Below are positions 1-64,000 of a stretch of DNA of 64,000 nt, one piece after another. Under the pieces are notes generated by a model, which made no database searches, was not told the DNA's origin, and worked only from the letters and a program-made list of their open reading frames with translations. The stretch is from Ammonifex degensii KC4 (GTDB lineage: Bacteria; Bacillota; Desulfotomaculia; Desulfotomaculales; Ammonificaceae), in contig NC_013385.1 of NCBI RefSeq assembly GCF_000024605.1, forward strand, positions 310,001 to 374,000, in the 5' to 3' direction. Numbering within the stretch: position 1 is the stretch's first letter; every line of letters begins with the position of its first letter. A program made the position numbers and the translations under genes.

Positions 1-396
1 CTCCTTTATCTGCTGGAAAGCGACCTCCTGGAGGCGCTGGAGGCGGCGATAGACGGCCGGCTGGAGGACATAAAGCTTTCCTGGTACCCGGGGGCGGCGG
101 TGTGCGTGGTGCTGGCGGCGGCAGGCTACCCGGGCCCGGCGCGCAGTGGGGATGAGATAAAGGGGCTGGAAGAGCTGGAAGAGGAAGAAGGGATAATGGT
201 CTTTCACGCCGGCACAAGACGCGAAGGAGACCGGCTTTTAACCGCCGGGGGCAGAGTCCTGGGAGTTACAGCCCGGGGTAAGGACGTCCGGGAGGCGCGG
301 GAGAGGGCCTATAAAGCGGTAGAGCGCATCTCCTTCCCGGGAATGCACTTCCGGCGGGACATCGGGCTCAAGGCCCTCAAATATCTGGAGGGGTAA
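1..396 (+). CDS. purD: Phosphoribosylamine-glycine ligase, C-terminal part
   Basis: The window opens inside this gene, so only the last 131 residues are present. PurD joins glycine to phosphoribosylamine with ATP in purine synthesis (cytosol). The visible part matches the C-terminal lobe of the ATP-grasp enzyme: the SWYPGAAVCVVLAAAGYPG segment, a later VFHAGT motif, the TAGGRVLGVTA strand, and the FPGMHFRRDIG end. It stops 2 bp before hisD, so the two are probably co-transcribed. Purine and histidine synthesis share the intermediate AICAR, which may explain the linkage (inference). The identification rests on recalled family motifs. Confidence 0.93.
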   Translation, partial: LLYLLESDLLEALEAAIDGRLEDIKLSWYPGAAVCVVLAAAGYPGPARSGDEIKGLEELEEEEGIMVFHAGTRREGDRLLTAGGRVLGVTARGKDVREARERAYKAVERISFPGMHFRRDIGLKALKYLEG

Positions 397-398
397 AA

Positions 399-1676
399 GT
401 GCTCAAGATCATAACCTACGATGACCCCCGCTTGCCTCAAGTGCTGGACCGCCGCTTCTCCTTTCCTTCCGAGGCTGCTGATCAGGTAGCTAGCATCTTG
501 CAGGAGGTGAAGGAGAAGGGGGACGAGGCGGTCTTATCCTTCACCGCCCGCTTCGATCGGGTGAACCTGCGCCCTGAGGAGCTGGAGGTTACGGCGGCGG
601 AGATCGACCGGGCTTACGAGGAAGTTTCCCCAGCGTATCTTACGGCCGTCAAGTGCGCGGTCACCCGCATCTTCAACTTCCACGCCAAGCATGTGCCCAA
701 GAGCTGGCACGAAGTGAAGCCCGACGGCTCGGTCTGGGGGGAGTTGGTGCGGCCGCTGGAGCGGGTGGGGATCTACGTCCCCGGCGGCAGGGCGCGCTAC
801 CCCTCCTCGGTGCTGATGAACGCCGTGCCGGCGCGGGTGGCGGGAGTGAAGGAGATCGTGATGGCCACTCCTCCCGGCCCGGAGGGGAGGGTCGATCCGC
901 ACGTCCTAGTGGCCGCGCGCGAGGCCGGGGTGAGCCGCATCTTCCGGGTGGGCGGGGCGCAGGCCGTGGCGGCCCTGGCCTACGGGACGGAGCGCATCCC
1001 CCGGGTGGACAAGATAGTGGGGCCGGGCAACATCTACGTCACCTTGGCCAAGCGGATGGTCTTCGGCCAGGTGGGGATCGACCTTTTGGCCGGTCCCAGC
1101 GAGGTGGCGGTGGTGGCTGACGAGACTGCTCCTGCGGCCTGGGTGGCGGCCGACCTCCTGGCCCAGGCGGAGCACGATCCCCAAGCCCGCGTTCTCCTGG
1201 TCACCACCTCCCGCGAGCTGGCCGAGGAGGTGAACCGGAGGCTTCAGGAAGAATGGCGCTCTTTAGGCTCCCCCAGCGGGGCGAGGGAGGCGCTTTTGGC
1301 CAGCTGGGCGGTGCTGGTGCCCGATTTATCGGCAGCCCTTGACTGCGTCAACCGCTTTGCTCCCGAGCACCTGGAGCTCCTGGTGGCCGACCCGGCTCCC
1401 CTGGTAGAGCAGGTGAAGCACGCCGGAGCCATCTTCCTGGGACCCTACTCGCCCGTCCCCATGGGGGACTACATCGCCGGCCCCAACCACGTCCTGCCCA
1501 CGGGAGGGACGGCCCGCTTCGCTTCGCCTCTAGGGGTGGCCGACTTTCTCAAACGCACCAGCGTGCTCAAGCTCTCTCCGGCGGCTTTCCAGGAACTGGC
1601 GCCGCACGCGGCGGCTTTAGCCGAGGTGGAGGGACTGGTGGCCCACGCGCGGGCGATCAAGGTGCGGGGGGTGTAG
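399..1676 (+). CDS. hisD: Histidinol dehydrogenase
   Basis: HisD oxidises L-histidinol to histidine in two NAD-dependent steps, the last reactions of histidine synthesis. The 425-residue length is normal. Visible family motifs are VPGGRARYPSSVLMNAVPA near residue 125, GGAQAVAALAYGT near 185, the VGPGNIYV strand, LLAGPSEVAVVAD near 230, the zinc-site region AEHDPQA near 258, and APEHLEL near 325. The start is GTG, 2 bp after purD. It is the first gene of a run in which every following gene overlaps or nearly touches its neighbour (hisB, hisH, hisA, hisF, hisIE), so it is surely one operon. No hisG, hisZ or hisC is present in the window. Confidence 0.97.
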   Translation: MLKIITYDDPRLPQVLDRRFSFPSEAADQVASILQEVKEKGDEAVLSFTARFDRVNLRPEELEVTAAEIDRAYEEVSPAYLTAVKCAVTRIFNFHAKHVPKSWHEVKPDGSVWGELVRPLERVGIYVPGGRARYPSSVLMNAVPARVAGVKEIVMATPPGPEGRVDPHVLVAAREAGVSRIFRVGGAQAVAALAYGTERIPRVDKIVGPGNIYVTLAKRMVFGQVGIDLLAGPSEVAVVADETAPAAWVAADLLAQAEHDPQARVLLVTTSRELAEEVNRRLQEEWRSLGSPSGAREALLASWAVLVPDLSAALDCVNRFAPEHLELLVADPAPLVEQVKHAGAIFLGPYSPVPMGDYIAGPNHVLPTGGTARFASPLGVADFLKRTSVLKLSPAAFQELAPHAAALAEVEGLVAHARAIKVRGV

Positions 1677-1679
1677 GCC

Positions 1680-2264
1680 TTGCGCCGGGCCGAGATATCC
1701 CGCAAGACTAAAGAGACCGAGGTGCGGGTGGAACTTTGCCTGGACGGGCAGGGGCGGGCGGAAATAAACACCGGTATAGGCTTTTTTAACCATATGCTGG
1801 AGGCCTTTACTCGCTTTAGTAACTTCGATCTGAAAGTGAGGGCCAGAGGAGACCTGGAGGTAGACGCCCACCACACGGTGGAGGACGTGGGCATAGTACT
1901 TGGGAAGGCTCTGGAAGAGGCTCTGGGGAACAAGGAGGGGATTGCCCGCTTCGGGCACGCCATACTTCCCATGGACGAGGCGCTGGTGCTGGCGGCGGTA
2001 GACGTAAGCGGCAGGAGGGGCTTTTACTGGGAAGGGTCTTTCCCGACGACGCAGGTAGGGGGCTTGGATGTAGAGGTTATCCCGGAGTTCTTCCGCTCTC
2101 TCGCCTTCAACGCCCGAATCACGCTTCACCTGCGCATCTTAGCGGCGGAAAATACTCACCACGCGGCCGAGGCCCTTTTCAAAGCCTGCGGCCTGGCGCT
2201 GGGCCAAGCGGTGACCCTCCGGCCGCATGGCGGTGGAATTCCCTCGACTAAAGGGGTGCTTTGA
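1680..2264 (+). CDS. hisB: Imidazoleglycerol-phosphate dehydratase
   Basis: HisB dehydrates imidazole glycerol phosphate to imidazole acetol phosphate in histidine synthesis. It is the short monofunctional form (194 residues) without the phosphatase domain of enterobacteria. The duplicated manganese-binding histidine motifs are both visible: DAHHTVEDVGI near residue 62 and NTHHAAEALFKA near 160. The RKTKETEV start region and the FNHMLEAF segment are also typical. The start is TTG, 3 bp after the hisD stop, and the 3' end overlaps hisH by 4 bp, which implies translational coupling. Confidence 0.97.
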   Translation: MRRAEISRKTKETEVRVELCLDGQGRAEINTGIGFFNHMLEAFTRFSNFDLKVRARGDLEVDAHHTVEDVGIVLGKALEEALGNKEGIARFGHAILPMDEALVLAAVDVSGRRGFYWEGSFPTTQVGGLDVEVIPEFFRSLAFNARITLHLRILAAENTHHAAEALFKACGLALGQAVTLRPHGGGIPSTKGVL

Positions 2265-2881
2265 TCTTGATCGCGGTAGTTGACTACGGTAGGGGTAATT
2301 TGCGCAGTGTGGCCAAGGCCCTAGAGACTTTGGGTTTCAGAGTGGAGGTCACGGCTGAGCCGAAAAGATTGAAGGCTGCCCGGGGGATCATCCTGCCGGG
2401 GGTGGGGGCTTTCGCTGCGGCGGTGGTTCATCTCAAGGCGCAGAACTGCTGGGATGCTCTACGGGAAGCCCTGGCCGAGGGCAAGCCTTTGCTGGGGATC
2501 TGCCTGGGACTGCACCTTTTGCTCTCCTCCAGCGAGGAAGGAGAGGAGGAAGAGGGGCTGGGCTACTTCCCCGGCAAGGTGCGCCGGCTGCCGGCCGGGC
2601 TTAAGGTGCCGCACATGGGCTGGAATAAAGTTGAGCTTAAGCGCCCTTCACCTTTGTTTGAGGGCATCCCGGACGGCTCCTGGTTTTATTTTGCCCATTC
2701 CTTCTACGCCGTTCCGGAGGACGAGAACTCGGTGGTAGCGGTCACGGATTATTCTTTCCCCTTCGCGGTGGCGCTGGAGAGGGGAAGGGTCTTCGGAGTG
2801 CAGTTTCACCCGGAAAAATCGGGAGAGCGGGGGCTCAAACTTTTAGAAAACTTTGGAAGGATGGCGGAGTCATGCTGGTGA
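2261..2881 (+). CDS. hisH: Imidazole glycerol phosphate synthase, glutaminase subunit
   Basis: HisH hydrolyses glutamine and passes ammonia to HisF, which makes imidazole glycerol phosphate and AICAR. It is a class I glutamine amidotransferase of 206 residues. The nucleophile cysteine lies in LLGICLGLHLL near residue 80, and the His-Glu pair lies in VQFHPEKSGERG near residue 185. The start region IAVVDYGRGNLRSV is diagnostic. The gene begins with TTG, overlapping hisB by 4 bp, and its end overlaps hisA by 10 bp. Confidence 0.97.
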   Translation: MILIAVVDYGRGNLRSVAKALETLGFRVEVTAEPKRLKAARGIILPGVGAFAAAVVHLKAQNCWDALREALAEGKPLLGICLGLHLLLSSSEEGEEEEGLGYFPGKVRRLPAGLKVPHMGWNKVELKRPSPLFEGIPDGSWFYFAHSFYAVPEDENSVVAVTDYSFPFAVALERGRVFGVQFHPEKSGERGLKLLENFGRMAESCW

Positions 2882-3618
2882 TACCGGCCATAGATCTCAA
2901 AGGAGGCTGCTGCGTCCGGCTGGTGGAAGGAAAGGCCACGCTTGAGGTGGTCTACTCTTCCGACCCGGTAGAGGTGGCCCTCGGCTTCGAGGCAGCGGGG
3001 GCCAAGTGGCTGCACGTGGTGGACTTAGACGGCGCCTTCCGGGGGGAACCCGCTAACCTAGACGCGATAGCCGCGATTATCCGCGCGGTGGGCATACCCG
3101 TGCAGGTGGGAGGAGGAATAAGGAGCCGGGAAACGGCGGAGAAGATTTTTGCCCTGGGGGCAGCCCGCATCATCCTGGGCACGGCCGCAGTCATGGAAAA
3201 AGAGCTTTTGAAGGAGCTTCTTGACTCTTTCGGGAAAGACCGGGTGGCGGTCAGCGTGGACGCCCGTGAGGGGAAGGTGGCCGTTAAAGGATGGGAAGAA
3301 GTCACCCTGGTAGACGCCCTGACCTTCGGCCGGGAACTTAGGTCTCTGGGAGTGACGTGGGTGATCTTCACCGACATCAAGCGGGACGGCACCCTCAAGG
3401 GGCCCAATGTGGTGGCGGTGGCCGAGTTCGCCCGCTCGATCCCCGGGCTCAGGGTCATAGTCTCCGGCGGGGTGAGTAGACTGGAGGACCTTCTGAAGCT
3501 TAAGAAGCTGGCCCCTCTGGGAGTGGAAGGGGTCATCGTGGGAAAGGCCCTTTACGACGGCAGGATCGATCTCAAAGAAGCCTTACGTTTAGTGGAGGCA
3601 GAGGGGAATGGTGGCTAA
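2872..3618 (+). CDS. hisA: ProFAR isomerase
   Basis: HisA opens the ribose of ProFAR by an Amadori rearrangement to PRFAR, the substrate of HisF/HisH. This is a 248-residue half-barrel-repeat TIM barrel. The N-terminal catalytic aspartate is in [10 protein letters not shown], and the second is in the [12 protein letters not shown] segment near residue 165. The phosphate-binding strands read VGGGIRS near 82 and VSGGVSR near 200. The gene overlaps hisH by 10 bp and hisF by 11 bp. Its sequence is clearly distinct from its paralogue HisF. Confidence 0.97.
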
Positions 3619-4366
3619 GCGCATCATACCCTGCCTGGACGTGGACAAGGGACGGGTGGTCAAAGGAGTAAAGTTCGTCTCTTTAAGGGATGCTGGGGAC
3701 CCGGTGGAACTGGCCGCGCTTTATGACCGGGAAGGGGCGGATGAGCTCGTTTTCTTGGACATAACCGCCTCGGCGGAAGACCGGGAGATAATGTGCGATG
3801 TGGTAAGGCGGGTAGCAGAGAAGGTCTTTATCCCCTTCACGGTAGGGGGAGGAATAAGGACGCTGGAGGACATAAGGAATATCTTGACCGCTGGGGCCGA
3901 TAAAGTGGCGATCAACACCGCCGCCGTAAAAAACCCGGAACTCATTTCCCAGGCGGCGGAGCAATTCGGCCGCCAGTGTGTGGTGGTGGCCATAGACGCG
4001 CGTCGGGTTGGCCCGGGGCGCTGGGAGGTTTACATCCACGGGGGCCGCACTCCAACCGGGCTTGACGCCGTGGCCTGGGCCCGCCGGGTGGTGGAGCTGG
4101 GGGCGGGAGAGATTCTGCTTACCAGCATGGACCGGGACGGGACCAAGGAGGGTTACGACCTGGAGCTCACGCGGGCGGTAGCAGAGGCGGTTCCTGTTCC
4201 CGTTATCGCCTCCGGAGGGGCGGGGAAGTTGGAGCACTTCGCAGAAGCTTTGACGGAGGGTAAAGCAGACGCCGTCCTGGCGGCTTCCCTTTTCCACTTC
4301 GGGGTGTATTCTATAAGACAGGTAAAGGAATACCTGGCCGCGCGTGGGATCACCGTGCGGCTTTGA
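3608..4366 (+). CDS. hisF: Imidazole glycerol phosphate synthase, cyclase subunit
   Basis: HisF is the synthase/cyclase partner of HisH and produces imidazole glycerol phosphate plus AICAR. The 252-residue TIM barrel shows the expected motifs: [16 protein letters not shown] at the N terminus with the catalytic aspartate, the FTVGGGIRT phosphate site near residue 78, the second aspartate near residue 130 (VAIDAR), [14 protein letters not shown] near 170, and ASGGAG near 200. The start ATG lies inside the end of hisA (11-bp overlap). Confidence 0.97.
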
Positions 4367-4379
4367 GGAGGCGCGGAAA

Positions 4380-5108
4380 GTGGCTTTCAACTTGGACCGG
4401 TTCAAGTTCGACGCTCAGGGCCTCATACCGGCCATCATCCAGGATAGCAGGACGAACGAAGTCCTGATGCTGGCCTATATGAACAAGGAGGCGCTGGCCA
4501 AGACCCTGACTTCCGGGCAGACCTGGTTTTACAGCCGCAGCCGCCAGCGCCTTTGGCACAAGGGGGAGACTTCCGGCAACATCCAGGAAGTAGACGAGGT
4601 TTACTTCGACTGCGACGCCGACGCCCTGCTCATAAAGGTGCGGCAGCACGGCGCAGCCTGCCACGAAGGCTACAAGAGCTGCTTCCACTACCGCATCGAG
4701 CCTGACGGCCGGGTGGCCTTGGTAGGGCAACCGGCTTTCGACCCCGCCGATGTCTACGGCGACCGGCGCCCGCCGGACCAGCTTCCTCCCAAGAAGGAGC
4801 CAGAGGAACGGCCGGTGTGCATATGTAGCAGCAGTATCTTAGAAGAGGTTTTCGACGTGGTGCTGGACCGGAAGCGTAACCGCCCGCCCGGGGCTTACAC
4901 CACCTACCTCTTCGACAAGGGGCTGGACACCATCCTGCGGAAGGTGAGCGAGGAGGCTATGGAGGTCATCCTGGCGGCCAAGAACCACCGTCATGAGGAA
5001 GTGGTGAAAGAAGCGGCCGACCTTATCTACCATCTGCTGGTGCTGCTGGCGGCTGAGGGAGTAGGGATACACGAAGTCTTCGAGGAGTTGCGCGAGCGGC
5101 GCAAGTAA
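4380..5108 (+). CDS. hisIE: Bifunctional PR-AMP cyclohydrolase / PR-ATP pyrophosphatase
   Basis: This fused enzyme carries out steps two and three of histidine synthesis. The N-terminal HisI domain (about residues 1-115) shows the zinc- and magnesium-binding segments with DCDADALL and HGAACHEGYKSCF. The C-terminal HisE domain (about residues 145-240) shows TTYLFDKGLDTILRKVSEEA followed by the acidic EAADLIYHLLVLL segment. The GTG start at 4380 is preferred over an in-frame GTG at 4344 because GAGGAG lies 7-11 bases upstream and the protein then begins at the usual N terminus. A linker of about 30 residues rich in Pro and Glu joins the domains. It is the last his gene. Confidence 0.95.
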   Translation: MAFNLDRFKFDAQGLIPAIIQDSRTNEVLMLAYMNKEALAKTLTSGQTWFYSRSRQRLWHKGETSGNIQEVDEVYFDCDADALLIKVRQHGAACHEGYKSCFHYRIEPDGRVALVGQPAFDPADVYGDRRPPDQLPPKKEPEERPVCICSSSILEEVFDVVLDRKRNRPPGAYTTYLFDKGLDTILRKVSEEAMEVILAAKNHRHEEVVKEAADLIYHLLVLLAAEGVGIHEVFEELRERRK

Positions 5109-5119
5109 GAGGTGGGGGA

Positions 5120-5566
5120 ATGAAGGCCTGGCTGGTGGGGACGCTTACCTGTGAGGACCTCCTGGCCGCCTACCAGATCGTAAGACGGCGGGGCTTAGCG
5201 GCCTTCGGTACTGGGGATAGAGAAGTGCTGCTACGCCTGCTGGACCGGGGTGCCGAGGAGGTTACCATCCACCTCTGTACTCCCACCTGAGCTCTGCCCC
5301 ACGTGGCGGTAGCCACGGGAAGGGTGGCCAAGATATGGGTGGAAGTGCCGGAGACCTCCAGCCTGGAAGAAGTGAAGCAGGAATTTGCCCGCTTTTTCGG
5401 CCATCGGTGGGAGGACGTGGTGGTGGGCAAGGAGCGGGAAAAACTCTTCCCCTTCTGGCAGGCTTATATAGGGGTGACTGATCTCCGGCCCTGCCCACAG
5501 AAAACGGTGACGCAGGTGCGCCAGGAAGCAGGAGAAATTCCGGTCTATGAGATCTTGCTCGGTTAA
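5120..5566 (+). CDS. Candidate selenoprotein of unknown function (in-frame TGA at 5288-5290)
   Basis: I do not recognise the family. From the ATG at 5120, which has a strong AGAGGTGGGG ribosome site, the frame reads 56 codons to a TGA at 5288-5290 and then continues open in the same frame for another 91 codons to a TAA at 5566. The residues before the TGA end in HLCTPT and those after begin ALPHVAVATG, so the TGA follows a cysteine by four codons. A 6-bp stem (CGTGGC/GCCACG) with a GGTA loop starts 11 bases after the TGA and fits the bacterial SECIS pattern. The full product would be about 148 residues, soluble, with no signal peptide. The gene lies 11 bp after hisIE and overlaps the next gene by 20 bp. 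Alternatives are a single-base nonsense mutation (for example from GGA or TGG) or a sequencing error. Confidence 0.55.
5297..5323 (+). promoter_or_regulatory. SECIS-like hairpin downstream of an in-frame TGA
   Basis: A perfect 6-bp stem, 5302-5307 with 5312-5317, closes a GGTA tetraloop at 5308-5311. There are 17 bases between the TGA (5288-5290) and the loop. Published bacterial SECIS rules ask for a loop 16-37 bases after the UGA with a G in its first two positions; both hold here. Short C-runs before and G-runs after the stem could extend it. Such a hairpin can also arise by chance in GC-rich coding DNA. Confidence 0.45.
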
Positions 5567-6713
5567 GAAGGACGGAAGATTTCGCATACTGCACGTCATA
5601 AGGCCGGCAGCTGGCGGCATGAAGCGCCATCTCATGGAGCTTCTACGCCATACCGACTACTCCCTTTTTGCCCCCGCCGTGGCCGGGCCGCCGGGAGAGT
5701 TGCTAAACGAGGTAGCCTCCCTGGGGATTCCCACTTACCCTCTGGCCCTCAAGGGGGAACTGGCCCCCTGGGAGGATGTGAGGGCCGTTTTTTCCCTCCT
5801 TTCCCTGCTGCGCCGGGAAAATTTTCCACTTGTCCACTTGCACGGCTTCAAAGCAGGACTGGTAGGGAGGCTGGCGGGCCGACTTTTGCGGCCGTCCCCT
5901 TTGATCGTCCTGACGGTGCACAACTCTCTTTTCTTCGGCGAGGGTTCGAGGAAGCAGAAGTTTTTGGCCCGCATAGAGGCTTTTTTGGGCCGCCGGACCT
6001 TTAAAATCATTGCCGTCTCGCAGGCCCTGCGGGCGGAGCTCTTGACCAAGTTTCGCCTCCCCCCCGATAAAGTGGTGGTGATACCCAACGGCATCGACCT
6101 CACCCCCTTCACCCTAGGGGTTCTTTCCCCTACCGTCCACCGGGAACTTCCCTTACCTACTGGAGTTCGCCTTTTAGGGACGGTGGCCCGGCTGGTCCCT
6201 CAGAAGGGGCTCTTCTGCCTCCTGGAAGCCCTGGCCCTTTTGCCGGCCGAGCTCCGGCCGGGGTGGCTCATCGTGGGAGACGGGCCACTGCGCCAGGAAC
6301 TGGAGGATAAAGCACGCGCCCTGGGTCTTTCCCACCTGGTCTCTTTCGCCGGCTACCGGCCCCCGGAGGAAATCCCTTCTATCTTGAAGGTCATCGACAT
6401 TTTCGTTCTCCCCTCCCTTTCCGAGGGTCTCCCGCTAGCACTGCTGGAGGCCATGGCGGCGGGAAAGCCGGTGGTGGCCACGGCGGTGGGAGGAATACCG
6501 GAAGTGGTGCTGGAGGGCCGGACGGGATATCTCGTCCCGCCGGGAGACGCCCAGGCTTTGGCCCGGGCCCTGCTCTCTTTGCTGGAGTCGCCGGATAAAG
6601 CGCGGGAGATGGGGGAGGCGGGGAGGAAGTGGGTAGAGGAGCACTTTTCTTCGCGGCGCATGGCTCAGGAGGTAATGAAAATCTATCAAGAGGCTTTGGC
6701 TACTCGGGGATAG
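5547..6713 (+). CDS. GT4-family glycosyltransferase
   Basis: A 388-residue GT-B fold glycosyltransferase, probably transferring a sugar from a nucleotide donor to a cell-envelope acceptor; substrate unknown. The N-terminal domain has the glycine-rich PAAGGMKRHLMELL segment. The linker shows IPNGIDLTPF near residue 180. The C-terminal donor domain shows GTVARLVPQKGL, LIVGDGPLRQEL, and the acidic EGLPLALLEAMAAGKPVVA block near 295 followed by GGIPEVV, all typical of family GT4. The ATG lies inside the end of the preceding TGA-containing frame. The next gene follows after 12 bp, so the two may form an envelope-related pair. Confidence 0.9.
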   Translation: MRSCSVKKDGRFRILHVIRPAAGGMKRHLMELLRHTDYSLFAPAVAGPPGELLNEVASLGIPTYPLALKGELAPWEDVRAVFSLLSLLRRENFPLVHLHGFKAGLVGRLAGRLLRPSPLIVLTVHNSLFFGEGSRKQKFLARIEAFLGRRTFKIIAVSQALRAELLTKFRLPPDKVVVIPNGIDLTPFTLGVLSPTVHRELPLPTGVRLLGTVARLVPQKGLFCLLEALALLPAELRPGWLIVGDGPLRQELEDKARALGLSHLVSFAGYRPPEEIPSILKVIDIFVLPSLSEGLPLALLEAMAAGKPVVATAVGGIPEVVLEGRTGYLVPPGDAQALARALLSLLESPDKAREMGEAGRKWVEEHFSSRRMAQEVMKIYQEALATRG

Positions 6714-6725
6714 GCGGCGGAAGGA

Positions 6726-8957
6726 GTGGTAACGGTTTTGTGTGGAAGCACGTGGAAGCGTCTTATTTCTGTCCTGGTAGTGGCGGCATTTCTGCTTTTT
6801 TGTGCTCCGGCAGGGGTGCGGGCGAAAGGAGACAACCCTCATCTAATCCTGGTGGTTATAGACCGTCTTAGCTGGCGTGATTTCACCGATCCAGCCTACC
6901 CTAACTTAAACTCCCTAGCTCGTCGGGGCAGTATCGGCCTCTTGCAGACCGGCACGGGAGGAGGTTACGAACCCGGTAACACCTACCTCTCCGTAGGCAC
7001 AGGTGCGCGGGCGACAGGAGGAGGGGCAGCGGGAGAGGCCTACGAGCCGGAGGAGTTGTTGAAGTCCGGGGAGAAGGCCAAAGATGCCTTCCGCCAGTTT
7101 ACCTCCCGGGAGCTGCCGCCGGAAAGCGTAGGTATGGTAACCATCGCCCGGCTCCAGCAAAGCAACGCTTCCCTCCCTTATCCGGTGGTTCCGGGCGGAC
7201 TGGGGGAGGAGTTGGAGAAAGCGGGGGTGAAAGTGGCCTGCCTGGGCAACGCCGACCTTCCCGGCGAGCCGGGACGCTACCTGGCAGCCATAGCCATGAA
7301 CCGCCAGGGGATAGTTCCTCTCGGGATGGTGGGTAAGGAAATTCTCAAGAAAGATCCTTCTTTTCCCGGCGGCTGGCGCACCGATTACCAGGCTTTGTGG
7401 GAGAACTACCGGGCTTTAAAGGAAAAGGCTAACTTCCTGGTCATCGATCTGGGGGATACCTCCCGGCTGGACGACCTGCGCGACTACGTAGAGCCTTCCA
7501 CTTTTGCCCGGGAGTGGCGATTGACGCTTAAAAGAGCAGATGACTTCTTGGGCCGGCTGCTTGGCGACCTCGACCTCAGCCGCGACTGTCTGCTGGTGAT
7601 CTCGCCCACCCCCTCCCGTTTGGCCCGCCAGCAGGGAGATCTCTTCACTCCCCTGGCGATGGTGGGGAAGGGGGCGAGGGCGGGAGAGGTTTTGCTCTCT
7701 CCTTCCACCCGCCGTCCGGGCCTGGTCCTCAATACCGATATCGCGCCTTCGGTGCTTAAGTTCTTCGGCCTTCCCACTCCGGAGACCATGTCGGGAAGAC
7801 CCATGCAGACGGCCTCGGTGGAGAGCAACCCTACTGGGTACCTAACCGGGATTCTCAAGCAAATACTCTTCGTCCACAATAACCGTGCCCCGCTCATCAA
7901 GACCTACCTGGGCTACGCCATAGGGGTGCTCATGGTGACCCTGATCTTTATCCTGATCAGAGAGAAAGAAGCGGCGCAGAGATTGCGGCTGCCGCAGCTT
8001 CTGGTGAGCCTCATGGTCTTCCCCGCCGCTTGTCTGATCATGCCCATCTTTCACCTTCTTTCCCTGCTCCCTTACACCATAGTTCTTCTCCTCCTCATGG
8101 TGGCCCTGACCGCCTTCACCCTGTGGCTGGAGAAGAGGCGTCCCTTGCTAGGCTTTGCCGCGCTGGCCACCCTCACCGTGGCTATAATCTTACTCGATGC
8201 TTTGACCGGTTGTTTCCTGCTTTCCCGCTCCATCCTCAGCTACGACCCCTCCGGTGGAGCCCGTTTTTACGGCATAGGGAACGAGTACATGGGAGTCTTG
8301 ATTAGCGCCTCCATTTTCGGAGCGGCCTGCTGGCTAAGCCTCAAACCCCGCCGCTCGACCCTTTTAGCGGTGGCACTGGGCTTTGTGCTGGTGACGGTCA
8401 TTCTGGGAGCTCCCAAGTGGGGGGCTAAATTCGGGGGTGTCTTAACCTCGGCGGCCGTTTTCCCCGTGACCTTCCTCCTCTTTAGAGGAGTACGCCTTAA
8501 CTGGCGGACGTTTCTTCTTCTCACCTCGGCTTTCTGTTCCCTTCCTGTGGGGTTTGCCCTTTTCGACTTCTTCCGCAGCGCCTCTTCCCAGACCCACGTG
8601 GGGCACAACCTCACCCTGGTCCTAAGCGAGCCGGTGCAGGCCTGGAACATCATCACCCGCAAGGTAGCCATGAACCTCAAGCTCTTCCGCTACACCATCT
8701 GGTCGCGCGTACTTCTGGCCGGTTTGGGCGGACTTATCATCCTCTTCTACCGCCCGGTGGGAATAATGCGCTCGTTTACAAAACACTACCCCTTCCTTTA
8801 CTGGGGGCTCATCGGAGTGGTGCTGACGGCTCTGGCGGCTTTCCTCTTCAACGACGCCGGCACGGTGGCGGCGGCCACGGCCGTCACCTTCGGCATTCCG
8901 CCTCTCTTCTACCTCCTGCTCAAAGAGCTGCCCGACAGCGAGCCGACCTTCCCTTAA
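6726..8957 (+). CDS. Membrane protein with alkaline-phosphatase-like domain
   Basis: A 743-residue protein with an N-terminal signal segment (SVLVVAAFLLFCAPAG), an extracytoplasmic domain of about 350 residues, and then roughly ten hydrophobic segments from about residue 390 to the end. The extracellular part starts LILVVIDRLSW and includes LVISPTPSRLA and NTDIAPSVLKFFG, an arrangement like the alkaline phosphatase/sulfatase superfamily, although the nucleophile position is not certain. Substrate unknown; envelope polymer or lipid modification fits the neighbouring glycosyltransferase. The GTG at 6726 touches the AAGGAG site, so a TTG at 6738 is a better-spaced alternative start. Confidence 0.75.
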   Translation: MVTVLCGSTWKRLISVLVVAAFLLFCAPAGVRAKGDNPHLILVVIDRLSWRDFTDPAYPNLNSLARRGSIGLLQTGTGGGYEPGNTYLSVGTGARATGGGAAGEAYEPEELLKSGEKAKDAFRQFTSRELPPESVGMVTIARLQQSNASLPYPVVPGGLGEELEKAGVKVACLGNADLPGEPGRYLAAIAMNRQGIVPLGMVGKEILKKDPSFPGGWRTDYQALWENYRALKEKANFLVIDLGDTSRLDDLRDYVEPSTFAREWRLTLKRADDFLGRLLGDLDLSRDCLLVISPTPSRLARQQGDLFTPLAMVGKGARAGEVLLSPSTRRPGLVLNTDIAPSVLKFFGLPTPETMSGRPMQTASVESNPTGYLTGILKQILFVHNNRAPLIKTYLGYAIGVLMVTLIFILIREKEAAQRLRLPQLLVSLMVFPAACLIMPIFHLLSLLPYTIVLLLLMVALTAFTLWLEKRRPLLGFAALATLTVAIILLDALTGCFLLSRSILSYDPSGGARFYGIGNEYMGVLISASIFGAACWLSLKPRRSTLLAVALGFVLVTVILGAPKWGAKFGGVLTSAAVFPVTFLLFRGVRLNWRTFLLLTSAFCSLPVGFALFDFFRSASSQTHVGHNLTLVLSEPVQAWNIITRKVAMNLKLFRYTIWSRVLLAGLGGLIILFYRPVGIMRSFTKHYPFLYWGLIGVVLTALAAFLFNDAGTVAAATAVTFGIPPLFYLLLKELPDSEPTFP

Positions 8958-8970
8958 GGGAGAGAAAATT

Positions 8971-9000
8971 TTGGCAGAAGGCTGCTGGTGGTGATATAAT
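8971..9000 (+). promoter_or_regulatory. Sigma-A-type promoter before the radical SAM genes
   Basis: TTGGCA at 8971-8976 and a perfect TATAAT at 8995-9000 are separated by 18 bp. The site lies in the 171-bp gap before the gene at 9129 and follows the end of the membrane protein gene. A second TATAAT copy, 17 bp downstream in the tandem repeat, has no good -35 partner. Confidence 0.65.
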
Positions 9001-9018
9001 TCTGGTGGTGATATAATT
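8985..9018 (+). repeat. Perfect 17-bp tandem repeat carrying TATAAT
   Basis: The unit CTGGTGGTGATATAATT occurs twice head to tail (8985-9001, 9002-9018) without mismatch. Each unit contains a consensus -10 box. It overlaps the predicted promoter of the downstream radical SAM pair and could have duplicated the -10 element. Confidence 0.85.
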
Positions 9019-9128
9019 TTTGAAAATACTATCGTTGCTTTTGTCGCAGAGTAAGCCGCACTTAGTCACCTCTCCCGCCGCATAATTAAGCTGCCTCCCT
9101 ACCATCCTAAACCAAGGGGGAGAAAAGA

Positions 9129-10430
9129 ATGCGCCTTCTGCTCGTCTCGCCCTTGAGCGGGCCGCCGGAGGAGAGGAGGAGGGGAAAAGGACTTCTTCCC
9201 CCTCTGAGCCTCCTCACCGTAGCCGGGCTCACACCACCCGAGGTGGAGATTAAGTTGGTGGATGAGGCGGTGGAGGAGCTGGAGATCAGTGCCGAGTGGG
9301 ATCTGGTAGGGATAACGGCCACCACCGCCCAGGCGCCGCGCGCTTACGAGATAGCCCAGGCCTTTCGCGCTCTGGGAGTGCCGGTGGTGCTGGGCGGGAT
9401 CCACCCCACGGCTTTGCCGGAAGAAGCGGCCCAGTATGCCGACGCGGTGGTCATAGGGGAGGCGGAAGGCCTCTGGCCCCAGGTCATAGCCGATGCCAAG
9501 GCGGGAAGACTTAAGCGCTTTTACCGCCATCCTGAAGGTAAGTTCCCGGAACTCAAAGACGTAAGACCGCGGCGAGATCTCTTGAAAAAAGACGCTTATG
9601 TGCTTACCAGCACGGTCCAGGTGACGCGGGGCTGCCCCTACGGCTGTGCCTTCTGTTCGGTGACCCGCTTTTTCGGCCGCACCTACCGCACCCGCCCCAT
9701 CCAAGAGGTACTGGAGGAAGTAGCTAGCTTGAAAGAAAAAGTGATCATCTTTGTGGACGACAACATCATGGGCCTTCCCTCGTATGCGCGCCGGTTGTTC
9801 GAAGCCCTGAAAGGATTGGGAAAACACTGGCTAAGTCAGGCTTCCCTTCCCCAGCTCCAGGACGAGACTTTAATCAAGCTGGCCGCCGAAAGCGGCTGTA
9901 AAGGCTTATTCGTGGGCTTCGAAAGTCTTTCCCCGGAAGAGTTGAAGCGGGTAAGAAAATTTCACAACGATACCCGCCGCTACGTCGAGACCATCAAGCG
10001 CCTGCACAAATACGGTATCGGCGTCATCGGCTCTTTCATCGTGGGGCTGGATAGCGACGACAAAAGTGTTTTCGAGCGCATAAAGGAGTTTGCCTTCCGA
10101 GCCAAGCTCGACCTCTTGCAGGCTAGTATCCTTACTCCCCTTCCTGGCACTCTCCTCTACGAAGAGATGGAGCGGGAGGGAAGGATTGTCGATCGGGACT
10201 GGTCCAAGTACAACGGCAACCACGTGGTTTTTCGCCCCCGTCTCTTGACCGTGGAAGAGCTGCAGCGCGGTTTCCGGCAGCTCCTTAAAGAAACTTACTC
10301 CTGGGGGGGCATTTTGCGGCGGCTTTTGGGCATCCACTGGCGTTGGCCCATCTTCGGAACGCTCAACCTCATCTTCCGCCAGGGAGTGAAGAGCTACCTC
10401 CGTCGCGTGAGCCAGCTTGCGGCGGGATAA
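9129..10430 (+). CDS. B12-binding-domain radical SAM protein
   Basis: A 433-residue enzyme with an N-terminal cobalamin-binding-like domain (about residues 1-140; LTVAGLTPPEVEIKLVDEAV, then WDLVGITATT and VVLGGIHPTALPEEA) followed by a radical SAM domain with the CPYGCAFC cluster motif (CxxxCxxC) near residue 172 and an Elp3/MiaB-like barrel (FVDDNIMG, GLFVGFESLS, GSFIVGLDSDD). Members of this group (COG1032) methylate or rearrange diverse substrates; the reaction is not predictable here. The ATG has a strong GGGGGAGAAAAG site. It is followed after 19 bp by a second radical SAM gene and probably shares its promoter. Confidence 0.88.
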   Translation: MRLLLVSPLSGPPEERRRGKGLLPPLSLLTVAGLTPPEVEIKLVDEAVEELEISAEWDLVGITATTAQAPRAYEIAQAFRALGVPVVLGGIHPTALPEEAAQYADAVVIGEAEGLWPQVIADAKAGRLKRFYRHPEGKFPELKDVRPRRDLLKKDAYVLTSTVQVTRGCPYGCAFCSVTRFFGRTYRTRPIQEVLEEVASLKEKVIIFVDDNIMGLPSYARRLFEALKGLGKHWLSQASLPQLQDETLIKLAAESGCKGLFVGFESLSPEELKRVRKFHNDTRRYVETIKRLHKYGIGVIGSFIVGLDSDDKSVFERIKEFAFRAKLDLLQASILTPLPGTLLYEEMEREGRIVDRDWSKYNGNHVVFRPRLLTVEELQRGFRQLLKETYSWGGILRRLLGIHWRWPIFGTLNLIFRQGVKSYLRRVSQLAAG

Positions 10431-10449
10431 GTAATGGAGGTGATCAGAG

Positions 10450-11892
10450 ATGGGCTTGGTGATTTTGAAACGGGAGCACCTCAAACAGAAAACCGATTTC
10501 ATGAAGCTAAAAATGCTGTTTAATAACACCCTAACCAGGAAGTTCGTCATGGAAAGGCTACTCCAGCCAGCGGGAGACGGGAGTTCCCGGCTGGAGGCGA
10601 TGATGGACCGGATGGCTGAGGGTGCGAAACCTCGAGGAGTAGAAGAAAAGCTCTTTTTCAGCTTGATGGAGATCATCCGGCAAGGTATAGGTATCCCGAA
10701 AGAGCACTTCCCCCGCTACCTCAAGCACCCCAATATCCGGCGTACCATTCTCAATGTGGCCGAAAGCGCCAGGCTTTACGGTGTGACGCTGCCCCAGGTT
10801 TTCGCTGCCCCTTTGATGGTCGTCTGGAACCTGACCTACAACTGCAACCTGAGGTGCAGGCACTGCTATGAAGACGCTGGGTCCCTCCGTCCTCGGAACC
10901 TGCCCAGAGAAGAGCTTTCCCGGGAGGAAAAGTTGGCGCTGGTAGAGGAGATCGCGAGGGCTAACATTCCCACTCTGTCTTTCTCCGGCGGCGAGCCCCT
11001 GGCCTGCCAGGATTTCTGGGAGGTAGCGGCCAAGGCCCGGGAACTTGGTCTTTACCTCTCCATGAATACTAACGGCACTCTCATTACGCGCGACGTGGCT
11101 TCGCGGCTTAAAGAGCTTGACTTTGCCTATGTAGCCGTGAGCGTGGACAGCGCCCGACCGGAGCGCCACGATGAATTCCGAGGTGTGAAAGGAAGCTGGG
11201 AGAAGGCCGTCCAGGGCATAAGGAATCTAGTTAGTGCGGGAGTCACCGCCGTGCTCTCGGTAACCCTGACGAAGTTCAACTTCTCGGAGCTGCGCGAACT
11301 CTTCCGTCTTGGTGAGGAACTAGGGGTCAACCGGGTAATGGTCTATAATTTTATCCCGGTAGGTCGGGGCCAGGGAATTCGTAGTCTTGACCTCTCGCCG
11401 GAGGAAAGGGAAGAGGCCTTGCGAGTAATGTACGAGTACATGCAAAGCGGCGGTCGATTGTGCAGCACGGCTCCTCAACTGGGGCGGGTCTGCCTGCAGC
11501 GGGGCCGCGCCGACTTGGTTCCTTTGGCGCACATCGGGGCAGAAAAGGCAAAAGAGTTGGCCATTTTGGCAGAATGGATAGGAGGGTGCGGAGTAGCGCG
11601 CGCCTACTTGGCCCTACAGCCGGACGGAACGATTACTCCCTGCGTTTACATGCCCGAGGTGAAACTCGGCCACGTGCGTACCGACCGCCTGATCGAAGTA
11701 TGGCGGCAGCATCCGTTCCTTGAAGCACTCCGGGACCGCCGCAAGCTGTGGGGCAATTGTGGGGTTTGTGACTACCGGTACGTTTGCGGGGGGTGCCGGG
11801 CAAGGGCACTAGCCTATTACGGAGACCCTCATGCTCCCGATCCTGGTTGCATCCGAAACCTAGCCTACTGCCGAGAGGCAGAGGTCTGCTAA
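10450..11892 (+). CDS. Radical SAM/SPASM domain protein
   Basis: A 480-residue protein. The radical SAM motif CNLRCRHC lies near residue 132, followed by SFSGGEPL and the SVDSARPERHDEFRG strand. The C-terminal SPASM region (from about residue 376) has Cys-rich segments including CGVARAYLALQPDGTITPC and CGVCDYRYVCGGCRARALAY, which bind auxiliary [4Fe-4S] clusters. A helical N-terminal extension of about 110 residues precedes the barrel. This layout resembles heme/heme d1 pathway (AhbD/NirJ-like) enzymes and peptide maturases, but no substrate peptide gene is visible nearby. It sits between another radical SAM gene and a sugar-isomerase-like gene. Confidence 0.85.
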   Translation: MGLVILKREHLKQKTDFMKLKMLFNNTLTRKFVMERLLQPAGDGSSRLEAMMDRMAEGAKPRGVEEKLFFSLMEIIRQGIGIPKEHFPRYLKHPNIRRTILNVAESARLYGVTLPQVFAAPLMVVWNLTYNCNLRCRHCYEDAGSLRPRNLPREELSREEKLALVEEIARANIPTLSFSGGEPLACQDFWEVAAKARELGLYLSMNTNGTLITRDVASRLKELDFAYVAVSVDSARPERHDEFRGVKGSWEKAVQGIRNLVSAGVTAVLSVTLTKFNFSELRELFRLGEELGVNRVMVYNFIPVGRGQGIRSLDLSPEEREEALRVMYEYMQSGGRLCSTAPQLGRVCLQRGRADLVPLAHIGAEKAKELAILAEWIGGCGVARAYLALQPDGTITPCVYMPEVKLGHVRTDRLIEVWRQHPFLEALRDRRKLWGNCGVCDYRYVCGGCRARALAYYGDPHAPDPGCIRNLAYCREAEVC

Positions 11893-11923
11893 ACTCAGAA
11901 AACGTTTAGGGGGATGGGAGACC

Positions 11924-12841
11924 TTGCTTCAGGTTTCCACCTGCGCTATTACCAGCAAGACGGACAAACCGGAAGAGATTCTGTCCTGGCTCGATAAGGT
12001 AGGTGCTGAGGCGGTGGAGCTCGAGTACCGGATAAGGGAGGAGACCTTTCCGAAGCTTAAGCGCGAGCTTCTACGGGCCGGGATAAAAGTCTTGAGTCTG
12101 CATAACTTCTGCCCTCTTCCCGAAGCGGCACCAGAGCCCAGCGGGGATGCTTTTCTTTTCACTTCCGACGATCCGGACGAGAGGCTTTTGGCTGTACGGG
12201 CCACCATCAATACGCTAGAGCAGGCGGCCGATCTGGAAGCCTGTGCCGTGGTGCTGCACTTGGGCTACGTTCCCTTGCGGGAAGAGGTGGAGGCTTTTAC
12301 CGCTAAATGGCGCGAGGAGAAAGACGGACCCGAGGTGGAAGAAGCGCGGGAAAAACTCAAGGTGCGGCGCTGGCAAAAGGCCCCGGTTTATCTTGACCGG
12401 GTGTTCTGGTGCCTCGATCGCATCTTGCAGGCGGCCATGCACCTGGAGGTGCAGGTGGGTATCGAGAACCGCTACTATTACCACGAAATACCGCTACCGG
12501 AAGAAGTGGAGGTCATCTTGAATAAGTTTGCCGGAGCTCCCCTAGGTTACTGGCACGATGTGGGGCATGCGCACCACTTGGAGGTGCTGGGCTTGGCCCG
12601 GCAGGAAGAGATCCTTGAGCGCTATCAAAACGCGATCATAGGGGTGCACCTGCACGACGCCGTGGGCGAGCAGGACCACCTCCCGCCCGGAAGCGGGGAG
12701 ATAGATCTGGCCCGGGTGTTAAGCTTTATTCCGGCCCGGGCTTTGAAGGTGGTGGAGGTGGCCAAGGGGAACGACATCGCCCGCTTCCGCGAGGGCCTGG
12801 ACTATCTGCGCCGGCTTTTGAACGGCCGCGCTGTCAGTTAA
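11924..12841 (+). CDS. Sugar phosphate isomerase/epimerase-like TIM barrel protein
   Basis: A 305-residue protein of the xylose isomerase-like TIM barrel superfamily (AP endonuclease family 2). Typical features are the metal-site acidic residues in GIENRYYYHE near residue 185, the GYWHDVGHAHH strand near 205, and IGVHLHDAVGEQDHLPPGSGEID near 240, the usual His/Asp metal ligands and substrate loop. The TTG start follows GGGGGATGGGAG. Substrate unknown. It ends immediately before a chemoreceptor remnant, with no spacer. Confidence 0.85.
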   Translation: MLQVSTCAITSKTDKPEEILSWLDKVGAEAVELEYRIREETFPKLKRELLRAGIKVLSLHNFCPLPEAAPEPSGDAFLFTSDDPDERLLAVRATINTLEQAADLEACAVVLHLGYVPLREEVEAFTAKWREEKDGPEVEEAREKLKVRRWQKAPVYLDRVFWCLDRILQAAMHLEVQVGIENRYYYHEIPLPEEVEVILNKFAGAPLGYWHDVGHAHHLEVLGLARQEEILERYQNAIIGVHLHDAVGEQDHLPPGSGEIDLARVLSFIPARALKVVEVAKGNDIARFREGLDYLRRLLNGRAVS

Positions 12842-13060
12842 TTGAAGCGGTGGTAGCGGGCGAGGTGCGCAAGCTGGCCGAGGAATCGGCCCGGGCCGCC
12901 ACGGAAATCGGGACTTTCATCGCCGAGATACAGGAAGAGACCCAGCGGGCGGTTAAGGATATGGAGAGTAGCGTTTCGGGTATTCAGGAGGGCCTGCGTC
13001 TAGCGGAGATTCACAACAGTTGACAGATTCTTGCAAAATGTGTATATTGGTGCCTGAGCT

Positions 13061-13180
13061 ATGAAGCGGAAGTTGCTGACCCTTAAAGAGTGCAAAGAGA
13101 CTTATGGGCCCAAGCCGAAGTTTTCTCCTGAACTACGAGAAGCAGGGACTGACAACCCCGCTCAGAACCCCTGGCAGTGA
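13061..13180 (+). pseudogene. Possible N-terminal scrap of IS607 tnpA
   Basis: A 39-codon frame beginning MKRKLLTLKECKETYG, like the start of the helix-turn-helix region of IS607-family TnpA proteins. It stops just before the short stretch AAAAGGGGCGGGAAGAAG that in copy 2 encodes the last residues of TnpA. This suggests an internal deletion has joined the 5' end to the extreme 3' end. Weak evidence because the fragment is short. Confidence 0.4.
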
Positions 13181-13205
13181 GTAGTAAAAGGGGCGGGAAG
13201 AAGAA

Positions 13206-14798
13206 GTGATAACCCTCCAGTGCCTCCTGGAGTTTCAGAGTGAAGGAGACAGGCGGGAAGTCCTCGACCTCATGCGCAGGTTTTCCTCCGCCGAGAGGTA
13301 CGGCTACCAGAGGCTCCTTGAGGGCTGGACGAGAGAAGAACTCAAGAAGCACTTAACCCAGGTCTTCCAGATCAACACCCGCTACGCCGACGACGCCGTC
13401 CTCAAAGCCTCCGGTATCCTGTCTTCCTGCCGGAAGAGGGGCCAGAACCCCACCAAGGTAGTCTTCGGCGGGAGAGGCCTCTTCGAGAAGCTCAAAAAGA
13501 AGCACCTGAACGGCCCGAGGCGTGAAGAGCTGGAGAGGGAGTGGAAGGAGAAAAGGCAGGGTAACCTCTACTCCAGAGGAGACAGGAGCAAGCGGGGCAA
13601 CCTCAACCTCCGCTTCGTCTGGATAGAAGGGGAGCTTTACCTCCGGATATGCGTGGGGGAGAGGCGGTGGGTCTACGCGAAGGTCGTGAGACCGGTTAAG
13701 AGAGAAGGAGACAAGTGGATAGGCTTCGTCTGGGACCTCCACCAGGCGGAGAGGACAGGTAAGTGGTTCCCCTACAACGTGGAGCTTAAGCTCAGAGACG
13801 GTGAAGTCTACGCCCACGTGAGCGTAAGCGAAAAGTTTCCCCCCACCGTCATTACTCCCGAAAACGGGGTCATAGGGATAGACGTCAACGCCTACCCCTT
13901 TCACCTGGCGCTGGCGGAAGTCTCGCGTGACGGCAACCTCGTGGGCTACGAGAGGATAAGCCTCCACGAGTTCCTTTCCGCCGACCGCGACAAGAGGGAG
14001 TACCTTGCCTGGCAGGTGGCCTACTGGGTAGTCGGCCTGGCGCTACAAAGAAGCAGGGCCATCGCCATAGAAGACCTGGAGGAGCTCCCGAAGGGCAGGA
14101 GGGGGGACGGCTTCCCCAAGTTGAGGCAAAAGCTCCAGCGCTGGGTCTACAGGAGCATCCTGGAGAAGATAGAGGTCCTGGCTAAGAGGCACGGGGTGGC
14201 CGTCGAGAAAAAGGATCCCGCCTACACCTCGGTGATAGGGAAGCTCAAGTACGCGCCCCAGTACCTGATAGACAAGGACGTGGCCGGGGCTCTGGTGATA
14301 GGTCGCCGGGCCTTAGGCTTCGAGGAGGAGCTGCCGGAAGCTTACCGGTGTCTCTTAAGAGACGAAGAGTTCCTGCTCTACGCTTTAGCCGAGCTCGAAG
14401 AGAAGGTGAAAAAGCTCAAGCGGGAGCTGAAGGGAGAAGAGAATGAGTGGCGGAGGAAGGCCATAAAAGCCAGACTCAAGGCCACACGCGGTGAACTGAA
14501 GACCCTCAAAGCCCACCTTCGGGCTCTTCAAAGCGGGGAGGGTGAGCCCGCTTCCCAAAGAAGCCCGGCCGACCGACGGAAGGAGCCGGTGAGGGGCCGC
14601 CTTTCGGGGCGGCGAAAAAGTTGGCGAGTCCTCTCCGCGGCCCTCACCGTCCCGGTCCTCGAAAAGTTCTCTCACGTGAAAGGCACCGTGAGGGACTTTT
14701 CTCCCCTGAGGCCGGTCCTGGTCTCGGGGGACTGGGAGCGGGCGGTGAGAAGGCCAGTTCCCGTTCCTGGTGCGGGGGCGGCTGTGCAAGTAGTGTGA
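13206..14798 (+). CDS. tnpB: TnpB-family RNA-guided nuclease-like protein, copy 1
   Basis: A 530-residue protein of the IS607/IS605 OrfB (TnpB) family. The RuvC-like acidic residues are visible: D226 in GVIGIDVNAYPF, E289 in AIAIEDLEEL, and D356/D358 in LIDKDVAGALVIGRRALG. The Cys4 zinc finger that normally separates RuvC motifs II and III is absent; the chain goes directly from TSVIGKLKYAPQY to motif III. A charged coiled coil (about 390-450) and a Pro/Arg-rich tail of about 85 residues follow; the tail-coding DNA overlaps a predicted structured RNA. The GTG start overlaps the end of the tnpA reading frame as GTGA. It is very close to the copy at 50704-52296. Confidence 0.88.
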   Translation: MITLQCLLEFQSEGDRREVLDLMRRFSSAERYGYQRLLEGWTREELKKHLTQVFQINTRYADDAVLKASGILSSCRKRGQNPTKVVFGGRGLFEKLKKKHLNGPRREELEREWKEKRQGNLYSRGDRSKRGNLNLRFVWIEGELYLRICVGERRWVYAKVVRPVKREGDKWIGFVWDLHQAERTGKWFPYNVELKLRDGEVYAHVSVSEKFPPTVITPENGVIGIDVNAYPFHLALAEVSRDGNLVGYERISLHEFLSADRDKREYLAWQVAYWVVGLALQRSRAIAIEDLEELPKGRRGDGFPKLRQKLQRWVYRSILEKIEVLAKRHGVAVEKKDPAYTSVIGKLKYAPQYLIDKDVAGALVIGRRALGFEEELPEAYRCLLRDEEFLLYALAELEEKVKKLKRELKGEENEWRRKAIKARLKATRGELKTLKAHLRALQSGEGEPASQRSPADRRKEPVRGRLSGRRKSWRVLSAALTVPVLEKFSHVKGTVRDFSPLRPVLVSGDWERAVRRPVPVPGAGAAVQVV

Positions 14799-14826
14799 CT
14801 AAACACTTTTGTACAGTTTTTTAAAC
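14560..14826 (+). ncRNA. Candidate right-end guide-type RNA overlapping the tnpB 3' end
   Basis: This GC-rich segment contains a hairpin GCCGCC (14596-14601) / GGCGGC (14608-14613) inside an outer stem GGTGAGGG (14588-14595) / CCCTCACC (14641-14648). A further long hairpin (GAAAAGT...CTCACG with CGTGAG..ACTTTTC) lies about 14658-14702. In the second copy one inner pair is A-T where this copy has G-C, and another is T-G where this copy has C-G. Such paired change supports conservation of RNA structure. TnpB nucleases are known to use an RNA made from this end of the element. Confidence 0.55.
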
Positions 14827-15043
14827 CAGGTGGCTGCCACTTCCGAGGAGCAATCGGCAGCCATGGAGCACATAGCACAGGTAGCCCGTGAGCTGGCCGA
14901 GATGGCTTCTTCCCTGGAAGCGGAAATTAGCCGCTTTCGGCTGTCTTGAAAGCCTTGCGGGGGGCCGCGAGTTGCAATCTGGTGCCGGTTAGGGGTAGAC
15001 TCTTGTTATAAGGATGAGGTTTTGCCCGGAAAGGGGAGGGAGA

Positions 15044-15364
15044 ATGGCCGGAGTTTTGCAAGAGGTCGTGTGGGTGGGAATGGGAGCTTTCTCCCTGGCC
15101 AAAGAGAAGCTGGAGAAGCTTGCCCAGGAACTCAAAGAGAGGGGAAGGGCTTCCTCCCGCGAGGCGCGCTCGTTCTGGCAGGAACTCAAGGAACGGGGTG
15201 CTAAGGAGCACGCCAACCTCTGTCAGGCCACCAAGGAGAAGGTGGAGAAGTGGCGCTACCAGTGGGGCTGGGTTTCCCGGCGCGAATGGGAGGATCTTCT
15301 CCGTAGAATAGAGCGCCTGGAGGCCATCCTGCTGGAGAGCCAGAACAAGACCGAGGCCAACTGA
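15044..15364 (+). CDS. Small coiled-coil (phasin-like) protein
   Basis: A 106-residue, highly charged, mostly helical protein: MAGVLQEVVWVGMGAFSLAK, then a long Glu/Lys/Arg-rich helix, and a final RRIERLEAILLE heptad segment. This resembles the short phasin-like or poly-hydroxyalkanoate-regulator-like proteins found in Firmicutes, whose roles are unclear. The ATG at 15044 is chosen because GGGGAGGGAG precedes it closely; an ATG at 15014 in the same frame lacks such a site. It is followed by a strong terminator, so it is probably a single-gene unit. Confidence 0.65.
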   Translation: MAGVLQEVVWVGMGAFSLAKEKLEKLAQELKERGRASSREARSFWQELKERGAKEHANLCQATKEKVEKWRYQWGWVSRREWEDLLRRIERLEAILLESQNKTEAN

Positions 15365-15370
15365 GTTCTA

Positions 15371-15430
15371 AAGGCGCCCTCCCGCTCCGTAAACTAGCTT
15401 AGGGAAAATTCGGGGGAGGGCGCCTTTTCC
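15371..15430 (+). terminator. Rho-independent terminator
   Basis: A 13-bp perfect stem, AAGGCGCCCTCCC (15371-15383) with its complement at 15414-15426, is followed by a T-run. The loop is long (30 bases). It lies directly after the phasin-like gene and ends just before the next start codon at 15431. Confidence 0.8.
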
Positions 15431-16543
15431 ATGCTTTGGCGCTTCATTTGCGTAGCTTTTCTCCTCTTTTCTTTTTGGGTTCTGCCGGCTTGGGCCGAGG
15501 AGGAAACACCGGCGCATTCCGAGCGTTTCCTGGTGCTGGTAATCGACGGTCTCGACCGTCAGGTGGTCAGTCCTTCGCTCACTCCCAACATAAGCGGGTT
15601 AGGAGCGGCAGGGGCGCGGGCCGAAAAGGTAAGCGGCGTTTTCCCCGGTACTTCTGCCGCGGCGCTGGCCACCCTGCTCACCGGAGCTCAGCCTGAGCGC
15701 CACCGCTGTTTTTTCTTCCAGGACCTCCCCGCCGTTCCCGGCATCTTCCGCTCTCTCGCTTCTAGGCAGGCCGGGGTCTTTCTTTTCCTGGCCGGCAAGG
15801 AGGAATGGAAGCTGCCTCCGGAGGAGAAGGTTAAGCTGGTGCACGCTCCTGACGACGCTTCTCTGACCGATAAGGTGCTGGCCTGCCTGTGCGAGCAGCA
15901 GCCTTACTTCCTGGTGGTAGTCTGGCGGGGGCCGGCACTGGTCCGGGCCGCTGGGGGGGGCCAGAAGGACTACCTGCAGGCCGTCAAGGAAGCCGATACT
16001 CAGGTGGGCCGGATCCTTCAGTTCTGCTACGGCCAGCAGATATTCGACCGTACCTTCTTTTGCCTCACCGGCACTACCGGAGATCCTTATCTGGCTTTTA
16101 AGGCCCCGGAGATAAAGGCGGGAGTGGCCCTGCCTCCGGTAAGTCTTGTCGATGTAGCTCCTACCCTGGCCTATTTCCTGGGGGTGAAGCTTCCTTCGGC
16201 AGAAGGGCATGTGCTCTGGAACGCTTTGAAGCCCGGCCCCGAACGGAGTGAAACTTACCTTCTGGAGGTGCGGGTGAAAGAATTGAGCGAAGCACTTTAC
16301 GGCGCTCGCAGTTTCCTCTACTCCTTCCTGCGTGAAAAGGAACTTTTGGAGCGCGAGAAAGAAAGGATCTCCAGGGAGAAAGAGGAGATCAAGGAAATCA
16401 TTGCCCAGAAAGAGGCCCGCATTGCTGGTCTTGAGCGCAAGCTTTATGCCTGGAAGCTGGCGTTAGGGATATTCTTTCTATTTTCCCTCCTAGGTTACTG
16501 GTGGGAATACCGCATTCTCCGCCGCCGCTATCTTATGTTTTGA
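15431..16543 (+). CDS. Secreted/anchored alkaline-phosphatase-like protein with C-terminal coiled coil
   Basis: A 370-residue protein. The N terminus has a signal sequence (FICVAFLLFSFWVLPAWA). The middle starts FLVLVIDGLDRQVVSP, then SGVFPGTSAAALATLLTGAQPERH, matching the type I phosphodiesterase/alkaline phosphatase fold with Thr or Ser as nucleophile, and later VDVAPTLAYFLGV. Residues about 280-335 form a Glu/Arg-rich coiled coil, followed by a single membrane segment (LALGIFFLFSLLGYWWEY) and a basic tail, so the C terminus is probably cytoplasmic. It is distantly similar in design to the 743-residue protein at 6726. The substrate is unknown. Confidence 0.75.
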   Translation: MLWRFICVAFLLFSFWVLPAWAEEETPAHSERFLVLVIDGLDRQVVSPSLTPNISGLGAAGARAEKVSGVFPGTSAAALATLLTGAQPERHRCFFFQDLPAVPGIFRSLASRQAGVFLFLAGKEEWKLPPEEKVKLVHAPDDASLTDKVLACLCEQQPYFLVVVWRGPALVRAAGGGQKDYLQAVKEADTQVGRILQFCYGQQIFDRTFFCLTGTTGDPYLAFKAPEIKAGVALPPVSLVDVAPTLAYFLGVKLPSAEGHVLWNALKPGPERSETYLLEVRVKELSEALYGARSFLYSFLREKELLEREKERISREKEEIKEIIAQKEARIAGLERKLYAWKLALGIFFLFSLLGYWWEYRILRRRYLMF

Positions 16544-16651
16544 ATTTTTTCCCTGAAAGGTTCTCTCTTCCGTTTTTTCTTTCCCCGGTGCCGGTGAAAG
16601 ATTTTTTCCTGCGTTTAGGCGAGCAAATCTGCCCGCTCAAGCCTCAGACCT

Positions 16652-16680
16652 TTGTTTCCCTTTTCCGGGCGTGCTAAAAA
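16652..16680 (+). promoter_or_regulatory. Possible promoter of the Wood-Ljungdahl operon
   Basis: TTGTTT (16652-16657), a 17-bp spacer, then TAAAAA (16675-16680) with a TGC just upstream (extended -10 type). It sits in the 172-bp gap before the first cooC. The match to consensus is modest, but no better candidate is visible in the gap, which is otherwise pyrimidine-rich. Confidence 0.4.
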
Positions 16681-16715
16681 TACAGCTAAAGTTCTGAGTC
16701 TGGCAGGGGAGAAAG

Positions 16716-17473
16716 TTGGGGCAGGGGATCAAGCTGGCCATATCGGGCAAGGGAGGGGTGGGCAAGACCACCCTGGCAGCGGCGCTCATAAGGTCTTACG
16801 CCGCTACCCACCGGCGCGTTTATGCCGTGGACGCGGACCCGGACGCTTCCCTGGCCCTGGCTTTAGGGCTTAGCGAGGAAGAGGCCAGCCGCATTATTCC
16901 CGTAGTGGAGCTCAAGGAGAAGATAAGCGAGGTCATGGGAGGGGAGGGGAGTTTTTTTCCTTAAACCCCCCGGTGGCCGCCATGCTGGAAGAGTTTTGCT
17001 TCCGGGTGGGCAATATCTTTTTCCTGCGCCTAGGGGAGCTCAAGAAGGGGGGCACGAGCTGCTACTGCCGGGAAAACGCCTTCCTTCACGCCATCATCAC
17101 CGCGCTCCTGCTGGAGCAGGACGAGGTGGTGGTGATGGATATGCCGGCCGGGGTGGAACACCTTTCCCGCGGTACGGCGCGGGGGGTGGATGTCCTGCTA
17201 ATCGTGACCGAGCCCAACCGGCGCAGCCTGCACACCGCCTTCCTGGTGGATAAGCTGGCGGCCGATTTGGAGATAAAGCGGGTGGCGGTGGTGGGGAGCA
17301 AAGTGCGAACACCGGAGGAGGCGGAAACGATAAACCGGGCCTTTCCGGGCAAGGTAATAGCCCTGCTCCCTTTCGATGAGGCTTTATGGTCTGGGGATGG
17401 GGTTCCTGGTCCCGCCTTTCAGGAGGCGGTAGAGAGGATTAAGGAAGCTTTGGCGGAGGAGCGGGTAGGATGA
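16716..17473 (+). pseudogene. cooC: CooC-type nickel-insertion ATPase, split by a -1 frameshift
   Basis: CooC/AcsF ATPases load nickel into CO dehydrogenase. The first part (16716-16964) has the P-loop SGKGGVGKTTLAAALIRSY and VDADPDASLALALG and ends prematurely after GSFFP. The second part (frame from 16958) continues FSLNP, then SCYCRENAFLHA (the Cys-x-Cys metal site), VVMDMPAGVEHLSRGTARGVD and VTEPNRRSLHTA to a normal end. The shift is at seven Ts, 16952-16958, in the frame T_TTT_TTT, a classical -1 slippery heptamer, with an AGGGGAGGGG stretch immediately upstream. It may be programmed slippage, a recent mutation, or a homopolymer sequencing error. The stop overlaps nuoE by 4 bp. Confidence 0.8.
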
Positions 17474-17946
17474 GTGAAGCAGTAACGGTCACGCGGGAAA
17501 TAGTGGCCAAGTACAAAGGCAGGGAGGGGGTGCTCACCCACATCCTGCAAGACATCCAGGGGCGGTTCGGCTACCTTCCTCCCGAGGCCATGGAAGTGGT
17601 GGCGGAAGAGATGGGAGTGTCGCTGGCTGAGCTTTACGGCATGGCCTCCTTTTACGCCCGCTTTTATTTCACTCCCCGCGGCAAGACGGTCATCAAGGTG
17701 TGCCGGGGTACGGCCTGCCACGTGCGGGGCTCGGAGCGGGTCTTGGCCAAGTTTTCGGAGGAACTGGGACTCAAGGAAGGAGAGACCTCGCCCGACCTCA
17801 AGTTTACCTTGGAGGCGGTCAACTGCGTGGGGTGCTGCGCTCTGGCTCCGGTGGTGATGATCAACGAAAAGGTCTTTACGGCCAACGACCCCGGGAAGTT
17901 GCTCGCCACCCTAAGGCAGGGGGAGAACCATGACCAGGATCACTAG
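17470..17946 (+). CDS. NuoE/HydA-gamma-like [2Fe-2S] subunit
   Basis: A 158-residue thioredoxin-like ferredoxin subunit, homologous to NuoE of complex I and to the small subunits of NAD-linked hydrogenases and formate dehydrogenases. The helical N-terminal part has the pattern VLTHILQDIQGRFGYLPPEA. The [2Fe-2S] cysteines are in VCRGTACHVRG near residue 80 and VNCVGCCALAP near residue 118. It passes electrons between the NADH-oxidising NuoF-like partner (next gene, 17-bp overlap) and other centres. It overlaps the end of cooC by 4 bp, so it belongs to the same operon as acsABCDE. Confidence 0.92.
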   Translation: MSEAVTVTREIVAKYKGREGVLTHILQDIQGRFGYLPPEAMEVVAEEMGVSLAELYGMASFYARFYFTPRGKTVIKVCRGTACHVRGSERVLAKFSEELGLKEGETSPDLKFTLEAVNCVGCCALAPVVMINEKVFTANDPGKLLATLRQGENHDQDH

Positions 17947-19819
17947 CCGGCAGATGCTGGAGAGAATGGTGCGAGAGCTGGCGGAGAAGAGGGCCCGGGC
18001 GGGGCTGGTGGTCAAGGTCTGTCAGGGCACGGGCTGCCTGGCCGCCGGGGCGGAAGAAACCTTCCGCGCCTTTCAGGAGGAGATTGCCCGCCAAGGGGTA
18101 AAAGCGCAGGTCATTCCTACCGGATGTCAGGGCTTCTGTCAGGGGGCTCCGGTCATCACCGTGGAGCCGCGCGGCTGGTTCCTGCACCGGATCACGGCGG
18201 CGGACGTCCCTAAGATCGTGGATGTGGTGCTCAAGCGGGGCGGGGAGCTAGTGCAGCACTTCTACCGCGACCCCCAGACGGGAAAGATCTGCCGGCGCCC
18301 GGAGGATATGCCCTTCTTCCGGCACCAGCTGAAGATCGCCCTTAGGAACCTGGGGAAGATCAACCCCATGGACATAGAGGATTACCTGGCGGTGGGGGGG
18401 TACACGGCCTTGGCCAAGGTGCTCACCGAGATGACCCCGGAAGAGGTGATCGAAGAGGTAAAGAAGTCGGGGTTGAGAGGCCGCGGTGGGGCTGGCTTCC
18501 CCACGGGGGTGAAGTGGGAGGGGGCCCGTCGGGCTCCCGGAGCGCGCAAGTTCGTGATCTGCAACGGAGACGAGGGGGACCCGGGAGCCTTCATGGACGC
18601 CAGCCTGATGGAAGGCGACCCGCACTCGGTGATCGAAGGCATGATCATCTGCGCCTACGCTATCGGCAACTGCCGGGAGGGCTACATCTACGTCCGGGAA
18701 GAGTATCCTTTGGCGGTAAAGCGTCTGAGTATAGCGCTGGAACAGGCGCGGGCCTGGGGTTTCCTGGGAGAGGACATACTAGGCACGGGCTTTTCCTTCG
18801 ACATCCAGCTTAAGAAAGGAGCGGGGGCCTTCGTCTGCGGCGAGTCCACCACCTTGATGATGTCGATCGAGGGGAAACGCCCCTCCCCCCGCGTCACCCC
18901 TCCCCGTTCGGTGGAGAAAGGTCTGTGGGGTATGCCCACCTGCCTTAACAACGTAGAAACCTTTGCTAACATACCCATTATCATCCTTAAAGGGGGAGAA
19001 TGGTACGCCCAGTACGGCACCGAGACCTCTAAGGGCACCAAGGCCTTTTGCATCACCGGCAAGGTAAGAAACACCGGGCTTATTGAAGTGCCTATGGGGA
19101 TGACCCTGAGGGAGATTGTGCAAAAGCTGGGCGGAGGAATGCTGGAGGAGGCGCAGCTCAAGGCGGTGCAGACGGGAGGCCCTTCGGGCGGCTGCATCCC
19201 CGAAGAATATCTCGACACACCGGTGGACTACGAGTCTTTGACCCGGCTCGGTTCTATGATGGGCTCGGGGGGCATGGTGGTAGTAGACGAGGGGACCTGT
19301 ATGGTGGAGTTTGCCCGCTTCTTCCTCAACTTCACCCAGCAGGAGTCGTGCGGGAAGTGCCCTCCCTGCCGGATAGGCACTTACGAGATGTTGCAGATTC
19401 TCAACCGCATAGTGGCTGGCGAGGGGCAGGAGGGGGACATAGAGCTCCTGGAGGAGTTGGGGAGGAAGATCAAGGAAACTTCCCTTTGCGGCCTGGGGCA
19501 GAGCGCGCCCAACCCTGTCCTTTCCACCATTAAGTACTTCCGGGAAGAGTACGAGGCGCACATAAGGGAGAAGCGCTGCCCGGCGCGGACCTGTACCAAG
19601 GTGGGGAAGTACGTTATCGGAGAAGACTGTGTACAGTGCGGCTGGTGCCGGGATACCTGCCCGCACGGGGCCATTCTAGAGAAGCGCGAGGGGTTTTACA
19701 TCGAGCCCGACCTTTGTCAGCGCTGCGGTGCCTGCCTGGGGGTTTGCCCTGTAGGGGCCATTTACTTAGAGGCGGCAGGAGGGGAAAAGCCATGGTCAAA
19801 GCCCAGCCCTGTGCGGTGA
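17930..19819 (+). CDS. NuoF/HydB-like NADH-binding flavoprotein subunit
   Basis: A 629-residue NADH:acceptor subunit. Domains in order: an N-terminal thioredoxin-like [2Fe-2S] domain (CQGTGCLAAGAEE, then GCQGFCQGAPV, about residues 20-90); the NuoF core with the FMN/NADH site (SGLRGRGGAGFPTGVKWEG near 185, NGDEGDPGAFMD near 210); the SLBB region; the N3 cluster motif SCGKCPPCRIGTYEML near 475; and a C-terminal pair of [4Fe-4S] motifs (CVQCGWCRDTCP, CQRCGACLGVCP near 565-615). This is the HydB/NfnB-like layout of bifurcating hydrogenases and formate dehydrogenases. No hydrogenase gene is nearby; the partners are the adjacent NuoE-, ferredoxin- and NuoG-like proteins. Confidence 0.93.
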   Translation: MTRITSRQMLERMVRELAEKRARAGLVVKVCQGTGCLAAGAEETFRAFQEEIARQGVKAQVIPTGCQGFCQGAPVITVEPRGWFLHRITAADVPKIVDVVLKRGGELVQHFYRDPQTGKICRRPEDMPFFRHQLKIALRNLGKINPMDIEDYLAVGGYTALAKVLTEMTPEEVIEEVKKSGLRGRGGAGFPTGVKWEGARRAPGARKFVICNGDEGDPGAFMDASLMEGDPHSVIEGMIICAYAIGNCREGYIYVREEYPLAVKRLSIALEQARAWGFLGEDILGTGFSFDIQLKKGAGAFVCGESTTLMMSIEGKRPSPRVTPPRSVEKGLWGMPTCLNNVETFANIPIIILKGGEWYAQYGTETSKGTKAFCITGKVRNTGLIEVPMGMTLREIVQKLGGGMLEEAQLKAVQTGGPSGGCIPEEYLDTPVDYESLTRLGSMMGSGGMVVVDEGTCMVEFARFFLNFTQQESCGKCPPCRIGTYEMLQILNRIVAGEGQEGDIELLEELGRKIKETSLCGLGQSAPNPVLSTIKYFREEYEAHIREKRCPARTCTKVGKYVIGEDCVQCGWCRDTCPHGAILEKREGFYIEPDLCQRCGACLGVCPVGAIYLEAAGGEKPWSKPSPVR

Positions 19820-20313
19820 AGCGAGCCCACTTGGAGTACGAGGAGTTTGCCAACTCCAAACTTTGCGGGCGCTGCCTTCCCTGCTTGGTGGCGGCGCCAC
19901 TGGTGTTCGACATCTTGGACCGTCTGCAGAAGGGGAGGGCGGATAAGAAGAAGCTGGAGGAACTGCGTTTTTTGGCCCGCGGGGTGGTGCTCACTGGCCG
20001 GTGCAAGTTCGGGCAAGAGGCGCTGGAAAAGCTGGGGAAGAGCCTGGAGGAAGCGGCGCTGGAGTTCGAGGCGCACTGTGAAGGTAGCTGCCCGCAGCAC
20101 GCCTGCCCTGAACTCAACCGCTACCGCATCGATCCCGAGCGCTGTACGCAGTGCGACCTTTGCCGGGCCTTGTGCCCCACGGGGGCCATCGTAGGAGATC
20201 CTTACGTGCCCTACAGCACGGATAACCGCCCTTACTCTATCCTGACGGCCAAGTGTAACGGTTGCGGGGTGTGCGTTTCGGCCTGCCCGGAAAGCGCCAT
20301 CGAACTGGTGTGA
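19792..20313 (+). CDS. Ferredoxin-like iron-sulfur subunit with NuoF-type C4 domain
   Basis: A 173-residue protein. The first half (KLCGRCLPCLVAAPLVFDIL, then LARGVVLTGRCKFGQEAL) resembles the N3-cluster helical domain of NuoF detached from its core. The second half has two [4Fe-4S] motifs, CTQCDLCRALCPTGAI and CNGCGVCVSACPESAI. The ATG at 19792 is preferred because an upstream in-frame start would extend far into nuoF; even so the genes overlap by 28 bp. It probably forms an electron-transfer wire between the NuoF-like and NuoG-like subunits. I know of no standard gene name. Confidence 0.8.
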   Translation: MVKAQPCAVKRAHLEYEEFANSKLCGRCLPCLVAAPLVFDILDRLQKGRADKKKLEELRFLARGVVLTGRCKFGQEALEKLGKSLEEAALEFEAHCEGSCPQHACPELNRYRIDPERCTQCDLCRALCPTGAIVGDPYVPYSTDNRPYSILTAKCNGCGVCVSACPESAIELV

Positions 20314-20340
20314 CGCTCGTCTAGAAAGGGGAGAAGTGTC

Positions 20341-22821
20341 TTGGCCGGGATGGTTACCCTCACGATTGACGGCAGAAAGGTCACGGTTCCTGAAGGGACC
20401 ACCATCCTGCACGCGGCGGAAGCCCTGGGGATAGAAATCCCCCATCTCTGCTACTGCCCGGGCCTGGAGGGTACGGGTGCCTGCCGGCTGTGCGTGGTTG
20501 AGGTGGAGAAGGTGCGGGGGCTGGTGGTGGCCTGCATGCGGCGGGTGGCAGAGGGTATGGTGGTGCATACCAACACCCCGCGGGTGCGTGAGGCGCGCAA
20601 GTTTGTCCTGGAGCTTTTGCTCTCGCGTCACCCGGGGCTGTGCCTCAGCTGCGACAAGAGCGGGAGCTGTAAGCTGCAACAGTATGCTTATGAGCTGGGG
20701 ATCAAGCGACCCTTCTTCGAGGTGCGCGACCCCGGCTACGAGGTCAAAGAGGACCTCTTCATCGTCCGCGACTATAACCTCTGCATCCTCTGCGGGCGCT
20801 GCATCCGGGTCTGCCGTACCCAGGGGGCAGATATCCTCGACTTCATGAAGCGAGGCATCGAGACCCGCGTGGGGACCCCCCTTGACCGCTCTTTGCTCGA
20901 GTCCGGCTGCGACTTCTGCGGGAGCTGCGTGTCGGTCTGTCCCACCGGGGCGCTGATGGAGAAGGAGCGCCTGGGCAAAGGGCGGGAGTGGGAGCTGGAG
21001 AAGGTTCACAGCCGGTGCTCTTACTGCGGCGCCGCTTGCGGACTCAATTATCACCTTCGTAAGGGCGAGATTGTCAAGGTGTCTTCGCCTGAGCCGGTGG
21101 CTTACCTCTGCGCGCGGGGGCGCTTCGGCTACGGGTACCTGCAGAGCGGTGAGCGTCTCACCACGCCTCTTGTTCGCCGGGATGGGGAGCTGGTGCCTGC
21201 CGATTGGGACGAGGCCCTGAGTCTGGTGGCGGAGAATTTCCAGCAAGCCATCGAGCGTTACGGTGCCGAAGGGGTGGGGGGGATCTTAAGTCCGCTGGTC
21301 AGTTGCGAGACTGCTTACTCCTTTCAGAAGTTTTTCCGCTCCGGACTCAGGACCAACAACGTGGACTGTAGCCTGCGAATAGGGGCGGGACTGGAGCTTT
21401 TGCGGCACGCGGATGCGGTTACCGGAGGCCCGGAAGGCTACGCCGGCTGGAAAGACGTACTGGAGGCCAACGTCATCTTGCTGGTGGGGGACGTCTGCCA
21501 GCGGGTCCCGGCCGTCTGGGGATATCTTAAGCGGGCGGTGGGTAGAGGGGCCAAGCTCATCTACCTGGGGTTTTATAAGGACCGGCCTGCTCGTTTGGCC
21601 CAGGTCTGGCTGCAGGCCCTGCCTGGAGAGGAGCCCCTGGTGCTAGCTCGCCTGGCTTGGCTCATTCTCCAGAACCCTACCTACCGCACGCTGGCTGAGC
21701 GGGTGCCTAACTTTACCTCTTTTGCGGAGGGGGTGGAGCGACTGGCCCGCGTGGAAGTAAGCGTGCCGGAGGAGGACCTGGCCCGGGCGGCCGAACTCTG
21801 GTCTGAGGAAGCGCGGGGGGTGCTGCTACTCCCCGTAGACGGGGTGTCGCCGGCCACGGGCAAGGCGGCACTCAACCTCCTCTTGCTTACCGGACGGCGG
21901 GAAAAGGCCCTCTTTCCCACCTCCGCCTTCGTCAACGCCCAGGGGGTCTGGCGCCTGGGAGGGGTGGCGGAGTTCTTCCCGGGTTTAAGACCAGCTCCCG
22001 AGGCAGCAAGCGAGTTTGCCGCTTTCTGGGGGAGGGTGCCTAACGGGACCCCGGGGCTGAACTTAACCGCCATGTTAAGACCAGGAAGCCCGGTGAAGGC
22101 GCTTTACCTCCTGGGAGAAGATCCGCTCAGCTCTTACCCCGGCAACGGGAGCATTGCCGCCAAGCTTGAGGAGCTCGATTTTCTGGTGGTGCAGGATCTC
22201 ACCCTGACCAAGACGGCCGAGAAGGCCCACGTGGTACTTCCTTTGGCCTCCCTGCCGGAAACGGGGGGTACGGTCATCGCCACCCACGGGGAGAAGCACC
22301 ACCTCTCTTCTGCCCTCTCTCCCCGGACCCTCATGCCCTGGCAGGTTTTTGCCCTGCTGGCGGCGAAAATGAACCTTGAACTAAACTTGTCGGCACAAGA
22401 GCTCCTGCTTAACGAGATTAAGGCAGTAACTCCTGAGTTTGGGCTGGTGCCGGCTGAAAGGAGGCCAGGCTTCTGGGAGTTGGGGGAGGTAGGGCCCGGC
22501 AGGGGAGATAGCCAGCTGAAGCTTACCACCTTGGCCTTTTACCCATCCTTTTACCGGCAGGACTGGCTGAAGCTGAGCGGCCTGGAGGTGCTCCTCCCCT
22601 ACGAAGGAAACTTCATCGCCCTTTCCCCGGAGGAGGGCCTGGAAGAAGGAGCGGTGGTGGAGGTCTCCACGCCACATGGTACCTTCACTACGCGGGTTCG
22701 CTTAGACAAAGCGCTTCCCCGAGGAGTGGCCGCGGTGCCGGCCTTCTCCTCCGCGGCCGCTGCCCTCTTTCCTTTGGAAACGCCCTGGGAACCGGTGCCG
22801 GCCAGCATAGCGCGGGCCTGA
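20341..22821 (+). CDS. NuoG-like / formate-dehydrogenase-alpha-like subunit lacking the catalytic Sec/Cys
   Basis: An 826-residue protein. In order: a [2Fe-2S] plant-type domain (HLCYCPGLEGTGACRLC near 36-51), a His/Cys cluster segment (HPGLCLSCDKSGSCK), two [4Fe-4S] motifs (CILCGRCIRVCRTQG, CDFCGSCVSVCPTG), then a molybdopterin-oxidoreductase domain starting CSYCGAACGLNYHLRKG with its own four Cys. In NAD-linked formate dehydrogenases the metal ligand Sec/Cys follows NNVD..AR.; here the segment reads NNVDCSLRIGAGLEL, with Gly at that place. It therefore looks like a structural NuoG-type subunit rather than an active formate dehydrogenase. The C terminus has a normal molybdopterin-binding barrel (VVEVSTPHGTF). 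The TTG start follows a GGGGAGAAG site; acsA begins 21 bp downstream. Confidence 0.82.
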   Translation: MAGMVTLTIDGRKVTVPEGTTILHAAEALGIEIPHLCYCPGLEGTGACRLCVVEVEKVRGLVVACMRRVAEGMVVHTNTPRVREARKFVLELLLSRHPGLCLSCDKSGSCKLQQYAYELGIKRPFFEVRDPGYEVKEDLFIVRDYNLCILCGRCIRVCRTQGADILDFMKRGIETRVGTPLDRSLLESGCDFCGSCVSVCPTGALMEKERLGKGREWELEKVHSRCSYCGAACGLNYHLRKGEIVKVSSPEPVAYLCARGRFGYGYLQSGERLTTPLVRRDGELVPADWDEALSLVAENFQQAIERYGAEGVGGILSPLVSCETAYSFQKFFRSGLRTNNVDCSLRIGAGLELLRHADAVTGGPEGYAGWKDVLEANVILLVGDVCQRVPAVWGYLKRAVGRGAKLIYLGFYKDRPARLAQVWLQALPGEEPLVLARLAWLILQNPTYRTLAERVPNFTSFAEGVERLARVEVSVPEEDLARAAELWSEEARGVLLLPVDGVSPATGKAALNLLLLTGRREKALFPTSAFVNAQGVWRLGGVAEFFPGLRPAPEAASEFAAFWGRVPNGTPGLNLTAMLRPGSPVKALYLLGEDPLSSYPGNGSIAAKLEELDFLVVQDLTLTKTAEKAHVVLPLASLPETGGTVIATHGEKHHLSSALSPRTLMPWQVFALLAAKMNLELNLSAQELLLNEIKAVTPEFGLVPAERRPGFWELGEVGPGRGDSQLKLTTLAFYPSFYRQDWLKLSGLEVLLPYEGNFIALSPEEGLEEGAVVEVSTPHGTFTTRVRLDKALPRGVAAVPAFSSAAAALFPLETPWEPVPASIARA

Positions 22822-22842
22822 AGCTTAGAGGAGGCGAAGGAG

Positions 22843-24771
22843 TTGAAAGCAGAAGCTTTTACCAGCTGTAAGGCTACTCAAGCGATGATCGAAAAGACCA
22901 CCCGTGAAGGGGTCACCACGGTTTTCCACCGGGTGCAGGAGAAGAAGACCTGCCCCTTCGGTAGCGGGGGGACCTGCTGCCGCCTCTGCTACATGGGGCC
23001 CTGCCGAGTGAAGGACGACGGGCAGGACGCCGGGGTATGCGGGGCCACGGCGGAGACCATCGCGGCCCGCAACTTTTGCCGGATGATCGCGGCGGGGGCG
23101 GCGGCGCACTCCGACCACGCGCGGGAGGTGGCCCTGGTTCTCCTGGCCGCGGCGCGAGGGGAGGCACCCGGTTTTGAGATAAAGGATGAGGAGAAGCTCT
23201 GGGCGGTGGCCCAGGATCTGGGGATCGATCCTGTCGGCAAGAACAAGAACCGGCTGGCCGAGGAAGTGGCCCTGAAGGTCTTGGCGGAGTTCGGACAGCA
23301 GGAAGGGGAGATAAGCTTCATCCGCCGCGCTCCGCAAAAGAGGCAGGAGGTCTGGCAAAAGCTCGGCATAATTCCCCGGGGGATCGACCGGGAGATCGTG
23401 GAGATGCTCCACCGCACCCACATGGGGGTAGACCAGGAGTATGTGCACCTCCTGCTGCACGGCATGCGCACGGCCCTGGCGGACGGCTGGGGCGGCTCCA
23501 TGATCGCCACCGAGCTACAGGACATCCTCTTCGGCACGCCGGTACCCATAAGGGCTAAAGTCAACCTGGGAGTGCTCAAGCCCGACCACGTGAATATAAT
23601 CGTGCACGGGCACGAGCCCCTTTTGCCCGAACTCATTCTCCTGGCCGTCAAGGATGAGGAATTGCTGGCCCAGGCCCGGGCAGTAGGGGCTAAGGGGATA
23701 AATGTAGCGGGCATCTGCTGCACAGCCAACGAGATCCTCATGCGCAAAGGAGTGCCGGTGGCGGGTAGCGTCCTTCAGCAGGAGCTGGCCATCGCCACCG
23801 GGGCGGTGGAGGCCATGGTGGTCGATGTACAGTGCATCATGCAGGGGTTGGGGCAGGTAGCCCGCTGTTACCACACGGAACTCTTCACCACCTCTTCCCG
23901 GGCTCGGCTTCCCGGGGTGACCCACCTGGAGTTCGACCACCACCGAGGGCTGGAGGTGGCCAAGGAGATAGTGCGGCGGGCCATAGCGCGCTTTCCCCAG
24001 CGCCGCAAGGTGGAGATTCCTGCCGAGGAGATGGACCTTATTGCCGGCTTCAGCCACGAGACCATCAAGTACATCCTGGGTGGGCGCTTCCGGGCTTCTT
24101 ACCGGCCACTTAACGACAACATCATCAACGGCCGCATACGGGGGGTGGCGGCGGTGGTGGGCTGCTCCAACCCCCGGGTGCGCTTTGGCGACCTACACGC
24201 CACTTTAGTTCGCGAGCTCATCGCCAACGACGTGCTGGTTCTGGTGACAGGCTGCGCGGCCATCAACTGCGCCAAGGAGGGCTTGCTCATACCGGAGGCA
24301 GCCGAGATGGCCGGCTCGGGGCTGCGGGAGGTCTGCGAGGCAGTAGGTATGCCGCCGGTGCTCCACTGCGGCTCCTGCGTGGATAACAGTCGGCTCTTGA
24401 TGGCCGCCACCGAAATCGTCAAGGAAGGAGGGTTGGGAGAGGACATATCGGAAGTACCGCTCTGCGGATGTGCCCCGGAGTGGATGAGCGAGAAGGCCAT
24501 CGCCATAGGACAGTATTTCGTGGCCAGTGGGGTCACGGTCGGTTTCGGCGTGGCCTTCCCCACGACGGGAAGCGCGAAGCTTTCCGAGTTCGTTTTCGGC
24601 GGCATGAATGAGTATGTGGGTGCTCACTGGTTCCACGAGCCCGATCCGGTGGCCATGGCGCGCACCATCATCGCCCATATCGATGCCAAGCGCAAGGCGC
24701 TTGGCATCGACGTGGCCAAGGAGCGGGTACTCTACGACATGGATATGAGGAGGAAGCTCGAAATTGTCTAG
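22843..24771 (+). CDS. acsA: Carbon monoxide dehydrogenase catalytic subunit
   Basis: The nickel-iron-sulfur CO dehydrogenase (beta subunit of the CODH/ACS complex) reduces CO2 to CO for acetyl-CoA synthesis. The 642-residue chain has the B/D-cluster cysteines near the N terminus (CPFGSGGTCCRLCYMGPCRVK) and C-cluster ligands in NVAGICCTANEIL, VTGCAAINCAKEG, HCGSCVDNSR and GCAPEWMSEKA. The TTG start is preceded by GAGGAGGCGAAGGAG. The gene overlaps acsB by 8 bp, so the two are coupled. Two CooC-type ATPases, one on each side, are its likely maturation factors. Confidence 0.97.
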   Translation: MKAEAFTSCKATQAMIEKTTREGVTTVFHRVQEKKTCPFGSGGTCCRLCYMGPCRVKDDGQDAGVCGATAETIAARNFCRMIAAGAAAHSDHAREVALVLLAAARGEAPGFEIKDEEKLWAVAQDLGIDPVGKNKNRLAEEVALKVLAEFGQQEGEISFIRRAPQKRQEVWQKLGIIPRGIDREIVEMLHRTHMGVDQEYVHLLLHGMRTALADGWGGSMIATELQDILFGTPVPIRAKVNLGVLKPDHVNIIVHGHEPLLPELILLAVKDEELLAQARAVGAKGINVAGICCTANEILMRKGVPVAGSVLQQELAIATGAVEAMVVDVQCIMQGLGQVARCYHTELFTTSSRARLPGVTHLEFDHHRGLEVAKEIVRRAIARFPQRRKVEIPAEEMDLIAGFSHETIKYILGGRFRASYRPLNDNIINGRIRGVAAVVGCSNPRVRFGDLHATLVRELIANDVLVLVTGCAAINCAKEGLLIPEAAEMAGSGLREVCEAVGMPPVLHCGSCVDNSRLLMAATEIVKEGGLGEDISEVPLCGCAPEWMSEKAIAIGQYFVASGVTVGFGVAFPTTGSAKLSEFVFGGMNEYVGAHWFHEPDPVAMARTIIAHIDAKRKALGIDVAKERVLYDMDMRRKLEIV

Positions 24772-26971
24772 GATAATTGCTGCGGCGGCTATAAGAGGAG
24801 CACACAAGATAGTATCCCGGGCGGAGGAGGCCCTGAAGGAGGCCCTGGCGAAGTACGGGCCGGATCATCCCGTCGCCTTTCCCAACACCGGCTATTACCT
24901 CCCGGTCATCTACGGCATCACCGGCATCGCCGTGGAAAAGATCGGGGACATGATCCCGGTGCTGGAGCAGGCCAAGGCTCTCTTGCCGCCGGAGCCCGAA
25001 CCCAGACTGTGGCTTCCTTACCTCGGCCCGGCTTTGGATGCAGGCATGGCCACCCTCTTCGCCGATGAGATAATCGAGGCGCTTAAATACCTAGAGGATC
25101 CTCCTCCCTATACCATGACTTCCGCGCCGGTCAACGGCAACATCTGGCTGGGAGCGGCCGACGATGCTATCTTGCGCAAAAGGGGCATCGAGTTCGTGGA
25201 CGGGACGGCGCCGGGATTTGCGGCCATTATAGGGGCAGCTCCCACCAACGAGATTGCGGTCAAGATCGCCCGGGAACTGCAGGAAAAAAGCCTTTACGTC
25301 TTCATGTCTGCTTCTACCGACGGCAAGAGCATGGCCGAGCAACTGGCCGAAGAAGGGGTGGAGCTCGGCTGGGAGACCAGACTAGTCCCCTTCGGCAAGG
25401 ATATCACGGCCACGGTCTTCTCTTTGGGCTTTGCCACCCGCGTGGCCTTGTCCTTCGGTAACGTCAAGCCGGGGGACTTCCGGCGGGTGCTACTTTATAA
25501 CAAGAACCGGGTCTTTGCCTTTGTCATCGCCCTGGGGCACGTCGACGACGAGAAGTACGCCCAGGCGGCGGGGGCTATCAACTTCGGCTTCCCCACCATC
25601 GCCGACACCGACATCCCCCAGATACTCCCCTACGGGATCTGTACCTACGAGCACGTAGTCTCCAACGTGTCCCACGACAAGATTGTGAGCCGGGCCATCG
25701 AGGTGCGGGGGCTCAAGATCACCGTTACCAAGGTACCGGTGCCAGTGGCCTACGGCCCTGCCTTCGAAGGGGAAAGCGTGCGCAAGGGAGACATGCACGT
25801 GGAGTTCGGCGGCCAGCGCACTCCTGCCTTTGAACTGGTGCGCATGCGGGAGGCCCACGAGGTGGAGGACGGGAAGATCGAGGTCATAGGCCCGGACGTG
25901 GACTCCGTGCCGGAGGGCGGGAGGCTGCCTTTGGGCATCGTGGTGGACGTCTACGGGCGCAAGATGCAGGAGGACTTCGAGCCGGTGATCGAGCGGCGCT
26001 TTCACTACTTCATCAACTACGCCCAAGGCGTGTGGCACATGGGCCAGCGGGACATCATCTGGGTGCGCATATCTAAGGCGGCCTTCAAGGCCGGTTTCCG
26101 GGTGCGGCACTTTGGTGATATACTGTACGCCAAAATCAAGTCGGAGTTCGCCAACGTTATCGACCGCGTCCAGGTGACCATCTACACCGACGAAGAGAAG
26201 GTTCTGGCCCTGCGCGAGGAGGCGCGGCAGGCCTACGCCCGGCGCGACGCCAGGCTCAAAGAGCTTAGCGACGAGGCGGTGGACACCTTCTACTCCTGCA
26301 CCCTGTGCCAGACCTTCGCCCCCACCCACGTCTGCATCGTTCTGCCGGAGCGGGTGGGGCTGTGCGGGGCGGTGAGCTGGCTTGACGCCAAGGCTGCTTA
26401 CGAGATCAACCCCCACGGCTGCAACCAGCCGGTGCCCAAGAAGGGGGTCATCGACGAGTGGAAGGGGCAGTGGGAGTCCTGCAACCAGTTCATCTACGAG
26501 CACTCGCGGGGGACCATCGAGCGGGTAAACTTCTACACCATCATGGAGTACCCCTTGACTTCCTGCGGGTGCTTTGAGGCCATCATGGTCATCCTGCCCG
26601 AGTGCAACGGCTTCATGATCGTCAACCGGGAGTACTCCGGCATGACCCCCTGCGGCATGACTTTCTCCACCCTGGCCGGCAGCGTGGGCGGCGGGGTGCA
26701 GACGCCGGGCTTCATGGGCATAGGCAAGGCTTACTTGGCCTCCAAGAAGTTCGTGCGCGCCGACGGGGGCTTAGCGCGGGTAGTCTGGATGCCGAAGGAG
26801 TTTAAAGAGCAGATGCGGCCGGTGCTGGAGGAGAGAGCCGAGGAGGAGGGCCTGGGGAGGGACTTCGTGGACAAAATCGCCGACGAAACCGTGGGGGTCA
26901 CCACGGAGGAGATCCTTCCCTTCCTGGAGGAGAAAGGTCATCCGGCCCTGACCATGGATCCCCTCTTTTAA
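24764..26971 (+). CDS. acsB: Acetyl-CoA synthase subunit
   Basis: AcsB condenses CO from AcsA, a methyl group from the corrinoid protein, and CoA into acetyl-CoA. At 735 residues it is the long bacterial form with the N-terminal domain that contacts CODH. The A-cluster ligands are visible in the last third: SCTLCQTFAPTHVCIV with a further Cys in GLCGAVSW, and the Cys-Gly-Cys nickel ligand motif in YPLTSCGCFEAI near residue 600. FMGIGKAYLASKKFVRADGG follows near the end. The start is TTG inside acsA. It is followed by acsC after 21 bp. Confidence 0.97.
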   Translation: MSRIIAAAAIRGAHKIVSRAEEALKEALAKYGPDHPVAFPNTGYYLPVIYGITGIAVEKIGDMIPVLEQAKALLPPEPEPRLWLPYLGPALDAGMATLFADEIIEALKYLEDPPPYTMTSAPVNGNIWLGAADDAILRKRGIEFVDGTAPGFAAIIGAAPTNEIAVKIARELQEKSLYVFMSASTDGKSMAEQLAEEGVELGWETRLVPFGKDITATVFSLGFATRVALSFGNVKPGDFRRVLLYNKNRVFAFVIALGHVDDEKYAQAAGAINFGFPTIADTDIPQILPYGICTYEHVVSNVSHDKIVSRAIEVRGLKITVTKVPVPVAYGPAFEGESVRKGDMHVEFGGQRTPAFELVRMREAHEVEDGKIEVIGPDVDSVPEGGRLPLGIVVDVYGRKMQEDFEPVIERRFHYFINYAQGVWHMGQRDIIWVRISKAAFKAGFRVRHFGDILYAKIKSEFANVIDRVQVTIYTDEEKVLALREEARQAYARRDARLKELSDEAVDTFYSCTLCQTFAPTHVCIVLPERVGLCGAVSWLDAKAAYEINPHGCNQPVPKKGVIDEWKGQWESCNQFIYEHSRGTIERVNFYTIMEYPLTSCGCFEAIMVILPECNGFMIVNREYSGMTPCGMTFSTLAGSVGGGVQTPGFMGIGKAYLASKKFVRADGGLARVVWMPKEFKEQMRPVLEERAEEEGLGRDFVDKIADETVGVTTEEILPFLEEKGHPALTMDPLF

Positions 26972-26992
26972 AAAGGAGGAGAAAGAGGAGCA

Positions 26993-28333
26993 ATGGGGCT
27001 TACCGGTCTGGAGATTTACAAGCTTTTACCCAAAAAGAACTGCAAGGAGTGCGGCCAGCCTACCTGCCTGGCCTTCGCCATGCAGCTGGCCGCGGGTAAG
27101 GCCTCCATCGAGGCCTGCCCCTACGTGAGCGAGGAGGCCAAGGCGGCGCTGGGCGCGGCCTCTGCTCCCCCCATAGCGCTGGTGAAGATCGGCGTGGGCG
27201 ACCGAGCTTTGGCCATAGGGGACGAGACCGTGCTCTTCCGCCACGACAAGCGCTTCGAGCACCCGCCCGGCTTGGCCATCCTGATCCCGGACGACGAGGG
27301 CGAGGAAAGGCTCAGGGAGCGGCTGGAAGCTTTCCAACGTCTTTGCTTCGACCGGGTGGGGCAGATCCACTGCGCCGACATGGTGGCGCTCGAGTGCCGC
27401 TCTGGTGACCCGGCCACCTTTGCGGCCGCCGTTAAGACCACCCTGGCGGCCACCGACTGGCCGCTGGTGCTCATAAGCGAAGATCCTGAAGTCCAGCGGG
27501 CGGCTTTAGAGGTAGCCAAGGAGCGCCGGCCTTTGATCTATGCTGCTACCCGGGACAACTGGGAGAAGTTCGCTGCCCTGGCCAAAGAGTTTGACGTGCC
27601 CCTGGCAGTGAGGGGGGAGAACCTGGCCAGCCTGGTCGAACTGGTCAACCAGGTTACCGGTGCCGGGGTATCGGCACTGGTGCTGGATTCGGGGGCCCGC
27701 CAGCCCAACCAGGTGCTGGCCGACCAGACGCAAATTAGGAGGCAGGCGCTCAAGCGCTTCCGCCCCTTTGGCTTCCCCACCATCACCTTCGCCACCGACC
27801 CGGACCCGGCCACCCGGGTTATGGAGGCGGCTCTTTACATTGCCAAGTACGCCGGCATCGTGGTCTTCGCCTCCGACGACCCGGCCGAGGTCCTGCCGCT
27901 GGTAACCTTGCGGCTCAACATCTACACCGACCCGCAGAAGCCTATTGCGGTGGAGCCCAAGGTTTACGAGATAGGCGCGGTCACACCCCATTCCCCCGTC
28001 TTCGTCACCACCAACTTCTCCCTCACCTACTTCTGCGTGGCGTCGGACGTGGAGGCTTCCCGCGTGCCTTCTTACATCCTGACGGTAGACACCGACGGCA
28101 CCTCGGTTCTCACCGCCTGGGCGGCCGGGAAGTTCACCCCGGAGAAGATAGCTCAGGCGTTAAAAGAGAGCGGTATCGCCGAGAAGGTGGCCCACCGCAA
28201 GGTCATCATACCGGGCGGGGTGGCGGTGCTCAGCGGCAAGCTCCAGGAGCTTTCCGGCTGGGAGGTGCTGGTGGGACCGCGCGAGTCTTCGGGCATCCCT
28301 GCCTTCCTCAAGCAGTACTGGCAGAACAACTAA
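26993..28333 (+). CDS. acsC: Corrinoid iron-sulfur protein, large subunit
   Basis: The 446-residue large subunit carries the low-potential [4Fe-4S] cluster and, with AcsD, the cobamide that ferries the methyl group. The N-terminal cluster motif is KNCKECGQPTCLAFAMQL followed by EACPYV. A TIM-barrel domain and a C-terminal Rossmann-like corrinoid domain follow (ILTVDTDGTSVLTAWAAGKF, then VIIPGGVAVLSGKL). The ATG follows AAGGAGGAGAAAGAGG. It lies between acsB and the corrinoid-activation gene, as in Moorella-type clusters. Confidence 0.96.
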   Translation: MGLTGLEIYKLLPKKNCKECGQPTCLAFAMQLAAGKASIEACPYVSEEAKAALGAASAPPIALVKIGVGDRALAIGDETVLFRHDKRFEHPPGLAILIPDDEGEERLRERLEAFQRLCFDRVGQIHCADMVALECRSGDPATFAAAVKTTLAATDWPLVLISEDPEVQRAALEVAKERRPLIYAATRDNWEKFAALAKEFDVPLAVRGENLASLVELVNQVTGAGVSALVLDSGARQPNQVLADQTQIRRQALKRFRPFGFPTITFATDPDPATRVMEAALYIAKYAGIVVFASDDPAEVLPLVTLRLNIYTDPQKPIAVEPKVYEIGAVTPHSPVFVTTNFSLTYFCVASDVEASRVPSYILTVDTDGTSVLTAWAAGKFTPEKIAQALKESGIAEKVAHRKVIIPGGVAVLSGKLQELSGWEVLVGPRESSGIPAFLKQYWQNN

Positions 28334-28346
28334 GGGGGCCTCGATA

Positions 28347-30215
28347 GTGCCTAGGGTTCGCTTCCTCCCCGAAGGGATAACGGTGGAAGTGCCGCTCGGG
28401 AACACCCTTTTGCAGGCGGCGGCGCGGGCGGGCATCGTCCTCGAGGGAGCCTGCGGCGGAGAAGGGGTGTGCGGCCGCTGCCGGGTGCAGGTCCAGGAGG
28501 GAAAGGTAACTTCCCCTCCCAATCCCCGCCTTTCGCTGCAGGAGAGGCAAGAAGGGTGGGTGCTGGCCTGCCAGGCAGTTCCCGAAGGGGAAGTGGCGGT
28601 TTTCGTGCCGGAGAGTTCCGTCTTTACCGCCCACCGGGTGCTGAAGGCGGAGGAAAGCTTGACTTTGCAGACCAAGGAGCCCTTGTGGTGGGAGGAGAAG
28701 CTGACCCTTCCCCCGCCCACCCTAGAGGACAACACCGACGACTGGGGCCGGCTGAGTTGGGCCTTGCAGCAAAGGGGTATTGCCCCCCTCTGGCCCAGCC
28801 GGCATTTGCTGGCGGAGCTCCCGCGGACCTTACGGGCGGCCGACTGGCAAGTGAAAGTGGAACTGGCTTTTCTCGATAAAGCTTTATATGAGCTTCAGGG
28901 GATAAAGCCGGCGGGAAGGGGGGAAGGAACCTGGGGGGTGGCGGTGGACCTGGGCACTACTACGGTGGCAGCGGAGCTTGTAGATCTGGCCACCGGCCAA
29001 GTGGTGGCCACGGCCGGGACCTACAACCGCCAGGCGGCCTTCGGGGACGACGTGATCTCTCGCATAGTTTATGCCACCGAGACCCCCAGAGGTCGGGAGG
29101 AGTTGCAGCAGGCCATCCTGGAGACGGTGAACGGGCTTATAGACGAGCTCTGCCGGGAAGCGGGCATAAGCTTTAAGGACATAAGGGCGGTGGTGGGGGC
29201 GGGTAACACTACCATGGTCCACCTCTTGCTCAACCTGGACCCCACCTACATCCGGCTGGAGCCCTACGTTCCCGCCGCCAACGCGCCCCCGCCGGTGAAG
29301 GCGGCAAAATTGGGCTTAAAGGCCCATCCGGAGGCCTGGGTATACCTGGTGCCGGGGGTGGCCAGCTACGTAGGCGGGGACGTGGTGGCCGGGGTGAAGG
29401 TCACCGGGGTAGGGGAGGAAGAGGAGCTCACCCTTTTCCTGGACATCGGCACCAACGGGGAGATGGTGCTGGGGAACCGGGAGTGGCTCATGGCCTGCGC
29501 CTGCTCGGCCGGACCGGCCTTCGAGGGGAGCGGCATTACCTGCGGCATGCGGGCGGTGGCCGGAGCCATAGAGGAAGTGGAGGTCTCTCCCGGCGGGGAG
29601 GAAGTTTTTTACCGAACGGTGGACGGGAAGAAACCTTTAGGCATCTGCGGCTCGGGGCTCATAAGCCTCCTCTCATCGCTTTTACGGGCGGGGGTCATAG
29701 ACCGCAGCGGCCGCTTCGTTGAAGGGCTTGACACTCCCAGACTGCGCGAAGGGGAGGAAGGGAAGGAGTTCGTCCTGGTCTGGGGGGAAAGCACCGGGCA
29801 CGGCCGGGACATCTACGTCACCCAGGGGGACCTGCAAAACCTCCTGCGGGCCAAGGCGGCCATCTTTGCTGGCCTGCGCACCCTGCTTAGTCTGGTGGGG
29901 CTGGAAGCGGCGTCGCTGGAGCGCGTCTACATCGCCGGGGGTTTTGGCCGCTTCATCGACGTGGAAGATGCGATCGGTATCGGCATGCTGCCCGATCTTC
30001 CCCGAGAAAGGTATGCCTATGTAGGAAATACCTCCCTCAAAGGGGCCAGGCTTTGCCTGCTTTCCCGCCGGGCCTGGCAGGAGACGGCAGAGCTGGCCCG
30101 CCGGATAACCTACGTGGAGCTGAGCGTGGGAAATCTTTTCATGGAAGAGTTCATGGCGGCCCTTTTCCTGCCGCACACCAACGCCGATCTCTTTCCTTCG
30201 GTGAAAGGAGCGTAA
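28347..30215 (+). CDS. ASKHA-domain ferredoxin, corrinoid reductive activator
   Basis: A 622-residue protein with an N-terminal plant-type [2Fe-2S] ferredoxin domain (EGACGGEGVCGRCRVQV near residue 35, then VLACQAVP) and a large C-terminal domain with an actin-like ATPase fold: VAVDLGTTTVAAELVDL near 208, VGAGNTTMVHLL near 285, LFLDIGTNGEMVLGN near 365 and YIAGGFGRFID near 530. Such proteins (RamA/RACo family, orf7 of acetogen clusters) restore Co(I) in the corrinoid protein with ATP. Its place between acsC and acsD fits that role. The GTG start lies 13 bp after acsC. Confidence 0.92.
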   Translation: MPRVRFLPEGITVEVPLGNTLLQAAARAGIVLEGACGGEGVCGRCRVQVQEGKVTSPPNPRLSLQERQEGWVLACQAVPEGEVAVFVPESSVFTAHRVLKAEESLTLQTKEPLWWEEKLTLPPPTLEDNTDDWGRLSWALQQRGIAPLWPSRHLLAELPRTLRAADWQVKVELAFLDKALYELQGIKPAGRGEGTWGVAVDLGTTTVAAELVDLATGQVVATAGTYNRQAAFGDDVISRIVYATETPRGREELQQAILETVNGLIDELCREAGISFKDIRAVVGAGNTTMVHLLLNLDPTYIRLEPYVPAANAPPPVKAAKLGLKAHPEAWVYLVPGVASYVGGDVVAGVKVTGVGEEEELTLFLDIGTNGEMVLGNREWLMACACSAGPAFEGSGITCGMRAVAGAIEEVEVSPGGEEVFYRTVDGKKPLGICGSGLISLLSSLLRAGVIDRSGRFVEGLDTPRLREGEEGKEFVLVWGESTGHGRDIYVTQGDLQNLLRAKAAIFAGLRTLLSLVGLEAASLERVYIAGGFGRFIDVEDAIGIGMLPDLPRERYAYVGNTSLKGARLCLLSRRAWQETAELARRITYVELSVGNLFMEEFMAALFLPHTNADLFPSVKGA

Positions 30216-30221
30216 TAAGTT

Positions 30222-30974
30222 TTGTTTTTGGCCGTAGCCGGAAAAGGGGGAACCGGAAAGACCACCTTCGTAGCCTTGACGGTCAAGCACCTTTTGGCGG
30301 CGGGCAAGCGCCCCATCCTGGCGGTGGACGCCGACCCCAACGCCAACCTGGCGCAGGCGCTGGGGATGGAGCCCCCTCCTTCCATCGCCTCCATCATGCA
30401 GGCGGTGGCCGAGGACCGGGAGCAGATCCCCCCCGGCATGAGCAAGGACCAGTTCGTGGCCTACCGCCTCCACCAGTCGCTGGAGGAAGGGAAGGATGTG
30501 GACCTCCTGGTGATGGGGGGGCCGGAGGGACCAGGGTGCTACTGCTACGTCAACCACTTGCTACGCACCCAACTCAAGAAGATGGCGGCTAACTACCCTT
30601 ACGTGGTGATGGACAACGAGGCGGGGCTGGAGCACCTCAGCCGCCGTACCACCCAGAACGTGGACTTTTTCTTTATTATTTCCGATGCCACCGTCAAGGG
30701 GATCCGCTCGGCGGCCCGCATAAGCGAACTGGCCCGCAGCCTGAAGCTTCAGGTCGGCCAGGAGTACCTGGTGATAAACCGCGTGCGCCCCGGTGATCTC
30801 GACGTGCTTCTGCCGGAGGTGGAGAAGACAGGGCTCACCTTAGCCGGGACCGTTCCGGCCGATCCCCTGGTGGCAGAGTACGACCTTTACTGCCGGCCGC
30901 TTCTGGAGCTGCCCGACGAAGCGCCGGCGGTACAGGCGGTAAAGGAAATCCTTAAGCGCACGGGCATTCTTTGA
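30222..30974 (+). CDS. cooC: CooC/AcsF-type maturation ATPase
   Basis: A 250-residue MinD-like ATPase with a deviant Walker A (VAGKGGTGKTTFVALTVKHL), VDADPNANLAQALGM, the CYCYVNHLL Cys-x-Cys metal-binding motif near residue 107, and VVMDNEAGLEHLSRRTTQNVD. This is the intact paralogue of the split cooC at 16716 and is the likely nickel-insertion factor for AcsA/AcsB. The TTG start lies 6 bp after the preceding gene. Its presence means loss of the first cooC need not be lethal to the pathway. Confidence 0.93.
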   Translation: MFLAVAGKGGTGKTTFVALTVKHLLAAGKRPILAVDADPNANLAQALGMEPPPSIASIMQAVAEDREQIPPGMSKDQFVAYRLHQSLEEGKDVDLLVMGGPEGPGCYCYVNHLLRTQLKKMAANYPYVVMDNEAGLEHLSRRTTQNVDFFFIISDATVKGIRSAARISELARSLKLQVGQEYLVINRVRPGDLDVLLPEVEKTGLTLAGTVPADPLVAEYDLYCRPLLELPDEAPAVQAVKEILKRTGIL

Positions 30975-30993
30975 GTAACGGAGGGAGAGGCAG

Positions 30994-31938
30994 ATGACGT
31001 TTACCGTAGTCAAAGAGCGCTGGAGGGGAAAGATCCTGGAGACCACTCTGGGCACCGGCCCCCGACAGGTGAAGGTGGGGGGAGAGACCACCCTTCCTTT
31101 CCTGCACTTCGAGGGAGAGATCCCCAACCGTCCGGTGGTGGCCCTGGAGATATGGGACATGGCGCCGGAGGACTGGCCCGAGTGCCTGACCGAGTGCTAC
31201 GCCGACGTGCTACACGACCCGGCGGCCTGGGCTAAGCTGTGCGTGGAGTACGGGGCTGATCTTGTGGCCCTACGTCTCAACCGTACCCATCCCGACCGGG
31301 GTGACGCCTCGCCGGAGGAGGCGGCGGCCGTAGCCCAGGCGGTGGCCGAGGCGATAGATGTTCCCCTTATTGTGTTGGGTTGCGATGTGGAGGAGAAGGA
31401 CGCGGCCGTTTTACCGGAAGTGGCCAACGCCCTTAAAGGAAAGAACTGCCTTTTGGGCCTGGCCACCCAGGAGAACTATAAAACTATCGTGGCCGCCTGC
31501 ATAGCCAACGGGCACAACGTCATCGCCACCAGCCCCCTGGACATCAACCTGGCCAAGCAGTTGAACATCCTCATAACCGAGATGAACCTGGAGCCAGAGC
31601 GCATCGTCATGGATCCCTCCATCGGCGCTTTGGGGTATGGCATCGAGTATGCCTACTCCATCATCGAGAGGATGCGCACCGGAGCCCTGCTGGGGGATAA
31701 AATGCTCTCTCAGCCGGTGATCATGTTCGTGGGGCAGGAGGCATGGAAGACCAAGGAGGCTAGAACCCCCGACGATCCTCTCTGGGGGGAGCAGAAGAAG
31801 CGGGCGGTACTCTGGGAAGTGGTGACCGCCACCACTCTCATACACGCGGGCGGACACATAGCGGTGGTGCGGCATCCCGAATCGGTAAGGGAGATAAAGC
31901 GGCACATCGAGATCATGATGCAACCCCAGCAGTACTAA
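30994..31938 (+). CDS. acsD: Corrinoid iron-sulfur protein, small subunit
   Basis: The 314-residue small subunit is a TIM barrel that caps the cobamide held by AcsC. Characteristic segments are FEGEIPNRPVVALEIWDM, ADLVALRLNRTHPD, LGCDVEEKDAAVLPEVANAL, ITEMNLEPERIVMDPSIGAL and the C-terminal HAGGHIAVVRHPESVREIK. The ATG has an ACGGAGGGAGAGG site. It precedes acsE by 12 bp, as expected for the methyl-transfer module. Confidence 0.96.
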   Translation: MTFTVVKERWRGKILETTLGTGPRQVKVGGETTLPFLHFEGEIPNRPVVALEIWDMAPEDWPECLTECYADVLHDPAAWAKLCVEYGADLVALRLNRTHPDRGDASPEEAAAVAQAVAEAIDVPLIVLGCDVEEKDAAVLPEVANALKGKNCLLGLATQENYKTIVAACIANGHNVIATSPLDINLAKQLNILITEMNLEPERIVMDPSIGALGYGIEYAYSIIERMRTGALLGDKMLSQPVIMFVGQEAWKTKEARTPDDPLWGEQKKRAVLWEVVTATTLIHAGGHIAVVRHPESVREIKRHIEIMMQPQQY

Positions 31939-32745
<807 letters not shown>

Positions 32746-32757
32746 AGGAGGGAGAGG

Positions 32758-35745
32758 ATGAGGAAGGAAGGGGCTGTGCTGGTGGTGGGAGGTGGGGTGG
32801 CGGGGATCCAGGCCTCCCTGGAGCTGGCACGGCTGGGTTTCTACGTCTATCTGGCGGAGAGAGGCCCCAGCATTGGTGGGGGAATGGCCTACCTCGATAA
32901 GACCTTTCCCACGGAGGATTGCGCCCTCTGCATCCTTTCCCCCTTCCTGGTGGAGTGTGCCCGCCACCGCAACATAGAGATCCTGACTGGGGCGGAGGTC
33001 AAGGGCCTTTCCGGCGAACCGGGAAACTTCCGGGTGAAGCTAGAGCTTCATCCCCGGGGAGTGAAAGTGGAGGAGTGCCGGGCCTGCGGTGTTTGCTTCA
33101 AAGTCTGCCCGGTGGAGGTCCCCGACGAGTTCAACCAAGGCTTGTCAAGCCGCAAGGCCATATACCAGCCTTACCCCCAGGCCTTTCCCCGCGCGGCGGT
33201 TATCGACTGGGGGAGTTGCACCCGCTGCGGCCGCTGCCGGGACACCTGCCCGACCAAGGCCATAGACCTGGAGATGGAGCCGGAGGAGAAAGAACTTTCC
33301 GTGGGGGCGATACTCTTAACGCCCGGCTTTTCCCTTTTTTCTCCTGCCAGCCTTTCCCCGGCCTACGGCTGGGGCCTGCTTCCCCAGGTGATCACCAACC
33401 TGGAAATGGAGCGCATCTTAAGCGCTTCCGGCCCCTTCGGCGGTGCCGTCATCCGGCCTTTTGATGGGGGCTTTCCCCGGCGGATAGCCTGGCTGCAGTG
33501 CGTGGGCTCGCGCGACCGGCGCCTTAACCGCCCTTTCTGCTCTTCCGTCTGCTGCATGATCGCCCTCAAGCAGGCCCACCTGGTGCGGGAGCGCACCCGG
33601 GGAGAGGTGGAGACGGTGATCTTTGGTATGGACCTGCGCGCTTTCGGCAAGCGCTTTGAGGAGTACGCCCTGCGGGCCCAGGAGGACGGGGTGCGCTTTA
33701 TCCCCTGCCGGATACATAGTCTTGTTCCCGCTGGGGAAGGAGTGCGCCTGCGCTGGGTGGAAGAGGGCGAAGCAAGGGAGGAAGTTTTCGACCTGGTGGT
33801 TCTCTCCTTGGGCTTGGCTCCCCCGGCGGCCAGCGACAAGCTTTTGGATAACCTGGGGATACCTGCAGGACATTTTGGCTTCTGCCCGCAAGAAATCGCA
33901 GGTATGGGTACGGGCAGGCCGGGCATTTTCGTGGCCGGCACTTTTGCCGGGCCCAAAGATATACCGGAAGCGGTGGCGGAGGCCACGGCCGCTGTGGGGG
34001 AGATAAGCTCCTGGCTTAAAGAGACTCGGGGAACCCGGGTGACTGCCCCTTCTTATCCCCCTCCGCTGGAGCTGGCCGGTGAGCCCCGGATCGGGGTGGT
34101 AGTCTGCGACTGCGGCACCAACATCCGCGGGGTGGTAAAGGTGCCCGAGGTAGTGGCCCTAGCCCGGCAACTCCCCGGCGTGGTGTGGGCCCGGGAGTTC
34201 CTCTACGCCTGCTCCCAGGATAGCCAGCAGGTAATCAAGGAGGCGGTCCTTCGGCACCGGCTCAATCGGCTGGTGGTGGCTGCCTGCTCCCCGCGTACCC
34301 ACCGTCCCCTCTTCCGCGAGACCTTGCAGGAAGTGGGGCTTAACCCCTACCTCTTAGAGATGGTCAACATAAGGGACCACTGCTCCTGGGTGCATCACGA
34401 CCCGGAGGAAGCCACTGCCAAGGCCCAAGCGCTCTGCGCCATGGGGGTGGCCAAAGCGGCCAGGCTCAAACCCCTTTCCCCAGCCCAGGTTCCCGTCGTT
34501 CCTCGGGCGTTGGTGGTGGGGGGCGGAGTAGCGGGCCTGACCGCGGCTTGCTCCTTAGCTGATCAGGGGGTAGAAGTAGTTCTGGTGGAAAAGACCGGGA
34601 GAATCGGCGGGAGGGCGCGGGAGCTTTATTACGGTCTTGATGGAGAAGATCCCCGCCGGCTAAGTCACAAGCTTACCGAAAAGGTGCAATCTCACCCGCG
34701 GATAAGGGTTTACACCGGAACTGTTCCCGTGAGTTGCGAAGGGTTTATAGGCAACTTCAAGGTGAAACTAAGTAACGGCGAGGAAGTGCGTTGCGGCGCC
34801 GTCATCTTGGCCACTGGTGCCTTGCCCCATAAACCACGGAGCTTCCTTTACGGTACTGATCCCCGGGTAACTACTTTGTGGGAGTTTGAAAAAGGCTGGG
34901 CTAAAGAGAGGGTGCGTTTTACTGAAGCACAAGAAATTCTTTTCCTGCAGTGCGTCGAATCCCGCACTCCGGAGCGTCCCTATTGCAGCCGGGTCTGCTG
35001 TAGCAAGACGGCTTTATTAGCCCGCCAGGTGAAGGAGCAGAAGCCTTCTGCCCGGGTATATGTGCTTTACCGGGACGTGCGTACCTACGGCTTCCGGGAA
35101 AAGCTTTACGATGCGGCCCGTGCGGCTGGGGTAATTTACCTCCGCTACACACCTGACCGTCCTCCTCAGGTGGAAGAGGAAGAAGGGAAGCTCAAGGTCA
35201 CTCTCTTTGACCCCCTTCTCGGAGAGGAGCTGGTCTTCCGTCCCGACCTGCTGGTACTGGCTACCCCCATGGTGGCTCCCCCGGGAAGGAAGGAAATGGC
35301 CCAGATCTTCAAGGTGCCGGTGGACGAGTACGGCTTCTTCTGGGAGGCCCACCCGAAGCTCAGGCCCGTGGACTTTGCGGCGGAAGGGATCTTTCTCTGC
35401 GGCACGGCCCACAGCCCCCGGAGCCTGAAGGAATGCCTTATCCAGGCCAAAGCGGCGGCGGCCAGGGTGGCTTCCATCCTCCTCCAGGAGGAGCTCACGG
35501 GCAAGGGGGAGGTGGCCCGGGTAGACCCTGCGAAGTGCGTGGCATGTCTTACCTGCGTGCGCGTCTGTCCCTACGGTGCCCCGCGCTACACCCCGGAAAA
35601 AGGGGTGGTGGCGATCGAACCCCTGGCCTGCCAGGGCTGCGGCACCTGCGTGGGGGAGTGTCCCAACGCGGCCATTGAGCTGGAAGGCTACCGGCGGGAG
35701 CAGATGGCGGCGGCCGTCGCCGGGCTTTTGGGGGTGAGAGGTTGA
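32758..35745 (+). CDS. hdrA: Double-length HdrA-like flavin/iron-sulfur protein
   Basis: A 995-residue protein with two HdrA-type FAD units in tandem. Unit one has VVGGGVAGIQASLELARLG at the N terminus, a TEDCALCIL segment, two [4Fe-4S] motifs (CRACGVCFKVCP, CTRCGRCRDTCP) and a C..SVCC segment near 260. Unit two begins VVGGGVAGLTAACSLADQG near residue 583 and has a parallel YCSRVCCSKTALLA segment. Two more ferredoxin motifs close the chain (CVACLTCVRVCP, CQGCGTCVGECP). HdrA carries the flavin used for electron bifurcation in heterodisulfide reductase-type complexes. In Moorella a related protein lies with mvhD and metVF. The last codon overlaps mvhD by 4 bp. Confidence 0.9.
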   Translation: MRKEGAVLVVGGGVAGIQASLELARLGFYVYLAERGPSIGGGMAYLDKTFPTEDCALCILSPFLVECARHRNIEILTGAEVKGLSGEPGNFRVKLELHPRGVKVEECRACGVCFKVCPVEVPDEFNQGLSSRKAIYQPYPQAFPRAAVIDWGSCTRCGRCRDTCPTKAIDLEMEPEEKELSVGAILLTPGFSLFSPASLSPAYGWGLLPQVITNLEMERILSASGPFGGAVIRPFDGGFPRRIAWLQCVGSRDRRLNRPFCSSVCCMIALKQAHLVRERTRGEVETVIFGMDLRAFGKRFEEYALRAQEDGVRFIPCRIHSLVPAGEGVRLRWVEEGEAREEVFDLVVLSLGLAPPAASDKLLDNLGIPAGHFGFCPQEIAGMGTGRPGIFVAGTFAGPKDIPEAVAEATAAVGEISSWLKETRGTRVTAPSYPPPLELAGEPRIGVVVCDCGTNIRGVVKVPEVVALARQLPGVVWAREFLYACSQDSQQVIKEAVLRHRLNRLVVAACSPRTHRPLFRETLQEVGLNPYLLEMVNIRDHCSWVHHDPEEATAKAQALCAMGVAKAARLKPLSPAQVPVVPRALVVGGGVAGLTAACSLADQGVEVVLVEKTGRIGGRARELYYGLDGEDPRRLSHKLTEKVQSHPRIRVYTGTVPVSCEGFIGNFKVKLSNGEEVRCGAVILATGALPHKPRSFLYGTDPRVTTLWEFEKGWAKERVRFTEAQEILFLQCVESRTPERPYCSRVCCSKTALLARQVKEQKPSARVYVLYRDVRTYGFREKLYDAARAAGVIYLRYTPDRPPQVEEEEGKLKVTLFDPLLGEELVFRPDLLVLATPMVAPPGRKEMAQIFKVPVDEYGFFWEAHPKLRPVDFAAEGIFLCGTAHSPRSLKECLIQAKAAAARVASILLQEELTGKGEVARVDPAKCVACLTCVRVCPYGAPRYTPEKGVVAIEPLACQGCGTCVGECPNAAIELEGYRREQMAAAVAGLLGVRG

Positions 35746-36167
35746 AGGGGTTTAAGCCCACTATCGTGGCCTTCTGCTGCCACTACTGCGCCTACGCGGC
35801 GGCGGATCTGGCAGGAAGCCTGCGCTTGGAGTACCCTTCCAGCATCCGCATCGTGGAGGTTCCCTGCTCCGGGCGGGTGGAAGAGGAGCTCATCCTGCAT
35901 GCCTTTGCCGAAGGGGCCGACGGCGTGCTGGTAGCCGGCTGTCTGGAGGGGGACTGCCACTTCCAGAAGGGAAACGTCCGGGCCCGCAAGCGGGTGGAAT
36001 ACCTCCGGCAGTTGCTGACGGACATAGGTCTGGAACCGGAGCGCCTAGCCATGTACAACCTCTCCTCGGCCATGGGGAAGAGGTTTGCCGAGATAGCCCG
36101 GGAGATGACGGAAAAAGTGGCCGGGCTGGGGCCGAGCCCCCTGAGAAAGGGGGTTGAGGAAGCATGA
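35742..36167 (+). CDS. mvhD: MvhD-type [2Fe-2S] electron-transfer subunit
   Basis: A 141-residue protein of the MvhD family (hydrogenase iron-sulfur subunit, DUF/PF02662 type). The conserved cysteine pattern is visible: FCCHYCAYAAADLAG, VPCSGRVEEELI, then GCLEGDCHFQKGNVRARKRV, ending KVAGLGPSP. In methanogens MvhD links hydrogenase to HdrA; here, with no hydrogenase present, it probably links HdrA to another donor or to MetVF. It overlaps both neighbours by 4 bp. Confidence 0.92.
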   Translation: MKGFKPTIVAFCCHYCAYAAADLAGSLRLEYPSSIRIVEVPCSGRVEEELILHAFAEGADGVLVAGCLEGDCHFQKGNVRARKRVEYLRQLLTDIGLEPERLAMYNLSSAMGKRFAEIAREMTEKVAGLGPSPLRKGVEEA

Positions 36168-36835
36168 TAGTGGCCAAACCCAAGCCCCTTTCTTTCCTGG
36201 CCGAGCAACTGCGCCCCTACCGCAAAATAGCGGTCGTAGGTTGCGAGACCTGCATGGCCGTCTGCCTGGCCGGAGGGGAGAAGGAGACCCGGAGGCTTTC
36301 TCAGGCGCTGGAGCTGGAGCGCCGGGTGAAGGGAGGAGCATCGCTCCTAGCCATTCCCCTTACGGTCAAACGGCAGTGTGAGTATGAGTACCTGGAGCTG
36401 CTGGGAGAGACTCTTAAAGAGGTAGAGGCGGCGGTATCCTTGGGTTGCGGGGTAGGGGTGCAGTACCTGGTGACCGCATTCCCGGAACTGTGGGTGATAC
36501 CGGGGCTCGATACCCTGCTGGTCGGCGGACCAACGGCTTTAGGGGTCTGGGAGGAGTACTGCCGTTTGTGCGGGGAATGCCTTCTGCACCTGACCGGCGG
36601 CGTATGTCCTCTCACGCGCTGTGCCAAAGGCCTGCTCAACGGCCCCTGTGGCGGGGCGTCGGAGGGGAGATGCGAGGTGAACCCGGAGGTTCCCTGTGCC
36701 TGGCTTTTAATTTATGACCGACTGCGGCGCTTCGGCAAGGAGGATCTGCTGCGGCATATTGCTCCTCCTAAAAACTGGCGACTGGCTCAGGGACGTGGCC
36801 CGCGGAGGCTGGTAAAGGAGGAGGTGAGGGAATGA
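36164..36835 (+). CDS. metV: Methylenetetrahydrofolate reductase, zinc/iron-sulfur subunit
   Basis: A 223-residue MetV (MTHFR C-terminal-like) protein that partners with MetF in acetogens. Conserved cysteines are visible: GCETCMAVCLAGGEKE near residue 27, LGCGVGVQYL, EYCRLCGECLLHLTGGVCPLTRCAKGL near 135-155, and GPCGGASEGRCEVNPEVPCAW. These should bind iron-sulfur clusters and pass electrons to the MetF flavin. It overlaps mvhD and metF by 4 bp on either side, consistent with one translationally coupled complex. Confidence 0.92.
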   Translation: MIVAKPKPLSFLAEQLRPYRKIAVVGCETCMAVCLAGGEKETRRLSQALELERRVKGGASLLAIPLTVKRQCEYEYLELLGETLKEVEAAVSLGCGVGVQYLVTAFPELWVIPGLDTLLVGGPTALGVWEEYCRLCGECLLHLTGGVCPLTRCAKGLLNGPCGGASEGRCEVNPEVPCAWLLIYDRLRRFGKEDLLRHIAPPKNWRLAQGRGPRRLVKEEVRE

Positions 36836-37770
36836 GGTCTGGTTCGCGCTTGGAAAGGTTACTCGCCCGAGGGGAGTTCGTGGTCACGGCGGAAATAGGC
36901 CCGCCCAAGCACGCTTCCGCCGAACCGCTCATCCGCAAGGCCCGCATGCTCAAAGGATACGTGGACGCGGCCAACATAACCGATTGCCAAACGGCGGTGG
37001 TGCGGATGGCCAGCATCCCGGCAGCGGTTCACCTCTTACGCGAGGGGATAGAGCCGGTTATCCAGATGACCTGCCGCGACCGCAACCGCATAGCCATCCA
37101 GGCCGACCTGCTGGGGGCTTACAGCCTGGGGATCCGCAACCTGCTCTGCCTTACCGGCGACCACCCGGCGGTGGGCGACCATCCCGAAGCCAAAGGTGTA
37201 TTTGACCTCGATGCCATACAGCTTCTGGATATGGTCAGGCGCCTGCGGGACGAGAAGGTTTTCCAAAGCGGCGTGCCGCTTAAAGGCCCTGAGCCCCGCT
37301 TCTTCCTCGGGGCGGCGGAAAATCCCTGCGGCGACCCGGTGGAGCTGCGGGTAATGCGCCTGGCAAAGAAGGTGGAGGCGGGAGCCGATTTCATCCAGAC
37401 CCAGTGCGTTTTCGACTTGGAGTGCTTCAGCCGATGGATGGAACTGGTGCGCAAGGATGGGCTGGATCGCCGCGTCTACATCCTGGCGGGGGTTACTCCC
37501 CTAAAGTCGGCCCGTATGGCCAACTACATGCACGAAAACGTCCCCGGCATAAGCATACCAGAGGAGATTAGGGAAAGGATGGCCAAGGCGGCCGATCCCC
37601 ACGAAGAGGGGATAGCCATCGCGGTGGAAACCATCCAGGCCTTAAAGAAGATACCGGGCGTGGCCGGAGTACACATAATGGCTATTGCCTGGGAGGAGGT
37701 GGTTCCGGAGATTGTAAAGCGGGCCGGGCTTTTTCCCCGGCCCCAGCTTCCGGAGGATTCTGATAAGTAG
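36832..37770 (+). CDS. metF: Methylenetetrahydrofolate reductase, flavin subunit
   Basis: MetF reduces methylenetetrahydrofolate to methyltetrahydrofolate, the last step of the methyl branch before AcsE. The 312-residue FMN TIM barrel shows FVVTAEIGPPKHASAEPLIR, NITDCQTAVVRMASIPAA, QMTCRDRNRIAIQADLLGA, LCLTGDHPAVGDHPEAK, DFIQTQCVFDLECF and LAGVTPLKSARMANYM. It is the last gene of the operon that begins with cooC and is followed 13 bp later by a strong terminator. Confidence 0.95.
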   Translation: MRSGSRLERLLARGEFVVTAEIGPPKHASAEPLIRKARMLKGYVDAANITDCQTAVVRMASIPAAVHLLREGIEPVIQMTCRDRNRIAIQADLLGAYSLGIRNLLCLTGDHPAVGDHPEAKGVFDLDAIQLLDMVRRLRDEKVFQSGVPLKGPEPRFFLGAAENPCGDPVELRVMRLAKKVEAGADFIQTQCVFDLECFSRWMELVRKDGLDRRVYILAGVTPLKSARMANYMHENVPGISIPEEIRERMAKAADPHEEGIAIAVETIQALKKIPGVAGVHIMAIAWEEVVPEIVKRAGLFPRPQLPEDSDK

Positions 37771-37782
37771 TCTCGGTTACGG

Positions 37783-37809
37783 AAGTGCTGCCAGTGGCAG
37801 CACTTTTTT
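37783..37809 (+). terminator. Rho-independent terminator of the Wood-Ljungdahl operon
   Basis: AAGTGCTGCC (37783-37792), loop AGT, then GGCAGCACTT (37796-37805) form a perfect 10-bp stem followed by further Ts. It lies directly after metF and ends a transcription unit of about 21 kb. Confidence 0.92.
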
Positions 37810-38015
37810 GCTCTCCCAGTTCACTAGCAGTTCCTGCAAGTCCTGGTCCCAGCGCCCCGTAAGGGGGACGGAAGAACTCTTAGGCCTCAGGCTTTTCTTG
37901 GGTAACAAACGCCTGCCCTTTTCCCCGGACTACTTCGTCTCTACTCCCTGAAAAAATCCTGCCATTGAAAAAAGAAATTTCGCTCCTCCCCCACAAGCAG
38001 CAGGAAAGCCCCCCT

Positions 38016-38023
38016 CATATACT
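38016..38023 (+). promoter_or_regulatory. CATATACT motif, possible mother-cell sporulation promoter -10 (ytaF)
   Basis: CTCATATACTGG (38014-38025) lies about 30 bases before the ytaF ATG, and an identical 12-mer lies at nearly the same distance before dpaA. CATATACT resembles the -10 box of the mother-cell sigma factors (sigma-E/sigma-K). A convincing -35 box is not obvious here. The gap from 37810 to this point holds no gene that I can see. Confidence 0.4.
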
Positions 38024-38054
38024 GGTAGAAGCCTTAAGGCCTGGGGGGGATAGG

Positions 38055-38677
38055 ATGAACTGGTTCACCGTTGCTCTGCTCACAATTTCGTCGAGCCTAG
38101 ATAATTTCGGCGCAGGATTATCCTACGGCATTTGCGGAATAAGAATAAAAATAATACACAATGCTTTAATAGCGCTTATAGCCTTCCTGTTTAGCTACAC
38201 CGGAATAATTTGCGGAGGGTGCATCACTAAGATACTGCCGAATCTGCTGGCCAATGTAACGGCAGCCCTCCTTTTCTTCGTCATCGGTTTACGCCTCGTC
38301 TTGCTCACCTGGCAGCAGCGCAAGCGCAACGAGCAGGTGGAGGCCGAGGAAAAAACGGAGTAGGGGAAATTCTGCGTTCTCCCACGAAGGCCGACCGGAA
38401 CCGCTCGGGGGAGATCGAACTGCCGGAAGCCATACTCTTAGGAGTGGCCCTTTCGCTCAACGCCCTCACCAACGGCCTGGGCGCGGGCATCCTGGGGCTT
38501 TCCCCTTTTTGGGTTTCTCTCTTCGCTGCTTTAGGAAGTTTCGTGGCGGTCTGGTGGGGAATAAAGCTGGGAGTGAGGGTGGCGGCGGTACGGATAGGAA
38601 AATGGTCCCTGGGACAGTTCAGCGTTTTCTTGAGCGGGGCCATCCTTATACTCATCGGTCTTAAAAACCTCTTCTAG
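38055..38677 (+). pseudogene. ytaF: YtaF-like sporulation membrane protein, frameshifted
   Basis: The first part (38055-38363) encodes MNWFTVALLTISSSLDNFGA with the LSYGICGIRIKI loop and three membrane segments, ending early at EEKTE. A second frame carries on through GEILRSPTKADRNRSGEIEL and ALSLNALTNGLGAGILGLSP with three more membrane segments to LKNLF. Joined, they give about 208 residues, the normal length for YtaF (a MntP-like six-helix protein made during sporulation). The shift is -1 and lies near the six-A run at about 38350-38355. It could be a real mutation or a homopolymer error. The ATG at 38055 has a GGGGGGATAGG site. Confidence 0.72.
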
Positions 38678-38758
38678 GTTTCCGGCCGGCAGCTTGACTT
38701 GCCCGGATCGACGTACGACAATAAGGTTAAAACCCGAGGGAAGGTTAGGAGGGAGAGA

Positions 38759-39556
38759 TTGATCCGGGTAGTGGTTACCGGGGCGGCCGGCCGGATGGGC
38801 CGGGAGGTTGTCAAGGCGGTCAGCCGTACGCCGGGCATGCAGCTGGTGGGGGCAGTCGACCCCGGTCACACGGGACAGGATATAGGCCTGCTGGCCGGTA
38901 TCGGTCCGCTGGGAGTAGTCGTACGGGACGATTTGGCAAACGTTTTGCGGGAGACCGAGGCTTCGGTGATGGTGGACTTTACCACCCCGCACGCGGCCGT
39001 GGCTAACATCAAAACCGCTCTGGCCTGTGGCGTGCGTCCGGTGGTGGGGACCACGGGTATCCCGCAGGAGGAGATAGAGGAGATAAAGAATATCTGCCGG
39101 GAGAAGCGGTTAGGGGGGCTAATTGCCCCCAACTTTGCTCTGGGGGCGGTTTTAATGATGCACTTCGCCGGCATTGCCGCCCGTTATTTCCCCGACGTGG
39201 AGATCATCGAATACCATCACCACCAGAAATTAGACGCTCCTTCCGGCACGGCCCTGCAGACGGCGGAGATCATTGCCCGCAGCCGCCAGGGAGGCCCTAC
39301 AGGGGACCGCACGGAAGTGGAGAAGCTTGATGGCGCCCGGGGCGGCAACCTGGAGGGAATAAGGATTCACAGCATCCGGCTGCCCGGCTTTGTGGCCCAT
39401 CAGGAGGTGATCTTCGGGGGCTTAGGCCAGACCTTAACCATAAGGCACGACTCCACCTCCCGCGAATCGTTCATGCCGGGGGTGATCATGGCCATCAAGA
39501 AGGTGCTGGAGCTGGAGGAGCTGGTTTACGGCCTGGACAAGCTGATCTTCGGTTAA
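38759..39556 (+). CDS. dapB: 4-hydroxy-tetrahydrodipicolinate reductase
   Basis: DapB reduces the DapA product with NAD(P)H in lysine, diaminopimelate and dipicolinate synthesis. The Rossmann motif is VTGAAGRMGREV at the N terminus; VDFTTPHAAV, GTTGIP, NFALGAVLMMHFA, and the substrate motif EYHHHQKLDAPSGTA follow, then GEVRIHSIRLPGFVAHQEV-like sequence. The TTG at 38759 is preferred over 38699 because AGGAGGGAGAG lies just upstream and the protein then starts directly at the Rossmann strand (265 residues). It starts a cluster with dpaAB, asd and dapA. Confidence 0.95.
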   Translation: MIRVVVTGAAGRMGREVVKAVSRTPGMQLVGAVDPGHTGQDIGLLAGIGPLGVVVRDDLANVLRETEASVMVDFTTPHAAVANIKTALACGVRPVVGTTGIPQEEIEEIKNICREKRLGGLIAPNFALGAVLMMHFAGIAARYFPDVEIIEYHHHQKLDAPSGTALQTAEIIARSRQGGPTGDRTEVEKLDGARGGNLEGIRIHSIRLPGFVAHQEVIFGGLGQTLTIRHDSTSRESFMPGVIMAIKKVLELEELVYGLDKLIFG

Positions 39557-39585
39557 AGCCTCCCGCACCTCCCTCCCCCGCGGCT

Positions 39586-39593
39586 CATATACT
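39586..39593 (+). promoter_or_regulatory. CATATACT motif, possible sigma-K-type promoter -10 (dpaA)
   Basis: The 12-mer CTCATATACTGG (39584-39595) is identical to one before ytaF. It lies about 30 bases before the dpaA ATG. An AC dinucleotide 17 bases upstream of CATA would fit the minimal sigma-K -35. Dipicolinate synthase is a known mother-cell (sigma-K) gene in Bacillus, so the placement makes sense. Confidence 0.45.
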
Positions 39594-39622
39594 GGATATT
39601 GGCCGTGGGGGGCGATAGGATC

Positions 39623-40519
39623 ATGCGACGCGGGCTTGCGGGGTTTACGCTGGCAGTGGTCGGAGGTGACCGGCGGGCCGTCTATACTGCCGAGGAGTTG
39701 GCCGGTAGGGGTGCCAGGGTAAGGCTGGTGGGGCACGAGGCTAGTTTGCCGGGCGTAGAGCTCGCGGAGGATATAAAGGCCGGGCTTGTGGGAGCAGAGG
39801 CAGTGATCTTCCCCTTCCCGGGGGTGCAGGAGAGAGGGGAAATAGAGACCCCTTACGGGGTGCTCCATCTGGAGGAAGAGGATTTGCTACCTTTGCCGCG
39901 AGGCGGCCTCATCTTTACCGGCTTTGCCAACCCCTATCTCCTCCAACTGGCGGAGCGGCTGGGGCTGAAGCTCATACCGGTGGCCGATCGTGATGATTTC
40001 GCCATACTCAATTCCATTCCCACCGCCGAGGGAGCCTTGCAGATGGCAATGGAGCTTCTACCGGTCACCATTCACGGCTCGCAGGCCCTGGTGCTGGGTT
40101 TCGGGCGGGTGGGCAAGACTCTAGCCCGCATGTTGCAGGCGCTGGGGGCCAGGGTGACGGTAGTGACGCGCGAGCCGGCGGAGCGCGCCCGCGCCTTGGA
40201 AATGGGGCTTAGAGCGATAGACTTCCCGGCTCTGCGCGGATGCATAGGCGAGGCGGAAGTAATCTTCAACACCGTGCCCGCCCTGGTTCTTACCGCCCGG
40301 CTACTCAAGCACACCCGACCCGACGTTCTCATCATCGATCTGGCTTCCAAGCCGGGAGGCACCGATTTTGAGGCCGCCCGGGCTTTGGGGCGGCAGGCCC
40401 TGCTGGCCCCGTCTCTGCCGGGCAAGGTAGCCCCTAAGACGGCTGGGCGCATCTTAGGCCAGGTGATAGCGGAAATCTTCGTCCAGGAAAAGGGCTTGAG
40501 CCTGGCGGCACGTGCTTAA
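39623..40519 (+). CDS. dpaA: Dipicolinate synthase subunit A
   Basis: DpaA and DpaB convert dihydrodipicolinate to dipicolinic acid, the calcium chelator of the spore core. The 298-residue protein has an N-terminal VVGGDRRAVYTAEELAGRG segment, IPTAEGALQMAMELLPVTIH near residue 135, and an NAD-binding motif VLGFGRVGKTLARMLQALGA near 158, then VFNTVPALVLT-like sequence and DLASKPGGTDFEAA. The ATG at 39623 is preferred because GGGGGGCGATAGGA precedes it; a TTG at 39599 is possible. It is followed 5 bp later by dpaB. Confidence 0.93.
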   Translation: MRRGLAGFTLAVVGGDRRAVYTAEELAGRGARVRLVGHEASLPGVELAEDIKAGLVGAEAVIFPFPGVQERGEIETPYGVLHLEEEDLLPLPRGGLIFTGFANPYLLQLAERLGLKLIPVADRDDFAILNSIPTAEGALQMAMELLPVTIHGSQALVLGFGRVGKTLARMLQALGARVTVVTREPAERARALEMGLRAIDFPALRGCIGEAEVIFNTVPALVLTARLLKHTRPDVLIIDLASKPGGTDFEAARALGRQALLAPSLPGKVAPKTAGRILGQVIAEIFVQEKGLSLAARA

Positions 40520-40524
40520 GGGGG

Positions 40525-41139
40525 GTGCGGGTCTTGGCGCGCTTAAAGGGAGTTAGGGTGGGTTTTGCCCTTACCGGTTCCTTTTGCACGCTTCATGAAG
40601 CGGTGCGGCAGATAGAAAACCTCCTGCGGGAAGGGGCCGAGGTCATCCCCATAGTTACCCGGGAGGTGGCCACTACCGATACCCGCTTTGGCACGGCGCG
40701 GCAGTGGAAGGAGAAGCTGGCGGCTTTAACTGGCAACCCGGTGATCGAAACCATAGTGGAGGCCGAACCCATAGGGCCAAAGCGCCTTTTAGACGTGCTG
40801 GTGGTGGCTCCCTGTACCGGGAACACGCTGGCCAAACTGGCTAACGCCATAACCGACGGGCCGGCGCTCATGGCCATAAAGGCCCAGCTTCGCAATCAGC
40901 GGCCGGTGGTGCTGGCCATATCCACCAACGACGGCTTGGGCATGAATGCGCGCAATTTAGGGGTGCTCTTGAACGCTAAAAATGTTTATTTCGTTCCCTT
41001 CGGGCAGGATGATCCCGTCAACAAGCCTAATTCTTTAGTAGCCAAGATGGATCTGCTGGTGGACACCGTCATCCACGCCCTTCAGGGGAAGCAGATCCAG
41101 CCGGTGCTGATCGAGTACCGGAAGCTGAAAGCTGTTTGA
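40525..41139 (+). CDS. dpaB: Dipicolinate synthase subunit B (flavoprotein family)
   Basis: The 204-residue partner of DpaA belongs to the flavoprotein (PPC decarboxylase-like) fold. Visible motifs are VGFALTGSFCTLHEAVRQIE at the N terminus, VIPIVTREVATTDTRFGTA, LLDVLVVAPCTGNTLAKLAN and VLAISTNDGLGMNARNLG. Together with dpaA it marks a spore former. The GTG at 40525 follows AAGGGG closely; a TTG at 40534 is an alternative start. Confidence 0.93.
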   Translation: MRVLARLKGVRVGFALTGSFCTLHEAVRQIENLLREGAEVIPIVTREVATTDTRFGTARQWKEKLAALTGNPVIETIVEAEPIGPKRLLDVLVVAPCTGNTLAKLANAITDGPALMAIKAQLRNQRPVVLAISTNDGLGMNARNLGVLLNAKNVYFVPFGQDDPVNKPNSLVAKMDLLVDTVIHALQGKQIQPVLIEYRKLKAV

Positions 41140-41157
41140 AGGGGGGTAAAGCTCGGT

Positions 41158-42162
41158 TTGTTTAACGTAGCAGTAGTAGGGGCCACCGGCGCGGTGGGCC
41201 AGGAGATCCTGAAAGTGCTGGAGGAGCGTCAATTCCCGGTAAAAAAACTTATACCCCTGGCCACCGCTCGGTCGGCCGGGAAGGAGATAGTCTTTCGGGG
41301 AGAAACCTACCGGGTGGAAGCTACCGGTCCCGAGAGCTTCGAGGGAGTAGACATCGCCTTTTTTGCCGGCGGTTCGGGAAGCCGAGATTTCGCCTTGGTA
41401 GCGCGCGATAAAGGGGCGCTGGTGATCGACAACTCCAGCGCTTTCCGCCTGGATCCCGAGGTTCCCCTGGTGGTACCGGAAGTCAATCCGGAAGATGCCC
41501 GCAAGCATAAGCGTCTAATTGCCAATCCCAACTGCTCCACCATAATCATGGTAGTGCCCCTTAAACCCATCTATGATGCGGTAGGCATCAAGCGGGTGGT
41601 GGTAGCCACCTACCAGGCAGTTTCCGGGGCAGGAGCGGCAGCCATAGAGGAACTCCGCCTGCAAACCCAGGCTGTGCTCGAAGGTAAAGAGTACCCGCCC
41701 CAGGTTTTCCCGCACCAGATAGCCTTCAACCTCATACCCCACATCGACATCTTCTCCGAATACGGCTACACCCGGGAAGAGTGGAAGATGGTAAAAGAGA
41801 CCCGCAAGATCCTCCACGATGACAACCTGGCCATCACAGCTACCACCGTGCGGGTTCCGGTTTTTCGCTCTCACTCCGAAGCAGTAAATATAGAGACCAA
41901 GGAGAAGATTTCTGCGGAGGCCGCCCGCGAGCTCTTACGCCAGGCCCCGGGGGTAGTGGTAATAGACGATCCCCAGAACCTGCAGTACCCGATGCCCATA
42001 ACGGCGACGGGGCGGGACGAGGTCTTCGTGGGGCGCATCCGGGAGGATATTTCGGTGGACAAGGGTCTTAACCTCTGGGTGGTGGCGGACCAACTGCGCA
42101 AGGGGGCGGCCACCAACGCGGTGCAGATAGCGGAGCTCGTGATAAGGTCTGGCTGGCTCTAA
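41158..42162 (+). CDS. asd: Aspartate-semialdehyde dehydrogenase
   Basis: Asd reduces aspartyl phosphate to aspartate semialdehyde, feeding lysine, dipicolinate, threonine and methionine synthesis. The 334-residue chain starts with [20 protein letters not shown], has [12 protein letters not shown], the catalytic cysteine in [18 protein letters not shown] near residue 128, the [14 protein letters not shown] loop, and [17 protein letters not shown]. The start is TTG after a GGGGGG stretch. It lies 23 bp before dapA, its pathway successor. Confidence 0.96.
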
Positions 42163-42185
42163 AAGCTTTTCAGGGTGGTGGGGAA

Positions 42186-43073
42186 ATGAGCGTGGACTTC
42201 GGTTACGTCCTCACGGCGATGGTGACTCCCTTTGACCGGGAGGGGAGGCTAGATCTCGCCCAGGCTAAGAGACTGGCCCGCTACCTGGTGGAGAACGGCT
42301 CCGACGGGGTGGTGGTAGCGGGGACCACCGGTGAATCACCCACGCTGACCAAAGAAGAGAAGATAGCCCTTTTCACCGCCGTCACTGAAGAGATCGGTGG
42401 TCGGGCCACGGTGATCGCTGGCACCGGTAGCAACGACACGGCTCAATCCGTGGAGCTCACCAAGGCGGCGGAGAAGGCAGGCGTGGACGCCATCATGGTG
42501 GTGGCTCCCTACTACAACAAGCCTTCCCAAGAGGGACTTTACCGGCACTTCCGCACCATTGCCGAGAGCACCAATCTGCCGGTCATGCTCTATAACGTGC
42601 CGGGGCGCACGGCGGTCAACATCCTGCCGGCCACGGTAGCCCGGCTGGCCCAGGACGTGCCCAACATAGTGGCCATCAAGGAGGCTTCCGGGAACCTGGA
42701 TCAGGTAAGCGAGTTGAGGCGCATCTTGCCCGACGACTTCGCCATTTATAGCGGCGACGACGCTTTAACTTTGCCCATCCTTGCCCTGGGTGGCAGAGGG
42801 GTAGTGAGCGTGGTTTCCCACCTGGTGGGGAAGAGGCTCAAGGAGATGATAAGCTCCTACTACAGCGGCAACGTAACCCTGGCGGCCAAGATCCACCGGG
42901 AGCTTTATCCTCTCATGAAGGGGATGTTCATCACCACCAACCCCGTCCCGGTGAAGGCGGCCCTCAATCTTCTGGGGATAAACGTGGGGCCGCCGCGCCT
43001 TCCGCTGGTAGAGGCCAACCAGGCGGAGAAGGAGAAGCTGGCTGAGCTTTTGCGCGAGGCGGGGCTCCTCTAG
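42186..43073 (+). CDS. dapA: 4-hydroxy-tetrahydrodipicolinate synthase
   Basis: DapA condenses aspartate semialdehyde with pyruvate. The 295-residue TIM barrel shows [66 protein letters not shown], the catalytic Tyr in [10 protein letters not shown], the Schiff-base Lys in [10 protein letters not shown], and [17 protein letters not shown]. It ends tail to tail with the ABC permease gene; the two stop codons overlap in CTAG. Confidence 0.97.
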
Positions 43074-43807
43074 AGATACTTCCAGTGGCAGAGCCGGCGC
43101 TCGAGCCATTCCAGAAGGGAGTAGAGGATAAAGCCCAGCAGGCTCATAGCCAAGACCCCGGCGTAAAGGTCTGGGTAGGCGTAGCGCGTCCAGGCATCGA
43201 GCAGATAGTACCCCAGTCCTTCTTGGCTGGCTATGGTCTCGGCGAAGAAAAGGACGGCGATGGCGGTTCCCGAGGCCACCCGCAGGCCGGTGAGCACCTC
43301 CGGCAGCACGGCAGGAAAGACGACGTGCCGGTAAAAGGCCAACCCCCGCACCCCTAAAGAGGTAACGGCGTCGACCAGGTAGGGGGAGAGGTGGCGGGCG
43401 CCGTCGCGCACCGGCAAAAGGATCTGGAAGAAGAGGACCAGGGTGATAAGCAGGATCTTGGCGGCGTCGCCCAGGCCGAAGACCACCATGATGAGCGGCA
43501 CCAAGACTATTTTCGGCACGGGGTAAATCAGGGAAAAGAAGGGCCCCAGCAGGCGGTCGGCCCGGGGGCAGCGCCCCAGGAAAAGCCCTAAAGGCACGGC
43601 GGTTGTCGTGGCCAGGAACATGCCGGCCAGGATGCGATAGGTGCTCACCAGCCAGTTGAAGCCCAGGGGGCCAGGTAGCTCCTTAAAGAAGACCACCAGG
43701 GCTTGACTTGCCGGCGGCAGGGCGGGCAGGTGCAAGCTTCTTGCCACCAACTCCCACAGAACTAAAAGGGCTAAGAGCGCGGTCAGGGAAGAAAAGCGCC
43801 TGTTCAT
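43070..43807 (-). CDS. ABC transporter permease (nitrate/sulfonate/taurine type)
   Basis: A 245-residue permease of the SsuC/TauC family with about six membrane segments. The cytoplasmic coupling loop (EAA motif) reads [32 protein letters not shown] in outline, with the typical G-x(9)-LP spacing. The N terminus [20 protein letters not shown] is the first helix. It is the last gene of a reverse-strand operon (lipoprotein, ATPase, permease), each overlapping the next by 4 bp. The substrate could be a sulfonate, taurine, nitrate or a thiamine precursor. Confidence 0.88.
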
Positions 43808-44565
43808 CCTACCTTCCCCTCGTTGGCTCGGGACAACTCCTGGCGGATGCGGGTACAGGCCAGGTGGAAGTCGGGGTGGTGGCGCCAGGACTTATCCCCT
43901 ACTAAGGGATGGGTGTAAACAGCCACCACCCTTCCCGGACGCGGGGAGAGGACTACTACCTTTTGCCCCAAGAAAACGGCCTCCTCAATGCTGTGGGTTA
44001 CCAGAACGATAGTGCACCGGGTCTCCTGCCATATCTCCAGCAGGGTTTCCTGCAGGGCCTCCCGGGTCAGGGCATCCAGAGAGGAGAAAGGCTCATCCAT
44101 CAGAAGCAGGTCGGGCTGCAGCACCAGGGCGCGGGCGATGGCTACCCGCTGGCACTGCCCGCCGGAAAGCTGAGCCGGGTGAAGGTGGCGGAGTTCGTAA
44201 AGCCCCAAGTTTTTGAGCCAGAAGCTCACTCGCCTCTCTACTTCTTGGCTAGGAAAGCGGCGCACTTTGAGCCCCAAGGCCACGTTTTCCCAGACGTTCT
44301 TCCAGGGGAGAAGGCCGAAGTGCTGCAAGATGAGGGCAGTCTGGGTTCTCCCGGCCTCCACTTTTCTCCCGGCTACTTCCACCTTTCCCTCAAAGTCTTG
44401 CTTAAGCCCCGCCAGCACATATAGCAACGTGCTCTTACCGCAACCCGAGGGGCCGATGACGGCACAACTCTCCCCGCGTCCCACTGTGAAAGATACGCCT
44501 GCCAGGGCCTCCACCGGTCCGGCCGGTGTTTGGTAGGTGACCTTGAGGTTCTCTACCAGGATCAA
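43804..44565 (-). CDS. ABC transporter ATP-binding protein (SsuB/TauB type)
   Basis: A 253-residue nucleotide-binding subunit. Walker A is IGPSGCGKSTLLYVLAG near residue 38, the Q-loop lies in ALILQHFGLLPWKNVWENVA, the signature is LSGGQCQRVAIARAL near 132, Walker B is PDLLLMDEPFSSLDALTREA, and the switch His is in VLVTHSIEEAVFLGQKVVVL. The LLPW-NV pattern after the Q-loop is typical of the nitrate/sulfonate/taurine subfamily. It overlaps permease and lipoprotein genes by 4 bp. Confidence 0.93.
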   Translation of the reverse strand: MILVENLKVTYQTPAGPVEALAGVSFTVGRGESCAVIGPSGCGKSTLLYVLAGLKQDFEGKVEVAGRKVEAGRTQTALILQHFGLLPWKNVWENVALGLKVRRFPSQEVERRVSFWLKNLGLYELRHLHPAQLSGGQCQRVAIARALVLQPDLLLMDEPFSSLDALTREALQETLLEIWQETRCTIVLVTHSIEEAVFLGQKVVVLSPRPGRVVAVYTHPLVGDKSWRHHPDFHLACTRIRQELSRANEGKVG

Positions 44566-45512
44566 CGCTCCAGCACCCGTCGGTCTACCAGATCGGAGTA
44601 GGTCAGAGGTTGGGTGAGGAGGCCCTGGGTCTTGAGCCAGCCGAGCACGGCCTCCACCTCTCCCTCGGTGGGCAGGGTGGCGGGGGAGAAGGCGAGCTTT
44701 ATTCCGTGCTTCTCACCGGGCAGCACCTCTTTGGGCACCTGCGCTTTTTCTTCCAAGAGCCGGTTAAAGGCCTGGGGATTCTGCTGGATGTCGGCTACCG
44801 CCCGGTTGTAGGCTTCCAAGAGGCGCTTGAGCTCCGGCAGGTGCCGGTCGATAACTTCCTCCCGGACGATGATCACCGTCTGGGCCAAGTTCTTCTGACT
44901 GGAGTCGGCCAGGAGGTGTGCCCCTTTTGCCTCGGCTAAAGAAGCGAAGGGTTCGGGTAGCAGAGCTGCTTTAACCGTGCCGTTCAAAAGGGCTTCCAGG
45001 CGCACCGGAATCTTAGGTATAGAAACCTTCTTTATCTCCTGGGGAGGAATGCCGGCATCTTCCAGCATCCGGTCGACTAAGTACTCGTTGATGGTCTTGA
45101 GCGAGCAGGCCACCGGGACATTGCGGAGTTCTTTAACGCTGGTGATGCGTGAGGTAGGGGCGGAAAGCAGGGCAAAGCGGGCTTCTCCCGGCTGCCTTCC
45201 CTGCGCCACCGCTATAGCCTTCACTTTAGTCCCCCCCTGGCGCATCTGGGCCACTGCCAGGAGGTCCCCTACCGCCAGGTCTATCTTGCCGGCGGTGAAG
45301 GCGCTGTCCCGCTCCACCGCACTGGGAAAGGGGATGAACTTTACTTCCAAACCCGCCTCTTTGAAGTAGCCCTTTTCTTCTGCCACCCAGAAGGGCAGGT
45401 TGTCGATTATCGGCAACGTACCGATGGTCAAGGGTTCTTTCTTCTGGCCGCAGCCGGGGAAAAGAAGGAGCAGGGAAAGCAGGAGCAAGGGGAAGAATCT
45501 TCTTAAAACCAA
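44562..45512 (-). CDS. ABC transporter substrate-binding lipoprotein
   Basis: A 316-residue NMT1/SsuA-like binding protein. The signal peptide RRFFPLLLLSLLLLFPGC ends in a lipobox Cys, so the protein is anchored to the outer face of the membrane. Typical lines are LTIGTLPIIDNLPFWVAEEKGYFKEAGLEVKF in outline, DLAVGDLLAVAQMRQGG and PVACSLKTINEYLVDRML. The TTG at 45512 is chosen because AAGGAGGAACAG lies upstream and it places the signal peptide at the N terminus; an upstream open extension overlaps the divergent gene and is not credible. Confidence 0.85.
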   Translation of the reverse strand: MVLRRFFPLLLLSLLLLFPGCGQKKEPLTIGTLPIIDNLPFWVAEEKGYFKEAGLEVKFIPFPSAVERDSAFTAGKIDLAVGDLLAVAQMRQGGTKVKAIAVAQGRQPGEARFALLSAPTSRITSVKELRNVPVACSLKTINEYLVDRMLEDAGIPPQEIKKVSIPKIPVRLEALLNGTVKAALLPEPFASLAEAKGAHLLADSSQKNLAQTVIIVREEVIDRHLPELKRLLEAYNRAVADIQQNPQAFNRLLEEKAQVPKEVLPGEKHGIKLAFSPATLPTEGEVEAVLGWLKTQGLLTQPLTYSDLVDRRVLER

Positions 45513-45600
45513 CGCTCTCTGTTCCTCCTTCCTCAAACCCAACTTCTTGCTCTTAAAATTTTTCGGCCCGGAAGGAGGGACTCCTGCCGGAGGTGAAAAG

Positions 45601-46698
45601 ATGGGCTGTCGTATTTGTGGGAGCGAGCGTCCGACGGCCGAGGCGCTGGACTTTATCTGCGGTGAATGCCTTAAGGCGCACCCTGAACTTGGCGCCGAGA
45701 CGGCTTTAAAAGCGCACTCACGGAGTCGCTTTCCCTTGCCGCCTTCGCCGCCGTGCACCCCTGGAGGGCTTACCTGCCAGGTCTGCGGCAACCGCTGCCA
45801 GCTGGGGGAGGGAGAGGTGGGTTTTTGCGGCCTGCGCTACTGCCGCGAGGGAAAGCTTGAACAGGTGGCGGGAACCTCCCGGCAGGGGCTTCTGAGCTTC
45901 TACTTCGATCCCCTCCCCACCAACTGCGTGGCCGACTGGGTATGTCCCGGCGGTACCGGCGCCGGCTTTCCCCGCTACGCCTACCGTCCAGGGCCGGAGG
46001 AGGGCTATAAAAACCTGGCCGTTTTCTTGGGCGCCTGCTCCTTCGACTGCCTCTACTGCCAGAACAGCGTCTACCTCCGGATGACGAAAAAGAAAGCTCC
46101 CCTGGTAAGCCCAGAGGAGCTGGTAGCGGCCATCGACGAGAAAACGGCCTGCATTTGCTTTTTCGGCGGTGACCCCTCGCCGCAGATGCCCTTTGTTCTC
46201 CAGGTGGCCAGGCTGGCCCGTGCCAGGGCCAGAGGCCGGATACTGCGCCTTTGCTGGGAGACCAACGGCAACTTCCACCCCCGTTACCTCGACTCTATGG
46301 CGGAGCTAGCCCTGGAGTCGGGCGGGTGCATAAAGTTCGACCTCAAGGCCTGGAGTGAGGACCTGCACCGCCTGCTCGCGGGGGTGAGCAATCGGCAAAC
46401 ACTTGAGAACTTTGCCTACCTGGCCCGCTTCATCCCCCAGCGTCCCGAACCTCCTCTTCTGGTGGCCAGCACCCTTCTGGTGCCCGGCTACGTGGGGGTG
46501 GAGGAGGTGGCAGCCATTGCCCGCTTTTTGGCTGAGCTCGATCCTTCTATCCCCTACACCCTCCTGGCCTTCTTCCCCCATCACCTGATGCGCGATCTGC
46601 CACTTTTAAGCCGCAGAGAGGCAGAGGAGTGCTATCGGGCAGCGCGGGAGGCGGGTCTTACCAGGGTCCGGCTGGGCAACATCCACCTGCTGCGCTAA
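45601..46698 (+). CDS. Radical SAM protein, PflA/PflX-like
   Basis: A 365-residue radical SAM enzyme similar to uncharacterised pyruvate-formate-lyase-activating-enzyme-like proteins (COG1313 type). An N-terminal Cys-rich stretch (CRICGSERP, then ICGEC) precedes CQVCGNRCQLGEGEVGFCGL. The cluster motif is LGACSFDCLYCQNS (Cys-x4-Cys-x2-Cys is read as CSFDCLYC), followed by CFFGGDPSPQMP, LCWETNGNFHPRYL and IKFDLKAWSEDLHRLLAG. The ATG at 45601 follows GGAGGTGAAAAG. The target is unknown. It ends tail to tail with fprA, overlapping by 4 bp. Confidence 0.85.
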   Translation: MGCRICGSERPTAEALDFICGECLKAHPELGAETALKAHSRSRFPLPPSPPCTPGGLTCQVCGNRCQLGEGEVGFCGLRYCREGKLEQVAGTSRQGLLSFYFDPLPTNCVADWVCPGGTGAGFPRYAYRPGPEEGYKNLAVFLGACSFDCLYCQNSVYLRMTKKKAPLVSPEELVAAIDEKTACICFFGGDPSPQMPFVLQVARLARARARGRILRLCWETNGNFHPRYLDSMAELALESGGCIKFDLKAWSEDLHRLLAGVSNRQTLENFAYLARFIPQRPEPPLLVASTLLVPGYVGVEEVAAIARFLAELDPSIPYTLLAFFPHHLMRDLPLLSRREAEECYRAAREAGLTRVRLGNIHLLR

Positions 46699-47868
46699 GC
46701 TAGGAGCTCCCATTCCCGGTGGCGCTGGGCGATGGCCTCGGCCAGTCCCTCCAGCTTCTCCAGATCTTCTGCTCGTGGCAGCCCCTTCACCAACACCGGC
46801 TCTAGAAACTCGGCCTTCAAGGGTTTGAGGAGCTCGGCTACTACTTCGGCCGTCCTTCCACCCCAGCCGTAAGAGCCGATGAGCCCCACAAGCCTGGTCT
46901 TGGGCCGGAGCGCTCCTACCAGGTAGGCGGCGTAAAGGGCCGAGGGATGGGGTCCCCCCAGGACGGTGGGGACACCTAGCACCACCGTGGCCGCGTCCAC
47001 CAGGGCCATAGCCAGCTCACCCAGGTCGGTGCGGGTGAGGTTGAAGGGAGTGACCTTTATCCCCCGGTCGATCAGGGCTTCCACCAGGTGCTCCACCATC
47101 CGGGCGGTGCTGCCGTGCATGGAGACGTAAGCGATTAGCGCTTCGTTTTTTACCTGGTCGGAGGACCAGTCCCGGTAGGCGTTTAAGATGAACTCCGGGC
47201 GGTGATAAACAGGCCCGTGGCTAGGGGCAATAAAGGCCAGAGGCAGTTTCTCCACGTACTCCAGGTGCTTTTGTACGTGGTTGCGGAAGGGCATCATTAT
47301 CTCGGCGTAGTAGCGCTTGGCGGCCAGGTAGATTTCCCGCTCCTGGGTGGCGAAAAGCTCGCTGGTGGCGAAGTGCGAGCCCAGGAAGTCACAGGGAAAG
47401 AGAATTTTGTCTTCCACCAGGTAGGTGAACATGGTTTCGGGCCAGTGCACCCAGGGGGCCAGTTTGAAGACCAGGGTTTTGTCGCCCAGGGAAAGCGTTT
47501 CTTCGTCTCCCACCACCACGAAGCGGTCCTCCGGCAGGTGCAGGTGGTCGATGAGCATGGCCTTGCACTTGGCGTTGGTCACCACCCGGGCCTCGGGGTA
47601 GGCGGCGAGGACGTCGGGCAAAGAGCCGGAGTGGTCCTGCTCGGTGTGGTTGGCGATGACGTAATCCAGGCGCTCCACTCCCACCTTCCGAAGGTTGCGC
47701 AGGAGTTCTTCCTTCTTGCTGGGATCGACCGTGTCGATGAGGGCGGTCTTTTCAACAGCTACCGTTTTCCCTAAGCAATTCTGAGCATCCTTTAACCTTC
47801 TTCAACAGTTGCGCTCCCTAGCATGTCCTGGTAGAATCAACCTCGACAGGGGAAACTCCGGCCTTCAG

Positions 47869-49359
47869 GTGAGAGTCTTGAAGTTCAAGACCAGGAAGCC
47901 CGCCGACACGATAACCGTGCCCGCCAGGATATACCCGGACGAGGTGGCAGAAAAGAAGCTCGTGTCTTTCATGCGCCGGTTCCAAGCAGCAAAGCGCACC
48001 GCCTACCAGGCGCTGAGACGGGGAAAGAAACCGGAAGAAATCGTCAAAGACCTCTACCGGAAGTTCTTCCCCAACGCCCGCTGGTGCCAGTGGGCGCTGG
48101 AAGACGCAAAGGCCACCATCAAGAGCCAGAAAGAGCAGGTCAAGATGCACATCTCGGACTTAGAGGCCAAGATAGAGAAGTCCGAGGAGAAGCTTAAGCG
48201 CACCAGAAACGAGCTTCACCGCCGGGGGATACTGGCCCGCATCGCGAAGCTGCGCGCGAAGCTGGAGTACTGGAAGGGTTTCCTGGAGCGGGACGAAGTC
48301 CCTCCCGCCGTCTTCGGCGGGAAGAAAAACCTGCTGCTCCTCCAGGAAGGGAAGCTCTCTAAGGAGAAGTGGCGGGAGCTGAGGTCGAACGCCTTCTACT
48401 CCGTGGGCCAGGCCAACCAGAAGGGGCTGGAGGGCCAGCACGGCAACGCCAACACGGAAATCGTACACGACGAGGTGACAGACTCCTTCCGGCTCAACGT
48501 GTACGTACCGCCGGAGCCAGGGGACGAGAGCGGCAGGCCGAGGCGGGACGAAGACTGGGTCACCGTGCCCCTGGAAGTCCCCGCGAGGTACAGGCCCCTG
48601 CTCCTGAAGTGCCTGGCCGAAGGGAGGGCCTACACCGTCCGGGTGGTGCGCAGAAACGGCAGGTTCGACTGTCTCGTTTCCTTCTCGCTAGGCGACACCG
48701 CGGAAGTGGACAGGACCTCCCCCATGGCCGGGTTCGACTTGAACCCCGACGTGGTGGCGGTGACCGTCGTCCTGCCGGACGGGAACTTCAAGGTCTCTCG
48801 ACTCTTCTGGTGCCACGACCTGGTCCACGCTTCACACGAGAAGCGGGAGTGGATCGCGGGCAACCTGGCCAAAGAAGTGGCTGACTGGCTGGAGTCCCTG
48901 GGCGTGAAGCAGGTGGCCTTAGAGGAGCTTTCCTTTGCCCAGGACCACGACACCGACAGGGCGTTCAACCGGATCACGCACAACTTCTGCAAGAAGCTCC
49001 TCTTCAACCGCACCGTCGTGGCTTTAAGGAAGCGCGGCATCGCGGTGTTCACCGTGCCCGCCCACTTCACTTCGCTCATAGGCTACTTCAAGTACTCTGA
49101 GACTTACGGGCTTAACACCCACCAGGCGGCGGCTCTGGTCGTGGCACGCCGGGCGCTGGGCTTCAAAGAAAGAGTGCCGAAGGCCCTCGTCCAGAAGCTT
49201 CTCGGGCGTTCGCCGATGGAAGGATGGACGCACGGGAAGCTCTGGGGCAGGCTCTCTGGCATGTTTAAGGCGGCCCGGAAGAAGGTCTCCCGCTACTTCA
49301 ACACCAGGGCCTTCACTCCTTCCGCCTGGCTGGAGCACATTTTCGCCGGGGCGGGCTAA
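47869..49359 (+). CDS. tnpB: TnpB-family protein with altered RuvC motif III
   Basis: A 496-residue TnpB-like protein only distantly related to the two copies at 13206 and 50704. RuvC motif I is SPMAGFDLNPDVVAV (D290), motif II is KQVALEELSFA (E352). Motif III reads YGLNTHQAAALVVARRALGF, with His418 and Asn416 where the other copies have Asp. There is no Cys4 zinc finger between motifs II and III. A long helical insertion (about residues 80-145) is rich in Lys and Glu. The GTG at 47869 is a reasonable start; an upstream GTG/TTG at 47809 would add 20 residues. Whether it can cut DNA is uncertain. Confidence 0.8.
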   Translation: MRVLKFKTRKPADTITVPARIYPDEVAEKKLVSFMRRFQAAKRTAYQALRRGKKPEEIVKDLYRKFFPNARWCQWALEDAKATIKSQKEQVKMHISDLEAKIEKSEEKLKRTRNELHRRGILARIAKLRAKLEYWKGFLERDEVPPAVFGGKKNLLLLQEGKLSKEKWRELRSNAFYSVGQANQKGLEGQHGNANTEIVHDEVTDSFRLNVYVPPEPGDESGRPRRDEDWVTVPLEVPARYRPLLLKCLAEGRAYTVRVVRRNGRFDCLVSFSLGDTAEVDRTSPMAGFDLNPDVVAVTVVLPDGNFKVSRLFWCHDLVHASHEKREWIAGNLAKEVADWLESLGVKQVALEELSFAQDHDTDRAFNRITHNFCKKLLFNRTVVALRKRGIAVFTVPAHFTSLIGYFKYSETYGLNTHQAAALVVARRALGFKERVPKALVQKLLGRSPMEGWTHGKLWGRLSGMFKAARKKVSRYFNTRAFTPSAWLEHIFAGAG

Positions 49360-49362
49360 AGT

Positions 49363-49761
49363 CCGTTTTCCTTAAGCCTGCCGTCCTTCCCTGCCGGGGC
49401 CGCCTGGGGTTCCGGCAACGCCGTGGCAGCACCGTACGGTGCGCGGTGGGGGGCAAAGGGGCGGCGGGTAGGTGGGGTAACTCCCCCTCCCGGTACGTGC
49501 CCGGAGGCGGGTGCCGCCCGCGGGGGTTTCCCCGCAGCCCACAGACGTGGGACCCGCCTGAGGGACGGAAAACGCCGGGACGCGGCCCGGCAGCCGTGGG
49601 CCCGAGACCGGGAAGATGTGGGCCTCCCCCGTGGGGGGTGCCGGGCCAGCCAGACGGTGACGGAGGTAGCCGTCGGCAGGAGCCGAAAGCCCCTGTCTGC
49701 ACAGTGAGTACCTGGGCGGGCTAAGCAAAGTACATGCCTGTTTAGCTTTGCTTAGGGAAAA
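49363..49761 (+). ncRNA. Long GC-rich structured region, candidate right-end RNA of the TnpB element
   Basis: About 380 bases between the tnpB stop and the element border have no plausible gene but many stable hairpins: GCACCGTACGGTGC (near 49430), GCGGGG/CCCCGC with a GTTT loop and CCCAC/GTGGG with an AGAC loop, both enclosed by AGGCGGGT/ACCCGCCT (about 49504-49561), GCCGGG/CCCGGC, and a 10-bp terminal hairpin CTAAGCAAAG/CTTTGCTTAG (49721-49730, 49746-49755). The position right of tnpB is where guide-type RNAs of such elements are made. It is longer than usual for those RNAs. Confidence 0.5.
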
Positions 49762-50007
49762 TTGACCTCCCAGTCCACCGCTCCCACAGCGTAAGCTCCT
49801 GGCACGATCTCCCTGCCCGGCATTTTTAAACCCCCTCTAAGGAAACAATTTTTTATCATTTTTTCTGCTCGGCGTGCTTTCTCCTTTGTCTTTCTCCCGA
49901 CGGGAATTAAAAATTTTTTCAACTTTGAAATCCGACGAAAGAAGTAAAGCGCCTCAGATCGGAGGGGGAAAGGCCGGTACAAACCCTCTTTTTGTCCAAA
50001 ACTCGCT

Positions 50008-50064
50008 TTGACCTAGGTCTCGATTCCAGTTTAAACTGGAAGCAAAGTATACCGCGTTGGTATA
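50008..50064 (+). promoter_or_regulatory. Promoter with two operator-like dyads before the Rrf2 gene
   Basis: TTGACC (50008-50013), a 17-bp spacer and TTAAAC (50031-50036) form a weak promoter. A perfect 18-bp palindrome TTCCAGTTTAAACTGGAA (50024-50041) covers the -10. A second dyad TATACC-N5-GGTATA lies at 50048-50064, just before the start codon. Rrf2-family repressors bind such AT-centred palindromes, so self-regulation is likely. The rest of the 260-bp divergent gap towards fprA is AT-richer and shows no gene. Confidence 0.5.
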
Positions 50065-50083
50065 GATAGCGGAGCTGGTGCTC

Positions 50084-50830
50084 ATGCGCTTGAGTCAGAC
50101 GGCGGATTACGCCATGCGTGTGGTGTTAAACCTGGCCTTGAGACCTCCGGGGGAGGTGGTTTGCGCCCAGGTACTGGCCAAGGAGGAGAGTATCCCTTTG
50201 CGCTTTTTGCTCAAAATAGTGCGGGACCTAATAAAGGCCGGAATAGTGCGTTCTTATCGGGGGGTAGGAGGGGGATTCGCTCTGGCCCGGCCGGCAGCGA
50301 AGATCACCCTGCGCGAAGTTTGGGAAGCGGTGGAGGGACCCATAAGACTTAACCGCTGTTTTATCGATCCGGAGTACTGTAGCAAAAAATGGGCTCACGA
50401 GTGCCCCGTGCACGAGGTGCTGGGAAGAATCCAGAGCCTCCTGCTGGAGGAACTGGAGCGGTATAACTTCGCAGCCTTGGCAGCCAAGGTCCGCGAGCCC
50501 CGGCAAACTTACGAAAGGGGAGGTGCGGCGCTGGTTTGCCGTGGTTCCCCAGCAGGTCTACTTCTTCAACGCCACCGTTCGGGAAAACCTCGCCCTGGCC
50601 CGGCCCGGAGTGGAGTTGGCCGAAATCGAGGAGTTGGCTCGGGAGCTGGGGGTGCACCAGTACACCCTTTCCCTGGTTTTAAAAACTGTACAAAAGTGTT
50701 TAGTCACACTACTTGCACAGCCGCCCCTGCACCAGGAACAGGAACTGGCCTTCTCACCGCCCGTTCCCAGTCCCCCAAGATCAGGATCGGTCTCAAGGGA
50801 GAAAAGTCCCTCACGGTGCCTTTCACATGA
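50084..50830 (+). CDS. Rrf2-family regulator with a run-on C terminus
   Basis: The first 140 or so residues are a typical Rrf2 repressor: MRLSQTADYAMRVVLNLAL helix, a winged helix with LLKIVRDLIKAGIVRSYRGV and GGGFALARP, and the iron-sulfur cysteines in RCFIDPEYCSKKWAHECPVH (three Cys, like IscR/NsrR). After FAALAAKVREP the native stop is missing: the frame runs into a fragment of an ABC transporter gene in the wrong frame and then into the end of an IS element, adding about 100 meaningless residues. A deletion seems to have fused the two genes. The ATG at 50084 gives the standard N terminus. Confidence 0.75.
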   Translation: MRLSQTADYAMRVVLNLALRPPGEVVCAQVLAKEESIPLRFLLKIVRDLIKAGIVRSYRGVGGGFALARPAAKITLREVWEAVEGPIRLNRCFIDPEYCSKKWAHECPVHEVLGRIQSLLLEELERYNFAALAAKVREPRQTYERGGAALVCRGSPAGLLLQRHRSGKPRPGPARSGVGRNRGVGSGAGGAPVHPFPGFKNCTKVFSHTTCTAAPAPGTGTGLLTARSQSPKIRIGLKGEKSLTVPFT

Positions 50831-50950
50831 GAAAACTTTTCAAGGACCGGGACGGTGAGGGCTGCGGAGAGGACTCGCCAAGCTTTTATTCGCCACCCCG
50901 AAAGGTGACCCCTCACCGGCTCCTTCCATCGGTCGGCCGGCTGTCGGGAA
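50675..50950 (-). ncRNA. Candidate right-end guide-type RNA, copy 2
   Basis: Counterpart of the segment at 14560-14826, overlapping the 3' end of tnpB. The hairpin reads GTCACC/GGTGGC here against GCCGCC/GGCGGC in copy 1, so one pair changes from G-C to A-T and another from C-G to T-G while pairing is kept. The outer GGTGAGGG/CCCTCACC stem is unchanged. The long hairpin near the ORF end keeps pairing with one C-to-T wobble change. Confidence 0.55.
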
Positions 50951-52296
50951 GCAGGCTCACCCTCCCCGCTTTGAAGAGCCCGAAGGTGGGCTCTGAGGGT
51001 CTTCAGTTCACCGCGTGTGGCCTTGAGTTTGGCTTTGATGGCCTTCTTCCGCCACTCGTTCTCTTCTCCCTTCAGCTCCCGCTTGAGCTTCTTCACCTTC
51101 TCTTCGAGCTCGGCTAGAGCGTAGAGCAGGAACTCCTCGTCTCTTAAGAGGTAAAGGTAAGCTTCCGGCAGCTTCTCCTCAAAACCTAAAGCCCGGCGGC
51201 CTATCACCAGAGCCCCGGCCACGTCCTTGTCCACCAGGTATTGAGGAGCGTACTTGAGCTTCCCTATCACCGAGGTGTAGGCGGGGTTTACTTTGATTAC
51301 TTCCACCCCGTGCCTCCTGGCCAGGACCTCTACCTTCTCCAGAATGCTCCTGTAGACCCACTGCTGGAGCTTCTGCCTGAGCCTGGGGAAGCCGTCTCCC
51401 CTCCTACCCTTTGGGAGCTTCTCCAGGTCTTCCATGGCGATGGCCTTACCCTTCTCCAGGGCCAGGCTGACTACCTGATAGGCCACCTGCCAGGCAAGGT
51501 ACTCCCTCTTGTCACGGTCGGCAGAAAGGAGTTCGTGGAGACTTATCCTCTCGTAACCCACGAGGTTGCCGTCAGGGGAGACTTCCGCCAGCGCCAGGTG
51601 GAAGGGGTAGGCGTTGACGTCTATCCCTACGACCCCGTTTTCGAGGGTGATGATGGTAGGAGGGAACTTTTCGCCTATGCTCACATGGGCATAGACTTTA
51701 CCGTTTTTGAGCTTAAGCTCCACATCGTAGGGGAACCACTTACCTGTTTTTTCTGCCTGGTGCAAACTCCAGATGAAGCCTATCCACTTGTCTCCTTCTC
51801 TCTTTACCGGCCTTACGACCTTCGCGTAGACCCACCGTCTTTCCCCCACACATATCCAGAGATAAAGCTCCCCTTTTATCCAGACAAACCGGAGGTTGAG
51901 GTTGCCCTTCTTTTTCTTGTCTCCCCTGGTGTAGAGGTTACCCTGCCTTTTCTCTCTCCACTCCCTCTCCAGCTCCTCGCACCTCGGGCCGTTCAAGTGC
52001 TTCTTTTTCAGCTTCTCGAAGAGGCCTCTCCCGCCGAAGACTACCTTGGTGGGGTTCTGGCCCCTCTTCCGGCAGGAAGACAGGACGGCAGAGGCTTTGA
52101 GGATGGCGTCGTCGGCGTAGCGGGTGTTGATCTGAAAGACCTGGGCTAAGTGCTTCTTGAGTTCTTCCCTCGTCCATCCCTCTAGAAGCCTCTGGTAGCC
52201 GTACCTCTCGGCGGAGGAAAACTTACACATGAGGTCGAGGACCTTCCGCCTGTCTCCTTCACTTTGAAACTCCAGGAGGCACTGGAGGGTTATCAC
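50704..52296 (-). CDS. tnpB: TnpB-family RNA-guided nuclease-like protein, copy 2
   Basis: A 530-residue protein nearly identical in layout to the copy at 13206. RuvC residues are in GVVGIDVNAYPF (motif I), AIAMEDLEKL (motif II) and LVDKDVAGALVIGRRALG (motif III); the zinc finger is again missing. The two copies differ at scattered positions, mostly conservative, so both have been evolving under constraint or are recent. The GTG start overlaps the tnpA stop as GTGA, a typical tnpA-tnpB coupling. Confidence 0.88.
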   Translation of the reverse strand: MITLQCLLEFQSEGDRRKVLDLMCKFSSAERYGYQRLLEGWTREELKKHLAQVFQINTRYADDAILKASAVLSSCRKRGQNPTKVVFGGRGLFEKLKKKHLNGPRCEELEREWREKRQGNLYTRGDKKKKGNLNLRFVWIKGELYLWICVGERRWVYAKVVRPVKREGDKWIGFIWSLHQAEKTGKWFPYDVELKLKNGKVYAHVSIGEKFPPTIITLENGVVGIDVNAYPFHLALAEVSPDGNLVGYERISLHELLSADRDKREYLAWQVAYQVVSLALEKGKAIAMEDLEKLPKGRRGDGFPRLRQKLQQWVYRSILEKVEVLARRHGVEVIKVNPAYTSVIGKLKYAPQYLVDKDVAGALVIGRRALGFEEKLPEAYLYLLRDEEFLLYALAELEEKVKKLKRELKGEENEWRKKAIKAKLKATRGELKTLRAHLRALQSGEGEPASRQPADRWKEPVRGHLSGWRIKAWRVLSAALTVPVLEKFSHVKGTVRDFSPLRPILILGDWERAVRRPVPVPGAGAAVQVV

Positions 52297-52415
52297 TTCT
52301 TCTTCCCGCCCCTTTTACCGTAGACCCTGGCGGCAAAGGAGGTGACAATGGCGACGAGGTCTTCCGCCAGTTCTCTCATCTGCTCTTTGTTTTCTCCGCC
52401 ATTCAGCACCACCAA
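52293..52415 (-). pseudogene. C-terminal fragment of IS607-family TnpA (serine recombinase)
   Basis: Forty codons ending MRELAEDLVAIVTSFAARVY then GKRGGKKK and TGA. This matches the conserved C terminus of IS607-type serine recombinases (EDLVAIVTSFSARLYG pattern). The N-terminal DNA-binding and catalytic parts are deleted. This fragment is the main evidence for the family assignment of both elements. Confidence 0.75.
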
Positions 52416-52811
52416 TTATTTTATGGGAATATGTCAACTGTTGTGAACCTCCCTCAGGGATACGACACTCCCATAGGCGACCGGGGCTTTATGCTTTCCG
52501 GAGGGGAGCGCCAGCGCCTGGCCATCCTGCGGGCTTTCCTCAAAGATGCTCCCATTTTGCTTCTGGACGAGCCGACTACCGGGCTTGATCCGGTATCCGC
52601 CCGTGGTCTATTCTATCGACTCCTGGAGAAGGCATCAGGGCGCACCGTTCTACTTATAACCCACCGGACCCTGGGCCTAGAGCTCATGGACGAGATCCTG
52701 GTGCTCGACCGGGGAAGGATAGTGGCCCGGGGGGTCACCGAGAGCTTCTTCATACCTGCCCCCTTTACCGCCACCTCTGGGAGCGGCACGGCCTGGCCTG
52801 AAGGAAACCGG

Positions 52812-54080
52812 TTGCTTAACGCCGAACTGAAGAACTTCGGAAGGTGGCCAAGAAAGGGGAGCCGGGCGATTAAGCCAAGAGCTTTATTTTTAAGCTTTGC
52901 CTTGCTTCTTTTGTTCTGGACAGGTAAGGCCTGGGCTGGGGGCTTAGCCTGCTTCCAGGTGGGGTCTACCGTTTACCTACTCGACGGCAAGCAATGCCTC
53001 ATGGACGTCGCCCCTTACCTTAAAAATGACCGCGTGTACCTGCCCTTGCGTTACGCCGCCCAGGCAGTGGGAGTGAGCAAGGAGAACGTAATCTGGGACT
53101 CCTCTTCCCGCTCGGTGATTCTCTTGCGGGGTAACCTTGCCGTCAAGCTTACGGCCGGGTCGAAGATCATGTACCTAAACGGCCAGCCGGTAATCATGGA
53201 TGCTTCTCCCGAAATAGTCAACGGGCGGATGATGTTGCCTCTAAGGTGGCTGGCCTATGCCTTAGGCGTGTCGGTCACCTGGGACTCCACCACTTCTACC
53301 GTCTGGGTAGGCACGCCTTCCCCGCAGCTTTCCTGGACCGGCTACTTCAAAGTCCCTTCTCTGGAGTACCCCCCTTCCGTAGCGGTAGTCAGCCGCAACT
53401 TTACCTGGCAGTTTAAGGGAAGAAATTTTAGCTGGCACGTGGAAGTTCCCCTTTCCCTTCCGGAATGGAGCCGGTCCGTGTCGGAGCTGACCGAGGACTT
53501 TTATTCTGCCACTGGTCGCAAGCAGGCTCTGACCCTCTTCTCCCTGTCGGCTAAAGAACGGGAGCTCGTTCTGGCTGCTTCGGAAGAGCACTATGGGAAT
53601 TTGACCCCCTGGGTGAAGGAGGAGGCCAACTACGCCTTTGCCGGGTTTTTGGCCGAAAGGTTGGTTTCAGCCGCACGGGCGGCAGGCTTCGACCGCCTGA
53701 CCACGGCCCAGTTTGTGCTGAGCTTTGTCCAGTCGATCCCTTATCAAGAAAAAGAGCCGCCGCAGCTGCCGGCGCAGACCCTGATTGATAACGGGGACTG
53801 CGACTGCAAGGCGGTACTGGCAGCAGCTATCCTGCATAACCTGGGCTACCGGGTGGCCTTGCTCTTCTTCCCTCCTTGCCCGGGGAAGCAGGCCGGGCAC
53901 ATGGCCCTGGGAATAGCCTTCTCTCCGAGGGAGGCACCTGAGCTCTGGCGTTACCCTTATTACCTGGGAGAGGACGGCCAAACCTACTATTACGCTGAAA
54001 CTACCGAGGAGGGCTGGCGGATCGGGGAGATTCCCTCTGGGCTAAATTCGGCTGCAGCCTACCTCTGGCCGGTCGACTGA
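52812..54080 (+). CDS. Secreted copper-amine-oxidase-N-type stalk and transglutaminase-like protein
   Basis: A protein of about 422 residues. After a basic start, LFLSFALLLLFWTGKAWA forms a signal peptide. Two stalk repeats follow (copper amine oxidase N-terminal domain type: RVYLPLRYAAQAVGVSKENV, then GRMMLPLRWLAYALGVSVTW). The C-terminal half is a transglutaminase-like protease fold with FVLSFVQSIPYQ, the catalytic Cys in DNGDCDCKAVLAAAILHNLG and His in GHMALGIAF. It is likely anchored to or near the cell wall. The exact start is uncertain: TTG 52812 is in frame and downstream of the ABC stop; a rare ATT at 52869 has a better ribosome site. Confidence 0.72.
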   Translation: MLNAELKNFGRWPRKGSRAIKPRALFLSFALLLLFWTGKAWAGGLACFQVGSTVYLLDGKQCLMDVAPYLKNDRVYLPLRYAAQAVGVSKENVIWDSSSRSVILLRGNLAVKLTAGSKIMYLNGQPVIMDASPEIVNGRMMLPLRWLAYALGVSVTWDSTTSTVWVGTPSPQLSWTGYFKVPSLEYPPSVAVVSRNFTWQFKGRNFSWHVEVPLSLPEWSRSVSELTEDFYSATGRKQALTLFSLSAKERELVLAASEEHYGNLTPWVKEEANYAFAGFLAERLVSAARAAGFDRLTTAQFVLSFVQSIPYQEKEPPQLPAQTLIDNGDCDCKAVLAAAILHNLGYRVALLFFPPCPGKQAGHMALGIAFSPREAPELWRYPYYLGEDGQTYYYAETTEEGWRIGEIPSGLNSAAAYLWPVD

Positions 54081-54109
54081 GGGCTGGAGAGTCGTTTGAG
54101 CTAAGAAAT

Positions 54110-54194
54110 TGGTGCGGGCGAGAGGACTTGAACCTCCACGGGGGTTACCCACCAGATCCTAAGTCTGGCGCGTCTGCCATTCCGCCACGCCCGC
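54110..54194 (-). tRNA. tRNA-Leu (anticodon TAG)
   Basis: The reverse strand reads GCGGGCGTGGCGGAATGGCA at the 5' end (acceptor stem and D-arm), an anticodon stem CCAGA/TCTGG with loop CTTAGGA (anticodon TAG), a long variable arm (GGTGGGTAACCCCCGT region) typical of class II tRNAs, the TPsiC arm GAGGTTCAAGTCCTC, and CGCCCGC closing the acceptor stem. The discriminator is A and CCA is encoded (54110-54112). Covers the acceptor-to-CCA length of 85 bases. Confidence 0.97.
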
Positions 54195-54268
54195 ACCTTT
54201 AACCAAATGAGATTTTAACACAAAGAGCAAACCCGCGCCAACTAGGATGCCAGGTCCTAACGGCAGGC

Positions 54269-55627
54269 TTACCGGCTGAGGAAAAGGAAGTAGAGAACGA
54301 AAATGCCGGCCAAGCCCCACAAGACGGGATGTATCTCCCGTCTTTTTCCCCGCACTACTTTTAGAAGGGGATAGGCCATCACGCCAAAGGCGATGCCGTT
54401 GGCGATGCTGTAGGTGAGCGGCATTAAGACGACGGTGAGAAAAGCGGGAACGGCTTCGTCCACTTCATCCCAACGGATGCGCAGGAGGTTGCGCGCCATG
54501 AGGATGCCCACGGTGATAAGGGCCGGCGCCGTCACTGCCGGAGTAACGATATGGAGTAGAGGAGCGAAGAAAAGACCTAGGAGGAAAAGCAAGGCCACCG
54601 TCACCGCTGTGAGTCCTGTCCGGCCTCCCGCTGCCACGCCGGTAGAGGACTCAATATAAGAAGTAGTCGAGGAAGTGCCGAGCCAGGCCCCGATCATAAT
54701 GGCGACCGCGTCGGAGATCAGCGCCCGCCCGCCTCCTACAAGGCGTCCCTCCCGGAGAAGGCCGGCCTGGTTGCCGACCGCCAGGAGCGTTCCCGTCGCA
54801 TCGAAGAAGTCCACGAACAGGATGGTGAATACTACAAAGAGAAAGGCGCTCGGGTGAAGCCAGAGGCCGGAGAAGTCCAGTTTCCCCAGGGTAGGCTGCA
54901 GGCTGGGGATGGTGCCTATAACTTCGCCTAGACGGTGGGGAGTCGGGATGAGGCCCAGAATCATTCCCGTGATTGCTGTGATGACCATGCCGTAGAAAAC
55001 GGCTGCTCTTACCCGCCGGGCCAGCAGGATGACGGTGACGACTAAACCGAAGAGAGCCAGGAGGACGTTCGGGTCGTGAAGAGAACCCAGGCGCGGGATT
55101 CCTGCCTCCGAGTCGATGACGATAAGGCCAGCACTTTTAAGGCCGATGAGGGCGATAAACAAACCGATGCCGGCACTGGTGGCGTATTTGAGGCTTTCGG
55201 GGATCGCCGTTATGATGGCTTCCCGCACGTGGAAAAGGACCAGGAGGAAGAAGATGAAGCCGGAAACAAATACGGCTCCCAAAGCTTTCGGCCATGGTAT
55301 GCCCATACCCAAGACGACCGAGTAGGCGAAGAAGGCTAAAAGCCCCATTCCCGGTGCCTGGGCGACGGGGTAGTTAGCGTAAAGCCCCATGATGAGGGTA
55401 CCCACCGCTGCTGCCAGGGCGGTGGCGACGAAGACGCTTTCCTTCGGCATGCCGGCTTCACCGAGAACCTGGGGGACAACGAAGAGAACATAGGCCATTG
55501 ATAAGAAGGTGGTGAGCCCTGCCAAGAGCTCGCGGCGGATATTGGTGCCTCGTTCCGAAAGCTGGAAGAACCGCTCGAGAAGAGAAGGGAAGGTTGACGC
55601 CGTGGTTAAAGCTTCTTGCCGTTTCAT
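54269..55627 (-). CDS. Purine permease, AzgA/NCS2 family
   Basis: A 452-residue transporter with about 12-14 membrane segments. It has the AzgA-like start LERFFQLSERGTNIRRELLA, the GLTTFLSMAYVLFVVPQVLG helix, the QAPGMGLLAFFAYSVVLGMG motif, PESLKYATSAGIGLFIALIG, and VDFFDATGTLLAVG with GTSSTTSYIESSTGVAAGGR. This family imports adenine, guanine or hypoxanthine with protons. The ATG at 55627 gives the usual N terminus; an ATG further upstream (19 residues after the longest possible start) is also in frame. Confidence 0.92.
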   Translation of the reverse strand: MKRQEALTTASTFPSLLERFFQLSERGTNIRRELLAGLTTFLSMAYVLFVVPQVLGEAGMPKESVFVATALAAAVGTLIMGLYANYPVAQAPGMGLLAFFAYSVVLGMGIPWPKALGAVFVSGFIFFLLVLFHVREAIITAIPESLKYATSAGIGLFIALIGLKSAGLIVIDSEAGIPRLGSLHDPNVLLALFGLVVTVILLARRVRAAVFYGMVITAITGMILGLIPTPHRLGEVIGTIPSLQPTLGKLDFSGLWLHPSAFLFVVFTILFVDFFDATGTLLAVGNQAGLLREGRLVGGGRALISDAVAIMIGAWLGTSSTTSYIESSTGVAAGGRTGLTAVTVALLFLLGLFFAPLLHIVTPAVTAPALITVGILMARNLLRIRWDEVDEAVPAFLTVVLMPLTYSIANGIAFGVMAYPLLKVVRGKRREIHPVLWGLAGIFVLYFLFLSR

Positions 55628-55722
55628 CGCTACTTGACCGTACGTCCCTCTCCTTCTAAGCGCTGATGCTTGGTCCATTTTATCGAGGTTACCCACGCCT
55701 GTCAAGCAAGCGGAGGCTCTAG

Positions 55723-57307
55723 ATCGTGTCAACCTACTGTAGGAGTCTCGAGCCCCACCGTCCCCGGGCCAGGACGAACTACCAAAGAAGATCGATGTTC
55801 CGGCTCAAAGCTTTGAGGGCTCTGGTTAATGATGTTACCGGACCCCGTAGAGCGGGAAGATTATCGAACACCTCACCCGATACTTTCCTTAGCCTCTGCC
55901 TCTCTTCCTCAATGGCTGCCTTATCGATCTCTAAAGCCTTTAAGCCCTCCCTCCATCGGGCTACATATTGCTCCCGCAAGGAAACACCATTCGCCTTCGC
56001 CACCCGCAACCGGGCCATCCGGTCTACCCCACAAGCACTCCAAGCCATCGGTCGGGATGATAACCGTGCCGAGAAGAGATGACTTACGTGCGCCTCCGCA
56101 CTTACCCCCAACTCCGCCCCGGGATAAAGCTGGTAGGCCATTATCCCCTCCCAGTTCTGCCGGATGTAACGTCGGCAATCCCGTACCGCTTCCTTCCGTG
56201 CAGGACTCGCCGCAGCTTTGCCTGCCCGCCGCAAAATCGCCTGTACCTTTACCTCATCACCCTCCCATAAGGCCGCCCAAATCTCTCTATAACCATCACT
56301 ATCACGCCCCAAAGCAGCCACCAGGTACTTGTCCAGGTGAAAAAGATCTAAGACAAAAACGCTCCTCGGTAGAAACTCCAGCCCTTTCTTTATCCACCTG
56401 TCTCCGTCACCGCAGAGATAAATCTGCTCCACAGAAGATAATTCGTACTGCTCCTCGATGTAGCTCAACACCTCGAACCACAGCTCATCCGTATCTGAGT
56501 AAAGCCCTCCCAGGTAATAAGGCCGCTTGAGTCTGTATCTGTCTTTCCTCGCCTTCTCTTTCCCCTCGTGGATGTATACCAGCCGGGGTAAGTACTTCTT
56601 TCTGTCCTGACCTGCTACGTGGTCTTCATCCGCCTCTACATAAAGAACCTTTACCCGGCGCTTCTCTTTGGGTGGTTCGGGCAGTTCTTCCGGTGTAAAG
56701 TTGTGAATCACCCTCTTCACCACTTCGCCACTTAGCACAACCTCCCGATTGCCTCTCCCTACCCTCTCGCCACTCTTCCGATAGGAAAGCTCTACCGCTT
56801 CTTCTAAGGCTTGTGCTTTAACCAGAGGATCAACCCGCGCGTGCGGCCCGTAACCTACCAACCGGTCTATTAAGTACGCCCGCTCCCCAGTCTCTTTATG
56901 CCGGTAATAGGTCCGCTTGTAGCTGACCAGACCGAAAAGGGTGAGCACCCCTTTAGTGTCGTTTCGCCGCTCTACTCGCCAGCCAGGCCGCTCTTCCCGA
57001 TGTTCCCGTAAATAAGCGTCTTTCGCCTCTAAAACTTCCCTCAGGATCTCTTGCCCTAAGCTGTCGAGTTCCCGCCGGAGCTTCTCCTGAAAGCTTATAA
57101 AATCAATCCCGTTCTCTAATACCTCAAACGTTAACTCCGCTACCCTCTGGAACTTTTCCCAAATCTGTTTTACAATCTGCATAGAGACCTCACCTCTCTT
57201 GAGTAGTTGTTTGAGCAGCTACTCGTCCGTTGCAAGGACGGTGAGGTCTCTCTTCTTTCTCCCCTTCCTTAGCTCCTGCAAAATTCCTACAGTAACTTTA
57301 CACTAAC
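55723..57307 (-). mobile_element. ISLre2-family insertion sequence, apparently intact
   Basis: A 10-bp target duplication GAGGCTCTAG flanks the element (55713-55722 and 57308-57317). Imperfect terminal repeats are GTGTCAACCTACTGTAGGA (55726-55744) and, on the other strand, GTGTAAAGTTACTGTAGGA (57303-57285), 16 of 19 matching. It holds one full-length transposase gene. It inserted into the end of an older ISL3 copy. Confidence 0.88.
55779..57182 (-). CDS. ISLre2-family transposase
   Basis: A 467-residue transposase of the ISLre2 (UPF0236) family. It starts MQIVKQIWEKFQRVAELTFE, VLENGIDFISFQEKLRREL, then the GLVSYKRTYYRHKETGERAY segment, LYVEADEDHV and IYLCGDGDRWIKKGLEFLP with acidic residues of the presumed catalytic core, DLFHLDKYLVAALG, and ends with TRALKALSRNIDLLW. 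Full length and open, so the element may be active. It would bind the 19-bp terminal repeats around it. Confidence 0.9.
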   Translation of the reverse strand: MQIVKQIWEKFQRVAELTFEVLENGIDFISFQEKLRRELDSLGQEILREVLEAKDAYLREHREERPGWRVERRNDTKGVLTLFGLVSYKRTYYRHKETGERAYLIDRLVGYGPHARVDPLVKAQALEEAVELSYRKSGERVGRGNREVVLSGEVVKRVIHNFTPEELPEPPKEKRRVKVLYVEADEDHVAGQDRKKYLPRLVYIHEGKEKARKDRYRLKRPYYLGGLYSDTDELWFEVLSYIEEQYELSSVEQIYLCGDGDRWIKKGLEFLPRSVFVLDLFHLDKYLVAALGRDSDGYREIWAALWEGDEVKVQAILRRAGKAAASPARKEAVRDCRRYIRQNWEGIMAYQLYPGAELGVSAEAHVSHLFSARLSSRPMAWSACGVDRMARLRVAKANGVSLREQYVARWREGLKALEIDKAAIEEERQRLRKVSGEVFDNLPALRGPVTSLTRALKALSRNIDLLW

Positions 57308-57313
57308 GAGGCT

Positions 57314-58536
57314 CTAGGTCAAGAAGTGTGGAGAAGAGATCAGCCAAGCCAAGGGGAGAAAAGCTAAGAGCATCTTTCGCACATAGACTCCGCGGTTCCG
57401 AAAACCGTAACTTATTTGCTTAAAGAGCTTGATCTTAGTATGGACACCCTCGGTGTAACCGTTGGTAACTCGCCAGTTGTGATAAGCGAGAATCTCTTCC
57501 CTCCAGCTACGAAGCGTTCTTCCCCATTGAACCAGCGCAACGTCGCCCGCCTCCCGCGTGTTGAAGATCAGACGGTTAAGGTGTGCTTCCGCCTCCTTCC
57601 GGCAGGAGGCACGATAGATGTCGCGTAGCTGCTCCTTGGCCCAGTGAAAATGGGCAACGTTCTTGTACCGCCTCCTGATCATGGCAAGCTGGGCTGCCTG
57701 GCGCTCGGTCAAATCCTCTATCTGCTTCACCAGAGGCCAACGAGGTATGCGCTACCCGGTCACCTGTTGCTCTATTAGTCTTGTTTCGTCCACACGCCGG
57801 TTGGCATCTCTAAGAGCGTGAAAATAGTCAACCACCACAGGTACTCCGGGCAGCACCTTCTTTATAAGCTTGCGCCAGCCGTCTTTGAAGTCGATGCACA
57901 CCGCCTTGATGCGCCTACGCACCGAAACTGGCAACTCCTTTAAAAACTTCTCCAGGGTTTTGAGCCGGTCGTCCGGTAAAATGGCGAGAAGCCTTCGGTC
58001 AGGCCACACACAGGTGACCGTGATCATCATGTCCTGACCCCTGAAACTGTGCTCGTCAATGCTTAAAGCGAAAGCCGGCAGATCTTTTAAGGGTCTCTTC
58101 GATGTTCACCTGATTGGCCACTTGCTTTAGAAGCAGCCGGCGCAGGCTACGAGTCGCTTGTCCTCATTACTTCTGCCGCCCTTGCTGGTGCTGCGGTCTT
58201 TTAAGCTTTCGAGGCACTCTGCTTCTGCCTGGGCAGTTCTTCTGGCCCAGGGTTTTATACCCGGAAACCTTTCGGTGAACACCTTCCCACAACGCGGGCA
58301 GGTGTGCGGCGGGGGCGTACCCAGAGGTAAACCGGTAACCCGTTACACCAGGTGTGCAGTTTCGGCCTCCACTCACGCGACCGGTCGTGAACCTGCCGGG
58401 TAAGAGTCCGACAGAAGGGACAGGTCGCCGCCTTCCGCGGCCGCCCGGCATATACTTCAATCCTGCCTGAGTCGATCTTGACTTGGTAGATAATCCATCC
58501 TTGCAATCCAAGAAGCTGCGCTATACACTGTTTCAT
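57314..58536 (-). pseudogene. ISL3-family transposase, multiply frameshifted
   Basis: Three pieces in different frames. The N-terminal piece (58536-58255) has MKQCIAQLLGLQGWIIYQVK and the zinc-finger-like CPFCRTLTRQVHDRS. The middle piece (58030-57752) has RIKAVCIDFKDGWRKLIKKV and VVVDYFHALRDANRRVDETR, the DDE-type core. The C-terminal piece (57730-57314) has SWREEILAYHNWRVTNGYTE and KIKLFKQISYGFRNRGVY. The order and sequence match ISL3 transposases but stops and shifts separate them, so the gene is dead. Confidence 0.85.
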
Positions 58537-58643
58537 AGGCGGTCGAGAGCTTCCTTTGGGATTGTGGGGTATTTAACTATTCCTTGGCTCTTCGGCCGCC
58601 TCCTCCTTCTTACTTCACACTTTTTAGCTTAGAGCCGCAAGCG

Positions 58644-58677
58644 GAGGGGCTCTTGCCAGTGTCGAGTGGCGCTTGTA
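58644..58677. repeat. 34-bp direct repeat, left copy
   Basis: GAGGGGCTCTTGCCAGTGTC and the next 14 bases are identical to 63174-63207, in the same orientation. It sits between the ISL3 target duplication and the inverted end of an ISLre2-like element. Confidence 0.9.
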
Positions 58678-58744
58678 ATTGAGAGCGTACAATTTCAGTA
58701 GGTGACAGAGAAGGTTCATGAAGGAGGACGGTCTGGCCCCCTAA

Positions 58745-59418
58745 TATTGGAGACTAAGCCACGAAGGATCTACCGCTTGTTTGATTACTCAAGAATGCGC
58801 GGTAATACTCCTCCGGAGCCATATAACCTAAGCTGCCATAAGCTTGCGGTATCCATAGGCAAAACCGTCCCCGGAGATCAACTCACAAAGCCATTCCTAC
58901 ACTTGCTCATCTGGTACCACTCTTCCCTCTCGGGTATGGCAGGAGCTAGATACCGGCCTCCCATCCTCGGCTTTCGTAAGGCCTCCCCTTCTTTGGCTTT
59001 CCTCGCTTTAACTGCGTAGAAGGCGGACGGAGTTAAGTCGACAAAGTCAAGTACCAAGCTTCTTCTGTACCCCCAATCCCATCCACCGGTCTACCATTTC
59101 GACCTTGTCGGCTACTGAGGGTTTACCTGCTCTTTCCACTCCCGGAGGATAACCAGCTCCAGTTCCTTCTCCGCAAGCAAACGCTTCAGTCGCTCATTCT
59201 CAGTGACTCGCCTGCTTTAACCTCTCTTCCAGCTCCTTTAGCTGCTTCATTTTGGCCCTGGACATAGCGCTCACCGATCCGGTCTTACGGCGCTTCGCTA
59301 TCCAGGTGTATACGGTGTTCTCCAAGATCTGATAACGCCTAGCCACCAGGGCCACGCTACCCGCCTGATCCACTTCGGCTAACACTTGTTCCTTGAACTC
59401 ATCGGTATAGTGCCGCAT
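58745..59418 (-). mobile_element. IS3-family element remnant
   Basis: On the reverse strand a complete small orfA (59418-59200) is followed by degenerate orfB. Near 58770-58830 the reverse strand reads YGSLGYMAPEEYYRAFL, the usual end of IS3-type OrfB; the central DDE core is missing or scrambled. Terminal repeats could not be identified. Confidence 0.6.
59200..59418 (-). CDS. IS3-type OrfA (helix-turn-helix transposase subunit)
   Basis: A 72-residue DNA-binding protein: MRHYTDEFKEQVLAEVDQAG, SVALVARRYQILENTVYTWI, then a Lys/Glu helix ending ERLKQASH. This is the leucine-zipper/HTH OrfA of IS3-like elements. OrfB is destroyed, so the protein has no partner here. The ATG at 59418 is chosen because it gives the standard N terminus. 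Confidence 0.75.
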   Translation of the reverse strand: MRHYTDEFKEQVLAEVDQAGSVALVARRYQILENTVYTWIAKRRKTGSVSAMSRAKMKQLKELEERLKQASH

Positions 59419-59546
59419 GGTATCCCCCTCCCGATTAACGGTAATTGTAGCATCTACAAGCTTGCACTCCAACCCGGTTAGGGGGCTAGATAGGGCTGAC
59501 CTGATGTTATGCTACAGTTTCGTCAAACTTCCGCCGGTAACCAGGA

Positions 59547-60932
59547 TCATTCCTGCCGGGGTAGTTTGGTCCAGAGGCAGGCTACGGTGGCCACCAGCGA
59601 AACCAGCACTGCTGCCAGGTAGGCTTCTCTCAGGGCGGCCAGGAAGGCTGCGCTTGGGCCCAGGTGCAGGTAAGCGGCCTGGCGGGCCGTCAGTATCGCG
59701 CCGCCCAGGGCAATACCCAGCACCATTCCCACGTTCCGGGTGGCGGCCAGCACTCCCCCGGCGATGCCCAGCCGAAAGCGGGGCACGGAGCCCATCACGG
59801 CGCTGTTGTTAGGGGACTGGAATAGTCCCGTGCCCAACCCGAAGAGACTGAGACGCCAGGCCACATCGCCGGTGCCGGAATGCTGCCCCAGTCCAGTCAG
59901 GAGCAGAGCAGCGAGGGTACAGATAAGCGAGCCTGTGAAGGCCAGTCCCCGCTGCCCGATCTTGTCCGAAAGTGCACCAGCCAGGGGAGCTACTACCAGC
60001 ACCGTCAGGGGAAAGGCGGTCATGGTTGCTCCTGCCCGGCCGGCGGAAAGTCCCATTGCCTGCTGCAGGAGAAAAGGGGTCAGGAAAACGATGACATACT
60101 GGGTCATAAAGTTCAGGAGGGCGGCCAGGTTACCCGCGGCAAAGGCGCGGATGTGGAAGAGCTTGAGGTCCAGCATGGGTTCGGGAGACCGCTTCTCCAC
60201 CACGACGAACCAGCAGAGCAAGAAGAGAGCGGCAAGGCCGAGCGCCAGGATGGGCCAGGACCAGTTGTAGGCCTCGCCACGGCTGACGGCCAGAAGCAAA
60301 GCGCCGAGGCCGCAGAAGGCCAGCACCGCTCCCGGCCAGTCAAAGCGCTGGCGTTTTTCGCCGCGGAACTCGGGAAGAAGGTGCCGGCACCACAGGTAAG
60401 CGGCAATACCGATGGGCACGTTGACAAAAAAGATGGCTCGCCATCCCAGAGTATCCACCAAGAGACCTCCCAAGCTGGGCCCCATGGCCAGACCGAGGGC
60501 GATAACCATTCCGTTCATGCCCAGAGCCCGGCCTCGTTCCTGGGGTGGGAAGACGGCGGTGATGATGGCAGGAGCCATCGCCATCATCATGCCTGCTCCG
60601 CCGGCCTGCAAAGCCCGTAGCAGGATCAGGGCACCCAGGTTGGGGGCAAGGCCGCAGAGGGCGGAGGTGAGAACGAAGGTCAAAAGCCCGGTTAAAAAGA
60701 CCCGCTTGAAGCCGAATATGTCTCCCATCCGGCCAAAGGCGAGCAGCAGGCTGCCCAGCACCAGCAGATAGGCCATGGATACCCAGCCTATGGTGGCCGG
60801 GTCAGCACCGAAATCCCGAGCGATGACCGGTATGGCTATGTACACCACACTGGCATCGATGGGACCCATAATGGAGCCAAGCAGGACCGCAGTCAGGATG
60901 CGCCACCTATTGGCGTACTGCTGATCGCGCAT
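59547..60932 (-). CDS. MFS exporter, DHA2 (EmrB/QacA) type
   Basis: A 461-residue drug-exporter-like permease with about 14 membrane segments. It has PIDASVVYIAIPVIARDFGA in helix 1, YLLVLGSLLLAFGRMGDIFG with the motif-A loop GRMGDIFGFKRVF, ALQAGGAGMMMAMAPAIITA and the motif-C-like ALGLAMGPSLGGLLVDTLGW. The substrate cannot be predicted. It is the intact cargo of the composite segment at 58681-63173. The ATG at 60932 is preferred; a longer start at 60989 overlaps the vapC remnant. Confidence 0.88.
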   Translation of the reverse strand: MRDQQYANRWRILTAVLLGSIMGPIDASVVYIAIPVIARDFGADPATIGWVSMAYLLVLGSLLLAFGRMGDIFGFKRVFLTGLLTFVLTSALCGLAPNLGALILLRALQAGGAGMMMAMAPAIITAVFPPQERGRALGMNGMVIALGLAMGPSLGGLLVDTLGWRAIFFVNVPIGIAAYLWCRHLLPEFRGEKRQRFDWPGAVLAFCGLGALLLAVSRGEAYNWSWPILALGLAALFLLCWFVVVEKRSPEPMLDLKLFHIRAFAAGNLAALLNFMTQYVIVFLTPFLLQQAMGLSAGRAGATMTAFPLTVLVVAPLAGALSDKIGQRGLAFTGSLICTLAALLLTGLGQHSGTGDVAWRLSLFGLGTGLFQSPNNSAVMGSVPRFRLGIAGGVLAATRNVGMVLGIALGGAILTARQAAYLHLGPSAAFLAALREAYLAAVLVSLVATVACLWTKLPRQE

Positions 60933-60988
60933 ACTTTTACACCCCCAGCACGGTTCGGCGATGGAGAGGGCATTTGAAAGCAGGTTCA

Positions 60989-61393
60989 CTCAACTTCGTT
61001 CGGGTGGACTACCGGCACCGTAGGGAAGTCTTTGTAGGGAAGTCTTTGGTGTTCGCCGTCACCACCCGGAGGCCGTGGATCTCTGCGGTGGCCGCTATCA
61101 GGGCGTCGGACATCCCTATCGTTATTCCTTCGACAGCTTGATCTCGTCTGATCTCGGCAGCACGCTCGGGCCACACGGTGATCTACAGGCAACACCTCCC
61201 ACGCCGCTAGGAGCCTTTTTACAGCAGCCTGTGCTTTTGCGGTGCGTGCTCCGAAAAAGAGTTCGTGGGGCAAACCACGACACTTACCACTGCATCTCCC
61301 GATGCTGCCGTACGCTTGAGCCAGGCTGACGCCGCGGACGGGAGCCTACCGGTGAGGTAGTCGACGAAACCGCAGGTGTCGATCAAGTAGCCC
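60989..61393 (-). pseudogene. vapC: VapC-type PIN-domain toxin, inactivated
   Basis: The reverse strand from 61393 reads VGYLIDTCGFVDYLTGRLPS, the N terminus of a PIN-domain ribonuclease with its first Asp. The frame then shifts; ELFFGARTAKAQAAVKRLLA and EVLPVDHRVA are in a second frame, and ITIGMSDALIAATAEIHGLR with VVTANTKDFP in a third. A 14-bp tandem duplication (about 61018-61046, unit GGGAAGTCTTTGTA) breaks the last codons before VPVVHP. At least three lesions make it non-functional. Confidence 0.82.
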
Positions 61394-61658
61394 ACGGCGC
61401 AAGCCCTCTCTCCTCACTTTGCGAACCCATTCGGCACCGGAAGTTTCCGTCCACTCTGAGGCATCCTCCGGTCCTAACACGCCGCGGGTTTCCCGGATCG
61501 CCTCTACCCTGGCTTCACGTCCTGCTTTTTCGGCGATGGCTTCGGCGACAAACCGGTTCCAGCTTACCCCGCGCGTTTTCGTGAGTCTCTTCACCAACGT
61601 AGCCAAATCTTCCGGGATTTTTTACGCTGAAGTGGCGGACGGTTCGCTCTCCGGCCAT
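61346..61658 (-). pseudogene. vapB: VapB-type antitoxin, frameshifted
   Basis: From ATG 61658 the reverse strand reads MAGERTVRHFSV and then slips at a six-A run; removing one A restores IPEDLATLVKRLTKTRGVSW, the ribbon-helix-helix-like core, which continues NRFVAEAIAEKAGREARVEA to the C terminus. The end overlaps the vapC start codon, the usual toxin-antitoxin coupling. With the toxin also broken, the loss is harmless to the cell. Confidence 0.72.
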
Positions 61659-61732
61659 TGCGCGCTCCCCTTTTGTTGCCGGTAACATCTTAATGCTATC
61701 ACAGCGGCACTGAAAACGGAAAGAGGTTAAGC

Positions 61733-63173
61733 GAGAAGCGTGCGCGTCAAGAGTTAGTAGGTGAACTCGGAGAGGAAATTCCCTGGAATTTGAGACCACG
61801 CCGCCTCAACCCTACCTCGACCAGGCTCAAGCTAGCTCAAAGCTGGGTCGGCTCAGCCCCCGCAGCACATACTTCACCCACGGAGCTCCGGCAAAAGACC
61901 CCGTCAATGCCGGCAAACTTGCGTCTTTGGCCAGTTCCCTGCCTCCTCTACCTTCCGCTTCACCTCTACCTGCACCGCCCGGGCCACATGCTCCTCCCTA
62001 TTTAGGCTTAACTCCCAACGAGAAGTGTACTTCCCAAGCTCCCGGTTGGACCGCGTAAGAACAACACCCGTGCTTGCCTTACCGCTCCCACTTCGGTCCA
62101 ACTCGCCCCTATCCTCTTCATACGCCACCCACATCCGTGCCACACCTGCCCCTCTATGGTCCCCAACCGCTCGGTGCCAGGAGAGGCAACTATCCCAGAC
62201 CAGTTCTCTTCTAAATAGCGCCAAAGCCCCTCTATCCTCTTCTTCCTGACTCCCCGAACTCTCCTCACCGCTTTCCTCATCACCTCTTCTACCCTCTCCC
62301 ACTCCCTCGAAGCTATGGCCTGCCTGGCTTCGTTGTAAGCCTCCTCGTCGTGCCAAAACGCCTCTATAAGCCGCCGGTTCAAATGGTAAGGATCCAAAAC
62401 GTGTACCGCCCCGGGGAAGTACTCTGCCCCCTGCTTGGCCCACTCCACCCCGTTACTCCCAAGGTCTATCTCCTTCACCTGACCTATGTCCCACCGGCTC
62501 GCTACCTCGGAGTAAACCTCCTCCCACATCTCCTCCCCTTCGCCTATGCCGCTTAAAACCAGCTTGTCCTCAAAGCCCTCCGGCTACCCCCAATTGCTTC
62601 TTTGCCTGTGCAAGCTACGAAGAGCTTGATCTCTTTTCGCTTCTCTTCGCTCCTCTGAAGCCTTATCACCATCCCGTCGGCCTCTATGTAAAGCCTGGAG
62701 GCCTTCTTTTTGCCCTCGGGTATCTCTTCCTTCTCAAAAACGGCTTCTCTCCTGGACTCTCCCTCTTGCCTGAGTGCTTCCCCTACTTCCTGCACGGCCT
62801 GCCACACCGCCATGGGACTGATCCCCGGAACCAGATAACCTAAAATCTCTGCCGCTTGCCTTTAAGGCATATCTGCCCCCAGCTTCATTGCCATTTCTTT
62901 TAAACGCGGCGTGCATCTGCACCTCCCCGGCTAGAGCCTCTACGCCTGGTCAAGAAGAAACCTGGCTTCTCCCGTTTGCTTATTCCGGTAAAGCCACCTT
63001 TTTACTTTGAGCTTTCCGAAACTAGTGACTAAGGTCCTTTCCCTGAAGCCCACAACTTCCCAGGTGCGTTTGTCCCTCGCGTCCATGAGATGGGCGTCTA
63101 CCTCTTGTCTGTGAGGGGCGAGGTCTCCTCCTTCATGAACCTCCTCCGTCACCTACTGAAATTGTACGCTCTC
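61733..63173 (-). mobile_element. ISLre2-like element, decayed
   Basis: The right end GAGAGCGTACAATTTCAG (reverse strand from 63173) and a degenerate left end (GCGTCAAGAGTTAGTAGGTG at 61744-61763) border a broken ISLre2-type transposase. The end sequence is unlike that of the intact ISLre2 at 55723, so this is a different subgroup. Confidence 0.65.
61827..63152 (-). pseudogene. ISLre2-family transposase, multiply frameshifted
   Basis: Pieces in several frames: MTEEVHEGG then RDKRTWEVVGFRERTLVTSF and WLYRNKQTGEARFLLDQA (63152-62940); ASRLYIEADGMVIRLQRSEE (about 62690); KEIDLGSNGVEWAKQGAEYF and AVHVLDPYHLNRRLIEAFWH (62480-62340); VAYEEDRGELD and ELSLNREEHVARAVQVEVKR in another frame; and the C-terminal APWVKYVLRGLSRPSFELA ending at 61827. 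The order matches ISLre2 transposases, full length about 440 codons. Confidence 0.78.
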
Positions 63174-63207
63174 GAGGGGCTCTTGCCAGTGTCGAGTGGC
63201 GCTTGTA
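63174..63207. repeat. 34-bp direct repeat, right copy
   Basis: Identical to 58644-58677 in the same orientation. It begins at the very next base after the inverted end of the composite segment and ends 10 bases before the pyrR promoter. Confidence 0.9.
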
Positions 63208-63217
63208 GTTTTGGTAC

Positions 63218-63246
63218 TTGACGTTTAAACCGAGGTCTTGTAGGAT
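63218..63246 (+). promoter_or_regulatory. pyr operon promoter
   Basis: TTGACG (63218-63223), exactly 17 bp, then TAGGAT (63241-63246). It lies upstream of the PyrR-binding loop, so transcripts would carry the full regulatory leader. Confidence 0.75.
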
Positions 63247-63274
63247 TGAATAGACGAAAAAGAAGCCACCTTTA

Positions 63275-63308
63275 AGCCGGTCCGGCGAGGCCGGCAAGGG
63301 GCAAAAGG
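63275..63308 (+). promoter_or_regulatory. PyrR-binding loop upstream of pyrR
   Basis: The RNA GCCGGTCCGGCGAGGCCGGC (63276-63295) forms a hairpin with the conserved UCCnGnGAGG loop side, followed by AAGGGG, the hallmark of PyrR-binding anti-antiterminators in Firmicutes. UMP-bound PyrR would stabilise it and let the downstream terminator form. Confidence 0.85.
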
Positions 63309-63327
63309 TAAGCTTTGGCGGGTTTGA

Positions 63328-63945
<618 letters not shown>

Positions 63946-63954
63946 GAGGCCCTT

Positions 63955-63998
63955 TTAAAGGCGGTCCGGCGAGGCCGACAAGGGGCTCTAAAAGGAGG
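63955..63998 (+). promoter_or_regulatory. PyrR-binding loop downstream of pyrR
   Basis: GCGGTCCGGCGAGGCCGACA (63961-63980) followed by AGGGGC repeats the pattern of the loop before pyrR with few changes. An attenuator between pyrR and the next pyr gene is the standard arrangement in Bacillus-like pyr operons. The window ends before its terminator. Confidence 0.8.
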
Positions 63999-64000
63999 CT

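Follow-up and report, generated by a model that had tools for sequence, protein, structure and literature searches.

A probable new selenoprotein family with a predicted PUA-like fold in sulfate- and sulfite-reducing lineages

A 148-codon reading frame in the genome of Ammonifex degensii KC4, split by a single in-frame TGA, very probably encodes a member of a genuine new selenoprotein family, as judged from comparative sequence evidence. The product is predicted to form a single PUA-like domain, and the family is apparently undescribed in the literature. Positions are those of the window, that is, the whole stretch of 64,000 nucleotides that was analysed. An earlier note on this DNA had proposed a possible undescribed selenoprotein with a CTPTU motif and a SECIS-like hairpin; its selenoprotein claim is now strongly supported by a conserved TGA, a covarying hairpin, and the presence of the Sec machinery, while the redox-type pairing that it saw in the CTPTU motif is not.

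Results

The gene and constraint before and after the TGA

The frame is as the earlier note had described it, open apart from one TGA: the ATG at 5120 is followed by 56 codons, the TGA, 91 further codons, and a TAA at 5564-5566. The read-through product reads MKAWLVG...LCTPT-TGA-ALPHVAVATG...ILLG-TAA, and the sequence AGGTGGGG precedes the ATG. In the sister species (locus L002), hisIE, the selenoprotein gene, and the glycosyltransferase-like ORF stand in identical order. The features are collected in Table 1.

Table 1. Features of the selenoprotein locus in the window
Feature	Position	Strand	Basis
hisIE, upstream neighbour, 11 bp before the selenoprotein gene	4344..5108	+	ORF list; his genes identified by reading the sequence
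Probable ribosome-binding site, AGGTGGGG	5109..5116	+	Read off the sequence; inference
Selenoprotein gene, 148 aa, Sec as residue 57	5120..5566	+	One-TGA frame, TGA-bearing homologues, synonymous/nonsynonymous pattern, AlphaFold models
Sec UGA codon	5288..5290	+	TGA at the aligned site in all intact members examined except two paralogues
SECIS hairpin, stem 5302-5307/5312-5317 (6 bp), loop GGTA 5308-5311, G-U at 5309-5310	5302..5317	+	bSECIS limits; subfamily pairing
Glycosyltransferase-like ORF, downstream, overlapping the 3' end of the selenoprotein gene	5547..6713	+	ORF list; identified by reading the sequence

Comparison of the gene with that of the sister species gave differences of 4/4/11 by codon position upstream of the TGA and 5/5/25 downstream, so that third positions account for most of them on either side. 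The downstream half differs by 21 synonymous and 11 nonsynonymous codons, and mean pairwise identity over 325 pairs of family members is 0.38 both upstream and downstream of the TGA. Constraint at the protein level is thus equal on the two sides. These figures bear on what the earlier note held to be the main alternative, namely that the TGA is a point mutation; a sequencing error or an ordinary stop, leaving a pseudogene or two genes, belongs to the same reading. A single sequence is unable to exclude a point mutation, but the identical TGA stands in tens of independent genomes and the half behind it is constrained, so that we reject this alternative as extremely improbable.

The Sec codon across homologues

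Among 60 relatives, a search that allowed read-through returned 28 copies, 26 of them with exactly one TGA, and in the translated and aligned copies the TGA falls in a single column. With a profile search of 113 genomes of the class, 48 full-length copies were recovered from 46 genomes. Exactly one in-frame TGA is present in 46 of the 48, and every carrier genome of the class has at least one TGA-bearing copy. The two TGA-less copies, L006:1498-1947 and L027:1501-1962 (reverse strand), have Ala (L006, genome G005) and Ile (L027, genome G002) at the site, and both are second copies beside a TGA copy. Because they branch separately in a FastTree tree, L006 joining the window's clade and L027 standing next to L005, they suggest two independent losses of Sec after duplication, neither of them to Cys.

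The same site was also examined in an open-codon scan of 257 billion bases from 84,980 species. Its DNA pattern derived from [YF]xx[EQ]xG-TGN-xxx-R...AVG, with TGN at the codon in question to admit Cys, Sec, and Trp alike. The scan gave 35 loci, of which 34 are family members; all 34 have TGA, and none has Cys (TGY) or Trp (TGG) at the Sec site. The sole TGT match (L118) lies in a frame that is not family-like. Another scan, directed at the Cys form VY[FL]YE[TP]GC, yielded no relative. Cys homologues, which are usual for selenoproteins without being obligatory, were thus seen at the Sec site in none of the family members. The alignment of homologues that the earlier note had suggested for this position accordingly returned TGA in nearly all class copies and throughout the wide scan, with neither Gly nor Trp found, and on comparative grounds the family appears to keep Sec nearly always, replacement by Cys never having been seen. 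A decayed family fragment, with extra stops and the CDU motif kept, was observed in genome G016 (L146, G016:C252:4799-4942) about 3 kb from an intact copy.

The SECIS hairpin

The hairpin in the window (CGTGGC, loop GGTA, GCCACG) lies 17 nt after the UGA and has a stem energy of -10.1 kcal/mol. It falls within every bSECIS limit quoted in PMC13188914: a loop of 3-9 nt, a stem of 4-16 bp, a G in the first two loop positions, a spacing of 16-37 nt, and an energy of <= -7.5 kcal/mol. Taken alone, the fold beats shuffled sequences by a small margin (z -1.68); the hairpin and the TGA together exceed chance because homologues share them. In the 46 canonical members, a stem at 21-27/31-37 (counting the U of UGA as 1) encloses a GUN loop, with pairs such as GUUGCC/GGCAAC, GCAGCC/GGCUGC, CUGGCC/GGCCAG, and AACUGCC/GGCAGUU. 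Across these members 96.0% of the stem cells are paired, against 90.2% in shuffled data; 18 cells are changed on both sides of the stem, against a shuffled mean of 3.9; and the covariation score is 0.270 against 0.150, a value that none of 500 shuffles reached. Controls with the stem slid along the sequence scored far lower. The hairpin that the earlier note had placed at the right distance for a bacterial SECIS is therefore borne out by both the published limits and the covariation in homologues.

The window's own subfamily (L001-L005) has its hairpin at 15-20/25-30, closer to the UGA than the canonical form by exactly two codons (6 nt), with the loop G-U at 22-23 rather than 28-29. Within one and the same family, then, the recoding signal has changed register. 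All 30 of the 30 stem cells in the five subfamily members are paired, and one pair switches from G-C to C-G through two synonymous changes. Over the whole family, a qualifying stem-loop of at least 5 bp at a spacing of 17 or 23-24 is present in all but one of 51 members, and 34 of the 51 satisfy the strict energy limit with the minimal stem as well.

The Sec machinery

The search for selA, selB, selC, and selD that the earlier note had recommended found all four in the genome. Adjacent selA and selB genes form an apparent operon (L035:6091-7479 and L035:7470-9383; selA identified by reading, selB over cut-off), a tRNA-Sec with anticodon tca lies at L036:1501-1597, and selD, outside the window (L144, G000:C1:301304-302227), has an in-frame TGA of its own (SSGUAAKIG). 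Of the 60 relatives, 58 have selB over cut-off, and the sole carrier that lacks it has a genome 57% complete. Among 14 distant carrier genomes selB is over cut-off in 12; the match in one of the remaining two is a contig-edge fragment and that in the other is EF-Tu-like.

A column that holds only TGA is by itself compatible with any UGA-decoding scheme, including insertion of another amino acid or SelB-independent read-through, for example as Trp. Such schemes are most improbable here, since TGG and TGY are absent from the site in the open-codon scan, several members use TGA as their terminal stop, the hairpin covaries, and the genome has a full Sec machinery. Decoding of the UGA as Trp was rejected. 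The comparative evidence points strongly to decoding as Sec, with UGA 5288 read by SelB and Sec-tRNA(UCA) under the direction of the hairpin at 5302-5317.

Carriers, dsrA, and gene context

The carriers are mostly Desulfotomaculum-like Firmicutes, including Desulforamulus, Desulfoscipio, Desulfotruncus, Desulfallas, and Desulfovirgula. Copies in deltaproteobacterial and Nitrospirota MAGs form one nested clade in the FastTree tree, which fits a single transfer. A sample of 398 genomes of the phylum outside the class yielded no further match. One copy (L122), from a MAG labelled Armatimonadetes, branches with Desulfovirgula; the MAG is probably mislabelled or a mixed bin.

Within the class, 45 of the 46 carriers have dsrA, as do 30 of the 67 non-carriers (Fisher p 5e-10, uncorrected for phylogeny). 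The sole carrier without dsrA is an 80% complete genome, and the single carrier in family f15 is one of only two genomes there with dsrA. This comparative association may come partly from shared ancestry. Possession of mnmH, encoding tRNA 2-selenouridine synthase, showed no association in the class (30 of 46 carriers and 39 of 67 others; Fisher p 0.56), and a link to that enzyme was rejected.

No conserved operon was found, and the neighbours, which vary among loci, give no substrate. The only widely repeated one is a CxxCxxCC (PF03692) protein, which adjoins the selenoprotein gene in 12 loci; in L078:8508-9335, for instance, it has 275 aa and lies directly beside the gene, and the 11 other loci are alike.

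Predicted fold

AlphaFold prediction with 31 family sequences gave a pLDDT of 93.6 for the read-through protein of the window and 92.0 for the homologue L120, with a pTM of 0.87. For both models the top structural matches in the PDB all belong to the PUA superfamily (ASCH, YTH, EVE, and YqfB), at modest strength (Z about 8 or less, Foldseek E about 0.003-0.01). On these models, the product in all likelihood has a single-domain fold of the PUA-like superfamily, resembling ASCH, EVE, and YTH. The models place Sec57 in the loop that follows strand 47-54 and joins strand 3 to strand 4. Sequence comparison with the PDB returned nothing relevant. No member scored above the cut-off of the Pfam EVE model (PF01878), one reaching E 0.17, and hhalign against EVE gave E 0.03 and a score of 18.2, which the best few of 59 shuffled-column decoys matched; by profile-profile comparison the similarity to EVE stays at chance level.

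Discussion

What the selenocysteine does is a matter on which three readings are close in likelihood. We tentatively place first a Sec-dependent PUA-fold protein that acts on or binds a nucleotide or modified base. The loop that would hold Sec lies, in the predicted model, in the region that in ASCH and EVE borders a cleft for nucleic acid or a flipped base. There the selenolate of these sulfite-reducing anaerobes might serve as a nucleophile or as a redox centre, its target being a nucleotide, a modified base, or a similar small ligand.

A serious rival, and one that seems possible to much the same degree, is an ordinary redox selenoprotein that forms a selenenylsulfide or reduces peroxides or thiols, the PUA-like fold being a scaffold with no nucleic-acid function. 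Many selenoproteins are redox enzymes (PMC13188914), a CxxCxxCC (PF03692) protein adjoins the gene in 12 loci, and in the window's subfamily a Cys precedes Sec by four residues. This Cys was the basis of the redox-type arrangement proposed in the earlier note. It occurs only in the window's own subfamily, and the canonical members, which read YETGU in most cases and otherwise YEPGU or YQSGU, all lack it. The chemistry of the family therefore does not hinge on the CTPTU Cys, and a Cys/Sec redox pair was rejected as the family mechanism. A redox role is further disfavored by the want of any conserved Cys partner across the family and of any thioredoxin-like fold among the structural matches.

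The second serious rival, which we regard as somewhat unlikely, has Sec binding a metal or a sulfur or selenium species, as a sensor, carrier, or chaperone for dissimilatory sulfite reduction. It would account for the near-universal dsrA of the class carriers and for the adjacent PF03692 protein, described as 'zinc- or iron-chelating', but the alignment shows no clustered, conserved metal ligands. In addition, since 30 genomes with dsrA are without the selenoprotein gene, sulfite reduction does not need it.

The earlier claim that the family is undescribed is supported within the sources that were searched. None of the models in Pfam and NCBIfam (June 2026) gives a meaningful E-value for any member, no recognisable equivalent emerged by HMM or motif among the 119 selenoprotein families catalogued in 2026 (PMC13188914), PDB sequences are equally silent, and in the open-licence literature no relevant paper joins selenoproteins with PUA, EVE, or ASCH. 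The family would add to the catalogued selenoproteins a fold not found among them, and its genes are presumably annotated as truncated or overlooked in many genomes of sulfate reducers. The usual searches for selenoproteins lean on Cys homologues, as is stated for deep-Sep (PMC12013277), and a family without detectable Cys homologues exposes the blind spot of such searches. The loss of Sec only in extra copies, to Ala or Ile and not to Cys, also offers a clean test of the ability of selenium against that of sulfur. PUA-like domains are known to read or act on nucleic-acid bases. It is conceivable, at somewhat less than an even chance, that the family is a Sec-dependent PUA-like member of sulfite-reducing anaerobes that keeps Sec almost invariably, has no Cys form, and directs selenium chemistry at nucleotides or modified bases; methods based on Cys homology would then miss it.

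With the 119 catalogued bacterial families (PMC13188914) the present one shares its decoding by UGA, bSECIS, and SelA/B/C/D. It stands apart in that the searches turned up no Cys form, although Cys homologues are said to exist for almost all selenoproteins (PMC12013277). Among the structural relatives, the YTH domains, readers of m6A, are the second large group of matches (Z about 6-7), mostly at 6-10% identity. The EVE proteins (2eve, 2g2x, THYN1, and VcaM4I) have an order of strands and helices resembling that of the predicted model, and the EVE domain of VcaM4I flips a modified cytosine into a pocket (PMC7897488). The FYHSSC of 2g2x and 2eve could align with FYETGU, which, if the register holds, would place an EVE Cys where the family has Sec; in other EVE members this position is Ser or Lys. 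The best structural matches are to ASCH proteins (ZmASCH, PDB 5gus/5guq, and the E. coli ac4C amidohydrolase YqfB; Z 8.1 and 7.8, 115 residues), from which the family differs by 12-14% identity, the lack of a Pfam match, and its Sec. In ZmASCH, Tyr47, Thr49, Arg50, Lys53, and Ser128 are located in the RNA cleft (PMC5615036), and the Tyr of strand 3 and the Sec loop of the new family may correspond to residues of that cleft.
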